DNA of 64,000 nt from Dermatophagoides farinae. Taxonomy: Eukaryota; Arthropoda; Arachnida; Sarcoptiformes; Pyroglyphidae. The notes below the pieces were generated by a model. That model ran no database searches. It saw nothing but the letters and a program-made list of their open reading frames with translations, and had not been told where the DNA came from. Position 1 is the first letter of the stretch. Every line of letters starts with the position of its first letter. The DNA is taken from the NCBI RefSeq assembly GCF_024713945.1, contig NC_134677.1, positions 7,524,001 to 7,588,000 of the forward strand, given 5' to 3'. The translations under genes and the position numbers were made by a program. Shown here in pieces: positions 1-64,000 of the stretch.

Positions 1-272
1 GCATTTGAGAAAGATGCCGGTCAAATTTTTTTCAATACTAGATGGCGCAGTTTTTTAGCAAATTTTCTTTTTTCTTGTTACCATTAATTCTTTTATAATA
101 ATGATGAGTGTTGTTCATGCGTGTTTGGGTTTCTATTATATGATGATGGCTGAAAATAGATTCCTTTCATTCATTTCAATGGTGTTTCGTGTAACTGTGT
201 GTGTGTGTGTATATATTTATGTGAGAGTCTTGAACACACATTGATATAAACTAATAAAAATAAATTCTTATA
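1..272. other. 5' flank of CUL4
   Basis: No gene seen. The stretch is AT-rich with a GT run near 197-212. It holds the word ACTAGATGGCGC around 39-50, which resembles arthropod CTCF and YY1/Pho binding sites and recurs in other spacers of this window. It probably contains the promoter and 5' untranslated region of the cullin gene that starts at 273. Confidence 0.5.
39..50. promoter_or_regulatory. AGATGGCG-type motif (CTCF/YY1-like) upstream of CUL4
   Basis: ACTAGATGGCGC lies about 225 bases before the CUL4 start codon. It fits the general CTCF core (AG[A/G][G/T]GGC) and contains the ATGGC core of YY1/Pleiohomeotic. Which factor binds, if any, cannot be told from sequence. Confidence 0.35.
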
Positions 273-3123
273 ATGAAAAGAAAGCTTGAATTTTGTAGTG
301 AAGAAAACGATTCTGCAGATAATAATAAAACAATTATCATTAATAATAATAATAATAATTCAAAAACAATGAATGATACATCAATGGTTTCAGATGTATT
401 GATGGAAAAAGAAAACATTATTAAACATGATGAACGACGATCAAATGTGCATGATGGTGATAAGATTAAATTTGTTGAGAATAAAAAAGGTATCGAACGT
501 TCGACACAAATTCAACGAAATAATGTGGCCAAAAAATTGATTATTAAAAATTTTGGTAATTCTTTTGTTATTGTTTATTATGATGAATTTTGTTTGATGA
601 CATTCGTTTTTTTTGTGCCATGAATTTTATAGAAAGTCCAAAATTACCTGATGATTATCTTCAACAAACATGGGCCAATCTAGAAAAGGCAATCGTAGCC
701 ATACAAATGTCAAAATCGGTTAACATTTCCAATGAAGAATTATATCAAGAGGTGCAGAATTTATGTTCACATAAAATGTCATCAATCATTTATCAACGAT
801 TACGTTCATTGATTGAAACATATGTAAAGAATAGTGTTTTTCAATACGTCGAACCAATCAATGAGAATGTGGCATTTCTTAAGATGCTTGAAAAATGTTG
901 GAATTCTTATTGCGACCAAATGGTATGAAATGAATGCAAATATTAATTTTCGATCATTAGTAATGGATATATTTTGGTTATATTTTTTTCAGATAATGAT
1001 CCGGTGTATATTTCTCTATTTGGATCGAACATATGTGCTTCAGAATGCACAAATTTCATCGATATGGTAAATTTTACATTACTAAAAAATTAATTTTTTT
1101 TTTCATATTGAAATTTCATTTTTAAAGGGATATGGGCCTGGAAATTTTTCGTGAAAACATGACAAATAATAATGTAGTCAAAATGAAATTACAAGATTTT
1201 CTATTGGAATTAATAACCCGTGAAAGAAATGGCGAAAAAATTGATTGTATTCTCATCAAAAATATTCTACGAATGTTGATCGATTTATCAATCTATATTG
1301 ATTTATTTGAAACGAAATTTCTTAAAGAAACGCAACAACTTTATCTTGTTGAATCGGAAAGAAATATATCAACAATGGGAATCAGTGAATATCTTTCCTA
1401 TATTGAAAAACGATTGAATGAAGAAAATGAACGTTTAATGTCATATCTGGATCATTCAACATCGAAAAAATTGATACCGATTGTTGAAAAAGAATTGATT
1501 CAAAATCATCTGGATAAATTATTCAATATGAATTTCGAACAATTAATCGATGAACATCAACTTGATTATCTACGTTTAGCATATAATCTAAGTTCACGTG
1601 TTCCGGATGGTTCGAATAAATTATGTAATCAATTCAATCAGTATATCAAGACAAAAGGTAGAGCAATTGTGAGTGCTTCACCGGAACGTGATAAAACTAT
1701 GGTTCAAGATTTATTAGATTTCAAAGATCGTATCGATGAAATTGTCTGTAAATGTTATTTGAATAGTCCAAAATTCATCAATTCAGTCAAAGAAGCATTC
1801 GAATGTTTCATCAATCAACGGGCGAATAAACCGGCCGAATTGATTGCCAAATTTGTTGATTTAAAACTTCGTGCCGGTAATAAAGAATGTGGCGATGAAG
1901 AATTGGAAAGATTATTGGATAAAGTGATGGTATTATTTCGTTTCATACATGGTAAAGATATTTTCGAAGCATTCTATAAAAAAGATTTAGCCAAACGTTT
2001 ATTGATTGGAAAATCAGCATCGGTTGATGCAGAAAAATCGATGCTTTTGAAATTAAAACAAGAATGTGGCAGTGCTTTCACATCAAAACTGGAAGGAATG
2101 TTCAAAGATATGGAACTATCGCGTGAATTGATACCCAGTTTTAAACAATACATTCATAATGCTATGCCCGATGCTTCGATCGATATGACTGTTTATATAT
2201 TAACCACTGGCTATTGGCCAACGTATCAACCAATGGACATACTTATGCCACCTGAATTATTGAAATATGAAGAAACATTTACCAAATTTTATCTATCCAA
2301 ACATATGGGCCGTAAACTACAATGGCAACGTAATCTTGGACATTGTGTATTGAAAGCTTATTTTGCAAAGGTTAGTGGTCGAATTTCGGTCGTATTTCGT
2401 ATATTTATCGGTTTTTATTATAGGGTGCCAAAGAACTTCAAGTATCATTTTTTCAGGCAATAGTTTTGCTATTGTTCAATGATACCGATGAAGAACTCAG
2501 TCTAGAACATATTCGAAATAAGACTATGATTGAAGATAGTGAATTACGTCGTACATTACAATCATTAGCTTGTGGTAAAGCACGAGTGATTACTAAAATT
2601 CCCAAAGGACGTGACATTGTTGATAATGATAGATTTGTTTTCAATAATGAATTTATAAATAAACTATTCAGGATCAAGATTAATCAAATTCAGCTAAAAG
2701 AAACGGTAAATTTTTTTCAAGTAAAATTCTTTTACTCACAATTTTAATAATTATTCTGTTGAATTTTTAAAAATATAATTCTCTATATCTATAGCAAGAA
2801 GAAAATGAAACCACACAGGAACGTGTATTTCAAGATCGACAATATCAAATTGATGCTGCTGTGGTGCGAATAATGAAAACCAGAAAAAAATTACCACATA
2901 ATTTACTCATATCGGAGATATATAATCAGATTAAATTTCCAGCTACGGTAAACAGAATGTTTTTTTTTGTTTTTTAATTTTAAAAACTAATTTGTTAAAT
3001 TAACGTTTTTTTCTTGATAAATATTAGCCTTCTGAAATGAAAAAACGAATCGAAAGTCTAATTGAACGTGATTATCTAAATCGAGATCGACATTCATCAA
3101 ACATTTATAATTATGTCGCCTAA
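273..3123 (+). CDS. CUL4: Cullin-4, scaffold of CRL4 ubiquitin ligases
   Basis: Seven exons read as 273-555, 633-922, 993-1066, 1128-2370, 2424-2705, 2795-2947 and 3028-3123, all with GT..AG introns of 53-89 bases and continuous frame, giving about 806 residues. The N-terminal repeats ([28 protein letters not shown]) and the C-terminal winged helix ending [11 protein letters not shown]...YNYVA are cullin-4 type rather than CUL1-3. The neddylation region ([11 protein letters not shown]) keeps its acceptor lysine. Cullin-4 is known to bind DDB1-DCAF receptors at its N-terminus and RBX1 at its C-terminus and acts in the nucleus and cytosol. The first 90 or so residues are Asn-rich and poorly conserved, as in other CUL4B-like N-termini. 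An AATAAA lies at 3247-3252. Identification is firm; exon borders are hand-placed. Confidence 0.95.
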
Positions 3124-3426
3124 ATATTTCGAAAATTGGTGTGGAATTGGATGTCAATCCGAAGGGATTTTTTTCTCCCGAATTTTGTCTGTAATTTAAA
3201 TTGCATTAAATGAATTGTATAAAAGTTGTAGTCACATGAACCACTGAATAAAAATGAATCACAAATTCACATCTTTGTTTTTGTTTATTCATTTATTATT
3301 ATCATTATAATAAACGATCATCATCATCATAATCATTTATAGACTAAAAGTTATAGATTTTTTTTCGGTTTACAAATAGTTCGAGGCTACTTCACTTGTT
3401 TGTGTTAGCAATAAAAACATTTTTTT

Positions 3427-3875
3427 TCATTTTTGCTCCCAAAATTTCTCAGCTGGTACCGCTTTGAACCAGAATCCACATTCACATCGTTTTGGTTCAT
3501 TTAAATGTAGCCACATATATTTGATTGCAGAAGAATCTTCTTCACATTTACAGCCAACCATTCGTGTACCGGAAAATGTTTTTACTATGTTTGGATTATC
3601 TATTTGATGAAATAATGTTAGTTTAAATAATTTTTCAAATTTGAATCTCTACCTTTAGTTCCTGGTCCACGAACTTGTTCTTGAAGATCGAATGGATCTT
3701 TGTTGCCTCTAGCAATGGCCATACGAACTAAACGTTCTTCACCAGTAGCATGATCATCATCTTTTGGAAAACGAACCTTATCTCGTCCAAACCAAAATGT
3801 TCGCGATGATTGAATGAAATGTTTGGATTCTGGTACTCGAGCAATTGAATTCAAAGTCGTTCTCAACATGGACAT
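3427..3875 (-). CDS. COX5B: Cytochrome c oxidase subunit 5B (Vb)
   Basis: Two exons on the minus strand, 3875-3653 and 3599-3427, joined across a 53-base intron, give 131 residues. The first ~35 residues are basic and hydroxylated, as expected of a mitochondrial targeting peptide. The body carries ATGEERLVRMAIARGNKDPFD and then the zinc site, with cysteines near 91 and 93 (GCKCEED) and 113 and 115 (RCECG). The second pair is C-x-C where the human protein has C-x-x-C; I recall other arthropods sharing the short form, but could not check. The subunit is nuclear-encoded, sits on the matrix side of complex IV and binds structural zinc. It is tail to tail with CUL4 (about 300 bases) and divergent from PSMB2, so the two probably share the 309-base promoter between them. 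Confidence 0.93.
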
Positions 3876-4184
3876 CTTGACGGATTATTTTCGGTATTTT
3901 TTCGTGTGATCAAAAATAATAAACACACAGAACGAGATAGAAACTGTGAAAAATACCAATGAGAAACACAAATGAAGGTGATCGTCGAGACAGAGATGAA
4001 AGAGGCAACGTTTGATCGTTAATTCATAAACAACGTTATCGATTGTTGGAGCTGAAAAATTTTTCGCTGATTCACTGGATTGTTTGAGTGTGTAAATTTG
4101 CTTTGCAGTGTCCTTATTTTCTGTCAATTGAATTTAAAATTGTTTGATTTTCGAATTCATTGAAATATATTTCATCCGAAAATT
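3876..4184. promoter_or_regulatory. Divergent promoter region between COX5B and PSMB2
   Basis: A 309-base spacer between two start codons that face away from each other. It includes a TTATCGATTG near 4036-4045, similar to part of the arthropod DRE element (TATCGATA). No gene seen. Promoter use is inferred from gene orientation. Confidence 0.5.
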
Positions 4185-4844
4185 ATGGAGACAATCATTG
4201 GAATCCGTTGTAAAGATTGTGTTATTATTGCCACCGATCGAGTGAATGCTTTTAGCATTATAATGGTCAAAAATGATATGAATAAAATCTATCAGTTGAA
4301 TGATAATTTGGTTATGGCAGTTAATGGTGAACCTGGTGATACCGTACAATTTGCCGAATATATTAGTAAAAATATTCAATTGTACAAAATGCGTCATGGA
4401 TATGATCTATCTCCAATGGCTTCGACCACTTATGTTCAACGTAATTTGGCCAATTATCTTAGATCACGAACACCTTATCATGTTAATTTGATGATGGCTG
4501 GCTATGATACACAGATGAAAAAACCACATTTATCTTTTATTGATTATCTTGCAACCACTGTTGAAGTTCCATTTGGTGCCCATGGTTATGGTTCTTTTTT
4601 TACAATGGGCATTCTGGATCGTGTCTATAAACCGGATTGTACGGCTGATGATGCAATGGAAATGTTGAAACAATGTATCACTGAAATACAACGACGTTTA
4701 GTGATTAATCAACCTGTTTTTCAGGTGTGTAAAGTTGATGTTAACGGTATTGAACATCTGGATGATATTGTCGTTAATCCGGATAAGGTTCTTAATTCAG
4801 AATTGAAACTACAAAAACCCACGGTTCAACCAATGATTCATTAA
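4185..4844 (+). CDS. PSMB2: Proteasome subunit beta type-2 (beta4)
   Basis: One uninterrupted exon of 219 residues. It starts METIIGIRCKDCVIIATDR, matching the mature-like N-terminus of PSMB2, which has no propeptide and no catalytic threonine. Diagnostic stretches follow: DTVQFAEYISKNIQLYKMR, LRSRTPYHVNLMMAGYD and the glycine-rich FGAHGYGSFF. The subunit is a structural, non-catalytic member of the inner beta ring of the 20S core. Human PSMB2 is 201 residues; here the C-terminus is about 15 residues longer (ending QKPTVQPMIH). The chosen ATG is the only start that preserves the conserved N-terminus. Being intronless among intron-bearing neighbours is mildly unusual, but the syntenic position and intact frame argue against a retrocopy. 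Confidence 0.95.
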   Translation: METIIGIRCKDCVIIATDRVNAFSIIMVKNDMNKIYQLNDNLVMAVNGEPGDTVQFAEYISKNIQLYKMRHGYDLSPMASTTYVQRNLANYLRSRTPYHVNLMMAGYDTQMKKPHLSFIDYLATTVEVPFGAHGYGSFFTMGILDRVYKPDCTADDAMEMLKQCITEIQRRLVINQPVFQVCKVDVNGIEHLDDIVVNPDKVLNSELKLQKPTVQPMIH

Positions 4845-5721
4845 AAAAAAATTGTTTACAAATTATAATTTCTGATTTTTTTATGTCTCAAAAAAAAATT
4901 GAATTGAAATTCCAAATGAATAAAATTAACACTAAACTTGAAAATTTATTTAACGATAATCAATTTTTACTGATCAAACTATTATTGTTATTATTCAAGA
5001 ATAATGGACATAAATTCTTATTCTTTATTTCGATGATGGTGATTAAAAAAAACCACATTGATCAACACACATAAATACCCATCTTGGAAATGGATCACCA
5101 TCATAATGATTATCAATTGTTGAAAAAAGAGAGAAAGAGAAAATAATTGCCAATAAATAGTAATTTGTGACAAAAAAAAAAAACAAAATTTGAAATAATA
5201 AAAATGATACAAATACAAATTACAAACCTAATTTGAAATAAAACATTTTGAAAAAAAAATCAATCAATTAATCGAATAATTTACGCAAGGAAAGAAAAAT
5301 GATGATAATGAAAAAAAATGAATGAAAATTTCGAAAATTGTGAAACAAAACTTGAAATATTATGATATATACCACAGATTATATTGGGCGGGCGTGGATA
5401 ATGAGGACACAGATTTGACAATGCGATGGGTGTGTTCGTGGTGGTGGGTGATTTTGTGTAATGAAAACAGAAATCAATTTGTAATTTAAGTATTTTTTTT
5501 CGATATTGAAAAAATTGATTTGTGAATCAATTTAAAAAATGTTTGCATATGTTTCTGTTTTTTGGTGTGTTTAAAACTAATTTTTTAAGAAAAAACGTGT
5601 GTAATGTTGAAAACTCTCATTCATAATCGGGAGAGAATAATATGATATATTTATAACCATCAATTTTGACAAAGATATTTTGCATTTGTTCAAGATATTG
5701 TTTTCATATTTGGATTAATTT
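4845..5721. other. Tail-to-tail spacer between PSMB2 and striatin
   Basis: About 880 bases with no supported gene. It is AT-rich with many A and T homopolymers and carries the 3' untranslated regions of the two converging genes. The short reading frames here are uninformative low-complexity translations. Confidence 0.6.
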
Positions 5722-8552
5722 TTAAACAAATACTTTAGCCAAACCATCAGCACCGGCCGATGCAAAATAAGGCTTCGATGGATGAAATGTAACATCAAAA
5801 ATTGCTTCATCAAACTTTTTTCTATGTGATGATATTTCCTGTACACAATTTTTATTATCGAAATTCCATAGACGAACACTACAATCATGACCTATTTTTT
5901 TGGAACGAAATTGAACAATTATTTTTGAAAAAGAATCATTCTGCCACTTACTTCCACTTAAAATATACCATCCATTAGGATCACAATCGACCGAAGTAAC
6001 CTCATCCAGATGAGCAACCATTGAATGAATACATTTGCCTTTGATGATCATAAGGAAAACAATTTTACATTACAAATATTGTAATTGTAATAAAAAAATA
6101 TTTGATAACTAACCAGTATTAATATCCCAGAGTTTTATCAACCGATCTTCATCAGCAGTGATCACAATCGGCATTATTGGATGTACAGCTATTGAAAAGA
6201 TGCTACCGGTATTATTATCGGTTGACTTTTCAAAAGACAACAATGGACTGGCTGATGAGTTACCACCGGAATGAGCTTCAATATCATACATGGCCATTGA
6301 ACCATCATTATAAGCACAAATTAATAATGGTGATGAGCTAACGTTTTGATTCGTATTTAACGATCCAATCACAGCGATATCGGTTGGCGTTTTATCTATT
6401 TAGAAATTATTTTTCAAAAATTAATCGATTTTCATTTTAAATTTGAAAAATTTAATCATCACCTTCGCTTTCGATGCTTTTCATACAAATCGAACGTGTT
6501 GTGTCCCATATTTTTACAGTTTTATCGGCTGATGATGAACAAAGTATATTCGATTGTGAATTAGGTGATGTCAACGATGATAATGACCATATGGCATCAT
6601 TATGAGCTTTGGCTATAGTGTTTAATTGTAATTTATAATCATATGGATCATATATGTCCATATACATATTATTAGATGGTATCGCCCATGATATAATTTC
6701 ACCATTCTGTGATCCAGAATAAAATTGATTTCCATTCACACATAATGATAATACTCGTGATGAATGGCCACGATAAGTATAGATTGGTTCCAGATCAATT
6801 GCATTTACCGTATTGATTGGCTGTTTATCTGTTATGAAAAAAAAACAAATGGATGATAATCGAAACCCATAATTAATAAATCAACAAATCAATGTGAAAT
6901 ATTCTGTTAGGAAAACATACTTTTAGTTGACTGTGTTTTATTGATATTCCATAATTTAAGTGTCTCATCATCCGATGCTGTTATCAATAATGGTTCGGTT
7001 GCATGAAAACGTAGTGAACGTATACAATCATAATGTGATCTGCAATCAACATCATTAGAAATTAATAAAAGTCCAAATAAACTATAATAATGTTTTTACT
7101 TGAGAATATATTTTTGACTCCATGTTTTTCGCATTTCCGACGAGGTATTATTATTGGTTGATGCATTGCAATTATCAATCACATTATCCGTTTCGGTTAG
7201 CGATGCTAATTCACCAAGTATGAAATTTCGACGTGCTGAAAAAAATCCCGAAATGATTTCTATTAAAAACAAATTTTCCTATAAAAACAAATTCAATTAC
7301 CATTAGGACAGTTCCAATCGGATCTTTTCTTTTCTAAATCATAAAGATTTTCACGTTGATTATCCACACGATTATTGAGTATCATATCAAATTCATTTAG
7401 TACTTCTTCAGTTTCATCATTATTCATTGTTCCTCCTGATCCATCACTTAATGGTTGATCAATAACATCTTCATCTTCAACATCAATATTTTCAAGCATA
7501 GACATTGATTCATGATCATTTTGATTATTTAAAAATTCAAATGTTGCCAATACACTTGATTCAGTATCGTTGACCATTGTATTTGTTTGATTTTTTATGT
7601 GTTTATTTCTTCGACGAACATAATCAATATAATCAGGTGATGATGATGATGTTTCATTATCATTATTTCCACCGCTTATATTAGCAACAGTATTCTGATT
7701 TTTTTTCTCTAAACCAATTAATTTTGATACAGCTTGTTCACTGGTCACTTGATCATTAATGGAAAGTCCTAATAATGCTCGTACACGATTTGAACGAACA
7801 TCGATTATTGTATCCGTATAGCCAATCTCTTGAAGATAAAGACGTAATAATTGACGACCCTATTAAAATCAAACAAACAAACAAAAAAAAAACAAAACAT
7901 TATATTCATCAATTGATTAATTATCGATGATGTGTTGCTTACTTGTTTCCAATTTAAATTTTTCTGATCACCATCATTTTTATTATTGTTATTGTTGACA
8001 TTTTCATCAAGTTCAAAATTTAAATCATTCAATTCATCCGTCGTATCATTATTATGATCAGGTGGATCGGTACCATATTTTAATTTATGATATTTAGCTC
8101 GTTCTTGTTTCAGACAATATTCCAACATTTTTATTCGTCGAATAAGATCATTTTTTAGATTTTCTTGGCCTTTACGTTCACCTTGTAATAATGCAATACG
8201 AGCTTGTAACTCGGATTTTTCCACCTTTGGAACATTTTAATCGAATTAATCAAAATAAATATAAATGAATCCATTATTATCAATCATTTAGACTTACCTC
8301 CCATTGTTGACGATGTAATTCAAATTTTTGCCATTCATATTGTAAAAATTGTACAATTCCAGCGATCGTATATGGCAGATTAGATCGTGGATCTGAATTT
8401 GAATTTAAATTTTGGCCATTATTGTTGACATTATTAGTGTTATTATTATTAGAGTTATTATTATTATTATTATTATTGCTATTCATTATTGATACATTAT
8501 TTGTCATCGCCATACGTCCATTCGTTAACGTACAACCATTATTTGAATCCAT
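5722..8552 (-). CDS. STRN: Striatin (STRIPAK regulatory B''' subunit; Drosophila Cka type)
   Basis: Nine minus-strand exons read as 8552-8298, 8224-7943, 7859-7301, 7235-7100, 7039-6921, 6828-6463, 6395-6114, 6038-5952 and 5891-5722 give about 751 residues. An Asn-rich leader is followed by the caveolin-binding/coiled-coil block (TIAGIVQFLQYEWQKFELHR, then ELQARIALLQGERKGQENL and QERAKYHKLKYGT). The central GRQLLRLYLQEIGYTDTI helix is the conserved segment expected to contact PP2A. A C-terminal WD40 propeller begins around SHYDCIRSLRFHATEP and ends ASAGADGLAKVFV, the classic striatin terminus. Striatins scaffold PP2A with GCKIII kinases and Mob4 in Hippo, Ras and JNK signalling. The linker between the N-terminal block and the propeller is acidic and Asn-rich. 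Starting at 8552 keeps the whole conserved N-terminus. Confidence 0.95.
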
Positions 8553-9104
8553 TGCCCGTTACACTTTAGAACGATAAGGGAAGAAATTTCTGGATGATCG
8601 ATATGAAATAATGTGACAAACAAGGAGTGGAAAAATTCGGATGCACGAAAATGAATCGAGAATAAAAGTGAAAATTTTTATTTTCTTTTTGCGATTCTAA
8701 AATGATAAAATTTTCATTGAAAAAAAATTTATCGCTGAAAAGTGTCGGCTTTTTTGGTCAAAATTTTGTTAGCAGAATCACACACGCACACACACACACA
8801 CACAAAGATAATAAACACATTGAAATTGAAAAAAATTATTAAATTATATCAGTGAAAAAAAATATAAATAATAACAATAACAATCAAATAAAAAGATTGA
8901 AAATAGAATCAAGACACATCGCATATTCACAGTGTGTATGTCTTGTATTGAAAATGGCAGACACTCGATATATCCCGATACGATTGATGTGAGAATGAGA
9001 AGAGGGTGAGCAAAAAAAAAAAAAAAGAGACAGAGGGGCAAAGTGAAAATTACAGAGACACGCCTTCAAGAAACACAATGTAATATATTCTTGCCGGTAA
9101 ATGA

Positions 9105-9114
9105 CGCCATCTAT
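9105..9114. promoter_or_regulatory. CGCCATCTAT motif (reverse of ATAGATGGCG)
   Basis: One of several copies of the AGATGGCG word in gene-proximal spacers of this window. It sits about 555 bases upstream of the striatin start codon. Confidence 0.35.
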
Positions 9115-9404
9115 GATTGATTATTGATATATTTAATTGTTGTTTGATGATGATGATGATGATTATGATTTTAAAATTTGTCATCAAAATGAAAAAAAGA
9201 ACGATTATTTTGTGTTTGCAATGAATTTCTTAATCCAAATTTTAAATTTGAAAAAAAACAAAGATTGAATTAATTATCAAACATTTAAAACATCAAAAAA
9301 AAAATGAATAAAAATCACTAAACACTAGAGGGCGGGAAAAGCAGTGGCTGTGACCGTTGAAATAGACGTTCGACGTCATAACAAAAAAAAAATAAGAAAA
9401 CAGA

Positions 9405-9412
9405 TCACGTGA
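9405..9412. promoter_or_regulatory. TCACGTGA E-box palindrome
   Basis: An exact eight-base palindrome containing CACGTG, the site class bound by USF, Myc/Max and MITF/TFE factors. It lies 330 bases before the start codon of the C2H2 gene. Function is inferred only. Confidence 0.3.
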
Positions 9413-9741
9413 CCTGTTTGACAGCTGTTTGTTGTTATATTATTGCTACTATCATCAATTATAATGATGCTTTTGTTGCAAAATTAATTTCTCCTTTTTT
9501 AATGATTATATTTCACGACGACAAAATTATTGAAAAAAAATTACAATCAGTTTCCTGAAATATTTTATCTAAAAAAAAAAAGATTTTTAATTAATTTTTG
9601 GCCAATCAAAAACATTCTGGTCATCGTGTTTGATTTGTTCATTGTTGTGAATTACAGATAATATAATAGATTTAGATATTATTAGAGTAGAATTTTGTCA
9701 TCAATAAAACAAAACAAAATCATTGAAACAAACAGATAAAA

Positions 9742-11846
9742 ATGTCTTCAGCATTTATTACAATACCTGCGAATACGATACAAGCATTGAAAAATATTGG
9801 CTATTCCATCACTACAACCACCAATGCTAATATAATACCAAACGATTTCAGGTATGAATTTCATTTATTATTCCGTTTTGTTTTCCAAAATAATAATAAT
9901 ATATTCATTTATAATTCTATATAAACAATACAGCAATAATAATAATACGATGATGATGAAAGATAATGATAAAAAAGTTGAAGTTCGATGGCTAGACTCT
10001 GAAGCTGAATTATATATAAAACAATGGCGTCGTAGATATCGACAATTAGAAGCAATTGATAATAATAATGATACAAAACGTTTACATTCATCATCATCAA
10101 TATTATGGCCACCATCAAATCAATCATCATCATCGTCATCATTGGATGATTGGTATCGGACGGCTCATACCATATTGGATTTGGATGTTTCCTATCTGAA
10201 TTCTAAAGAATATCATAAATATAAATGGAATGATGAAGGTTTTGATCTCATATTCAATAATCGATCCAAACCATTCTCATTGTTTATCGATGATGATGAT
10301 AATTATAATTTCAATGATGATGAGGATTTATTAACATTTCATCAATTTACACATCAGCAGCAGCAACAACAACAACAATTTTTACCATTCGAAGCGATGA
10401 TTACATTGGATCCAACTATACCAATTAATCAAGAATTTTTAGCTGTATTAAAATCAAATAATTTGATGGTGAAAAATGGTAAACTATTGGAAAGTATGTA
10501 TAAGAAATTAAATGAAAAACGAATTTTTTTTTAATTAATTTGATTTTTATTTATATATGTTCCAATAAACAGAAGAAAATATTGTTTCCACAAAAGATAA
10601 TCATCATCATCATCATCATCATCATAATAATAATAAAGTTTATGAGAAACAAACAACGAGAAGAAATCAGAAACAAACCGCTCACGCACCAGCACCACCA
10701 CCCCCACCACCACCATTAGTACCAACAACACCGATAACCAATGTAATTGAACCTTTGTCATCATCAACAGCAACAATGGCAATGATGAATATGAATGAAT
10801 TACAATCCGCGGCTGCAGCAACGGTATTAACAACACCGTTATTAGCAGCGACAAATATTACCCCATCACCATCATCACAAACAAATCATGGTGGGAAATG
10901 TAATAATAGTTCAAGTGGTAAAAGTCAACGAAATAGGAATCATCATCATAATCAGAATAATAATTCAAACCAAACGAATAACAATAATAACACAACAAAT
11001 AATAGCGGTGGTGGTAAACCACGTAATCGTCCCAGTTCAACACGAAGACAGATGTACATATGTGAATATCCAGGATGTACATATCAATCGGATAGGAATT
11101 TTAATTTTCTTCGCCATAAACGTACACATATTAAACAAAAAAATGATTCAGATTCTGGCCATCAAAAACGTAATAGTAATAACAATAATAATAATAATAA
11201 TTCATCATCAACATTAACAAATGTAACGGCAACACCGACGACGACATCATCGTCATTGGTTACATCGAATAGTTTTCCGTTCAATACACCGATACCACCA
11301 AATGCAACAAATTTAATGATTATGGCAAATAATGTTCCCCCAACATCATCTTGTTTTGAATCACCAACAACGGCGGGTATAGAATTCAATCATCAGAATG
11401 GTTTAATCATGACCACTAATCTACACAATGATTCAACATTATCAAATACATCGCCATTATTACCGAATGACTTCAGTATAGATCTTGGCCACCACCACCG
11501 TCATCATCCATCAGCATTACCGACAACAATTTCGACGACACCAGCAACAACACCACGACAACAACAACAATTGAACATTGTGGCAACGGCAACCAATGTT
11601 GAATCAACAATAAATTTACCAACAACAGTTAGCATTACAGAGAATGGACATCCATTTATATTGAGTACCGGTAGTAGTATTGATCATGATAATTATCTAC
11701 AGCCGCATCTTCATCATAATCATCACCATCATCATCATAATCATCATCAGAATATTATTATGAAAGATATTAATAATTTTGAGCATTTGTTGGCTGATAA
11801 TCATCATTTTTCAACATTAACATTGGATCAATCATTTTTATCCTAA
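9742..11846 (+). CDS. Single C2H2 zinc-finger protein, uncharacterised
   Basis: Three exons, 9742-9851, 9934-10493 and 10573-11846, read in continuous frame for about 647 residues. The only recognisable domain is one C2H2 finger (YICEYPGCTYQSDRNFNFLR followed by HKRTH), with C-x4-C-x12-H-x3-H spacing, encoded near 11055-11130. A basic stretch (KPRNRPSSTRR) precedes it. Exon 2 encodes a non-repetitive part (KKVEVRWLDSEAELYIKQW; DDWYRTAHTILDLDVSYLNS) that looks like a folded region of unknown family. The rest is Asn, His, Thr, Pro and Ser rich, including seven prolines in a row. A lone finger of this kind suggests a sequence-specific DNA-binding factor, but I do not recognise an orthologue. The start at 9742 is the first ATG in frame with the spliced exons. 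Confidence 0.75.
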
Positions 11847-12746
11847 TTCATTCCATCTTTACGAATTATAAACCAAATTCAAATTAACTAGCTTTTGTGG
11901 CAAACGGTAATACAAATTAAAAAAAAGTACAAATGATCATTAATCTGGAATTTGTTTCGTAGAAAATTTTTCGGTGTAGACCATATACCTTTTTTGGTTT
12001 CTGTTTGTGTGTGTGCTGTCCATTTTTTTTTTTTTAGTAATACCAAAATTTCCCGGGAAAAAACAATTCAATTTGTACAGAACAATAATAATTCTGTCAT
12101 TGTCAACCGCGTTTTATTATTATCATTATTATTATTATCATCATCATTATCCAATTTTCCTTTTGCTTATTTATTCAAATATCGCGAATCTCTATCATTA
12201 ATCATCTAAAAATTTGAAATAACCAAACATAACATCTTATTTGGTCTTTCATTCATATATTCGAATATAATATAAACAAAACAAAAGATTCTGGTTTCAT
12301 TTATGTGAGTATGAGAATGATATAAAAAGGATTGTGAAGAAATTTTAACAATCATTTTTAATCAATTAAAAAATATATAAAATTGTCAACATTATCACCA
12401 TACATGCACACACACACACACACACACATTCATCATGTTTGTCATTTTACATAAAAAAAAATATTCTTCACCATTTTATTCAAAACCAACATTGAACATG
12501 TCAATTTTTCATAAATATTTCTTGAAAATCTTGAAATTTGTATAAAAAGACTGTTCTACTTAACACAAACACACACACACACACATACACATTCTTAGCA
12601 TGTTTTTTCTTTTTATTATTCCATTAAAAATATTGATACATCAATCGATATACCATCTTTATCTTTTTTTTATTGCTTCTTATATTTTGCAAATCCAACA
12701 TCGATTTTTCCTTCATTTCCAATGGAACAATTTTCTTTTGAATTTT
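11847..12746. other. Tail-to-tail spacer between the C2H2 gene and DOLK
   Basis: About 900 bases without a supported gene. It holds CA microsatellites near 12410-12430 and 12566-12590 and several T runs. Probably contains the 3' untranslated regions of both flanking genes. Confidence 0.6.
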
Positions 12747-14353
12747 TCAAAATAAAATCCTTATTAATAAATATTCAATCAAAGGTAGAATCAGATTATC
12801 CACATGTTTTGTAAATGTTTCATATAGACAACTAATGGTGGATAAGATTAAAATTCTGATGACTAGCTGAAAATCAAAAATGTTTAAATGATTTTCACCA
12901 TTGAAATAATAATCAAACAGAATTAATGATAATGTATGTGAGAGAAAAAAACCGAATGTACCCAAATAGGTTTTACGTGATTTTGGCCATCGTCGATTGC
13001 CATATGTAATTCCAACAACGGAAGCAATAGTATCACCAATACCAATGGCCATAATTCCGGATGCAAGTGATATTTGATTCGAATGGTGAAGATTATTGCA
13101 TAGCCATAATGGCGATGAACAACCAACCAATAGATAAATGTGTGATAATGTAAGTATACCGGAATCTTTTTCATCACGAAATCGATCAAATATAGTGTTT
13201 ATAATTGAAATAATCACCGGTATATTGCTTAGACGAATAATCTATAATAATCGGAAATCAATTAGAAAAAAACCATTATATGAATGAATCATGTTACCTC
13301 AATGAAAATAAAAATAAATAGAATAAGTTTGGATGCAAAATCGAGCAAGATGACATCATATTTAATTCCAGTAATATAGACCAATGATATGGCTAGATGA
13401 AATATTTTTCGTGTTGCCGTTGTTGTGGCTCGATGAACTGTATGAAATGTATGAATGTAAGCAAACAATAATGTCAACAAAAGAACCAATGACCAGAATA
13501 GAAGTAAATAAATCTATGTTTAAAAAAAATGAATTCATCAAAGCTGAAAAACAAACTGAATATATAGTTACCCTAGTTTGATTGAATGAAAGAAAATTGA
13601 AGAACCAATATAATGGTTCAATGTGAAGAAAATGATACAGAAATCCATATAGTGATAATGGAAACGAGATCAAATAAATTATAGGATCTAAACCAGAAAT
13701 TCGAATCCATTTGGCCACTATCCAATGAAAGGCCAATGTTGAATAACAAATCTATGATGAAATTAAGAATCATTCATTTTGAAATCTTATAATAAAGAAA
13801 TTCAAATATTTACCAAACAAAATTTATCAAGTTTTCGATAGGCCGTGAATTCGCCATCAATCCAATATTGCCAATTAAATGTGATAATTGAAATTAGATA
13901 ATAATTAATACATTGAAAAACAATGGCAAATTCGGCAAATGTAAAACATTTGGAATATTTTCTTGCCAATGTTCTCAATGTTTTCAATGCGATAACATTG
14001 AAAATTAAGAGAAGAAAACCAATGGGAAATAAATTAAACAACGTTTGATGTACAAAGATGAAAATGCCAACATTGAATAATATAAATAAACTAAATGAAA
14101 CATTGAATCTATATGCGAACAAACCAATGCTTGCATTGATCAACAGATAGTATGGAAAAAGGTGAGACTTTGATCCTGAATCATCGCTATTCCAGAGTTC
14201 ATATGCACCTATCAAAGGCAATAAAAGAATATACTTGGAATCGGCAATATTCTCACGAAAATTTCTATCGAATTCCAAATTATTTTAATAATTAATAAAC
14301 ATAATTTAAAAAAATTGAGGGTTAAATTCTTACAATGGATTAAATAAAGCCAT
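12747..14353 (-). CDS. DOLK: Dolichol kinase
   Basis: Five minus-strand exons, 14353-14334, 14264-13814, 13751-13572, 13513-13298 and 13241-12747, give about 453 residues. The protein is almost entirely hydrophobic helices, as expected of this multi-pass ER enzyme. The C-terminal catalytic part carries LTLSHIYLLVGCSSPLWL, the CTP-binding-type IMAIGIGDTIASVVGITYG, then RRWPKSRKTYLGT and a late HVDNLILPLIEYL, matching human DOLK and yeast Sec59 in order. The enzyme uses CTP to phosphorylate dolichol, feeding N-glycosylation, O-mannosylation and GPI synthesis. The start is a 20-base first exon (MALFNP|L): only this frame splices at CCATT/GTAAG into the exon at 14264. A longer open frame from 14415 cannot join that exon without a stop. 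Human DOLK is 538 residues, so this one is shorter at the N-terminus. Confidence 0.9.
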
Positions 14354-15155
14354 TTGGAAGAGGGATTCAAAATTGAAATTATGATGTCATCCGCAAACGA
14401 AACGACAAGGCACATTTTAAATGATGATTATGCAAATAATTTGGGATCAATCAATTAAATCACAAGGAAAAATTGTTGATGAATTAAATTGATTAAAAAA
14501 ATATAATCTTCTATCGATTGATAAATTATTAAGGCCATCTATCGGATCGAAAATGCATGAAACATCGGTTATTGGCCGCCGAATAATAAAAAAAATTTTG
14601 AGCAGGCAATTAACGAAAGCTAGTTTTATTCATCTTGCTTCGCGAACTCGAACGATATACACATACGCGCACTCATCATTTCCACATACCACAATTTTTG
14701 GGCTCATCCCATTCGATTTTGATTCGATTCATTTAATTTTGTTCATGTTTCGATTGTATTAAAGATAACTCTTAAAAATCTTGTTCATTTTTTTTTCGTC
14801 ATTCATAAATTATCTGTAATTTTCAATCCAGATTACCTCTCCAATTCATCTCTTATTCCCACACACTTGGATACAGCTACGAATTGCATTAATCAAATGT
14901 AAACGATCGTTGATTGTTCATCATTACAATCATTAAATTGAAATGAATCTTTGAATGATTGTGTGTTTCTTTATTTCCATTCAAATTATTTAATGGTACT
15001 CTCACGACCATAATATTCAAGATCATCCTCATACGAATAATCAACATATTTGATCCATGTTTATGTAATATGAGTTTTTTTTCTTCTTCAACACACTTTT
15101 GTTGTTGTTGATTGTTACGTTCGAACATCCATTATAGATTGATATCGATCAAGAT
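14354..15155. promoter_or_regulatory. Divergent spacer between DOLK and NCK
   Basis: About 800 bases between opposed start codons. It contains CTATCGATTGATA near 14511-14523 (partly like the DRE element TATCGATA) and GCCATCTAT at 14534-14542, the reverse of the AGATGGC word seen in other spacers. No convincing gene; the reading frames here are short and unlike known proteins. Confidence 0.45.
14534..14542. promoter_or_regulatory. GCCATCTAT motif (reverse of ATAGATGGC)
   Basis: Lies about 180 bases upstream of the DOLK start codon. Another copy of the recurring CTCF/YY1-like word. Confidence 0.35.
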
Positions 15156-16595
15156 ATGGGTAAGTATATTTTTTCCTTTGAAATTTATTTAATTCTTTTA
15201 ATTAATTGATTTAGGTAAAACTGGTGAAGTAACCGTTATTGCTAAATTTGATTATAAAGCACAAGGAAGTCAAGAATTGGATTTGAAGAAAAATGAACGT
15301 CTCGTCTTGTTGGACGATAGTAAAAGCTGGTGGAAAGTGTTGAATTCAAAAAATCAATCCGGATTTGTACCATCAAATTATGTGAAACGAGAAAAAACAT
15401 CCATTTTTGATAGTATAAAAAATCGTGTAAAGAAAAAAGATTATAAAAATTCACCGGTTTCATCACCATGTTCGAATAAAGCGTTTATTAATATTGACAT
15501 TAATAATACAATACCGACAACGCCAACAAATTCACATCGAAATAATAATATTGGTGATGCTACAACATCACCACCGCCGCCGCCAATCACATCATCCGAT
15601 TCACATTCACCATTAATGATAAATGAAATATTGAAAATTGTTACAGCAAAATATAATTACGAGGCACAACAAACGGATGAATTGACTCTAGTCAAAGGCG
15701 ATAAGATATCGGTGCTGGAAAAATCATCAGATGGTTGGTGGCGTGGCCGTACACCAAATGGTGAAACCGGATGGTTTCCATCAAATTACGTCCAAGAACA
15801 AGATGATGTTCTGAATAATAAAACTACAAATAATAATCCAGCAGATCCAAATGGACAAAATTTATATCAAAATGATGAACTACAAAATATCGTTTCATTA
15901 AGCCAGAATGGATCGCAGAAAAATTATTTTACATTAGATTGGGTCATTGCATTGTATCCATTTCAATCACAGAATAATGAAGAGTTAAGTTTTCAAAAGA
16001 ATGAAAAATTAGAAATTGTCGAACGACCTGAAAATGATCCTGATTGGTGGAAAGCACGTAATGATAAAGGTGAAATTGGTTTGGTTCCTAAAAACTATGT
16101 GAAAATCATCAAAGACAATCAATTGATTGATTCATTGAATAATGATTTTAATCGTTTGGCTGTGGAACCGAATTTTAATGGATCATTAAATAATCCGAAT
16201 CAAAATGATCTTAGTCATCAAATCTGGTACTATGGTAGCATTTCACGTGGTGATTGTGACAAATTATTAAATGAATATGGCCAAGATGGTGATTTTCTCA
16301 TACGTGACAGTGAAACGAATGTAATCTCAAATTTTTGTAGAATAAAAAAAATCATTCACAAATTAACTATTTTTTCTTCCATTCTCCATTCTAGATTGGC
16401 GATTATTCTGTTTCATTAAAAGCACCACAACGTAATAAACATTTTCGTGTACATTTTAGCGATGGTATCTATCATATTGGTCAAAGAAGGTTCAATTCAT
16501 TGGAACATCTAATCGAACATTATAAAAAGGCACCAATCTATACTAGTTCTGATGGTGATAAATTATATCTAATCAAACCATTTTTCAAAAGATAA
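15156..16595 (+). CDS. NCK: NCK/Dreadlocks SH2-SH3 adaptor
   Basis: Three exons: a tiny 4-base coding exon (15156-15159, ATGG), then 15215-16320 and 16395-16595, giving 436 residues. Three SH3 domains are followed by one SH2 domain, the exact NCK layout. SH3-1 has [15 protein letters not shown] and ends [11 protein letters not shown]3-2 has [15 protein letters not shown] and ends [11 protein letters not shown]3-3 has [15 protein letters not shown] and ends IGLVPKNYV. The SH2 domain begins [15 protein letters not shown], has the phosphotyrosine-binding FLIRDS arginine and is split by the second intron just after that motif. NCK links phosphotyrosine receptors to actin regulators (WASP, PAK); the fly orthologue dock guides photoreceptor axons. 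Linkers are longer and more Asn-rich than in the 377-residue human protein. Confidence 0.95.
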
Positions 16596-17081
16596 TCTCA
16601 ACAACAGAAACAAAAAATTTTTTGGATCTTTTTTCTACTGGACAAACACACACACACACACACACAAAGAGAAAATTAAATGAAATTCGGGCTGCTATTT
16701 AATTTAATATAATGACATACAATCGTACTTCATCTTCGATTCCATTCTTTTCGTTGTACATAATTTTATCTAGTTTTCTTTCTTTATTCTTCTTCTCAAT
16801 ACTTACAACACAGACACTTGAATTTTTTTTTATTACCCATATTTTTAAAATCGCCGGCAGTTTCTCTTAATACTCAGTTTTTTTTTGCTTTTAATTTTTT
16901 CTGTTTGTTAAATTTACATTTTTTTATTTAATTGATTATTATTATTACACATAAATGAAATTAAAAACAAAAGAAAATTATAGCTGAAATCGTATTGGCC
17001 ATTGATTGGTTGTATGTAGATTGGATGTTGATTTGAACAAATTACATTCATCGAAATTATTTTATTTTATTCTCATTATGA
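16596..17081. other. Tail-to-tail spacer between NCK and DEPDC5
   Basis: About 490 bases with a CA run near 16645-16665 and T-rich tracts. No gene seen; 3' untranslated regions of both neighbours probably lie here. Confidence 0.6.
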
Positions 17082-20000
17082 TCATTCGTTTGTACGATGA
17101 GATGAAGCTATCGATTGATTATGATGATGATAATAAACACTACTGTAAAATTCTACTAATCGATCATCTTTATTCTGACAGAATCCACGAAAATCTTGCA
17201 TAATTTTACGCATTGAATTCTCATCACCAGTTACATTTGTTTTCCAACGTTTCGTTATTAGATAATTCCAACACCAAAGAAATCCAATCTATTTTGTAAA
17301 AATTTCAAATTAATTGAATGGCAAGATGTTTTTTCCGATGACTTACTTTTGCATCAATATGAGCATCCTGACCTTTTAATTGCATTCCACTAAAATGTCT
17401 AGTAATATATTCTTCATGTCCCATTTCTTGTCTATCGATACTCTGTGATACGAATTCAATATAAAATAGGAAATTATTCAATTAATCATCATTCTGAAAT
17501 TGATCCAAAAAATACAAACCTGTAAAAATTTGCCACGTTTATTCAGATGTTTCTGTGCCGATGTAGTATTCTTTCTTGGTATCATAACAAATATACTACC
17601 GGATACATGGACAAATTGTCGTTGATTTTCGGTGGTCGGATCATGAAATGGTATGAAACCGAATTTGACTAAAATTTTCTCTTGAAAATTAAACAATCGT
17701 TCACCTTCCAATATTTTGAAACAAAGAAGACAATCAATATTCAATGATATATAGACTGGACCACGAAGTGGATCTGAACGATTCGAAAATGGTAATGCAA
17801 ACGGATCCCATGGTATCGGAACAATATGTAGATTAGTTCCTTTCGTACGACTCCATGTTGAAACTTTTTCCGGTATAGCATTGCCGGTTGCAACCATCCA
17901 TTCCATGATCATTTCAAATGCTTGTTCTGGATCATAAAGACTATGATATTTAACATTAACCCATTCTACTCGATCAGTTTTGCTATCCAATTCTACTTGA
18001 AAATTTTTGAATGTAAATTCTAAACAAATTTATTAGTAAAAAAATTAACAATTCGAAAATTTCATCCACAAACCTGGAGCTTGATTCGAGATAAGTTCAT
18101 CTTCATATGCCGTTACCGTAGCAGTATTTTCCAATTCTTTTGGATTATGTTGTTGTACGATACCAACTTCCATCCAGGCACGTTCAAAATATATCCTTTC
18201 AATTTCATTTTTAGCAAAAAATTGTCGATTCTGATCAGTCATCAGGCAATAAAGATGGAATCCACGTTTAAAATTTACTGACATATCACCAGATGCATGT
18301 CTAATAAGATCTTTATTTCGAAAATTCTGAAACATTCGTTCAGCTACAGTTTCATTCGGTATATTTTCCACATGTTTAACAGCCCATTCGATCGCTTCCA
18401 AACTGATGAACGTATATTCAGGTAGATTACGAAATTTAATCGTAAACAAATTACTTGATTGTTGCATAAAGTTGATGATTTCATTCGGTAATGATTCGAT
18501 GGTGATTTTATCAGAAATTTGTTCCGGAATAGAATCACATGTATCATGGCTACCACTATCAGCGGATGATCGATTTAATGTGGATGTTAATTTTTCATGT
18601 TTTATTGTACGATTTGATGATGATTCATTGATCGATGTAAGCGATATAGGATCATTCGAAGAACGAAAATGAGTGTCAAAATTATCGCCAATAGAATTGG
18701 CACTATTAGGTGTTTGAATCGATGTTGAACTATTTCGACGAATCAATGATGATGATGATGACGATGATGATGTTGAACAATTTTTACATTCAATAGATTT
18801 ATTCGTATTTATCAATTTAACACCATTGATTACTTTCAATAGTTTGATGAAGCCTTTTTGTAATTGAATTTTTTCTTCGAATGAAAATACATCATAAAGA
18901 TCACAATTAAATTCATTATCACCAGACATATAACGATCGATAATTTTTTTCGTTTTCGAATGTTGTGTAGGCAAAACAAGTAAACGAAATCGCCAATATT
19001 TAAGGCTTTCAATCAATGGATATTCAGTGTAATCACCACGTAGACAGATATAATTGTCTAGATAATTCCATTTATATGTTTCTAATTTTTCACTTGTAAA
19101 TGTTACCCAACTAACACCATATGTTTCATTATCCGGTGTACGAATTCGATAACAATAACATATATTATTTGCTTTATATGGATGTCTTGGATGATAATTT
19201 ATAATCGATATACGATTCTCTTTATGTGCTAATTCATGATAAATTCTTCCAATACTCAATATGAACGTATGTTTATTACCGGTACGATCACTGAATGTAT
19301 AACATATTTTATTTTTTGGCAATAAAATTATCTGAAATCCTTGTTGCAAACGTTGATTGATCAATTCATTATAGAATTGATCAATGGTTAACATGTTCAT
19401 TTTTTTATGATTATTACCACCACCATCTTCATTCGATTTCATATATCGTTGTTGATATAATTCATTTGCTTGTTCTTCAGGTAATAGATCATAAATATGT
19501 GTTACATAATCTTGTTCTAATGTACGTTTATCCGGAAGAAAATCGGTGGTTATCGGTAAACAAGCGGGCATCACTAATGATTTCCAATCAACACCGGTTG
19601 TTATGGCTGGTGTCCATTCTTGTTCACCTGTTGCACCCCATGCCCACAAAAGACTATTATCAGTAAGTAATAAACTACGTTGTTTCAGATGAATATCCGA
19701 TTCATTCATTACATTTTTCTTTTCCAATTCAATCAAGGCATTCGATCGAGATTTTGTGAGATTTTTCTTTAAATCTTTATCCACATTTTTCATAAAGCCA
19801 TCAATTTGATCAAACGATGTACGTTTAAAATTTTTATCTTTCGATAACACTTCTGTAGAATCATAGATGATATTAAAATCATCTGAATTTATTCGATTCT
19901 GTGGTATAGCTTGATAATGATGTTGTTGCATAAAAATTCCAGTTGGTCCAAGCGGAAATACATGTGTCCATCGACGACGATTTGAATTCAATTTAATCGT

Positions 20001-22276
20001 TACATGTGATGGATCAAATGGATTGATCAATGCTTTTGTACGATGTAATTGATCTTTGAATTTATGAACAATAATATCATCTTTTGATTTGATCTTAAAA
20101 TGTCCTTCATTATTCACTTTATTCTCGACGGATGTTGAAAGATTGTGTGAAAATGAATTATTTTTTGGCCGCTGTAAAACATTTATACTACCACCACCAC
20201 CACCATCGACTATATCATTATTCTTTGGTGATTGTGATAAAGATAATTTTGAGTATGCTGAACGTGATGGAACCACTACCGATTGACGACGTTTTGGCCG
20301 TTGTTCATCTAATACCATTAAATTATTTCCATCATCTAAATTTCGATTGTAAGACATCATCATTCTTTGTGAATGTGTAGGCTGATGAAGATGATGATGA
20401 AAAGAACCATGTTGATTAATCAAAAATATTGATGATGGTTTATTCGATGCGGATGTACGAAATATTTGATTATCATATTCATCATAATCAATGAATGGTA
20501 TATTTTGACATGATGTTAAATCGATGCCATTTGAACCGGATTCATTGTTTTGGTTACCTTTTGAATTTGAATTATGGCTAATGAATGGTGGTAGATTGAG
20601 ATTGGCGGATTTTTTGACAGGACTTTGTCCCTGTTCTGGTGGTGAAATGTTTGGCATTTTAATTCGTGGTATAAAATTAGACGAAGGAAATCGTTGTTTA
20701 GATGAGTAAAAACTAAGATTAATCCAATGAGGCATATTGTATTCATCGTTTGACATGTTTGCACGTCTTGAATTGAACTATAATCATCAAAAAAAAATTA
20801 GATTAGACATTTTGTATATTTGTATTACTGAAAACGCCTAAATTTATTCATTCAATTTATTACCTTAAATAATGGCACAGCATGAAGAGGTTGTTCGCCC
20901 AAACAAACCAGATCGCTACCAATACCTGCATGCACACAATGGATAATCATTTATTAGAATTTTTAGAAGACAGCTCAATCTCATTATATATACCATTATC
21001 AATGATTCGTTGTTTTGTTATGTTGGTCAAATCTAAATCCACTTCATATACACCAACACCGGGTGATATTACAACGGAAAGTTGACCGGTCCGATCAAAA
21101 CTACGATCCAGATTATGTCGTTCAAAAACTGTTACAAAATCAAACAAAATCAGACGATAAATTGTCATTATTATTGAACTTACCATTAAGAGACATGTTT
21201 AAAACTTCGAGAAAATTTCCTTGTGATGCTGTCGAATTATATGCTTTAACACCTTTCAGACCTCTTTTCTCATGATAATGAATCACTTCTTCTTCATAAA
21301 GATTGAATAATTCTCGTAAATATATCAATGTCGATGACCAATCATCGAATCGTTCATTTTGAACAGCAACACGATAATAATCTTCATAGAATCGTTTCTG
21401 ATAATCTTGTTGTAAACATTCCTGCATAGATTCAGGAAATTCATTGATATCACTAGCTAGATAGAAGGTTCGTGAAAACATAACAATGGTTACATCATGA
21501 CTACAGTTGAATGTCTGTATCAAAAAAAAAATGTAAATAAATTCATAATAGATAGAATTTTATATTCACCTTCCATTTATTGAAAAGATCGGATAGAAAA
21601 CCTTTGACAGCTTTCTCAAAATATAGATCACCATTAATATCATAATCCCACATTTCTGAACTCATCTGTAAGAATAGATAAACCATACTGGATGCAGATC
21701 TAAAAACTACTTTTGTTTCTTCATTGATATAACCACTGGCCATACGGACACCATGATGCCACATTTCAAATACCTGACATCGGATATTACTAAATTCAAT
21801 CTTTTTATTCAGATAAACACAAGTGTTGGTTATATGTTTTTTTAATCGCCACATGTCACTACGTGCAAGATATTGATCTTTGAAGAATAATTCTACAGAA
21901 TCTAATGCAACAATATCTTCATCCACAACGTTCATGACAACATCGCTAAAATTTCTTAGCTGAAATGTCATTGCAATCGAATGTTCGATTGTTATGGTTG
22001 GACAATTGGCTTTCGGTTTATCAACATTGGTTATTTGTAATACCAAACGACTAAAAAAAAGTTAAAGCAAAAAAAAAAATAAAACGATTGTTTTGTGAAA
22101 TTGTTTTCAATTGTTATTTTTTAAAATTAAAATTCAAAATCAAACCTAAAGTTCTCTTCACTGGAATAAATTTCAACAATATCACCAATTTTAATATCGG
22201 AATAATCATTTTGACAGATGACAATATCATCATGATAATGAGTACGTTGATGTGTATTCAATTTAACGGTGGGCAT
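17082..22276 (-). CDS. DEPDC5: DEPDC5/Iml1, GATOR1 complex subunit
   Basis: Nine minus-strand exons, 22276-22146, 22050-21570, 21514-21184, 21128-20994, 20925-20864, 20777-18074, 18019-17520, 17442-17347 and 17288-17082, give about 1548 residues (human 1603). Key stretches are [20 protein letters not shown], the [18 protein letters not shown] block, [20 protein letters not shown], the LDGxLPxx-like [17 protein letters not shown] region and a DEP domain around residues 1165-1245 ([20 protein letters not shown]). The C-terminal region ends with the conserved [14 protein letters not shown] and a [12 protein letters not shown] motif. With NPRL2 and NPRL3 this protein forms GATOR1, the GTPase-activating complex for RagA/B that switches off mTORC1 at the lysosome when amino acids are scarce. 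One 2.7 kb exon carries a Ser/Asn-rich insertion and most of the middle of the protein. The start has the expected short lead before the conserved beta-rich domain. Confidence 0.93.
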
Positions 22277-22544
22277 TGTTTTATTTTCTATTATATTCTG
22301 TCTGAAATTCTTTAAAAATTTTTAAAAAATTCTTTAAAATCATTTCACTAAAATGTACGCATAAAATGCATGAGTGTTATGACAAAATTGTCTACAATGC
22401 CATCTATAATCATTTTATCGCAAGACTTGAAAAAGAATTTTTCAAATGGAAAAATTATGCAAAAAAATTATATTAATTTTTTTTTATTTTTTATGAAAAA
22501 AATCGAACATAATTTTGTTGAATGAATTTTTAAAAAGAACAATC
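22277..22544. promoter_or_regulatory. 5' flank of DEPDC5, 3' flank of RPS19
   Basis: 268 bases between the DEPDC5 start and the RPS19 stop. GCCATCTAT (reverse of ATAGATGGC) lies at 22399-22407, about 125 bases upstream of the DEPDC5 start codon. No gene seen. Confidence 0.4.
22399..22407. promoter_or_regulatory. GCCATCTAT motif (reverse of ATAGATGGC)
   Basis: Copy of the recurring CTCF/YY1-like word, in the short DEPDC5 upstream region. Confidence 0.35.
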
Positions 22545-23266
22545 TTATGCCGTGGTTGCCATAGCAGCATTTTCTTCCAGAATCTTTTTCCGAGATGCTT
22601 CTTTCAATTGAGCAGCAATACGATTCATATCTTTGCAACCTTGACTTGTCAAACGACGACCACCGCTGTTGGCATCCTTTTCCACCCAGTTGACGGCTAA
22701 ATTGAAATTAAAATTAACAAATTACGAGAAAAATCAATTTTTTTATTGGGGGAGGGCTGGAAATGATACAAACCTTCCAATGCTTGCAGGGATTTACGAG
22801 CAATATTCGAACCACCACGGCAAAAATGCGATGGACGTACACCACGACGATTTCTACCACCATAGATTTTGGTAATGGCACCAACACCTGAAATTTACAA
22901 AAAAAAAATCAAAACAAATCAATTTTGAAAACGAAATAATTCAACTGACCAACTGGGGATCGATGATACAAATGACGGGCAACCGAAGCACAACGTGTGT
23001 AGAACCAATCATCATCATATGGAGCCAATTCTTTATACACAGCAGTTTTGACCAAATCACTCCAATCCGGCACTTTTAATTTACCCGATCTATTATCAAA
23101 TAATAACAAAAAAACGAAAATCAATAAGTTGCTTTCGTGATGACATGTGGGCTAAAAAAACATTAAATTTTCAAAAAATTTACTTTTTAAGAAAAGCGGC
23201 CAATGCAACAACAAATTCACTTTGATCAACATCTTTAACACTGACCGATTTTACATTCAAATTCAT
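22545..23266 (-). CDS. RPS19: 40S ribosomal protein S19 (eS19)
   Basis: Four minus-strand exons, 23266-23184, 23089-22950, 22887-22774 and 22696-22545, give 162 residues. The family signature is unmistakable: [54 protein letters not shown] and the [18 protein letters not shown] loop, then SLQALE and the [16 protein letters not shown] tail. The protein is needed for 18S rRNA 3' maturation and 40S assembly. It is about 17 residues longer than human RPS19 because of an alanine/glutamate-rich C-terminal tail. It begins the minus-strand run RPS19-EIF2B5-DNAJC3-ALG9. Its coding sequence is a little richer in GC than its neighbours, as often seen for highly expressed genes. Confidence 0.96.
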
Positions 23267-23501
23267 TTTTTCTGAATGATAATTACTGGAGAAAAACGTC
23301 GAAAAAACCAAAATGAAAACACGAGGCAAGCACAACAGTGAGCGAAAGGAAGAGAGGAAATACAGTGTACGTACACGCGTGATTCACGGAAAGTTTCTTG
23401 TTGTTGAAAAAATTTACGGGAAAATTTTGAAAAATTTTTATTGAAAAAAAATTTATATTTAAAAAAATCAATTTAATCAAAAAAAGAAATTAATTAATCA
23501 A

Positions 23502-25399
23502 TTAATCATCCTGATCATCCGTGGATTCTTCTTCAGCTTCCTCAAGCCATTTAATGAAAAGGCCCACTTCTTTTGATTTTCGTAATGTTTCCTGTTCACT
23601 GGTGACATGATCCGAAAGACTCTTTGGCTTATAAAACCATTTTAAAATCAAATCTTCTTCAAGTACATTTTCTTCATATAAAAATTTAATTATTTTGATC
23701 AAATGTAAGCTGGTAACCAGTTCCTTGTTTTGTAGTTGAAATTCTTCAATAGAATAGATACAATCATTTTGTGATGAAATACTTTTGATATAATTTTGAA
23801 TTATAGGTAGACCATATTTTAGATTTGATTTAACAGTGGATGAAAAATTTCCATCACTATTCAGTGCTAAATTTAGAACGGCTTTGATTACCAATGAATT
23901 CACCTCGTTCACCGGAACATTATATGCATGTTTTGATGAATTGATCTCCAATATAATATTCTCTGCGATGGAATGTTCTTCAATTCCTCGTGAAACACTA
24001 TCATATACTTCATTGTAGAATGCTGCGATAATGATAAATAACATTAATAATGAAATTAAAATAGCAACAAAAAAAAATACCAGAAAGAATCTAACCTGAA
24101 TACTCATCACCTAAACTATCATAACTATCGTCGGAAGCATCGGAAAATTTTGTACTATCTGAATCACATTCATCATCATGATTTTCGTTCATTTCTTCAT
24201 TATGGCCAGAATCAGAATCCAATTGTAAACACTCAATATTTTCATCATCAATATTAATATCACTAACACGACCATTCGGAACAATTGGATAAACGAACCG
24301 TTGCAATAGGTCACGACTTATATTACGATAAGCTAGAATACTATCGACACGAGCAGCATAACCTTCTTCAAGAATTTCCACATGAATATGATGACAAAGC
24401 AGCTGGTAAAAAATAAATTAAAATATAAATTATGAAATTCAGTGCATAGTTTACCACTCACTTCAATATCAGCCAAAAGACCATGAATAAAATTTTCACG
24501 GGTTTCAAAATCAAAATTGTCCGAAAAATCAGGTGGAACTTTTTCCGAACAGATAGCAATTTGAGTATCAAGTAGATCATAATGAATCGAAATACAAGAG
24601 TTTCTTTCAAATAAATCCTAAAAAAATTGTATGAGAAAAACAATTTGAAAATTTTTGTAGAAAAAAAAACAAACCGTTGGTATTTCGGCGCGTTTCTTCA
24701 TGGATTTTTCAAACAAAACTATTTTCTGTTGAGAATCCAAAGCTATCATTGTCTTTTGATTTGGCGATGATCTAGAACGATGATTTGGCCACACTTTACG
24801 AAAAATACAAGTCATTACACAGCCAGGATCTTTTTTTATATTTTCCCTGTATGTATAAGATAGAAAGCCAAAAAATAATTAGACCAACACAACCAATTGT
24901 TGATTCATCCAGTTTTGATTACTTGTGTTTTTCAATCATTTTGTCCAGTCTAAGATTTCCTACACAATCACCATGTATTAGGATAAAATTTGATTTTATT
25001 ATTCCACGAGAATACAGATCTCTCATCACCGGTCCAAGGCTTGTGTAATCTTCAGAGAAAAATATTTGAATATTCAATTTGACATACACTTTACGTTTAT
25101 AGTCGCTATAAAAAGTGATAAAATAAAATTAACTAGTTTTTCAATTCTATTAAAATAATAATTAATAATTGAACTTACTCGATGAATTTTTTAATTTCTT
25201 CAAAAAATTTACCACAGAATAGAAAAATTTCATCAATATTTGATAATGTCAACATATCGATTGTGTATTGCAACATTGGACGATCGACTAAATTCATCAG
25301 AACTTTTGGCTTGGATAGCTCAATAGGAGCAAAATGTTCATCATTATCGATCAATACGACCGCTTGATGAATTTCTTTTTCCATTTTCTTTATATTCAT
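23502..25399 (-). CDS. EIF2B5: eIF2B epsilon subunit lacking the beta-helix domain
   Basis: Six minus-strand exons, 25399-25179, 25105-24923, 24846-24675, 24617-24462, 24402-24096 and 24022-23502, give about 519 residues; human eIF2B-epsilon has 721. The nucleotidyltransferase-like half is present (PIELSKPKVLMNLVDRPMLQ; RDLYSRGIIKSNFILIHGD; IHYDLLDTQIAICSEKV; NFDFETRENFIHGLL), followed by ILAYRNISRDLLQRFVYPI. In known family members a ~120-residue left-handed beta-helix of hexapeptide repeats comes next. Here exon 5 runs straight on into an Asp/Ser-rich linker without any intron. The C-terminal W2/HEAT domain, which holds the catalytic GEF activity on eIF2, is complete (residues ~346-519, ending FIKWLEEAEEES). 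Two starts are possible, M1 or M6; the first is given. Identity is firm; the domain loss is read directly from sequence and could still reflect a paralogue. Confidence 0.9.
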
Positions 25400-25710
25400 C
25401 GTTAATTGATTAAATGATTTTTAGCAGCAAAAACAATTCCAAAAACATTAAATGAAGAGAAAAATAATAAAAAAATTTATAAATATAAATTCCACACACA
25501 CACACACAAACAAACACACATTGTCAGTGGCTTTTCACATAGTACATATACAGAAACAACAATTTCAAGTTTTTTATTAAGAAAATTAAAAAAATTTCAA
25601 AGAAAACAGATGACAAAAATGATATTTACACATATATAAATATTGTTTGATACGTGTTATTATATTACAAATTTTTTTTTTGAGAGAAAAATTGGTAAAA
25701 ATATTAATGT
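25400..25710. promoter_or_regulatory. Spacer between EIF2B5 and DNAJC3
   Basis: About 310 bases holding the EIF2B5 upstream region and the DNAJC3 3' end. It has a CA run at 25493-25520 and T-rich tracts. No gene or clear regulatory motif seen. Confidence 0.4.
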
Positions 25711-27498
25711 TTAAAATGTAAATTTAAACGTATATCGACCACCGAATGGATCGAATCCTTGTGTAAATGGATGGAATGCATTACCATTCTGTTGTTCAGG
25801 ATCTAATGGATCTTCTCCATTATCAAATTTTTGTCGTTTTTCTGGATCGGTTAACACTTCTTTGGCTGCAGCAATATCAATAAATTTATCCTCTGCCTTT
25901 TTTTTCTCATCACCTTGATATTGATCGGGATGCCATTTACTGGCTGCTTTACGATATGCTTTCATTATATCTTTTTTCGTTGCATGACGTGGAACGCCAA
26001 GAATTTTGTAATAATCACGTTTTTTCGATTGTTTTTTCAATCTTTCGGCTTTATTATAGCCATCTTTGGCACGGGTCATGTTTTCGTCGATTTGTAACAC
26101 TTTTTTATAATCACTTGATGCTATGTTTGTTGTAAGGATGAAAAAAGGATGAAATTTTAATTTAAATTTATTATTTGCTTACCATCATCGTAATTTTCAA
26201 GATTAATATATGAATCAGCTCTATCACATAATGCATGGATATCGTTTGGATGTAATTCTAATACTTCTGTGCAAACTTTGATTGCTTGCTGGGCATCTCC
26301 TTTCTAAACAACAACAACAACATATATCGGATACAGAGAAAAAATAGAATTTCATTTGAATTTCATTCAAAATCCTAAATTGTAATTTACATACCAGATT
26401 TAAACAATGGCATAATTTTGATTTGAAAAGATGAACCAAATTCGGCATCTGATTTTCCAATTCTAAAGCTGCTTGTAATTTATCAATACAACCTTGATGA
26501 TCATGTTTTGAAGCAAATTCTGTCCCACTTTTATAAAGATTGGCCAATTTTTTCACTTTTTTATAATGTTGATGACATTGCTTATGATCGGGATCCAATT
26601 TCAAACATTCACGTATTGCATTCAACGATTCTTCTGGTTCACCAATCTGATAATGAAGTTTACTTAGCTTTAGGAATCCATCGGTGTTATCGGATTTCAT
26701 TTTTGTTAATGCACGTAAATCGTTTATTGCATTGATTATATCGCCAATATTTTCAAAACAATGTGCTCTCATTTCACGTAGTTCGTAGCTCCAATACAAT
26801 TCTTGGCTAAGTTTATTCAACAACGGTATTGCTTCAGAACATTTACCGATTTCCACCAAATGTTCGGCAAGATATTTATCACTTTTTAAATGTTCAATCT
26901 GCTCATAATAATGATGTGCATCTGGATGATGTGGATCAACATGTATGATATATTCAAATTCTTGTTGTGCTTGATCAAGATTTCCTTGTCTATAAAGAAC
27001 GACAGCTTTTTGTAATCGTGCCGGAACAAAATCTGGATTCAATTTCAAACATTCATTCAGATCATCCAATGCTGATCGATAACGACCCATTGCTTGATAA
27101 ACGGTTGAACGTTTGAAATAAGTTAGATAATTATCTGGATCATTTTCTATGCATAAAAATTTGTTTTTGTTGAACAAATAAAAAAACGATTAAATTAATT
27201 AACAATTCAAGTATTAGTTTCTATATTTATTATCATACCAACAGCAAGATGATAATGAGATAAAGCATCATTTAGTTGTCCTTTCATTAATAGCTCCATT
27301 CCAAGTTCTAGATGCGTATCGACATCCGAACCATAAACACAGTATACTGTATAAAATTGAATAAAAATGTTAAATTTCAATTTGAAAGAAAAATTTTTCC
27401 AAAAATCACTTACAAAGATTAAAAACAATATCGAATAATAATGGAAAATAGATTTTAGCCATTGGTGGCATCTTGATTACCATAGATGCTTGTACCAT
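25711..27498 (-). CDS. DNAJC3: DNAJC3/P58IPK, ER co-chaperone with TPR repeats and J domain
   Basis: Five minus-strand exons, 27498-27414, 27346-27239, 27146-26395, 26303-26183 and 26120-25711, give 491 residues (human 504). A hydrophobic N-terminus (KIYFPLLFDIVFNLLYCV) fits an ER signal peptide. About nine TPR repeats follow (for example YFKRSTVYQAMGRYRSALDD, LRALTKMKSDNTDGFLKLSK). A J domain occupies residues ~390-460 with the HPD triad near 419-421 (ASKWHPDQYQ). The C-terminus ends in the characteristic QGFDPFGGRYTFKFTF. P58IPK is known to deliver misfolded lumenal clients to BiP and was first described as an inhibitor of eIF2alpha kinases. It lies directly upstream of EIF2B5 on the same strand. 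I chose the ATG at 27498 because it gives a normal signal peptide; an in-frame ATG further upstream adds an unlikely leader. Confidence 0.95.
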
Positions 27499-27971
27499 TT
27501 TTATTTTGGACTTTGTTTCAGATTGCCACTCGAATGTAAACAAAACAAAACAAAAAATTTTGATCCAAAATCCAAAATATGGTGATGACGTATGCCAATC
27601 AATCAATAAATTACTGGCTGGTCAAACGATGCAATTTTATTAATTTAATTATTAATTAAATTAGATTCAATTTAATCAATGACCATATGAATGATGCAAA
27701 TAGTAATTTTCATTGAAAATGAATGAATGTTTCTATGTTTGGCTTTATGTGTGTGTTGTAATAATCAGAACTTGCATGCAAATAACAACGAAAAAAATGC
27801 CATGTATCGTGTTAACATGTGATTGGCTAAACCAAAAAGGGGAGGATAAAAACATTCGGATTACGCATGCGCATTATCAAATTTATAAAAAAAATTTTAA
27901 TTATTAATCATTTTTTTTGCTGATTAAATTCAATTAATTAATAATGATGATTGTGGATTGTGGATATCAAA
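27499..27971. promoter_or_regulatory. 5' flank of DNAJC3 and 3' flank of ALG9
   Basis: About 470 bases with no supported gene. About 90 bases upstream of the DNAJC3 start is TGACGTATG directly followed by CCAAT (27586-27599), a pairing of an ATF/CREB-like half site with an NF-Y-type box of the sort found in ER-stress promoters. This is suggestive only; the exact UPRE (TGACGTGG) and ERSE spacings are not met. Confidence 0.35.
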
Positions 27972-29918
27972 TTAATGGTACTTATTATAATATCTGATAT
28001 TGGCCAATAGATTATAATCGATAAATTGACATTTACTTTCAAAAATGAATGGTATGCTAAATGTACGTAATATATTTGGTGATCGTTTTTGATCAAGAAA
28101 TGGTAATGATTTAATTATTATCCATGATTCTGGATGTTTAGAATATGGATAATCACGGCCATAATAATCTGGATAATCTGAATCAATAATATAATGACAA
28201 TCCTTTTGAACATTTTTGATGTAGCGTTCGGTTTCTTCTTGATTCATATCATTCATATGATCAGGTATCGTACGAGTTGGATATGTGACATTTGTATCAA
28301 AATGTTTAGGTAATTGTCCACGAAATTCCGATGCAATAAATTCAATTCGAAATTTAGATGGAATGAAAAAATTACTTGGAAATCGATGCCATTCTTTGCC
28401 TAGGCAAATAATTCTTGTTGTTGTTGTTGTTGTATTATGTAAAGTCGAATCGATAATCATGTTTGGTTCCCAGAATTTATGATAGATATTCATTGATGAA
28501 TAATATCCTTCGTATAGTGCAGATATTCTAGCAGTGCTGAGAATGAAAAATATTGAAAATGATAAACCAATCAATTTTCGCATAAATGACTGTAAACGGT
28601 GGGAAAAACAGGCGACAATCAATGTCAAATTGTTGAATGTCAGAGATGTTGTCAAACACAATAAAGGATAGATTGGATACATAAAACGTTCTTCTTTATG
28701 AGCTTGATAAAAGAATATCATATACCAGAGATGTAATGAACAATTTAACAAAAATTGCTTAATCCAATTCTGGTTTTTGATTGGAAATTTTATACTCATA
28801 AACCATGTGATCATCTATGGATGTGTAATTATTTTGAAATTATTTTAACGATTGAAAAAGAAATCTACTCACCAAAATCGGAAAAGATGTTAAAGAAATG
28901 AAAAAGAAAATGTTGAAATTAAGGAATAAATTTCTTATGTAGTATGAAAATGGTTCAGTTCCATAAATATTTGGACCATGTTCACTGAACACATTGTAAA
29001 GGATAATGTTCAAACTGGCAAATACAAATTTACCATAATAATATGAATCGATCGCAATAGTTGGTATTAATATTATCAAAGCCGAAATGCAAGACGCTTT
29101 AATGAATTGTTTCGGATTTGACAGAAGAATAAGTAATGCCATAGGGATTCTAATTGGTTATGAATTTCAATTGAAATTTATTAATAAATTTGATTGGAAA
29201 AAAATTCTTTGAAAATCATACCCAATTACCGAAATGAATGGCCAACCAAGAATCGACCCAAAAGCAAAGAAAAAGATAAAAAGCTGATCATTGTCACGAA
29301 GCCAAAAAGCCAATGATAAACAAACAATGTAGATGGCAAATGAACTTGGAAGAAATGTTGTCATCGAATTGAACATACCGGCAGCCAAACAGGAAGTAGC
29401 ACAATAATAGACTGCAGTTTGATTACCAAAATATTTTCGAATTGATCTAAATCAAAAAAAAGAAATTAAATTTTTTTCAATACAATCATTACTAACATGA
29501 ATAAAAAAGTTTCGATAGAAGCCGAAATCATCACCATATAAAAACGGGTAATGTAGAAGATCACAATTTTACTAAAAAAAAATTTCAACAATTTAGCAGG
29601 TAGCATATAAAGCCATAGATATGCATATGATCGGATAGCGTATTTGGGTGAATATTCCCATGTTTGAAATCCATTACCATAGATTAGAAAATGTGATGGT
29701 TCCCAATAGTTAAATGTTTCATCACAATCATTAATGTTATTCCATAAAGCTGAACAAAGACGTGCAAATAGAAACCAAACGAATATCCATTTAGTTGATA
29801 TGTAGGAATGAGTGTTTGTTTCCGATTGCTTCGTACAATCTTGATCTTGTTGTTCATTTTTTACCCGCGGCGGTAATGATGGTTTCCGCTGTTTGCCTAA
29901 TCGACGTTTGGTCGGCAT
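27972..29918 (-). CDS. ALG9: ALG9 alpha-1,2-mannosyltransferase
   Basis: Four minus-strand exons, 29918-29497, 29446-29222, 29149-28873 and 28814-27972, give 588 residues. The protein has a basic cytosolic start, then the GT22-family first loop DCDETFNYWEPSHFLIYG (residues ~64-81) with its acidic catalytic residues, FQTWEYSPKYAIRSYAYL, many transmembrane helices and the family HKEERFMYPIYPLL motif. The late lumenal segment GKEWHRFPSNFFIPSKFR and EFRGQLPKHF is typical of ALG9 rather than PIGB, PIGZ or ALG12. ALG9 adds two alpha-1,2 mannoses from dolichyl-phosphate-mannose to the lipid-linked oligosaccharide in the ER lumen. DOLK, in the same window, makes the dolichyl phosphate this pathway depends on. 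Divergent from SPRYD7 with only about 200 bases between start codons. Confidence 0.95.
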
Positions 29919-30118
29919 TTTGGTTGATTGTTAAAAAAAAAAAAATATTTTCCACAACCAAACATCTGTTGCCAAATTCAATATTACAATAGATAATGAC
30001 AATAACAGATGGCGTAACATTTGCATTAATTGTTGACAGATTTGTTTGATTCTGTTAAAAAAAAAGAATCGGGTGTTGTCAAATAAATGTGATTCTTATT
30101 CAATTCAATACGATGATA
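29919..30118. promoter_or_regulatory. Divergent promoter region between ALG9 and SPRYD7
   Basis: Two start codons face away across 200 bases. ACAGATGGCGTAAC lies in the middle (AGATGGCG at 30007-30014), another copy of the recurring word. Probably a shared bidirectional promoter. Confidence 0.5.
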
Positions 30119-30832
30119 ATGGATTATCTATTTTGTTTGAATCGATGTTTTGGATTTCAATCAACACGATTAACACATTTTGAACAATCATTTAATGAAA
30201 TATGTTTGGATGGAACAAGTGTTGGTTCGTTTTTTCCAATCTTTAAATTAAATGTAATTGGCGCTTATCAATTGGTTTAGGGAACGATGTGGTTATCATT
30301 AAAAAAGGACGTCGAATATGTGGCAGTGGTGGTGCTATAACCAATTTTCCAATCGTACAAAACAAAGCCTATTTCGAGGCTAAAGTTCAGCAATCAGGTA
30401 TCTAATGGAATTTGACAAATGAATTGAATTCATTCGATTTTTTGTTTTTCCATATTTTTTTTTCTAGGCAATTTTGGTATTGGCCTTGCCACTAGTAATG
30501 TAGATCTGAATACAATACCATTAGGTACCGATAGTCAAAGTTGGGTATTACGACAAGATGGTACGATTGTACATGATAATAAAATCTTATATCAATTAGG
30601 CAATGATATCCAAGAAGGTGATATCATCGCCATACTTTATGATCATGTGGAATTACGTTTTCATATCAATAATAAACCAATCGAATATGAAGTACGTAAT
30701 GTAAAAGGTTCAGAAATATATCCAGTTGTTTATGTTGATAATGGTACAATAATTGATATGTATTTTTCAAATTTCACACATCAACCACCATCATCATTTG
30801 ATGCTATACTAATTGAAAAAGCATTACTTTGA
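30119..30832 (+). CDS. SPRYD7: SPRY domain-containing protein 7
   Basis: Three exons, 30119-30224, 30281-30397 and 30468-30832, give 195 residues; human SPRYD7 (CLLD6) has 196. Conserved stretches in order are NDVVIIKKGRRICGSGGA, NKAYFEAKVQQSGNFGIGLA, LNTIPLGTDSQSWVLRQDG, EGDIIAILYDHVELRFHINN and YPVVYVDNGTIIDMYFSNF. A short cysteine-containing N-terminus (LFCLNRCFGF) matches the cysteine-rich start of the vertebrate protein and could be lipid-modified. The family is essentially a single SPRY/B30.2 beta sandwich and its cellular role is not established. The chosen ATG gives the family length. Confidence 0.93.
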
Positions 30833-31023
30833 TGACCATGTGTCTGTTTGTTATCATTATTTTTTTTCAAATTGTTTTGTTTGTTTCAAAAAAAAATTGA
30901 TTTATTCATTATTAATCAAATATTTACATTATTACAAAACTTACATGCACACACACACATATGCACATATAATATCTGGTATTAATTAATTGATGAAACA
31001 AAAAAAAAAAAAAATTTCTTAAA

Positions 31024-31979
<956 letters not shown>

Positions 31980-32246
31980 TTTTTAAATTATTAAAAATTT
32001 TAAAAAGAAAAATGAGCAACTTGTAACGATACGTTCTGTATGCAGGGAACAATGCTTGTTAAATTTATCAAAATTCTAATCAACTTGCAATGTATGAACA
32101 ATGCATAGAAAAAGCCGCTTCCTTTATATGTACATTGTTGTTTTTTATACTCATTCAGTTCAACGTGTTTCCTTGTCTTTTTTTTGTGTTTATGAAGTAA
32201 AGATTTTTTCAATTTCAAATAAATTTTCATTTTTCCAGAATCAAAA
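31980..32246. promoter_or_regulatory. Divergent promoter region between NKAP and EIF3L
   Basis: A 267-base spacer between opposed start codons. The recurring AGATGGCG word is not present here. No gene seen. Confidence 0.45.
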
Positions 32247-33852
32247 ATGATGGACGATCATGATTCCGATGATTATGATGATAATGGATCCGAATATGAA
32301 AATGTTCCCGATCAAATTCAAGAATTTATTCTCAATTTAAGAAAATCTATTGTTGATCGAAATGTTTATGAGATTCAAGCTCTTTATGAAAATAATTTCA
32401 ATAAATTGACCGAAATGTATTATAAAAGTGAACCATGGCCAAGTGAAAATGCTGTCAGAATGATCATCGATTCAAATGATAAGGATGATTTCATTTTTCT
32501 CATTCTTTACAAAGATCTTTATTTTCGTCATTATTATTCATTGGATGCCGAAGTACCGACCGAAATTCGATTGAAATCATTTTTTAATTATTGTGAATTA
32601 TTCAATTATATTCTTTCGAAAAACACTGAACCATTGGAATTGCCCAATCAATGGCTTTGGGATATAATCGATGAATTTATCTATCAATTTCAATCATTTA
32701 CAGCTTTCAAAGCTAAAGCGGCCGAATTATCACCAGAAGATAAGGAAAACATTAACAAACCAAATGTTTGGAATGTTCATGCCGTATTGAATGTTCTTTA
32801 TTCATTGGTGGATAAATCAAACATTAATCAACAGCTTCGTGAATTTAATAATGGACGTGATCCGGATCTTGTTGCCGGTGAATATGGTCGTCTTATTTTT
32901 TACAAAATGCTTGGCTATTTTAGTTTGATTGGCTTACTAAGACTTCATTGTATGCTTGGTGATTATTATTTGGCCATTAAAGTTTTGGAAAATATTGATT
33001 TAAATCGTCAACAATTGCAAAGTATGGCTATATCACGTGTATTGGCTTGTCAAGTGACAACATTCTATTATGTTGGTTTTGCCTACATGATGATGCGTCG
33101 ATATTCCGATGCTATTCGTACGTTTTCAAATATTTTGGTCTATATGCAACGTACAAAACCGATTTATAATTATCGAACATTTCAAATGGAAATGATTGAA
33201 AAACAAACTGATCGTATCTATCGATTATTGGCCATTTGTTTAGCATTACATCCACAACGTATTGATGAAAGCATTATGAATCAGGTGGAGGAAAAGATGC
33301 ACGATTCATTCATTAAATTACGTTCTGGAGATATTAAAGAATTCAAAAATGTTTTTAAACAATCATGCCCGAAGATTGTATCATTTATGGCTAATAATAT
33401 TTCGTATCGACATCAGATAAAAATTTTCCTGGAAGAAGTAGAACAGCAACAAAAATTATTGGAAATACGTAGTCTATTAAAATTTTATACAACAATGACT
33501 ATTGAAAAATTGGCAAGCATCATTGAAATACCTGCGGAAGAATTGAATCGTTATCTTCTTTGTTTCAAACATAAAATGCAAAATTATTCATCATCATCAA
33601 AACAATTGGATGAATTTCAATCCGGTTCAGATGTTGATTTCTATATTGATAAGGTTAGTATTTTTATCATTTGTGTTGTTGATGATGATGACTAAAATTA
33701 AAATTGAAATTTTCAAACTATTGATGAATTAACTATAGGACATGATTCATATTGCTGACACAAAGGTGGCACCACGTTATGGTGATTATTTTCTACGACA
33801 AATTTATCGTTTTGATGAATTAAATCGAGTCGTTAGCAGCATTGTGGTTTGA
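32247..33852 (+). CDS. EIF3L: Eukaryotic translation initiation factor 3 subunit L
   Basis: Two exons, 32247-33653 and 33739-33852, give 506 residues (human 564). The N-terminus [20 protein letters not shown], the helical-repeat core ([80 protein letters not shown]) and the PCI-like C-terminal part ending [20 protein letters not shown] all match eIF3-L. eIF3-L belongs to the PCI octamer of eIF3, which joins the 40S subunit and mRNA during initiation. An alternative ATG lies one codon later (MMDD). The only intron is near the 3' end. Confidence 0.95.
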
Positions 33853-34300
33853 TGACACAACACAACCATTAATTTCATTATTTGTGACATGATCAATCGG
33901 AAGAAAAAAAAACTTGATGGAAATTACATATTTGTGATTGAATGAATGAAAAAAAATAAATTCTTTTTTTTTAATAATTTGAATAATAAAGAAATTGAGA
34001 AATCACAATTGAGATAATCATTTCAATCAAAAATATATATATACAAAATACAAACAAATACACACATACATTCACACACACACACACACAACGCATATGG
34101 CCTAAAAAATATTATTACAAATGATACAAGTATTCCCAAAAAAAATACAGGAAAATAAAATCAGCAAAAAAAAAAAATGAAATGAAATAAATCACAGCAA
34201 ATCAATCAATTAAATGATGATAAAGGAAGGAAAAGATGGGTAAACGAAAGAGAAAGAGAGGAATCATCAATAACAAGCAAACAAATAATTGACGATAATT
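33853..34300. other. Tail-to-tail spacer between EIF3L and glypican
   Basis: About 450 bases, A-rich on the plus strand, with a CA run at 34072-34092. No gene seen. It marks the change from the compact housekeeping block to the expanded developmental part of the window. Confidence 0.6.
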
Positions 34301-37300
34301 TCATTGATATAGCCAAAATGTCAATAATGTTGATGAAATAATAATTAGGATTTGTGAATTGTAATTTGGTCGATTATTATGTCCCAATGATCCAGCCGTT
34401 TTTGTTATATCCAATGTAATGATTTTTGTTGTTGTTGTCGTCGTCGTCGTTGTAATGGGAGTGGCGGATTCAGTTGAATCGAAATGGATGTCATTATTAG
34501 ATGATGATTGATTTGTTCGTGGATCATTATGCTGATATATTGGATTTTTATTATGTTCATGTTCGTCGATGGAAGATGAATCAATAAAACCGCTGCCATC
34601 GTCGTCGCCCGATGATTCACCACTTCCATCATCGGATATTTCATCATCAATTGGAGCATCATTGTCAGTATCAACTGTATTAATGGATTAAAAAATGAAT
34701 TAAAATAAAATTTTTTATCCATAAAAAAAAACATCTGGTTTTTGTTTCATTTTTTTTTTTAAAAACATACAATTATTTTCAAAATCCACATCCAAACCAT
34801 TGTATGCTTTATTCAGATTGAATGAAATTAATCGTAATGTTGAGATCTGTTGATTGATGATTTCGACATTGTTTCGATCACGATAATTTGGCTCATCTGA
34901 ATTTCTGTTTTTTTTATATATAATGGTGAAAAAAAGAGGGGAAAAATAAAATCCTTTTCAATTTTTTTAACTTTAAAAATTTCACATACCGAAGCGTCTG
35001 ATTAGCAACACAATTCGCACTGGTACTATAATATGAACATAATTTTCTTGGCAAATTTGACCAAAAATTTTTAAATGTTTTGAAATCATTTGTCATTGAA
35101 TCGATTATGCTGTCAATATTTTGTTGTTGTTGAAGCTGCTGCTGCTGCTGTTGTTGTTGTGAAAGTGATGATGGTAATTGCCTATGAGAATTGTTCATTG
35201 TATTTGGTATTCTTGGAAATTGGTATGGCTTTCCAACATTCGATGGTTGTTGTTGTTGTTGTTGATGATGGTAATGATGATGATGATGATGATTATTGTA
35301 TGGTTGATTTAGTACTGGATTATCATTTCGTTTTTCACGTTTACGATGAACAGGTCGGCCACATTTGTTAAATAGCTGTGTGCATGTATGGCAAGCAAAA
35401 ATTAATTAATATCATATAACTAATATCCAATTCATGATGATATTTTTATCGTTTGTTTGTTCATGTGTGTGTGTACAACATGAATAAATTACTAATACTT
35501 ACCCTCTGTGAAATAGTACGGCCATTTTCCTGGAAATTCATAATTGCATCCGATATTTGTATATGAATAGGGCTAACGATATGTTCAATATTGAATGATG
35601 TTTTCAATCGACTAGCTAATCGTATCATATCGTTGAGATATTTATTCCATTCTTTATTGAGATTATTATGACATTGTAGACAACATTTTTCCAAAAAATT
35701 CATACATGTTGATTGACATATGACATTTACATTGTTTGCTGTTGAATGATGACCATTTATGCATCCATAACAATAGGATAATGAATGTAGACGATTTTCA
35801 CAGGTCGTACTTGTGGGCAACTAAATTCAGATTGAAATTGAATTAGAAAAAATTATTTTCTCAACATTAATTGATTACTACTAACCTCGATGATTGTTTT
35901 CAATATATCACTACCATATCGAAGTGCCTGTACAAATGTACGAATAGCAACAAATGAACGTCGTACCTGTACAATTAATTTTTGTGGCAATTCACCAAAT
36001 GGCATCATTTCTTCCATATGTTCTACTGTACAATTAAGATAATTTGCATCAAATGCATATTGTGCATTCAATTCTTCAAACATTTTTTTATATAAAAGAT
36101 TAAAAAATTCTTTCATTGCCACTGTAAGATCTAATTGACCATCATTGTAATATTGTTCAAGATTATGAAACATATTATTGAATATGAATGAATGACGATC
36201 ATATAATATTCCATATGTATCGGAAAACATTCGATGAAAATCCGCATGTGACATGGTTAATACATGGCGAAAGAATGCTGTGGAAAAAAAATTAATAATA
36301 ATAATAATTCATGAGTTCATAATTCATAATTCATAATAATAATAACATAACAAATCACAGTAAAAAAAAAATATTCGTCAAAAGTTTTTTTTTTTTTTTT
36401 TTGTTACTTTGGTGTGTTATATACATTCACATTGTTGAAATTCCATTCCATGTACACACACACACATAGTTATAATATTGGAATTTTCTTTAAAAAAAAA
36501 TATTCGTGAATTCTCATCATTTTTTTTCTTTATTTCTTTTCGATTGATTATTATATTAAAAATGGAATCATCATTTTGGGTGAAACTTACAAACAACAGC
36601 AATTACAATAGATAAAGCTGGATGGATAAAGTTAAGAATTAAAGCGAAAATGATTGAAAATCATTTGATCACGATTTTTTTCTTCGATGTTTTGTATGTG
36701 TGTGTGTATTTGGTCATCATCATCATAGCTTGTATGAATGAACCAAACGAAAATAAAATTATTGTTGCGTGTTGAATTGAAATATTAATGATGATGATGA
36801 TGATGATGATGAATAAAAGCGAAAAAAGTGGGCTAGATAAGAAGCCATAAAGAAAAGATAAGAAGCTTCGGTCAGAGAAAAAAAAAGAATTTTTCCATGA
36901 AATTCGTGTCTATGTTAAATGTGGTGTTCATCTTTATCTGCAAAAAATGATTTTTTTTTTTTTTTTTGAAAAAAATTTTAAATCGATAGTGTGTGTGTGT
37001 GTGTGTGTTTGTGCTTGTGTTTGTTCGATTTACTCATTCATTCAAAAATCACTTCAAAAAAAAAAACATAATGAATAAATAAATCGATAAACAAAAAACG
37101 ACAGGCAAGCAGAACCGAATCATTAGTGGCTTAATTCGGATTAATGATGTACGTACATACACATCTTATCTAAATGAACATCAACCATCTGCACACAAAC
37201 ATATATTGATGATGATGATTAAAAAAAAAACATTGATCAATAACACACACACACACAAACAGGACGGGTATTCGTTCAATTTTTTTTTCCTTTCATTTAT

Positions 37301-37383
37301 TTATTATTATTATTATCATCATCATTTCTTTTGATAATCAATGTCGGCATCCAATGATGATGATCATAATGGCGTCCATAGTT

Positions 37384-37425
<42 letters not shown>

Positions 37426-40400
37426 TGTGGAATTCTCCACCTTTTAGCACACCTTAGATATTAAATGTTTCGTGTATCGCGATGTGTGTTTCGCGATCGG
37501 CAATGTTCATAGAATTTTCTTTTTCTTTTGTTATTGTTGTTGTTGTTGTTTTTTTTTGCCGCCATTTGATTTGTAGTATAGAACAACAACAACAAAAAAA
37601 CTTCAATGATGATGATGATGATGATGATGGTCATCGATTTTGAACCACTGAATTTATTTTATTTTCGATAAAAAAAAATATGTGTATGTTATATGACTAT
37701 GAATGATGAAAAATTTCGCTTGATCACATGCTGTGAAATGAAAAATTTATTTGGATTTTGTTTAGTTTTTTTTTCTTTTTTTTTTGATAGATAAACAAAG
37801 AACACCAAACAACAACAACGACAACAACAAAAAAACGAAATTTAAAATTCCAAATGGCAAATCAAGAATTTGTTGCTTTACTTGGCTTTTTCTGTTTTTT
37901 TTGTGTAATAAGTTTTCTTAGTGTCGAACATCTCGAACAAATCCAAAATTGTATTGAATCTTGTTGTTGATGTCAATAAGAATCTTAATCAAAAGAAAAA
38001 GCTCACACATATCGGTAGTAATTAGTAAAGAAGATTATCTATCAATCAATAGGCAAAAAAAAATTAAAATCTCACATGAAAACGGTCATTACCTACACAC
38101 ATTTATATCACATAATATAAAATTATTAACGTTGATTTTTCATTTTGACCATTTCAATAAAATTCAATCTATCTAAATCGTTTTTAATGATGAAAAGTTG
38201 GAAAAAAAAATTCGAATGTTTTTGTGTTTGTTTGATGGAATGTGGACACACAAGTCACCACCACCACCACCACCAACATACTATTTGCACACAGACAGGT
38301 AAATCGAATGTGGTCGTTCGAATATTTTTTTTTTTTTTTGAAAATGTTGATAATGTAATAAATTTTTATATTTATTTTTTAAAGAAATTTTTTATTTTTC
38401 GGGAAAAAAAATTTGACGATAAAAAAAAAGAGCGCGACCAACCATTTCATCATCATTATCAGAATGAAAATTAAGTGCATCATCGCTCTATCGTACATCC
38501 GGAATCTTTGATTTTTTTTTTTATTTTTTTCTGTTTCTATCTATCATTTTTCTGTGTCAACTCCACTTTTAATCAGCAATTTTTTTTTCTGTGCAACATT
38601 TGCCCTCAAATTTTAATTTAGAAGAAATGACAAAATGATTAAATTATAATTTCTGATTGATCGATGATATGACAATCGTGATCAACCAGATTAGAGATGA
38701 TATTTTTTTTCGTTTGTTATTGTAATTGATTGAGAGAGAGAGAGAGAGAAAATTAAATCAAAATCAATCAAAAAATCAGTTCACTAATCAATGAGTGTTT
38801 ATGTTGTTGTATTATACCTGTTGTTTGTGTTATTTCCATATAATGTCATCATTTTTATTTTCCAACAACAAGTGGTAAACACTATAGTGTGTGATTTGAA
38901 TGAATTTAAAATGAAAACGATGATGACAACCGATGATGGTGATGATGATTATTTTATGTATCGGTTAAAATTTGATTGACAAGTGTGTGTGTGTGTTTTT
39001 GTGTGTATTTAGTTGATGAAAATACAGATAAATTGTATCTGTGTCTCGTCGTTAGTCATAACAATGATTTTTGAATTTTTTTTTCTCAATTGTAATATAA
39101 ACATTGAAATAGAAGAAAAAAAATTCTTCATCACTAAAATTGTGTCACTGAATTTGATGATGGTGGTTATTGTCAGTAAAAATTGAGAATAGCTGATTAT
39201 TTGAATCCAGTGTGTGTGCAGGTATTAAGCGTAATTTTTTTTTCTCTCTCTCTTTTATGATTAAAATAGACAGGTAATATTCAGTAAATAATAATGTTAA
39301 CTATGTTTATTTTGAATATATAAATAAATACGGTAAATATTTGGCTAATGATGATAATCCTCTTTTTTTTCTAAGAATAGACGGGGGGCTTTTAATGATA
39401 AAAATATTATATTTCATAAACATGATCTGATGACATTATCAACAAACCAATCACCAATCATCATCATAATCATATTTGACCTCATGTAAGTAGTTTTCTC
39501 TCTCTCTCTCTTTCTCTTGACAATTATCATTTTTTTTATAATCATATTTAAGGAATATACAAATCCTGAATGTATATTATCTGAAAGAAAATGTGATAAT
39601 AATATCGTCATTCATTACATACATGCAAACATACACACACATTTACAATTGTTGTATGATGGACAATAAGGTAATAATTCTATCAAAAAAAAAAACCTAG
39701 ACAGGTATATGTCTTTTTTTAGGCTGGTGACAATATTCACTAAATTAGTTTTTCAACAAAAAAAAATGAACAATAACATTCATGTGCATTTAGACCATTA
39801 GATAGATAATTTGAACTTTGAGTTTGTGCGTGTGTGTGTATATGATAGGGTTTTCACATTTTTTTAGCTATTCATTTTCGGTTTAAATGCTGAAAAAAAA
39901 AATCTTTTTTTATTTTTATTTTTATTGATCTTTTCTTATTTTTCAATTCCATTCTTCAAATTGTTTCAGTTTTTTTTTCAACTAGAAAATCAGTCAAATA
40001 ACAATAACAACAATGATGGCAATAAAGGCTTAAAAAATCGACAATCCTAAATGACGGTATGTACCATGATGATGATGATGATGATTACAAGGTTATCATC
40101 ATCATCATCCTCATTTTTGTTGTTGTTGTTGAAAAATATATACATGGCTACAAATATAACAAACAAATAAACAATCCGAACAAACAAACAAACAAATAAT
40201 AATAATAAAACGGCCATTGAGCTATTTGAATATAGAAGGTAGCAAATATAGGCATACACACACACACACAAAATCAATGGTAAGCCATTTTTTTAAATAT
40301 TTCTTACCTTTATGATATGTACCCACTATACACACTACACTTTCAAAAAAAAAAAAAAAAAAAAAACAGCAAGGTAATAGTGTTTTTTTCTGGGGTTTCA

Positions 40401-42495
40401 AAAGCAAAAAAAAAAAATTCCAATTACAATGTACAATCCGACTAAAGTTTGGCCACCATCATCATCATCATCATCATCAACGCTATCACCACCGCCACCA
40501 CCAGCACCGCCAGCAGCAATAAGCGATTCTACATTTTCATATAAAAAAAAGTCAAAGTCTTCGATATTGATGGTCGTCGTCGTCGTCGTTCGTTCGTTCG
40601 AAATAAAAAAGAAAATGAAATCAATGTATATATGAACGAACGAAATGAATATTATAGAATGGAAATGGACAAAACCAAAGGTGAGAAAGAAGAAATGTGT
40701 GTGTGTGTGTATACAAGTCATCGTTTAATATTTATAATAATACCCCTCATACTCCCCCACCCAGAAAAAAACAGCATAATAGCATGATATCGAAAGCTAT
40801 GTTTCTTTCACATACATCAAGAATTCTGTTTTTGTTGTTGTTGTTGTTCAAAAGCTGAAAAAAATTTCTGTTTTTTTTTTTTGTTTTGTTTTGTTTGACG
40901 AAGTACGAGGTCCAATCATCGGACCAAATCTCCGGCAAAAACGAAACAAGAACGATAAACGAAACGAATATTTAAGCAACAACAACAACAACAACAACAA
41001 CAACCAAACTTAAATGAATGGTAAAAAAAAACTTGTTTTAGTCTTTGGCCAGATTTTGTTGTTGTTATTGTTATGATTTTTTTTCTTTGTTGTTATTTTC
41101 GATTATCATTTTTTACAATTTTGTTTTTTCTTTCTCGATTAATGGATTCTGTAGGCAAAACATTTATTTGTCATTTCAAAAAAAAAAAATTGATTTTTCC
41201 CCCAAAAAGAATGAATCATCAATTGAGAAACCGGAAAAAAGTAATTGAAAAAAATTAATTTTTTTTTTTGCTAATGTCATAAATATTTATATATTTCATT
41301 TCACAGGTTGTTTTGTTTGTTCCGTTATTATTATTAATTTACTAAAAAGTTTTTGTTTTATTGCAACTTGTTGATCACGATTGATTGATTGATTTGCGAT
41401 TGTCATTGAAAAGAATAATTACACACACACACACACCTACACTATATATACATTTTCTATGTCATCATCATCATTATCAATTGGATTGGAAAATATTTTC
41501 ATAATTAAAATGATGGATAGCTAAATGGCAAATCAAAATGATAATTTTTTTCTGATGAATCAAACAAACAAACAAAAAAAAACACGAGAGCCGATGCCGC
41601 CTAATCTATCGAACAGGATTGATTGATTGATTGATTGATTGATAGATTGAACATCGAGGTTCTTGTTGTTGTTGTAAATCAATGTTTTCGTTTTTGTGTA
41701 TTAGGCCTACGCACAACAATCATCATTTTTTTTATGGTTTTGTTTGCTCATTACTCTCTCTGTGTGTGTGTGTTGTTCAAGCTTATTTATTGATTATTGA
41801 TTGATTGTACATACACATAAACACACACACACACACATCTTGAACATTTGAACAGGTGATGTTTTATCATTTGGTTTTTTTTTTTTTCTTTGGTTCTGGT
41901 TTACATTGTATAAACACACATACACACACACAAAATTATCCAGACATACAAAAATTCTTTCAACACACACACACACACACAGAACAAGTTTTTACTTACC
42001 ATCAAAATTATAATGTTGTTTAATAAATATTGTTCGTATCTCATTAATCGATTCTTTATAAGCATTTTCGAAATTAATTCTTGGATTATTATTATGATGA
42101 TAATATATTGATGATAATGATGATGATGATGATGAAGATGCTGCGGCGGCAGCAGCAGCAGCAGATGATGATGATGATGGCTGTGAAGAACGTTGATGAT
42201 TAGAAGGATGTTGTTGATAAGTATAGGTACCAATCACAGGTGTATACATATTATTATTATTATTATTGTTACTAATACTACTACCATGAACAATATAAAA
42301 ATTATTTTGATTTTGATTAAAATCAATGGCAATTATGTATAGCATCATTATCATCATAATTATTATTGATGATAATCGATTTAAATAACAATAACGGTAT
42401 GTATGATGATTCATCGTTGTTGTCCATCGTTGTTGCCACCACCACCATGATGATATCGTCATCATCATCATCATTATTATTAACAATGGATACAT
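34301..42495 (-). CDS. GPC: Glypican (Dally/Dlp family) heparan-sulfate proteoglycan
   Basis: Six minus-strand exons, 42495-42000, 36277-35886, 35820-35503, 35375-34990, 34904-34771 and 34674-34301, give 699 residues, or 672 if the ATG at 42414 is used. The later ATG gives a better signal peptide (LSSIIIMMIMMLYIIA). Exons 2-4 match the glypican core: MFSDTYGILYDRH, YYNDGQLDLTVAMKEFFNLL, MMPFGELPQKLIVQVRRSF, CLQCHNNLNKEWNKYLNDM and HIQISDAIMNFQENG. KREKR near the end of the core resembles a furin-type cleavage site. Exon 6 has clustered Ser-Gly attachment sites in acidic sequence (SDDGSGESSGDDDGSGF) and ends in a short hydrophobic GPI-signal-like tail (ILIIISSTLLTFWLYQ). Glypicans tune Wnt, Hedgehog and BMP gradients at the cell surface. 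The N-terminal CCxxEM cluster is not found: exon 1 carries Ser/Ala/Asn runs instead. A further 5' exon is possible. Confidence 0.88.
37384..37428. repeat. Compound (CT)n(GT)n microsatellite
   Basis: A pure CT run of about 12 units passes directly into a GT run of about 10 units. Polypurine/polypyrimidine next to alternating purine/pyrimidine sequence. Confidence 0.9.
40978..41004. repeat. (AAC)n microsatellite
   Basis: About nine perfect AAC units inside the glypican intron, one of many AAC/GTT tracts in the window. Confidence 0.85.
41618..41652. repeat. (GATT)n tetranucleotide repeat
   Basis: About seven units of GATT followed by a degenerate unit (GATAGATTGA). Confidence 0.85.
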
Positions 42496-45400
42496 TTTTA
42501 TATTAATATATTAGATCAACGACAAATGATTTCAGATTCTTATCAGATTAAAAATATTGGTTATATTATCGTTGATTAAGTGTCTGCTTTCGTTGAGAAG
42601 GTGGTTTTGGTGATTGGTGGTAGAGGTGTGTGTGTGTATGGTGTGTATGGTGCGGTGTGGTATGTGGTGTGGTGAAAAGATTCATTCATAAGATTTTTTT
42701 TTCTATTCATAAACACACAAACATGTATTGTTGGTTGAGATATATATATGCTGAGAAAAGGCTATTGACATTTACATGACGAAACAAACAGAAACAGAAA
42801 CAGAAACCGACATACACATCGATGACATTATTATTTTTTTTTTGGCAGACATTTTTTTCTGGTGTAGCTTTTCTTTCGGTAACGATATTAGAATTAATGA
42901 TGATGATGATGATGTTTGATGGCCTCGTTTTTGTTCGTGCAAATTCAAAGAAAATTTAAATTTCCGAATGAAAAAAAAGTTTTCTTTTGAAATCAAACGA
43001 AATATTTAGAATGAATGGATTTTTTTTCGAAGAAAAATCTTATAAGGTCAGAGAAAAAAAAAACTCCGACAATGTTTGATCACAAAGGACAAAGAAGCAT
43101 ATGACCGTTGTTGTTGTTGTTGTTGTTGTTTATACGAAAGGTCATATGAAATGGCCAACAAATGTCAACTTCCGAATCGTTTTTTTTTGTGTATCATATG
43201 ACCGTATTTATCAGAGATACAGAGAGTAAGAGAATCAGAAAATGTAGAAAGTCAATGTGATCCAATGATGATGATGATGATGATGATGATAATGGTTTTC
43301 CATCGTAACGAAAATGAAAAAAAAAACACCATACAACCAGTAGCAGCAACAGAAACAGTTGTTGTTGTTACTAAAGTTCCAAAATACTTTTCACGTTAAA
43401 TTTTCTGAAACTGTTGTGAATTGGTCCAAAGTTTTCTTTATTTGAGTTTCATGATTTAATGGATCATCAATCTTCATGGAGAAAAGAAATGAGAAACAGA
43501 AAAAAAATAACAAACATGGATTTGGAATTTAATAATGATGGTCCCACACACACACACACACAGATATATATGGAGAGATTGCACAATAAACTATATATAT
43601 GGTTTTGGTGAATGAATGACAAGGACAAGTTGTTGTTGTTGTTGTTGTTATTGGAACGAATGATCCATAATTTCTCGAAAACTTTCTCTTTCTAAAGCTC
43701 CATTTCTGGTTGTGGATAAATATACAAAAAAAGGCACACAACTATACGATCCTTAAGAACCACATGAATTCATAGAAACCGATTCAAGACTAGTACCAGT
43801 ACCAGAAATGAATCGGTCGAGAAAAAATTTTCAAGGGCTTTTTCCAGTACACACACACACACACACACATATATAAACAAACATTTGATAAAAACTTGAA
43901 AATTCAAAGACACAAATTCTATATATTTAAAATGGTCGATCCGATAGCACCAGAATCTAGAGAAAAAACCGACCAACGAATCAATGATGATGGTTAATGG
44001 CAATCACAGAGAATGAACCAACAACTATGAATGACTATCATCGACTGACTGACTGACTAACTGACTGATCGACAAGGCATTTTTTAGCCTTAGTTTTTTT
44101 TTACCGATTTGGAGGAGAATCAAAATCCTATGTTTATGTGTGTGTGTGTGTGTGTAAGTTGGATGTGGCAAGAGGAGTAGTTGTTTCACCATACCAACGA
44201 CAACAACAACAACAACAAATCATCATTGAAAAAAAAGGAGAAAAATAAAAACCAACCAATCTACCATATGTAATAATAATATGTATTTTACATTTTTACC
44301 AAAGCAAGTTAAGTGTGTGTGTGTTGTATATCAAGGCTCACACTATACACACAAATTGTGATATTGATATATCGAGAAATGAAAGCCGGCTTTGACTTGA
44401 AAGTTTTTTTTTATTACGGATTGAAGAAACTAAGGTAGAAACACGGTGGTGGTGGTGGTGGTTACAGTGGTTCTCTACCGATTGATTTACCGGAATGAAA
44501 ATGAATTGAATTGGAAAAATGAAACAAATTTTTTTTTTCATTGGGTTTCACAAAATGTTTCATGATCATTTTTTTTTTGTTTTCTTAAAAGTCGCGCGCC
44601 TCGTCATTTTGATTCAATTCATGATATTCACTAATAACCACCACCACCACCACCACTGTATGTTTGAATATAGTCGTCGTCGTCGTTTTTCATTCTTTTT
44701 TGTTTTGTTTTGTTTTGTTTGAATAAAATAGAGCCGCGATCATCAGTTATTGATTACACACACACACACACACACTCTCCAGGTGACAACACCTGAATTT
44801 AAATAAATATGACCCTTTCGTTTATCGTTAAATATCATCATCATCATCATCGTTTGAATCGCAACAATCTTTATGATATTGTCAAATTTGACATTTTTTT
44901 TTCTCAACAATAAAAACGAAGAAAAGAAAAAGAAACCGTTTGTCGAGAAGAGTGGTGAATATATATCTTTATTATTATTATCACCCGATGGAATGGAATG
45001 GAATGAATGAATGGTAGAAAAGAAATAAAAAGAACCAAAAACTCAAACTCACTTGATTGAATTGTAAAATATTTTCAAGTTTTTTTTTTGGCTTTTACTT
45101 AATTCTTTATCATTCATGACCTTTTTTTTCTTCGTTACAAATTGGCCATATATAAGATAAAAGATCTGATTGCTCGGTAGGTCGGTAGTACCAATATTTG
45201 TCCAGTTCTCAAAAGATTAAAATCTTTTTTAAAAATTGATCATCAATAATAAAAATTGTCTAAAAAAAAATTACCTGTGTAACTATGAGTTGAGTTGTTT
45301 TTTATTTGAAATTTGTAGGTCATTTTTTTTCTTTTTCTTCTTGGCGAAAAAAAACAAACTTTATTGAATTCTGTATGCCATACACACACACACACCACTT

Positions 45401-45797
45401 GTGTTCAAGAAAAAAGATGTTCAAATATGATAATTATCGTTCGTTGTTTGACCAGTTGTAAAGCTAATAAAGGGTTTTGTTGTTGTCGAACAGGATATAT
45501 TTCGTATCCCGTAAATTGAATTTGGATTTTTATTTTCTCACCGAAAAAAAAATTCGGAAACAAGTTATGTTGATGAGTGAATCAGAAAAAAAGGGTCGAA
45601 ATATTGGTTATTTTCTCAAAGTTTTCAACCTTCCTGGTCGTTCGTATGTCTTTCTCTCTTTAATTCGATCGTTGATCTTGAATGTGTATGTGTGTGTGTC
45701 TCTCTCTTTTCATGTTTTTTTCATCATCATCATCATCATTTTAAATATAAACTTCCATGGTCAATTCGTAGAAGAAGAAGAAGAATATGAAGAAACG
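42496..45797. other. Divergent spacer between glypican and the Spätzle-like gene
   Basis: About 3.3 kb without a supported coding region. It is a mosaic of CA/GT runs (43547-43562, 43848-43870, 44132-44154, 44755-44777), GTT runs (43106-43131, 43630-43650), GGT/CCA runs (44444-44462, 44638-44656) and GACT repeats (44043-44075). Between 43098 and 43203 the word CATATGACC occurs twice with one inverted copy. Part of it presumably contains promoters and untranslated exons of the two flanking genes. Confidence 0.5.
44043..44075. repeat. (GACT)n tetranucleotide repeat
   Basis: Several GACT units with one variant unit, next to a GATCGAC end. Simple repeat. Confidence 0.75.
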
Positions 45798-47021
45798 ATG
45801 TCATGTTATATCATGTCAATGTTGTTGCTATTGATGATAATGGTGGACAACAAATCATATCATTCGTATCCATATGATTTTTTGGTTTGCTGCAATATGA
45901 CGATGATAATTCGTGATTCAACATTAATCATATGGTGGTTAGCAACAATATTTTGGATAATCATCGAAATTCGTAGCCAATCATGTGGTCCACGTATTAG
46001 TCCAAGATTATTAAAAGAAAATGTGATACCTTGTGATATAAATACAAATGGTTATTGTACAGAACCTGGTCAAGCATATCCATGGAGTTCAATGAGACGT
46101 TTTATATTTGAAAATCAAGGTTTTGTTAAAAAAATGTATGGTGAACAGCGGCAAAGTCAAATAATTCATGATGAACTTGAAAGATTAAATAATCTTTATC
46201 AAGATTCATCGTCGCGATTATCATCAGCATCTAGACGTCATAGTAAACAACGACAAAATTTTGGTAAATTAAATTCCAATCACAATGTTGATGATGATTC
46301 GAACAAAACCGGTGATGATCGTTTTCAATCGAAACATAGTCAAGCAACAACAACAACAACAACAATAATGATGACGGCAACCACCGATCATTATGAACAA
46401 GATTTAATTATTAATGAGAATCAATCAATAACTGATAATCCGATCATAAATGAATCACGTTCATTATCATCATCCAACGAATCTACGAATATTTTGGTGG
46501 ACAATAAAAATATTGATGATGATGATAATAATAATAATAATAACATCGTTATTGATGATAATGTGACCGATGTTGAAGATGAAAATTACGATGATGATGA
46601 TTATGGTGGTGGTGGTGGTGGTATGACGACCACAACTACGACAACGACAACGATGACAACGGTCAAAGGTTATAATGCATGTCCAATTACTCAAGAAGTG
46701 GTTGCACCATACTGGGCAAATAATACCCGTGGTGAAACATTAGCATTATTAAATGTTTATCCATTCGAACAATATATTCATTGGGAAAAATGTACGAATG
46801 AATATGAACAAATGTTCTGTAGAGATGGTTGCCGCTGTGAACAACAATATCGGCTACATCGTCTATTAGCATTTGATCCTAAAAATGAATGTCGTGGTAT
46901 TTTCGCAGATTGGTTTCGTTTTCCTGGCTGTTGTGTTTGTATCTGTTATGATTATTATCATGACAATGATCAACAAAATCAACAACATGAACGGATTAAT
47001 AATCGAAAAGCTCGTCTTTGA
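45798..47021 (+). CDS. Spätzle-family cystine-knot ligand (Spz3/Spz4-like)
   Basis: From the ATG at 45798 the frame gives about 407 residues. A hydrophobic signal-peptide-like stretch ([16 protein letters not shown]) follows an internal ATG at 45897, which may be the true start, and ends just before [11 protein letters not shown]. The prodomain-like region has [15 protein letters not shown] and [20 protein letters not shown], then a long Ser, Asn, Asp and Thr-rich segment. The C-terminal knot is highly conserved: [54 protein letters not shown] and [16 protein letters not shown]. Spätzle ligands bind Toll-type receptors in patterning, immunity or neurotrophic signalling. The N-terminal motifs recall Spz3/Spz4, but which paralogue this is would need a tree. 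The open frame continues upstream to 45477 without conserved content, so a 5' exon and the start remain uncertain. Confidence 0.85.
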
Positions 47022-47517
47022 AACCGATTCGAAAATTCATATTCAATCACTAGCACTGTATTATATATCAATGAAATTTACCATTTTTTTGATGAAATCG
47101 AAAATCAAATCCAAAAAAGCACTGTAAATATCAATAATCAATAATTTTTGAGAATAAAAATTGAATTGAATTGAATAAAATTTTAAAAATCAAAATAAAA
47201 AAAAATTCTTAATTACAATCATAGACAATAGATGGTGACATGGTCGTTTCTTAAATTTCACGTGTTTCGCCACTATAAACGCTGAAGCAACTTCCACAAG
47301 TCAAGACATATGTGACTCGCAGTGTGTGTATGTGTTTAATAAAAAAAAAATGTTCGGATTTCATACATGCACGAGTTGAAAAGAAATCATCATCATCATC
47401 ATTTCAGCAGCCATCGTAATCGACATCATTTAATATATCTTTTACAATAAATTAATTTAAAAAAAAAATTCAACTTTTTCATCTAAAGATATCCACAGAA
47501 AGAAAAACAAAAATAAA
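47022..47517. promoter_or_regulatory. Spacer between the Spätzle-like gene and IPO5
   Basis: About 500 bases. It includes ATAGATGGTG (47228-47237, one mismatch to the recurring ATAGATGGCG) and TTCACGTGTTTCG near 47257-47269. Probably the Spätzle-like 3' end followed by the IPO5 promoter. No gene seen. Confidence 0.4.
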
Positions 47518-50500
47518 ATGGATGAACTAAGTGAATTTAATCAATTATTGAACAATCTTCTCAGTACGGAAACTGAATTTCGGCAAAAAGCCGAAGTAAG
47601 TTGTTTATTTGGGTTTGTTTTTTTTTGAGATAAATTCGATTAATTTTTATCATCAATTTTAGAAAATTTACAATGCGATTCCATTGAATAATAAAATTCG
47701 TCTATTGTTCATGGCCATATCGGATGATACAAAATCTGAAGAGGTAAAAAAAATAATGTCATTTTAAACCATATATAATATATAATATTCATCGACAATA
47801 ATTTCTTTCTATAGACCAGACATTTGGCAGCCATTTTAATGCGTCGAATTCTATTCAAATCAACAATGGAAGAATTATCGAAAGAAATGGATGAAAATTA
47901 TTTTACACAATTGAAAAATTCCATCCTTGCACTCGTGCAAAAAGATACGATTCCTATGGTGTTGAGGAAAAAAATTTGTGACATCATTTCGGAATTGGTT
48001 ACGAAATTTATCGATGATGATGGTAATAATCGTTGGCCAGAATTGTTGAATTTTATGTTTACTGCAGCCAATTCAACGAATCTTGAGCTAAAAGAATGTT
48101 CATTAATCATTTTAAAGTAAGTTTGTTTTTTTTCCTCATTCACTGTTTTTATCATCATTTTTTTTCCTTGACAGCACTTATCCGAATATTTTCGGTAAAG
48201 AACAGAATAAATATCTGGATTTCATTAAAAAAATGTTGCTAAAATGTTTGGTAGAAGAATCGAATGAACAGGTAAAATTGGCCGCATTAAAAGCAACCAT
48301 TTCGTTCATATTGGACAATAGTGAAGATAAAACAATCATCAAAATTATGAGCGACACAATTCTACCAATGTTGCAGATAACGAATACAGTAATTGAAAAT
48401 GATGATAATCAACCATTACTTTCATTGATTGAATTGGCCGAAAAATGTCCACAAATATTACGTCCGAATTTTAATCTTTTAATGCAAATTTGTATGAAAA
48501 TTATAACCAACAAAGATTGTTCGGAAAGTTTACGACATTCAGCCATTGAATTAGTGGTTAGTTTTGCTGAAAACGCGGCTGGAACTTTCAGAAAACGTGG
48601 TTCATCATATCTAATTCCATTGGGTATGTTTTTTTCTGTTGATTTTGAAAATTTTTACGAATGAATTCAATATGTATTTTTCTTTGCAATCAAGTATCAC
48701 AATTTCTCATGATGATGACCGATCTTGAATATGATGATGGATGGTCACAACGTGAAGATAATGATGAGGATGAAGAAGATTCAAATAGTGATCATATTAT
48801 TGGAGAAACGGCATTGGATCGATTAGCCTGTGCACTTGGCGGTAAAATTGTTTTTCCATTGGCCATCAATATTATATCTCAAATGTTACAGAATGTTGAT
48901 TGGAAACAACGTTATGCAGCATTGATGGCCATTTCGGCATTAGGTGAAGGATGTAATAAACAAATGTTACCAATGTTGGATCAAATTATCACTGCTATTC
49001 TACCATTTATTGGCGATGCACATCCACGTGTACGATATGCTGTCTGTATTGCTATGGGTCAAATGGCTTCGGATTTTGCGCCAGTTTTTCAACAACAATT
49101 TCATGATAAATTCATTCCCAATCTATTACTTTTATTGGATGATAATCAAAATCCAAAAGTACAATCAAATGCTGCAGCTGCATTTGTGAATTTTTTCGAA
49201 GAAGCTAAACAAAAAATTATTCTCCCATATTTGAATGCTATTGTTGATAAATTTGAACAGGTTCTAAAGCTTAAAATTGACGAGGTATGTACCAAATCCG
49301 AATTTTTATATTTTCTAATAAATAATAATTTCTTTAATCTTAGCTAATGAAAAATGGAAACAAAAAACTTGTTTTGGAACAAATTGTGATATCGATTGCA
49401 TCGTTGGCTGATTTAACTCAAGAATTATTCATCAATTATTATGATAGATTTATGCCTTACCTTAAATTTATCATTGAAAATGCTAATCATAAAGATCTTC
49501 GTCTACTACGTGGTAAAGCTATCGAATGTGCCAGTTTGATCGGATTGGCAGTGGGAAGTGAAAAGGTATTTGTTTGATTCTTTTTTCTTATGATTCAATA
49601 ATAATTCCATGTCTGTCTAGTTCTGCAATGATGCCTCTCAAATCATGAATCTATTACTCAGGACACAAACTGGTGAAGTTATTCTTGAAGATGATGATCC
49701 ACAAGTAGGTTTCTGAATGAATTGTAAATTGATACATCATCAATGTTAATAAAATGATTCATTATCAATATAGTTATCTTATATGATTACATCTTGGGTG
49801 AGAATATGTAAGCTTTTGGGTCCAAAATTTGAACCCTATTTACCAATGGTAATGCCACAAGTGTTGAAAACGGCATCAATGAAGATTGAAATGGCATTTA
49901 TTGAAGGTGATGTGGATTCATCTTGTGAAAATAATAGTGATTGGAAATTTTTCAATATCAACGATCAGGTACAGATGACAATGTACATTTAACAATTACT
50001 ATTTTTACAATTCTTTAATTTTAATTAGCAAAATTTCGGCATCAAAGTATCATGTTTGGATGATAAAGCGACCGCTTGTGAAATGCTTGTCTGTTATGCA
50101 CGTGAATTGAAACATGGTTTTGTTAATTATCTGGAAGAAACAGTCAAAATACTTGTACCATTACTCCGTTATTACCTTCATGATGGTGTACGAACAGCTG
50201 CTGCACAAAGTTTACCATACCTTTTGGATTGTGCGAAAATTCGTGGTGATAATTATGTTTATGAATTATGGAATTATATACTACCACATTTATTGTATGT
50301 GCTGGATCAGGAAAGTGAAAATGATGTTCTCATTGAATTACTTGTATCGTTGGCTGATTGTATAACAACATTAGGCATGAATGCTTTTAATGAACAACAA
50401 ATGGAAGAAATGATTAAAAAATTGGATTTTCATTTTAATGAACATTTTGAACGTTCAAAAGAACGGCAAGAAAAACGACATGATGAAGATTATGATGATG

Positions 50501-51548
50501 GCGTAGAAGAAATTCTTAATGATGAAGATGATGATGATATTTATATATTAACAAAATTGGTGGATGTTTTGCATTCATTGTTTGTTTCGTATAATGAAAA
50601 ATTTTTACCATATTTCAATCATTTATTCAAACATATTATCAATCTGGCTGTAAGTATTATTTATTACAGTAATTTTATTTTTTCCAAATTGATCTCTAAA
50701 ATAATTTCATTTATTTCAATCTGAATCTGAATGAAGAAACCGGAAGCACCTGTAAGCCATCAACAATGGGCCATTTGTGTTATTGATGATCTAATTGAAT
50801 TCACTGGTGTTAAATCGATTGATTATAAAGATTTTTATCTACCATTATTGATGAATAATCTAAAAAATCCACATAGTGAGCTAAGACAAGCGGCTGTCTA
50901 TGGTATCGGTGTTTTAGCCAAACATGGTGGTAAAACTTTTGAACAATTTCTTGCCGATTGTATACCTACATTGGTTGCCATAATTCAAGATTCAAATAGT
51001 CGTAATGCAGAAAATATTTTTGCAACTGAGAATGCCATTTCGGCTGTAACAAAGATAATTGAATTTAATGGTGGAATGGTATGTTTATTTTTGTTAAATT
51101 GTTTGTTTGTGAATTCAATGGAAATTGATCACATCTTTTCCATATAGGCCGGTATCGATTCATTACTACCATGTTGGCTTAGCTGGCTTCCAATCTGGGA
51201 AGATGAAGAAGAAGTTATCTATGTTTATAGTTTTCTATATCAATTATTAGAAAGAAATCATCCACAAATTCTTGGTACTGATAATTGTAATGTACCTCGT
51301 ATTGAATCGATCATATTGGAAGTGTTTGCACGTAATGTAATTGAACATACTAGTGAACTTGGACAAAAACTTATTTCATATATTAAATTTGTAAATGTAA
51401 GTTTGTAATAATAATGATGATGATGATGAAAAATCAAAAATCTATATTGATTGTTTTTCTTTTTCCACATATATAGCTTGACAAATCGATAACGAGTACA
51501 TTTTCATCAGAACAGCAACAAGTTTTGGAACAAATTGCCAATTTATAA
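47518..51548 (+). CDS. IPO5: Importin-5 (karyopherin beta-3)
   Basis: Twelve exons, 47518-47595, 47663-47743, 47815-48116, 48175-48623, 48695-49284, 49344-49565, 49621-49704, 49774-49968, 50029-50649, 50737-51078, 51148-51396 and 51477-51548, give 1094 residues, against 1097 in human. HEAT repeats run throughout. Diagnostic stretches are [20 protein letters not shown]-like [28 protein letters not shown]-like [85 protein letters not shown] and the acidic [19 protein letters not shown] preceding [10 protein letters not shown]. Importin-5 carries ribosomal proteins, histones and other cargo into the nucleus and releases them on RanGTP binding. Exon lengths preserve frame throughout and introns are 52-86 bases. 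Confidence 0.96.
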
Positions 51549-52029
51549 GAAAACAAAAACAAACAAATATGCTAGGATATATAGGAGCATATAGCAGAAA
51601 AAAAATTATTTTGGTTTTTAATTTGGTAACCACATTTAATTATTAATTAATAATTATCAACAAAAAAGAAATATTTTGAACGAAATGATTTATTTTTTTG
51701 TGTGTGTGTGTATGTGTGCTGATTCAAATAATAAAATAATTTGTATTTGAAAATAATTTTCATTTTTTCATTTAATTTACATATTTATTTATGAATATAC
51801 GATATTATTGAAGTTTTTATAAAGAGATTATTTTATATTTTAAAAAAATCCTAATCGCCTAAGCATATATGTCCTTTATGGATGTCACATAATAATAGTA
51901 ATATAACAGTAATATACTGTATTAACACGTGTAATTACACGTGGTTATGCTGGTTAATCGAAAAGGCATGGAAGAAGCTAGATATGATATTTTCCTACCT
52001 GTAATTAAAGATTTAAAATTGTTGCTATG
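51549..52029. other. Spacer after IPO5 with an E-box palindrome
   Basis: AT-rich 3' flank of IPO5 with an AATAAAATAATTT near 51729. Around 51890-51960 there is a cluster of symmetric words, including the perfect palindrome at 51926-51943. Beyond it begins the orphan-family region. Confidence 0.45.
51926..51943. promoter_or_regulatory. 18-base palindrome CACGTG-TAATTA-CACGTG
   Basis: CACGTGTAATTACACGTG equals its own reverse complement. It has two E-boxes flanking a TAATTA homeodomain-type core. It lies about 100 bases before the first orphan-family copy. It could be a regulatory site or part of the end structure of a mobile element. Confidence 0.5.
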
Positions 52030-52069
52030 TCTGAAGGAATCGCAATAAATTCAACTTCAATTCAAAATT

Positions 52070-52620
52070 TTGAAAATTTCAACCGATTCGGTTGAAAAAG
52101 TCGTTAAAACGAAATTTTTCAAGAACGATAGAGTCAAGATCTGTGGTTACAGCGATTCCGCCAAATTGAAAGGAAAAAACTTCAAGCCCAAAGGAACCAC
52201 TGCATCGGTAATATTTTATTTTTTTCCATATATTCAACACATTAGTTTTTTTCATTTACAGAAATTTGCATTTTTCATCCGTTTGGAAGAAATTATCACT
52301 CAAATTTGAAGTGATTTCCAAACTCACAAAACGACCTTTGCGCTAAATCAAGATGAAATCTTGAAATTAAAACAATGAGCAAAGAACATTGTTAACATTT
52401 ATGCTACAATCCCAAGCTGCAAATTAACGCCTAAATTCCACAAAATTTTACATTATTGGGAAAATGCATTGGAATTTGGTCCGATTTACAGACATTCATC
52501 ATATAAATATGAAAGATTTCACCAATTGAACAAACGTTCAATTTCGACATCGAAGAATATGAAAAACCCATCATATTCAATGGTGAATTTCATTCAAAAA
52601 AAAAATTGCTCTTACACTCA
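52070..52620 (+). pseudogene. Orphan-family copy A, degraded
   Basis: Spliced reading across an intron at about 52209-52260 gives LKGKNFKPKGTTAS joined to KFAFFIRLEEII, then later LTPKFHKILHYWENALEFGP, RHSSYKYERFHQLNKRS and SKNMKNPSYSM. The pattern (K-x-H-x-L-x-H-Y, FGP, a Y/R-x-E-x-x-H pair, KN) resembles the C-terminal part of a large uncharacterised protein family found in many copies in invertebrate genomes, possibly derived from a DNA transposon. The reading frame is broken more than once, so this copy looks dead. Codon choice is less AT-biased than that of neighbouring genes. The family link is from memory and the transposon origin is an inference. Confidence 0.45.
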
Positions 52621-52654
52621 CGAAAGAAAATTTTTTTGAACAAAATTTCTATGA

Positions 52655-53422
52655 AGATTTAGAGTAAAATCGTTTGGCAAGAAAGACCAAATAATAGGCA
52701 AAGCCGCGCAAGTATGTTCCCTTAATCACTTAAAATAACTTAAAAATAAATTTAAAATTATTGAAATTTGATTTATTTAGAAATTTGAATTTTTTTGCCG
52801 GTTGATCGAAATTTTTCCAGAGTGGCTAACTGATCCGCCCAAGATTTTTTATTTTTATGATCTCCTGAGAAGGATGATCGGCTTGATGTTTTCAAAACCG
52901 ACAGAATCCGGATTGAAAGAGCTGATCAAATCATTCCAACAGGTAAACTTTGACATTTTTGTTGATTGTTTACTGATATTATTTTTCTATAAAATAGGAA
53001 ATCAGAAAATACGATTTAATCACTTCCAAAACGCATTTCCTCTCCCATTATCCCTCCCTTATAGAATTTTATGGGTGTTTAACTATTTTCTCTACAATGG
53101 CCTGGGAGAGAAAACATCGCATGTTAAAAGTGTTAATGCAACACAGCAAAAATTTCAAAAATGTTGCTAAAACTTTGATGATTTTACACAAAGCCAAACT
53201 GGCATGCGAATCGATATCCAGTAAGGATTATATGATTTCAAACAGGCGGTTGTAATTATGTAATTTTCTTTTTAAAAAACAGAACCTAATGAATGGCCAT
53301 TGGATAAAAATATTGTCCGACAAATCAATGATGAAAAATCAAATTTCATCCTGGCCAAGTGTTTTATTAAAATTGGCAATAAAATAATGTCAATAGGTGG
53401 CGACATAGGTCATGGAATTTGA
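52655..53422 (+). CDS. Orphan-family copy B, 3' part apparently intact (5' end not found)
   Basis: Four exons read in continuous frame: 52655-52711, 52781-52942, 52998-53220 and 53283-53422, with GT..AG introns of about 55-69 bases. The product reads KSFGKKDQIIGKAAQ, KFEFFCRLIEIFPEWLTDPP, FYDLLRRMIGLMFSK, then ITSKTHFLSHYPSLIEFYG, STMAWERKHRMLKVLMQHSK, NFKNVAKTLMILHKAKLACE and a C-terminus ending GGDIGHGI before a stop. KFEFFCRLIEIF lines up with KFAFFIRLEEII of copy A, and THFLSHYPSLIEFYG with FHKILHYWENALEFG, so the two are tandem relatives. Open frame, splice sites and family motifs suggest a functional or recently functional 3' half. I cannot find its start, and the first exon border is a guess. 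Confidence 0.45.
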
Positions 53423-56270
53423 AATTTAAAAAAAGGATTATAAAATGAAAAATGAATTGTTGCTATTTTATAGAAACAAAACAAATTGAAAATAAAATTC
53501 CAATCTTTTTCATTCGTGAATAACAAATTATTTATTATTATTATCATTATCATCACCATAAATTGTTTTCTTTGCTCTCTCTCTCTCCCTCTCCTCTTTT
53601 TATAGTAATCAGTTTGTTTGATTATATAATCGATCAATCAAAATGAACATTCGATCATGATGATGATAATCATCATTTCGGAAATTAAAAAAAAAAATAA
53701 AATAATCATTACAAATGATCACGATTTCTTTTTTCACTTGTTCAAACACAATGTAATGATAATAACAAATGATCAGTATTTGAATTGACAAAGTAGAAGA
53801 AAAAGTAAATTAAAACTTGATTGAATCATTACCATTATTACATACAAATGATTACGATTCTATTATCTTTATCTTTGTCTTTGTCTTTGATTTAATCTGG
53901 TCGGTTTATATATTATAATATAATTTGTTATTACAAATTTTCCATGATGATGATCGGAGCCAGTTCCTTCTTTTTTTTCTTGTTTTTGTAAATTGACAAA
54001 TTCATCTAAACGTTTGCTTTATTCGATCATAATAATACAGGATGGTTTTGTAAACCTTTTGTTGTTTCCCATTTTTATTTTTGCCATTAGTTCTTCTAGA
54101 TCAAAACCACTTCACAATGATGATGATGATGTTGTTGTTGTTGCAAGTTGATGACCAACCATTTTTAATTAATCTAATTAAACATTCACAGTTAATAGGT
54201 AGATACTTTATTTTGATTAAAGAGAAAGAGATAATTTCATAATAATATAATAGTCATTCAAATGAAACGAAAACATTAAACAGAATGCCAAAAAAGAGAA
54301 CTGAACTGAAAAAACTAAAACCAAAAAAAAAAAAAAAAAAATAGCCAAGCCATAGTGATAAATGGCTCATATAAGCCAACTCTATCAACCAACCACTGAA
54401 TGATAACAAATAGAATATTCTATTCTGTGTGCAAAACATTCACAATTCCTAGATTCTATTATAAGCCATTCTAGTTGATTAAATTATTATTCTTATATTT
54501 GATTAGCCATTATATATTTAACGTTCTTCGTATAGTATGATATGGTGTGTGTGTGTATGTCTGTATGCAATGGAATGGAATGGAATCTAAAACCAGGCAC
54601 GTATATCATTTACCCATCACGCGTATCATATTATTCTATAAACCAATTTTAATTGGTTAACAATTACAATTTGGATAAATCGACCGAATAAATGGCAAAA
54701 AAGAGAGAAGAAGATAATACAGTCATTTTATTCACATGAACACAGGTGAATGGCTTGATTGTTTGTTTGCCACAAAAATGCCAGAAAATGGTTCACAATT
54801 TAGTTGAATCGATTTTTTATTTTTTTTTCACTCGAAAAATATTAACTACCACCACCACCACACACACACACACACACAGACAAGCTGCTTAATTCATGAA
54901 ATGAATAAATGATTACTCTTGAGATTTAATCATTATCGATTGGATAGAAATGGAAATGAAACAAAAACAAAAAAAAATTTTAAACCCTACTTACACCGAG
55001 ATCACTCAAATAAAACGTCGCTTTATCTTTTATACATTCATAGACGCAAACATTTTTCGATTAATTTCCGATCGTTTTATTTTTATAAAAAAGAATCGGA
55101 TGACATAAATGGTGCAGAATAATTATCAACCAAAAAATAAAAACCGATCATTCACATTTGAATGATGGATGAATGAAACGCCTCACATAGTGATTTTATT
55201 ATCATTCCAACAACAACAACAACAACAACTAGTAAATGAAAACCAAAAGAAAGACATTCAAACATTTTTTTTTTGATCATTAAAAGTAATTTTTTTTTCT
55301 TTCTTTCAATTTTGGCTCTAATTTTCATTCATTTTATTCATATTCACGTGATGAACAACACAATGAGCGACTAACGAGGTCTTTTTTTTGATGATGATGA
55401 TGATGATGATGGTGGTGGTTAATTTAAATAATCTATTACAAGTTACACTGTGACAATACTATTCATTTTTTTTTATAAACCGGTAAATTCAAATATCTAT
55501 CTGTATGTCTCTTTGCTGTCATCATCATCGAAAAAGAAAACCAAGTAGCTGACCAAACCACAATTTGGTTATTATTGTAAAATAATAACCAGAAATATGA
55601 AAACTTGTTTAGTATGCAAACAATGTTTCACCATATCCATATCAGAATTCATTGAATAATCATAATAATCATCATCATTGACGATGATGATGATGATGAT
55701 TATGATTATTGTTGCTTAGGTAATTTGTTTTAATGGCATTATGGCGTTGTCTTCACATATATATGTTTATTATTATGTTTGTATGACACATACATGTAAT
55801 TGTTGTTAATGTTGAACAGAACAAAAGAAAAAAAATTCCAATTTCAATAAACTATATTGCCAATACTGGACATATGAATGAAAAAATTTTCTTTTGGTTG
55901 ATAATGAGAATCGTGAACTGAGTATTGTATCATTTTATTATTTTTTTTTTTTGAATTCCATATGATTTATTATCGATTATTGAATGAATGAATTTATCAA
56001 TTTATATAGCAATTAATGTTCGTTTTTTTTGGTAATTGAAATTTTTGTTTTTTTTTTAAATAGACCAGAAAAAAAATCCTACCATTTATCAACATATGTA
56101 TTGTGTGTGTGTGTGTGTGTATAGTTTGATTACGACTTACACAGTTTATTGTTTAAATCATCATGTTTTGTGTATGTGGTGCCAAAATTCAGTATTCAAA
56201 TTTGGTATACAGAATAAAATGTGTTTGTCTGTGCGTGTTTAGTATGCAAAAAATGTTTGCCCATATATCT

Positions 56271-56303
<33 letters not shown>

Positions 56304-56580
56304 CCACTCGATTGGATATAAAGATCATCATCATCATCATATTATATATATACAATGTATATGTTTAGAAGAATAATTTAATTTATATATGGCACTCCAT
56401 ACAAACAATACATATGGAGAGAATATTCTGTACAAAATAATGAATTATGATATCATCATTTTGGAAATAAAATACAATCAAAATAAACTGTCTTTTGGAT
56501 AATAAACTTGATGATGATAATCTTGGACTTGGATGATGAGAGACTAGATAAATGGATGGTTGGATAATAAATCTATATTA
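53423..56580. other. Gene desert between the orphan-family region and TLX
   Basis: About 3.2 kb with no supported gene on either strand. It holds an A run at 54319-54341, GT runs at 56103-56121 and 56273-56299, CAT/GAT and AAC tracts, and much AT-rich unique sequence. It includes the 3' flank of TLX. Confidence 0.55.
56273..56299. repeat. (GT)n microsatellite
   Basis: About 13 uninterrupted GT units, among the longest pure dinucleotide runs in the window. Confidence 0.85.
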
Positions 56581-59500
56581 TTAACACACTGTACTAGTTG
56601 GTATTGGAAATGATGATGATAATCTATCCGTTGTTGAATTTGTTGATGATGGTGATATGGTTGCTGTTGTTGTTGACGCTATCGATGCTGTTATCATCGA
56701 AGATGTTGAAGAACCTATACTATGGCCAACACTACCACCACCACCACCACCATCATGATGATGATGATTACCCCATGGTTGAAGATTTTGTAATGCATGT
56801 AATGAAGATGCATTCAATAATAATTGATGTTGTTGATGATGATGATGAAGATCACGTTGTGAAAAAGCTGCTGCTGCAGCAGCAGCAGCTGCGGCTGCTA
56901 TTGATGATGTAATTGGTCCCACCGTTTGTTGTTGTTGATGTTGTTGAGATCCAACAACAACAGAATTGATTGGAGATGATGATGATGATTGTTGTTGTTG
57001 TTGATTTGATGCGGGTCCGTGATGCTGTTGATGTTGATGTTGATGATGATGATGATGTAATGCAAGATCAACGGCCATTTCATTTGTTAATGTTTGATTA
57101 TTATTACCATATAATGATTTTGATACAACTTCGGCCTGTAAACTCATCATTAATCTATTTGCAGCTTGTCGTTCGGCTTCACGTTCTTCGGCTGTTTGTC
57201 GTCTAATAATAATAACAATGAAAAAAAATAAACGAAAATAAAATTACCATAGTTAAGAGTTTCATTTTTAAAACTAAATGATAATGACACTTGTCTCCAT
57301 TTGATTCGATCAACAACAACAACAACCTCGCTATTATTTGTGGTCAGAAAACAACAACAACAACAACAAAAAGTCATTTTACCGATTCAGAAGAAAAAAA
57401 TTGACTGATAATAGACTGACAAAATGAACAAATTATCTAAAGTCGGATCTAAATGGATGGTGCACCACACACACACCATACAATCAACCGGCCATAGACA
57501 CAAATTAAACATTTGTTAGTTGACCAATGTAAAACCATGTAATCAAAGGCGAAACAAAAATATTTGTGCAAAACATTCATAAAATAAGCGACTATTGTGT
57601 TATTACTAAATGACCCAAATGATATTTTTTTTCTGGTTCGTCATTTGACCAACAAAAAAAAATAACAGCAACAACATGGAAAAAGGAACAACAATCGGCT
57701 GTTCAATGATCATCATTTAAAAAAAATCACTGAATCGATCAAGTGAAAAAGTTCTGTAAAAGAAGAAGAAAAAAGACAATCAATTACTTTAAACTGTGTA
57801 ATCTTTAACTAAAAGTGAGATTATTATATGATGGCGGTAAGTAAAATTTACTTGAATTTGTTGTTGTTGTTATTATTTTCCCAAGTCTAAAATATGGTAA
57901 TGATGCCATGATTGGACCCAGACAGTGGTTATATGTGGCGACATACAAACAAAAAAAAAAAAGAACCGCAATTCACAGACCCCGCATCACTTATCATTAT
58001 GTGATGATGGTGGAACAGTAAATATGCCACACCAATCAGTCATTCATTTTAGCAAGTCAGTCAGTCAGTCAGTCAGTCGATCTGGTCAATGATTGTGTGT
58101 GTTTTTGCCAAACAACTACTAACTAAAACGAAGAAATTGATATTCAAGGAAAAAACTATTCAATGGAATAACCTTTAGGGCATTTTTAGATCAAAAAAAA
58201 ATTATGATGATTATTGATGAAATTTACTGATTTAAATTTTTTTTCAGAAAAAAAACTTTAGTATTAAGGTTTGGTTCGAAAACGTTGATTATTCTTCTGT
58301 TCATCTTCTTTTCTAATAATAATAATAATCATCATCATCATATCTAAATGCTGGTTCATTTAATAAAATAAAAATGCGTATGATATACAGACAATTGTTA
58401 TTGCAATTGCTTGATCAGATCAATTAAATTCATGTTATAACATTTCATTTTTGACACAATCGTTCATCATAATCATTGAAACAATCGCTTAAAGATCAAT
58501 TAGTTAATGATAATTATGATCGTTATCTAAAATAGCCAAATAATTTACATATAAACAAGATAGGTGTTTGTGTTTGTACATGTGAATGAGAGACTTACCT
58601 CCATTTTGTTCGTCGATTCTGGAACCTAAATATTGGAATCGAAATAATTTTTTTTTGGTTAAAATAAAATGAATTCAACATTATATAAATCATCAACATA
58701 CCATGTTTTAACTTGTGCATCGGTCATTTTTAAATTTTTTGCCAATGTTGCACGTTCAGCTGATGCTAGATATTTTTGTTTATGAAAACGTTTCTCTAAT
58801 TCACATATTTGCATTCGTGTAAATGATGTTCGTGGTTTTTTACGTTTCGGTGGCGTACGATTCTGATATGGATGGCCAATACGACGTGCCGGTAATGTTG
58901 GATAACCGGCCGTTGTAAATGGAAACGATACTGAAAAGAAATTGAAAATTATAATCAAAATAAAATGAAATGAATAAAATAAATCATGCGCATCATAATT
59001 TGGTAAATTAAAATTCTAATATTAAAAAATTGTAAGCTATCATTAAAATAAATAGCCACAACAGTTGTTAATCATCACATTTCAATGTCTTAGATTTAAC
59101 TTAGCAACAACAACAACAACAGGAAAATTCCAATAATGTAAATTATTTATATTCAAATTAGCTAAATGTTTCCACAAACACACACACAGACACACAACAA
59201 GAAACAAAACAAAAAAAAACGAAAATGATAGACTTGTTCTTCTATCTCTTTTTTTTGCCATTCTAAGAGTTTTAAAAATTGAGTGATTGCACACATTTAA
59301 ATTACAATGATGATAAACAAAAAAAAATGATACAGTCGATTAATGATGATAATGATGACGACGATGACGACGACGACGATGATGATGACGATGTTATAAT
59401 AATAATGATAATGATGATTGTGATCACAATCATCACAAACATTTAAAATCTATATAAATGAATGAATTTAACTTGCTAAACACATATCCATGAATTGAAC

Positions 59501-61680
59501 ATGAATTCCATTCAATTAAATCAAAAGAAAGAGAAAGAGAGAGAGAGAGAGAAATCTTTTCTTTTACTATTTGAATGTAATATAACTTATAATAAATATA
59601 TATATAAATATTATCGAAAAACTAAACGAAATGATTATCTTAATTTGTATCGTTTAAGTTAAAATTCGTTATTTTTCGTGTTTTAATCATCATCATAATA
59701 GTAATAATAATATCATTCAATCGACATTCATCAACATCATCATCGTATGGGCAGCCAAAAAAAAATTGGCGTCAAAAAGTCGTTTTTTTTCTCATTCAGC
59801 GTTTGCATAATCATCATCCACCTTTTTTTTCCTCTGATAATGATAAATAATGATGAATAGTTGTGTATGTGTGTGTGTGTGTTTTTTAGACTCATCATAG
59901 GCCACGATTTTTGTTTTTTGTTTTCTTCTTTGAGATCTTTGAATATGATTATATTGACAGTGTATTTTGTAGACACGAATACGATATGAATCGTTGGCTA
60001 TTAGAAATTATAAGTGATCATCATTCGACTGCCAACAAAAAAAAATGACACGATTAACAAGAACAACAAACATACATATGTCACCTTTTTTTCAATAAAA
60101 GTTGAGGGGGTATAAAGTAGAAAATGATAATCGGTCGTCGTCATCATCATTTATAGACATTTTAGTTGTTGTCGCCAATTGGTATTTTTTTTTCTTCATT
60201 TTCAAATTTCCGATATATAATCTATAATCATTTTCATTTAACATTTAAAAAAAATGAAAACGCCCAAAATTTATCTTTATGGTGTTTTTTTTAAAAGAAA
60301 AAAAGACAAATGCGCTTATTCAATCGATTTTCACCATCATCATCATCATCATCATCAAGGGTAAAAAGTTTTAATTTATTTTCATTCAAACAATTTTTTT
60401 TTGTTGTTTTCATTCACCTTCCATAATTGTTCCTGGTCAGATTGTTAGTTAGTTAGTTAGGATTTAATGATTGTTTTTGTATGAAAATTTTTTTTCTTTT
60501 CATTCATTTGAATATATATGAATCATAAATATATTCTATATATTATAGTACTCCATATTCAAATTCATCTATCACGCCAATGATTCATGTCCTGATTATA
60601 ATGATGGCCACCATCGCCATCATTTGAATAATGATCAAATGCAAATCAATTGTCAAAAACAGAAACAAAAAACATTACACCTGCTCATAATGATGAAATA
60701 AGACGATTGGAAAGAAAAAAACTTTCCAATAACCTCCAACACCCTATATTTTATATTTTGATGATGAATTCAATTAGCACAATAAATAAGAAAATTTTTC
60801 AAAAAAAAAAAAAAAAAATTGCAAATGAATTTCAAATGAAGTGAACAACAAAATATCATGCTTGTATTTTTTTTTCTTTTTTCAAAAAAAGAAAAATCTT
60901 ACTTGATAAACCATCTTTGATTGCGAATGGTGTTGAAGTATGATGATGATGATGATGATGTGGATGTGGATGAGTGGTCAACCATGGATAAGTAACCGTA
61001 TATGGTGGTGGTGGTTGTGGTGCTATTGCTGCTGTTGTTATCGAGTTTGAATTTGTTGAAGTTGTTGTTATCGTCGTTGTTAGTGATTGTGGTGATGAAT
61101 TATGATGATGCTGTAATAATTCCGGTCTTTGTGCTGGCACTCTTATCACAGAATGTTGTTGTTGTTGTTGTTGATGTGGATTATCTTTTGTTTCATCATC
61201 ATTATCATCATTAGTTATAATCGTTAATCCATTGGTCGTTGTTGTTGTTGGACTATCCAGATTACGGTCCAATGATGATGTTGATAATGATGGTGATGGT
61301 GATAATGATGGTTCAGATGAACATCGATTATTATTATGATGATAATTCGATATATCGATATTTCGATGATATGGTGATAAATTATTAGGACTTGTCGTTG
61401 AAAAGAATCGATTCTGTTGTTGTTGTTGTTGTTGATGGTGATGATTATGATGATAATTTTTAGTATCAATAGGTGAATCAATCGATGATCGTTCAGATTT
61501 AGGTGAATTTAGATGATGATGATGATGGTTATTGAATTCCGACGAATCTTTACCATTTTGCAATTTTTTACCATTATTATTATTCAATGATGTTGACGAT
61601 GATGATGAACAATGATGATCCAACAAACGACTAATGCTAAATGTTAATTTTTCATTTTTCACATTAGTAGTTGTTGTCAT
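56581..61680 (-). CDS. TLX: TLX/C15 (clawless) homeobox transcription factor
   Basis: Four minus-strand exons, 61680-60903, 58930-58702, 58625-58599 and 57202-56581, give about 551 residues. An EH1/Groucho-binding motif (FSISRLL, residues 14-20) is followed by a His, Gln, Ser and Asn-rich region. The homeodomain (about residues 288-347) has [14 protein letters not shown] ahead of it, then [37 protein letters not shown] and [16 protein letters not shown]. Threonine at homeodomain position 47 (VKTW) is the hallmark of the TLX class. Downstream, [15 protein letters not shown] and [12 protein letters not shown] are also TLX-specific. The fly orthologue C15 patterns the distal leg; vertebrate TLX genes act in neurons and spleen. 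Exon 3 is only 27 bases. Introns of about 2.0 and 1.4 kb contrast with the short introns elsewhere. The start gives the EH1 motif its usual terminal place, but an overlapping upstream frame leaves the N-terminus open to question. Confidence 0.93.
57203..58598. other. TLX third intron, 1.4 kb
   Basis: No exon seen. Contains a GTCA tetranucleotide repeat (58056-58079), AAC tracts and CA runs. Homeobox-gene introns often carry enhancers, but no specific site can be supported. Confidence 0.5.
58056..58079. repeat. (GTCA)n tetranucleotide repeat
   Basis: About six perfect GTCA units within the third TLX intron. Confidence 0.85.
58931..60902. other. TLX first intron, 2.0 kb
   Basis: No exon seen. 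It includes a GAC/GAT-rich tract near 59346-59394, a GA run at 59528-59552, GT runs near 59869-59882 and GTTA repeats near 60444-60460. Confidence 0.5.
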
Positions 61681-64000
61681 TGTTGTTGATTGATTGTTTC
61701 AGTGGTTTTTTATCGTTGCCACCATCATCATTATTACATTCATTGACATTATTCAATGATGGAGAATCATCACAACCATCATCATCAATATCAATATTAC
61801 TACAATCATCAGAATCATCATTAATAATATTGGCACTAGATCTGGATGAATGGGACATTTTTTCAAAACACATTTGAATCAATTATAAAAAACAAGAAAT
61901 CAGCAAAAAAAAAAACACACAAAGGTAAAAGTGAATACACAAATTGGACAATGTTTAAACGAAAATTGAATTGAATGATTTTTTTTCACTTGTTAATCTA
62001 TTCGCATCATTATTATTATTTTGTGTAAATTTGTTCAAATCATTTCTGTCGTTTGTTTGTTCTCTTTGGTTATATCGTCAATTTAACGATTGATTTTTTT
62101 TTCATTCATTCATTCTTTTGAACCACTTAACTTTATCGACATCAAAAACACACGAACAAACAAAACAAGAGAAATAAAATGCGCTGAAAAAAACATACAA
62201 ACACAAGCAAGTATACATATATGTACACCAAAAAAAAAAGAGAAAGATGTGAAGAGAGAGGTGCGGCCACACAGAATATTTGGATCAGATTAACTTTACA
62301 AAGGAAAAGAAAAAGACTTGCAAAAAAAAAATAAAAACAATTGGCTACACACAAACACAGACACCAAAATAGTGAACATGAACAAATTGGCTGAGTGTGT
62401 GTGTGTGTGTGTTTGTGTGTATTAACGACAACAACAAACATAAAATGATAATATAAGTGATGATTGCTGTTGATTTTCAATTTGTTTTTCATTCATTTTT
62501 TGATGTGTAATATTCTCTCTGTGTGTGTGTGTGTGTGTATTTACCAAGGACAGCCCATTTAAGGCGTGTTAAGTAGCTTGATTGATTGAAAATAAGTATA
62601 GTTAGCTAGACCAAATACACCAAATATATTACATGAATGCCGTACATACAATTCGTGGAAACAAGTACAACTTTTTTTTTCTCTTTCTCTTTTTTTTTTT
62701 CTATTCTCAGTTTTTAACATTCATAAAAGTCTGTGTTTTTTTTTTCTTCTGTCGAAAACAATCCAATCGTCACATGCACTCTGAATATACAACATACACA
62801 CACACACACATCTACATATCTTTTGCTTTGTTTGTGTGATTCTACAGAATCTTTTTTTTTTTTTGTTGTTGGAAATATTAGACAATTTCCAGCATTCATT
62901 GGAACCAATTATTCATGATGATAGTACAGAATAATTGTTAGAATAATGATGATTGTCAATAAAGGTAATGTTCATATCGATAACCATAATAATAATAATA
63001 ATCATATATATGAGGATAAAACCAAAATGAACATTATTTTAAATGGGCAACCAATTAAAAAAAAAAATAGTAACGTTTGTGCAGCACACACACACACACA
63101 CATGATGATGATGAGAAATGAAATAAACATCAAAATGATGATGATGATAATTCCAACTACGACCATCATCATCATCATCATTCGATTTGTGCTAATTTTT
63201 CTGTATGTGTGTGTGTTTGGAAACTATCAGAAAAAAAAACGACAACGATGAAACATTTTTTGTTTTTTGGTGGAGTAAATTAAATGTAATTATAGTTGAG
63301 TACTACAACAAACACAGGTACAAACATAGAAAGATAGAGAGACAGAACATCATTTTGAAATATAAACATCATCATCATCATCATTGAGAACCTGGCGTCA
63401 TGCGTATACGTGTGCATTTTTCAAATAATTGTATTAAATGTAACAACACCAACATGACGACTAAATATCCGATTCCATTATATATGACTCTAGAATAATA
63501 AAAAAAAAGATACTCATGTTTAATTGTTATATAACATAAATGGATAGATACAGATGAACATTGATAGACTAAAAGAAAGAAGCAGAATATAAATTAGAAA
63601 CATTTTGAAAAGAAAAAAGGCAATAGAATAAATTGAAAATTAACCATTATAACCTGTGTGAAGAAGATGAAGAGAATTTTTCGACTTGACTTTCTTTGCT
63701 TGTTCAATATAATCGAACGATCTGTTCAATGTTTTTATTTTTTTTTTATTTTTTTCGGATGTTTTCGTGTTCATTTGTTCGATTAATCGATCAAGTTTAA
63801 TTAAAGTAACAAGCAAAAAAAAAAAAAAACAAAAAACAAAAACCTATACCAAAATGAAGCCAATTCACACAATGAGAGAATCACAAAGATGGATTGCCCA
63901 TCGGGTTTAATTTTCGAAATAAACAGAGAAAAAGAGAGAGAGAAAAAAAAGAACAGAAAATTCATTCTACGATCATAGAATAATTGTTTTTAATTAACTG
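61681..64000. other. TLX upstream region, no gene seen
   Basis: The right-hand 2.3 kb of the window. It starts with an open frame (61664-61882, minus strand) that overlaps the TLX start codon in another frame. The rest is microsatellite-rich: GT runs at 62395-62419 and 62518-62538, CA runs near 62795-62810 and 63085-63101, CAT/GAT tracts and long A runs. It presumably includes the TLX promoter and 5' untranslated region. Confidence 0.5.

Follow-up and report, generated by a model that had tools for sequence, protein, structure and literature searches.

Within the window (the whole stretch of 64,000 nucleotides analysed, C1:7524001-7588000 of a 62.4 Mb, 22-contig mite assembly), a splice model of the reverse strand joins six exons between 25399 and 23502 into a gene for a 519-residue eIF2B-epsilon (Table 1). 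Its five introns measure 73, 76, 57, 59 and 73 bases in order and all have GT-AG boundaries, the reading frame is intact, and positions 23000-26000 contain no N's. The model reproduces the coordinates, including those of exon 5, and the protein length that had been given in a preliminary description of this DNA. The upstream neighbour on the same strand (25711-27499) encodes TPR repeats and a DnaJ domain and ends about 310 bases before the epsilon start; we take it to be similar to DNAJC3/p58IPK, a regulator in the same stress pathway as eIF2B. Downstream, a further reverse-strand gene (~23265-22500), presumably similar to ribosomal protein S19, starts about 240 bases past the epsilon stop codon. 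Rfam gave no matches in positions 20000-30000.

Table 1. Features of the epsilon gene (positions in the window) and the other places in the assembly matched below cut-off by the LbH_EIF2B profile.
Feature	Position	Strand	Remarks
Exon 1	25179..25399	-	Start codon at 25399; PL domain; splice model and human epsilon match
Exon 2	24923..25105	-	PL domain; splice model and human epsilon match
Exon 3	24675..24846	-	PL domain; splice model and human epsilon match
Exon 4	24462..24617	-	PL domain including NF pair N226-F227; splice model and alignment
Exon 5	24096..24402	-	End of PL (RFVYPIVP), then directly the acidic linker, at the expected beta-helix position
Intron 5	24023..24095	-	73 bases; sole non-coding stretch separating the end of PL from HEAT
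Exon 6	23502..24022	-	Catalytic HEAT/W2 domain and stop codon; W2 58.1 bits; matches human 520-720 together with the end of exon 5
AATAAA, possible poly(A) signal	23437..23442	-	3' of the stop codon; spotted by eye
LbH_EIF2B rows	C3 and C2:5015889		Adjoin NTP_transferase matches; presumably GMPP-like
LbH_EIF2B row	C2:5562518		DCTN5
LbH_EIF2B row	C1:5684610		Low-complexity Met/His/Ala region with internal stop
LbH_EIF2B row	C11		Gene L033:182-2113

Domain composition of the mite epsilon

In a phmmer search of solved structures, the mite protein matched human epsilon (E 3.4e-79) in two stretches, mite 12-293 to human 44-330 (the PL stretch, 182.7 bits) and mite 318-516 to human 520-720, and it also matched the epsilon subunits of S. 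pombe (E 2.4e-60) and S. cerevisiae (E 8.6e-42), two species that we assigned to the structures from their entry codes. Together with the W2 match, this confirms the original identification of the gene as an eIF2B-epsilon that keeps both its PL and its W2/HEAT ends. Identity to human epsilon is 96/282 in PL and 58/164 in HEAT, or 34% across the aligned parts. Four residues (N226, F227, E372 and W505) are invariant in the mite/human/S. pombe alignment: the NF pair is kept (mite N226-F227, human N263-F264), as is the LEIN glutamate (mite E372, human E577), and the C-terminal WL..AE motif is present. Work in yeast points to a role of the NF pair, the catalytic glutamate and the tryptophan in exchange.

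What separates the two matched stretches is 24 residues in the mite (294-317) as against 189 in human epsilon (331-519). Residues 342-466 of the human protein are described in PMC10972756 as a beta-solenoid, which lies inside this human-only gap and thus has no counterpart in the mite. Pfam profiles support the same picture. At E<=1 only three families matched the mite protein (W2 at 58.1 bits, above its cut-off, and NTP_transferase and NTP_transf_3, both below theirs), and at that threshold neither LbH_EIF2B (PF25084) nor Hexapep was among them; as controls, the beta-helix of human epsilon (a query sequence entered by hand) and mite gamma scored 123.3 and 71.4 bits, respectively, against the LbH_EIF2B profile. 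NCBIfam returned sugar nucleotidyltransferases only, all below their cut-offs. Nor could the domain hide in the gene structure, since the 73 bases of intron 5 leave no room for a beta-helix exon of ~375 bases. The loss of the beta-helix proposed in the preliminary description is borne out by the two-stretch human match, the profile negative with its positive controls and the short intron, and we regard it as well supported that the domain has been lost from what appears to be the only, and an apparently intact, epsilon of this mite.

In place of the beta-helix, the mite protein carries an acidic linker (V285-A347, 63 residues) with 14 Asp, 7 Glu and 10 Ser as against 1 Lys and 1 Arg, which probably serves as a flexible acidic tether. 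The linker portion of exon 5 is open for ~53 codons, for which the chance in a random frame is ~1% by a rough estimate at the window G+C of 0.298. Relative to eIF2B-epsilon as otherwise known (EIF2B5, yeast GCD6), the mite protein thus shares PL with its NF pair, an acidic linker and the C-terminal HEAT/W2 domain, but lacks the beta-helix, with HEAT tethered straight to PL, and its 519 residues compare with 678-742 in the six solved epsilon sequences that are full-length, leaving out fragments 461, 189 and 182 residues long. The paralogue of the epsilon core, eIF2B-gamma (EIF2B3), consists of PL and beta-helix; in contrast to the mite epsilon it has no HEAT domain and retains the beta-helix that epsilon lost. 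Conversely, eIF5 and 5MP/BZW have the C-terminal W2 domain in common with the mite epsilon but no PL, with eIF5 carrying PF01873 instead (as in the copy on contig C21).

Assembly-wide search for another epsilon

The preliminary description allowed that the window gene might be a specialised paralogue. When the assembly was searched with the profiles W2, NTP_transferase, Hexapep and LbH_EIF2B, and also with the mite epsilon protein, no second epsilon came to light on contigs C1-C10, leaving the paralogue idea unsupported, though because these searches score best candidates only, exon by exon, a very divergent copy could escape them. W2 occurs in five places: the window, C4:5983106 (which we take to be 5MP/BZW-like), C2:3241080 (presumably eIF5-like), C2:6110047 (presumed eIF4G) and C21:64445 (eIF5, with PF01873 and W2). 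Of the nine rows returned with the epsilon protein as query, six are the exons of the gene itself; the other three, on C2, C4 and C3, are weak and overlap NTP_transferase and W2 genes. Among the six LbH_EIF2B rows, gamma (C8) alone scores above the cut-off. Relocation of the beta-helix to another gene was considered and rejected, as these six places correspond to gamma, two presumably GMPP-like genes, DCTN5, a low-complexity region and a gene on C11 (Table 1). No relatives were found in prokaryote genomes or viral contigs, as expected of an animal gene.

The C11 gene is a 643-residue intronless open reading frame in which LbH_EIF2B matches below cut-off (E 0.0017 across 45 residues); by eye, it also shows a linker rich in acidic residues and a C-terminus of helical character. 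Its protein had no PDB matches at E<=1, aligned to epsilon in hhalign with a probability of 0.6% over a short misplaced stretch, and gave a single-sequence fold too poor to be informative (mean pLDDT of 35.4). As a candidate for the mite epsilon it was rejected on account of its contig, which in all likelihood derives from another organism; in that organism the gene might encode an eIF2B-epsilon that has diverged strongly.

The contigs above C10 probably represent a second, compact eukaryote within the assembly, a reading that rests on a second chaperonin set, a second eIF5 (C21), a second eIF2alpha (C14), a glycogen debranching enzyme gene and dense open reading frames. Specifically, nine of 26 chaperonin rows fall on these contigs, apparently representing eight genes (seven single-frame, the one on C20 in two), and long ORFs cover 0.81 of one 9 kb stretch of C11, as against 0.0-0.37 of seven window stretches of that length. 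Intron absence alone cannot separate the two gene sets, as several mite genes likewise lie in one open frame. No IF-2B genes were found on the contigs above C10, which argues against the second genome being complete.

Other observations concern allergen-related and protease genes. A protein encoded on C1 matches Der p 2/Der f 2 (best E 1.6e-30) much more closely than it does NPC2 of mammals (best 6.9e-9), in support of an astigmatid-type mite. One group 1-like cysteine protease lies no nearer to Der f 1 than to enzymes of plants. Matches to the papain family, whose usual active-site motif is CGSCWAFS, occur at 38 places in the assembly, and tandem members at C6:4883500-4886050 (L045 and L046) read CGSCAVFS at the active site, with the cysteine kept.

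The remaining subunits and a working model of the complex

Gene models for gamma, beta, alpha and delta, spliced by hand at GT-AG sites, all sit on contigs C2-C10. Gamma (447 aa; human gamma E 4.1e-57) retains its own beta-helix, a point on which the preliminary description had sought an answer, as judged both from LbH_EIF2B (71.4 bits) and from the alignment of residues 343-440 to human 347-444 (31/98 identical). Beta (348 aa), alpha (302 aa) and delta (499 aa, or 520 with the last short intron left unspliced) match their human counterparts at E 1.6e-90, 6.1e-77 and 1.7e-72 (for the 499 form), respectively, and a fourth IF-2B gene, at C2:8274074, is presumably methylthioribose-1-phosphate isomerase. 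The genome thus encodes all five eIF2B subunits. The mite eIF2alpha (C2:5878737) reads LLSELSRRRIRSI, in which Ser51, by the numbering that we assume, is kept.

We favor, with a probability of roughly 0.65, a sole mite epsilon that works without a beta-helix and is paired to gamma by PL-PL contact. In yeast, PL and beta-helix are described as contributing independently to gamma-epsilon pairing (PMC4046112), and it is from this independent action of PL that we infer that epsilon-gamma pairing would be maintained through PL-PL contact. The link to beta and delta (i.e., the regulatory core) would then be carried by the gamma beta-helix and the epsilon PL. HEAT, instead of hanging off the end of the beta-helix, would sit on a ~60-residue acidic tether from PL and clamp eIF2gamma against the epsilon core, leading to GDP release. 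For comparison, the yeast HEAT is reported to be attached through a ~90-residue flexible linker (PMC6513899), eIF2gamma to be sandwiched by the epsilon catalytic domain and the core (PMC7990499), and epsilon-cat to be dispensable for binding other subunits (PMC4046112). Against this reading, mutagenesis cited in PMC4046112 credits both beta-helices, epsilon's included, with attaching the catalytic subcomplex to the regulatory one, in yeast as well as in human, such that the loss should come at a cost to assembly. We would expect a reshaped eIF2B, a decamer whose epsilon flanks are smaller and whose catalytic-regulatory joint is weaker, and the cost would lie in that joint and in an altered active-to-inhibited movement. 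In human eIF2B this movement has been measured by the swing of the epsilon beta-helix domain, and the inter-half hinge at epsilon H352 and P439 (as described in PMC10972756 and PMC7990499), both of which lie within the domain lost in the mite. Descriptions of the core itself differ, from a gamma2-epsilon2 core model (PMC4046112) to the alpha-beta-delta hexameric core of later structures (PMC6572841).

The same binding role of the epsilon beta-helix (PMC4046112) lends itself to the main competing reading, in which an epsilon without the domain would sit loosely on the alpha-beta-delta core, the free gamma-epsilon pair would do most of the exchange, and the stress response would be partly uncoupled. 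The purified yeast gamma-epsilon subcomplex is reported to exchange GDP with kinetics like those of the full complex (PMC3877758), consistent with such a free pair. However, the genome retains alpha, beta and delta, all three with good alignments to their human counterparts, and eIF2alpha keeps Ser51, which together speak for a working, regulated complex, and we consider a largely free pair unlikely.

Two further readings would place the beta-helix out of sight instead of out of the protein. As our evidence comes from one assembly, the gap might stem from misassembly, or from a deletion allele carried by a single animal or strain, in a species whose epsilon normally has the domain; yet the junction is in frame with a gradual passage from PL into the acidic linker (63 residues with a single Lys and a single Arg), canonical splice sites flank it on both sides and the surrounding sequence is free of N's, making this quite improbable. 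Less probable still is that the window copy represents a paralogue, either specialised or in decay, and that the full-length epsilon is absent from the assembly, which may be incomplete. The short beta-helix match on C11, possibly within a very divergent epsilon, would accord with such a missing gene, but C11 most likely comes from another organism (given the gene density of one 9 kb stretch of it and the duplicate chaperonin, eIF5 and eIF2alpha genes on contigs above C10), its protein has neither a PDB match nor a meaningful profile alignment to epsilon, and the mite's four other subunits were recovered from the C2-C10 contigs.

Implications for eIF2B

Among the matches listed in the open-licence literature, there was no report of an epsilon without a beta-helix. 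Both the integrated stress response and vanishing white matter disease target eIF2B, and a natural epsilon of this kind would represent a minimal version with which to test what the domain does. The working of a sole epsilon without the beta-helix, as we read it from gene content and alignments, suggests that the domain is dispensable. It is possible, though we hold this tentatively and at somewhat less than even odds, that the whole astigmatid lineage runs regulated translation with a beta-helix-less epsilon, in which case neither exchange nor stress control would require the domain.
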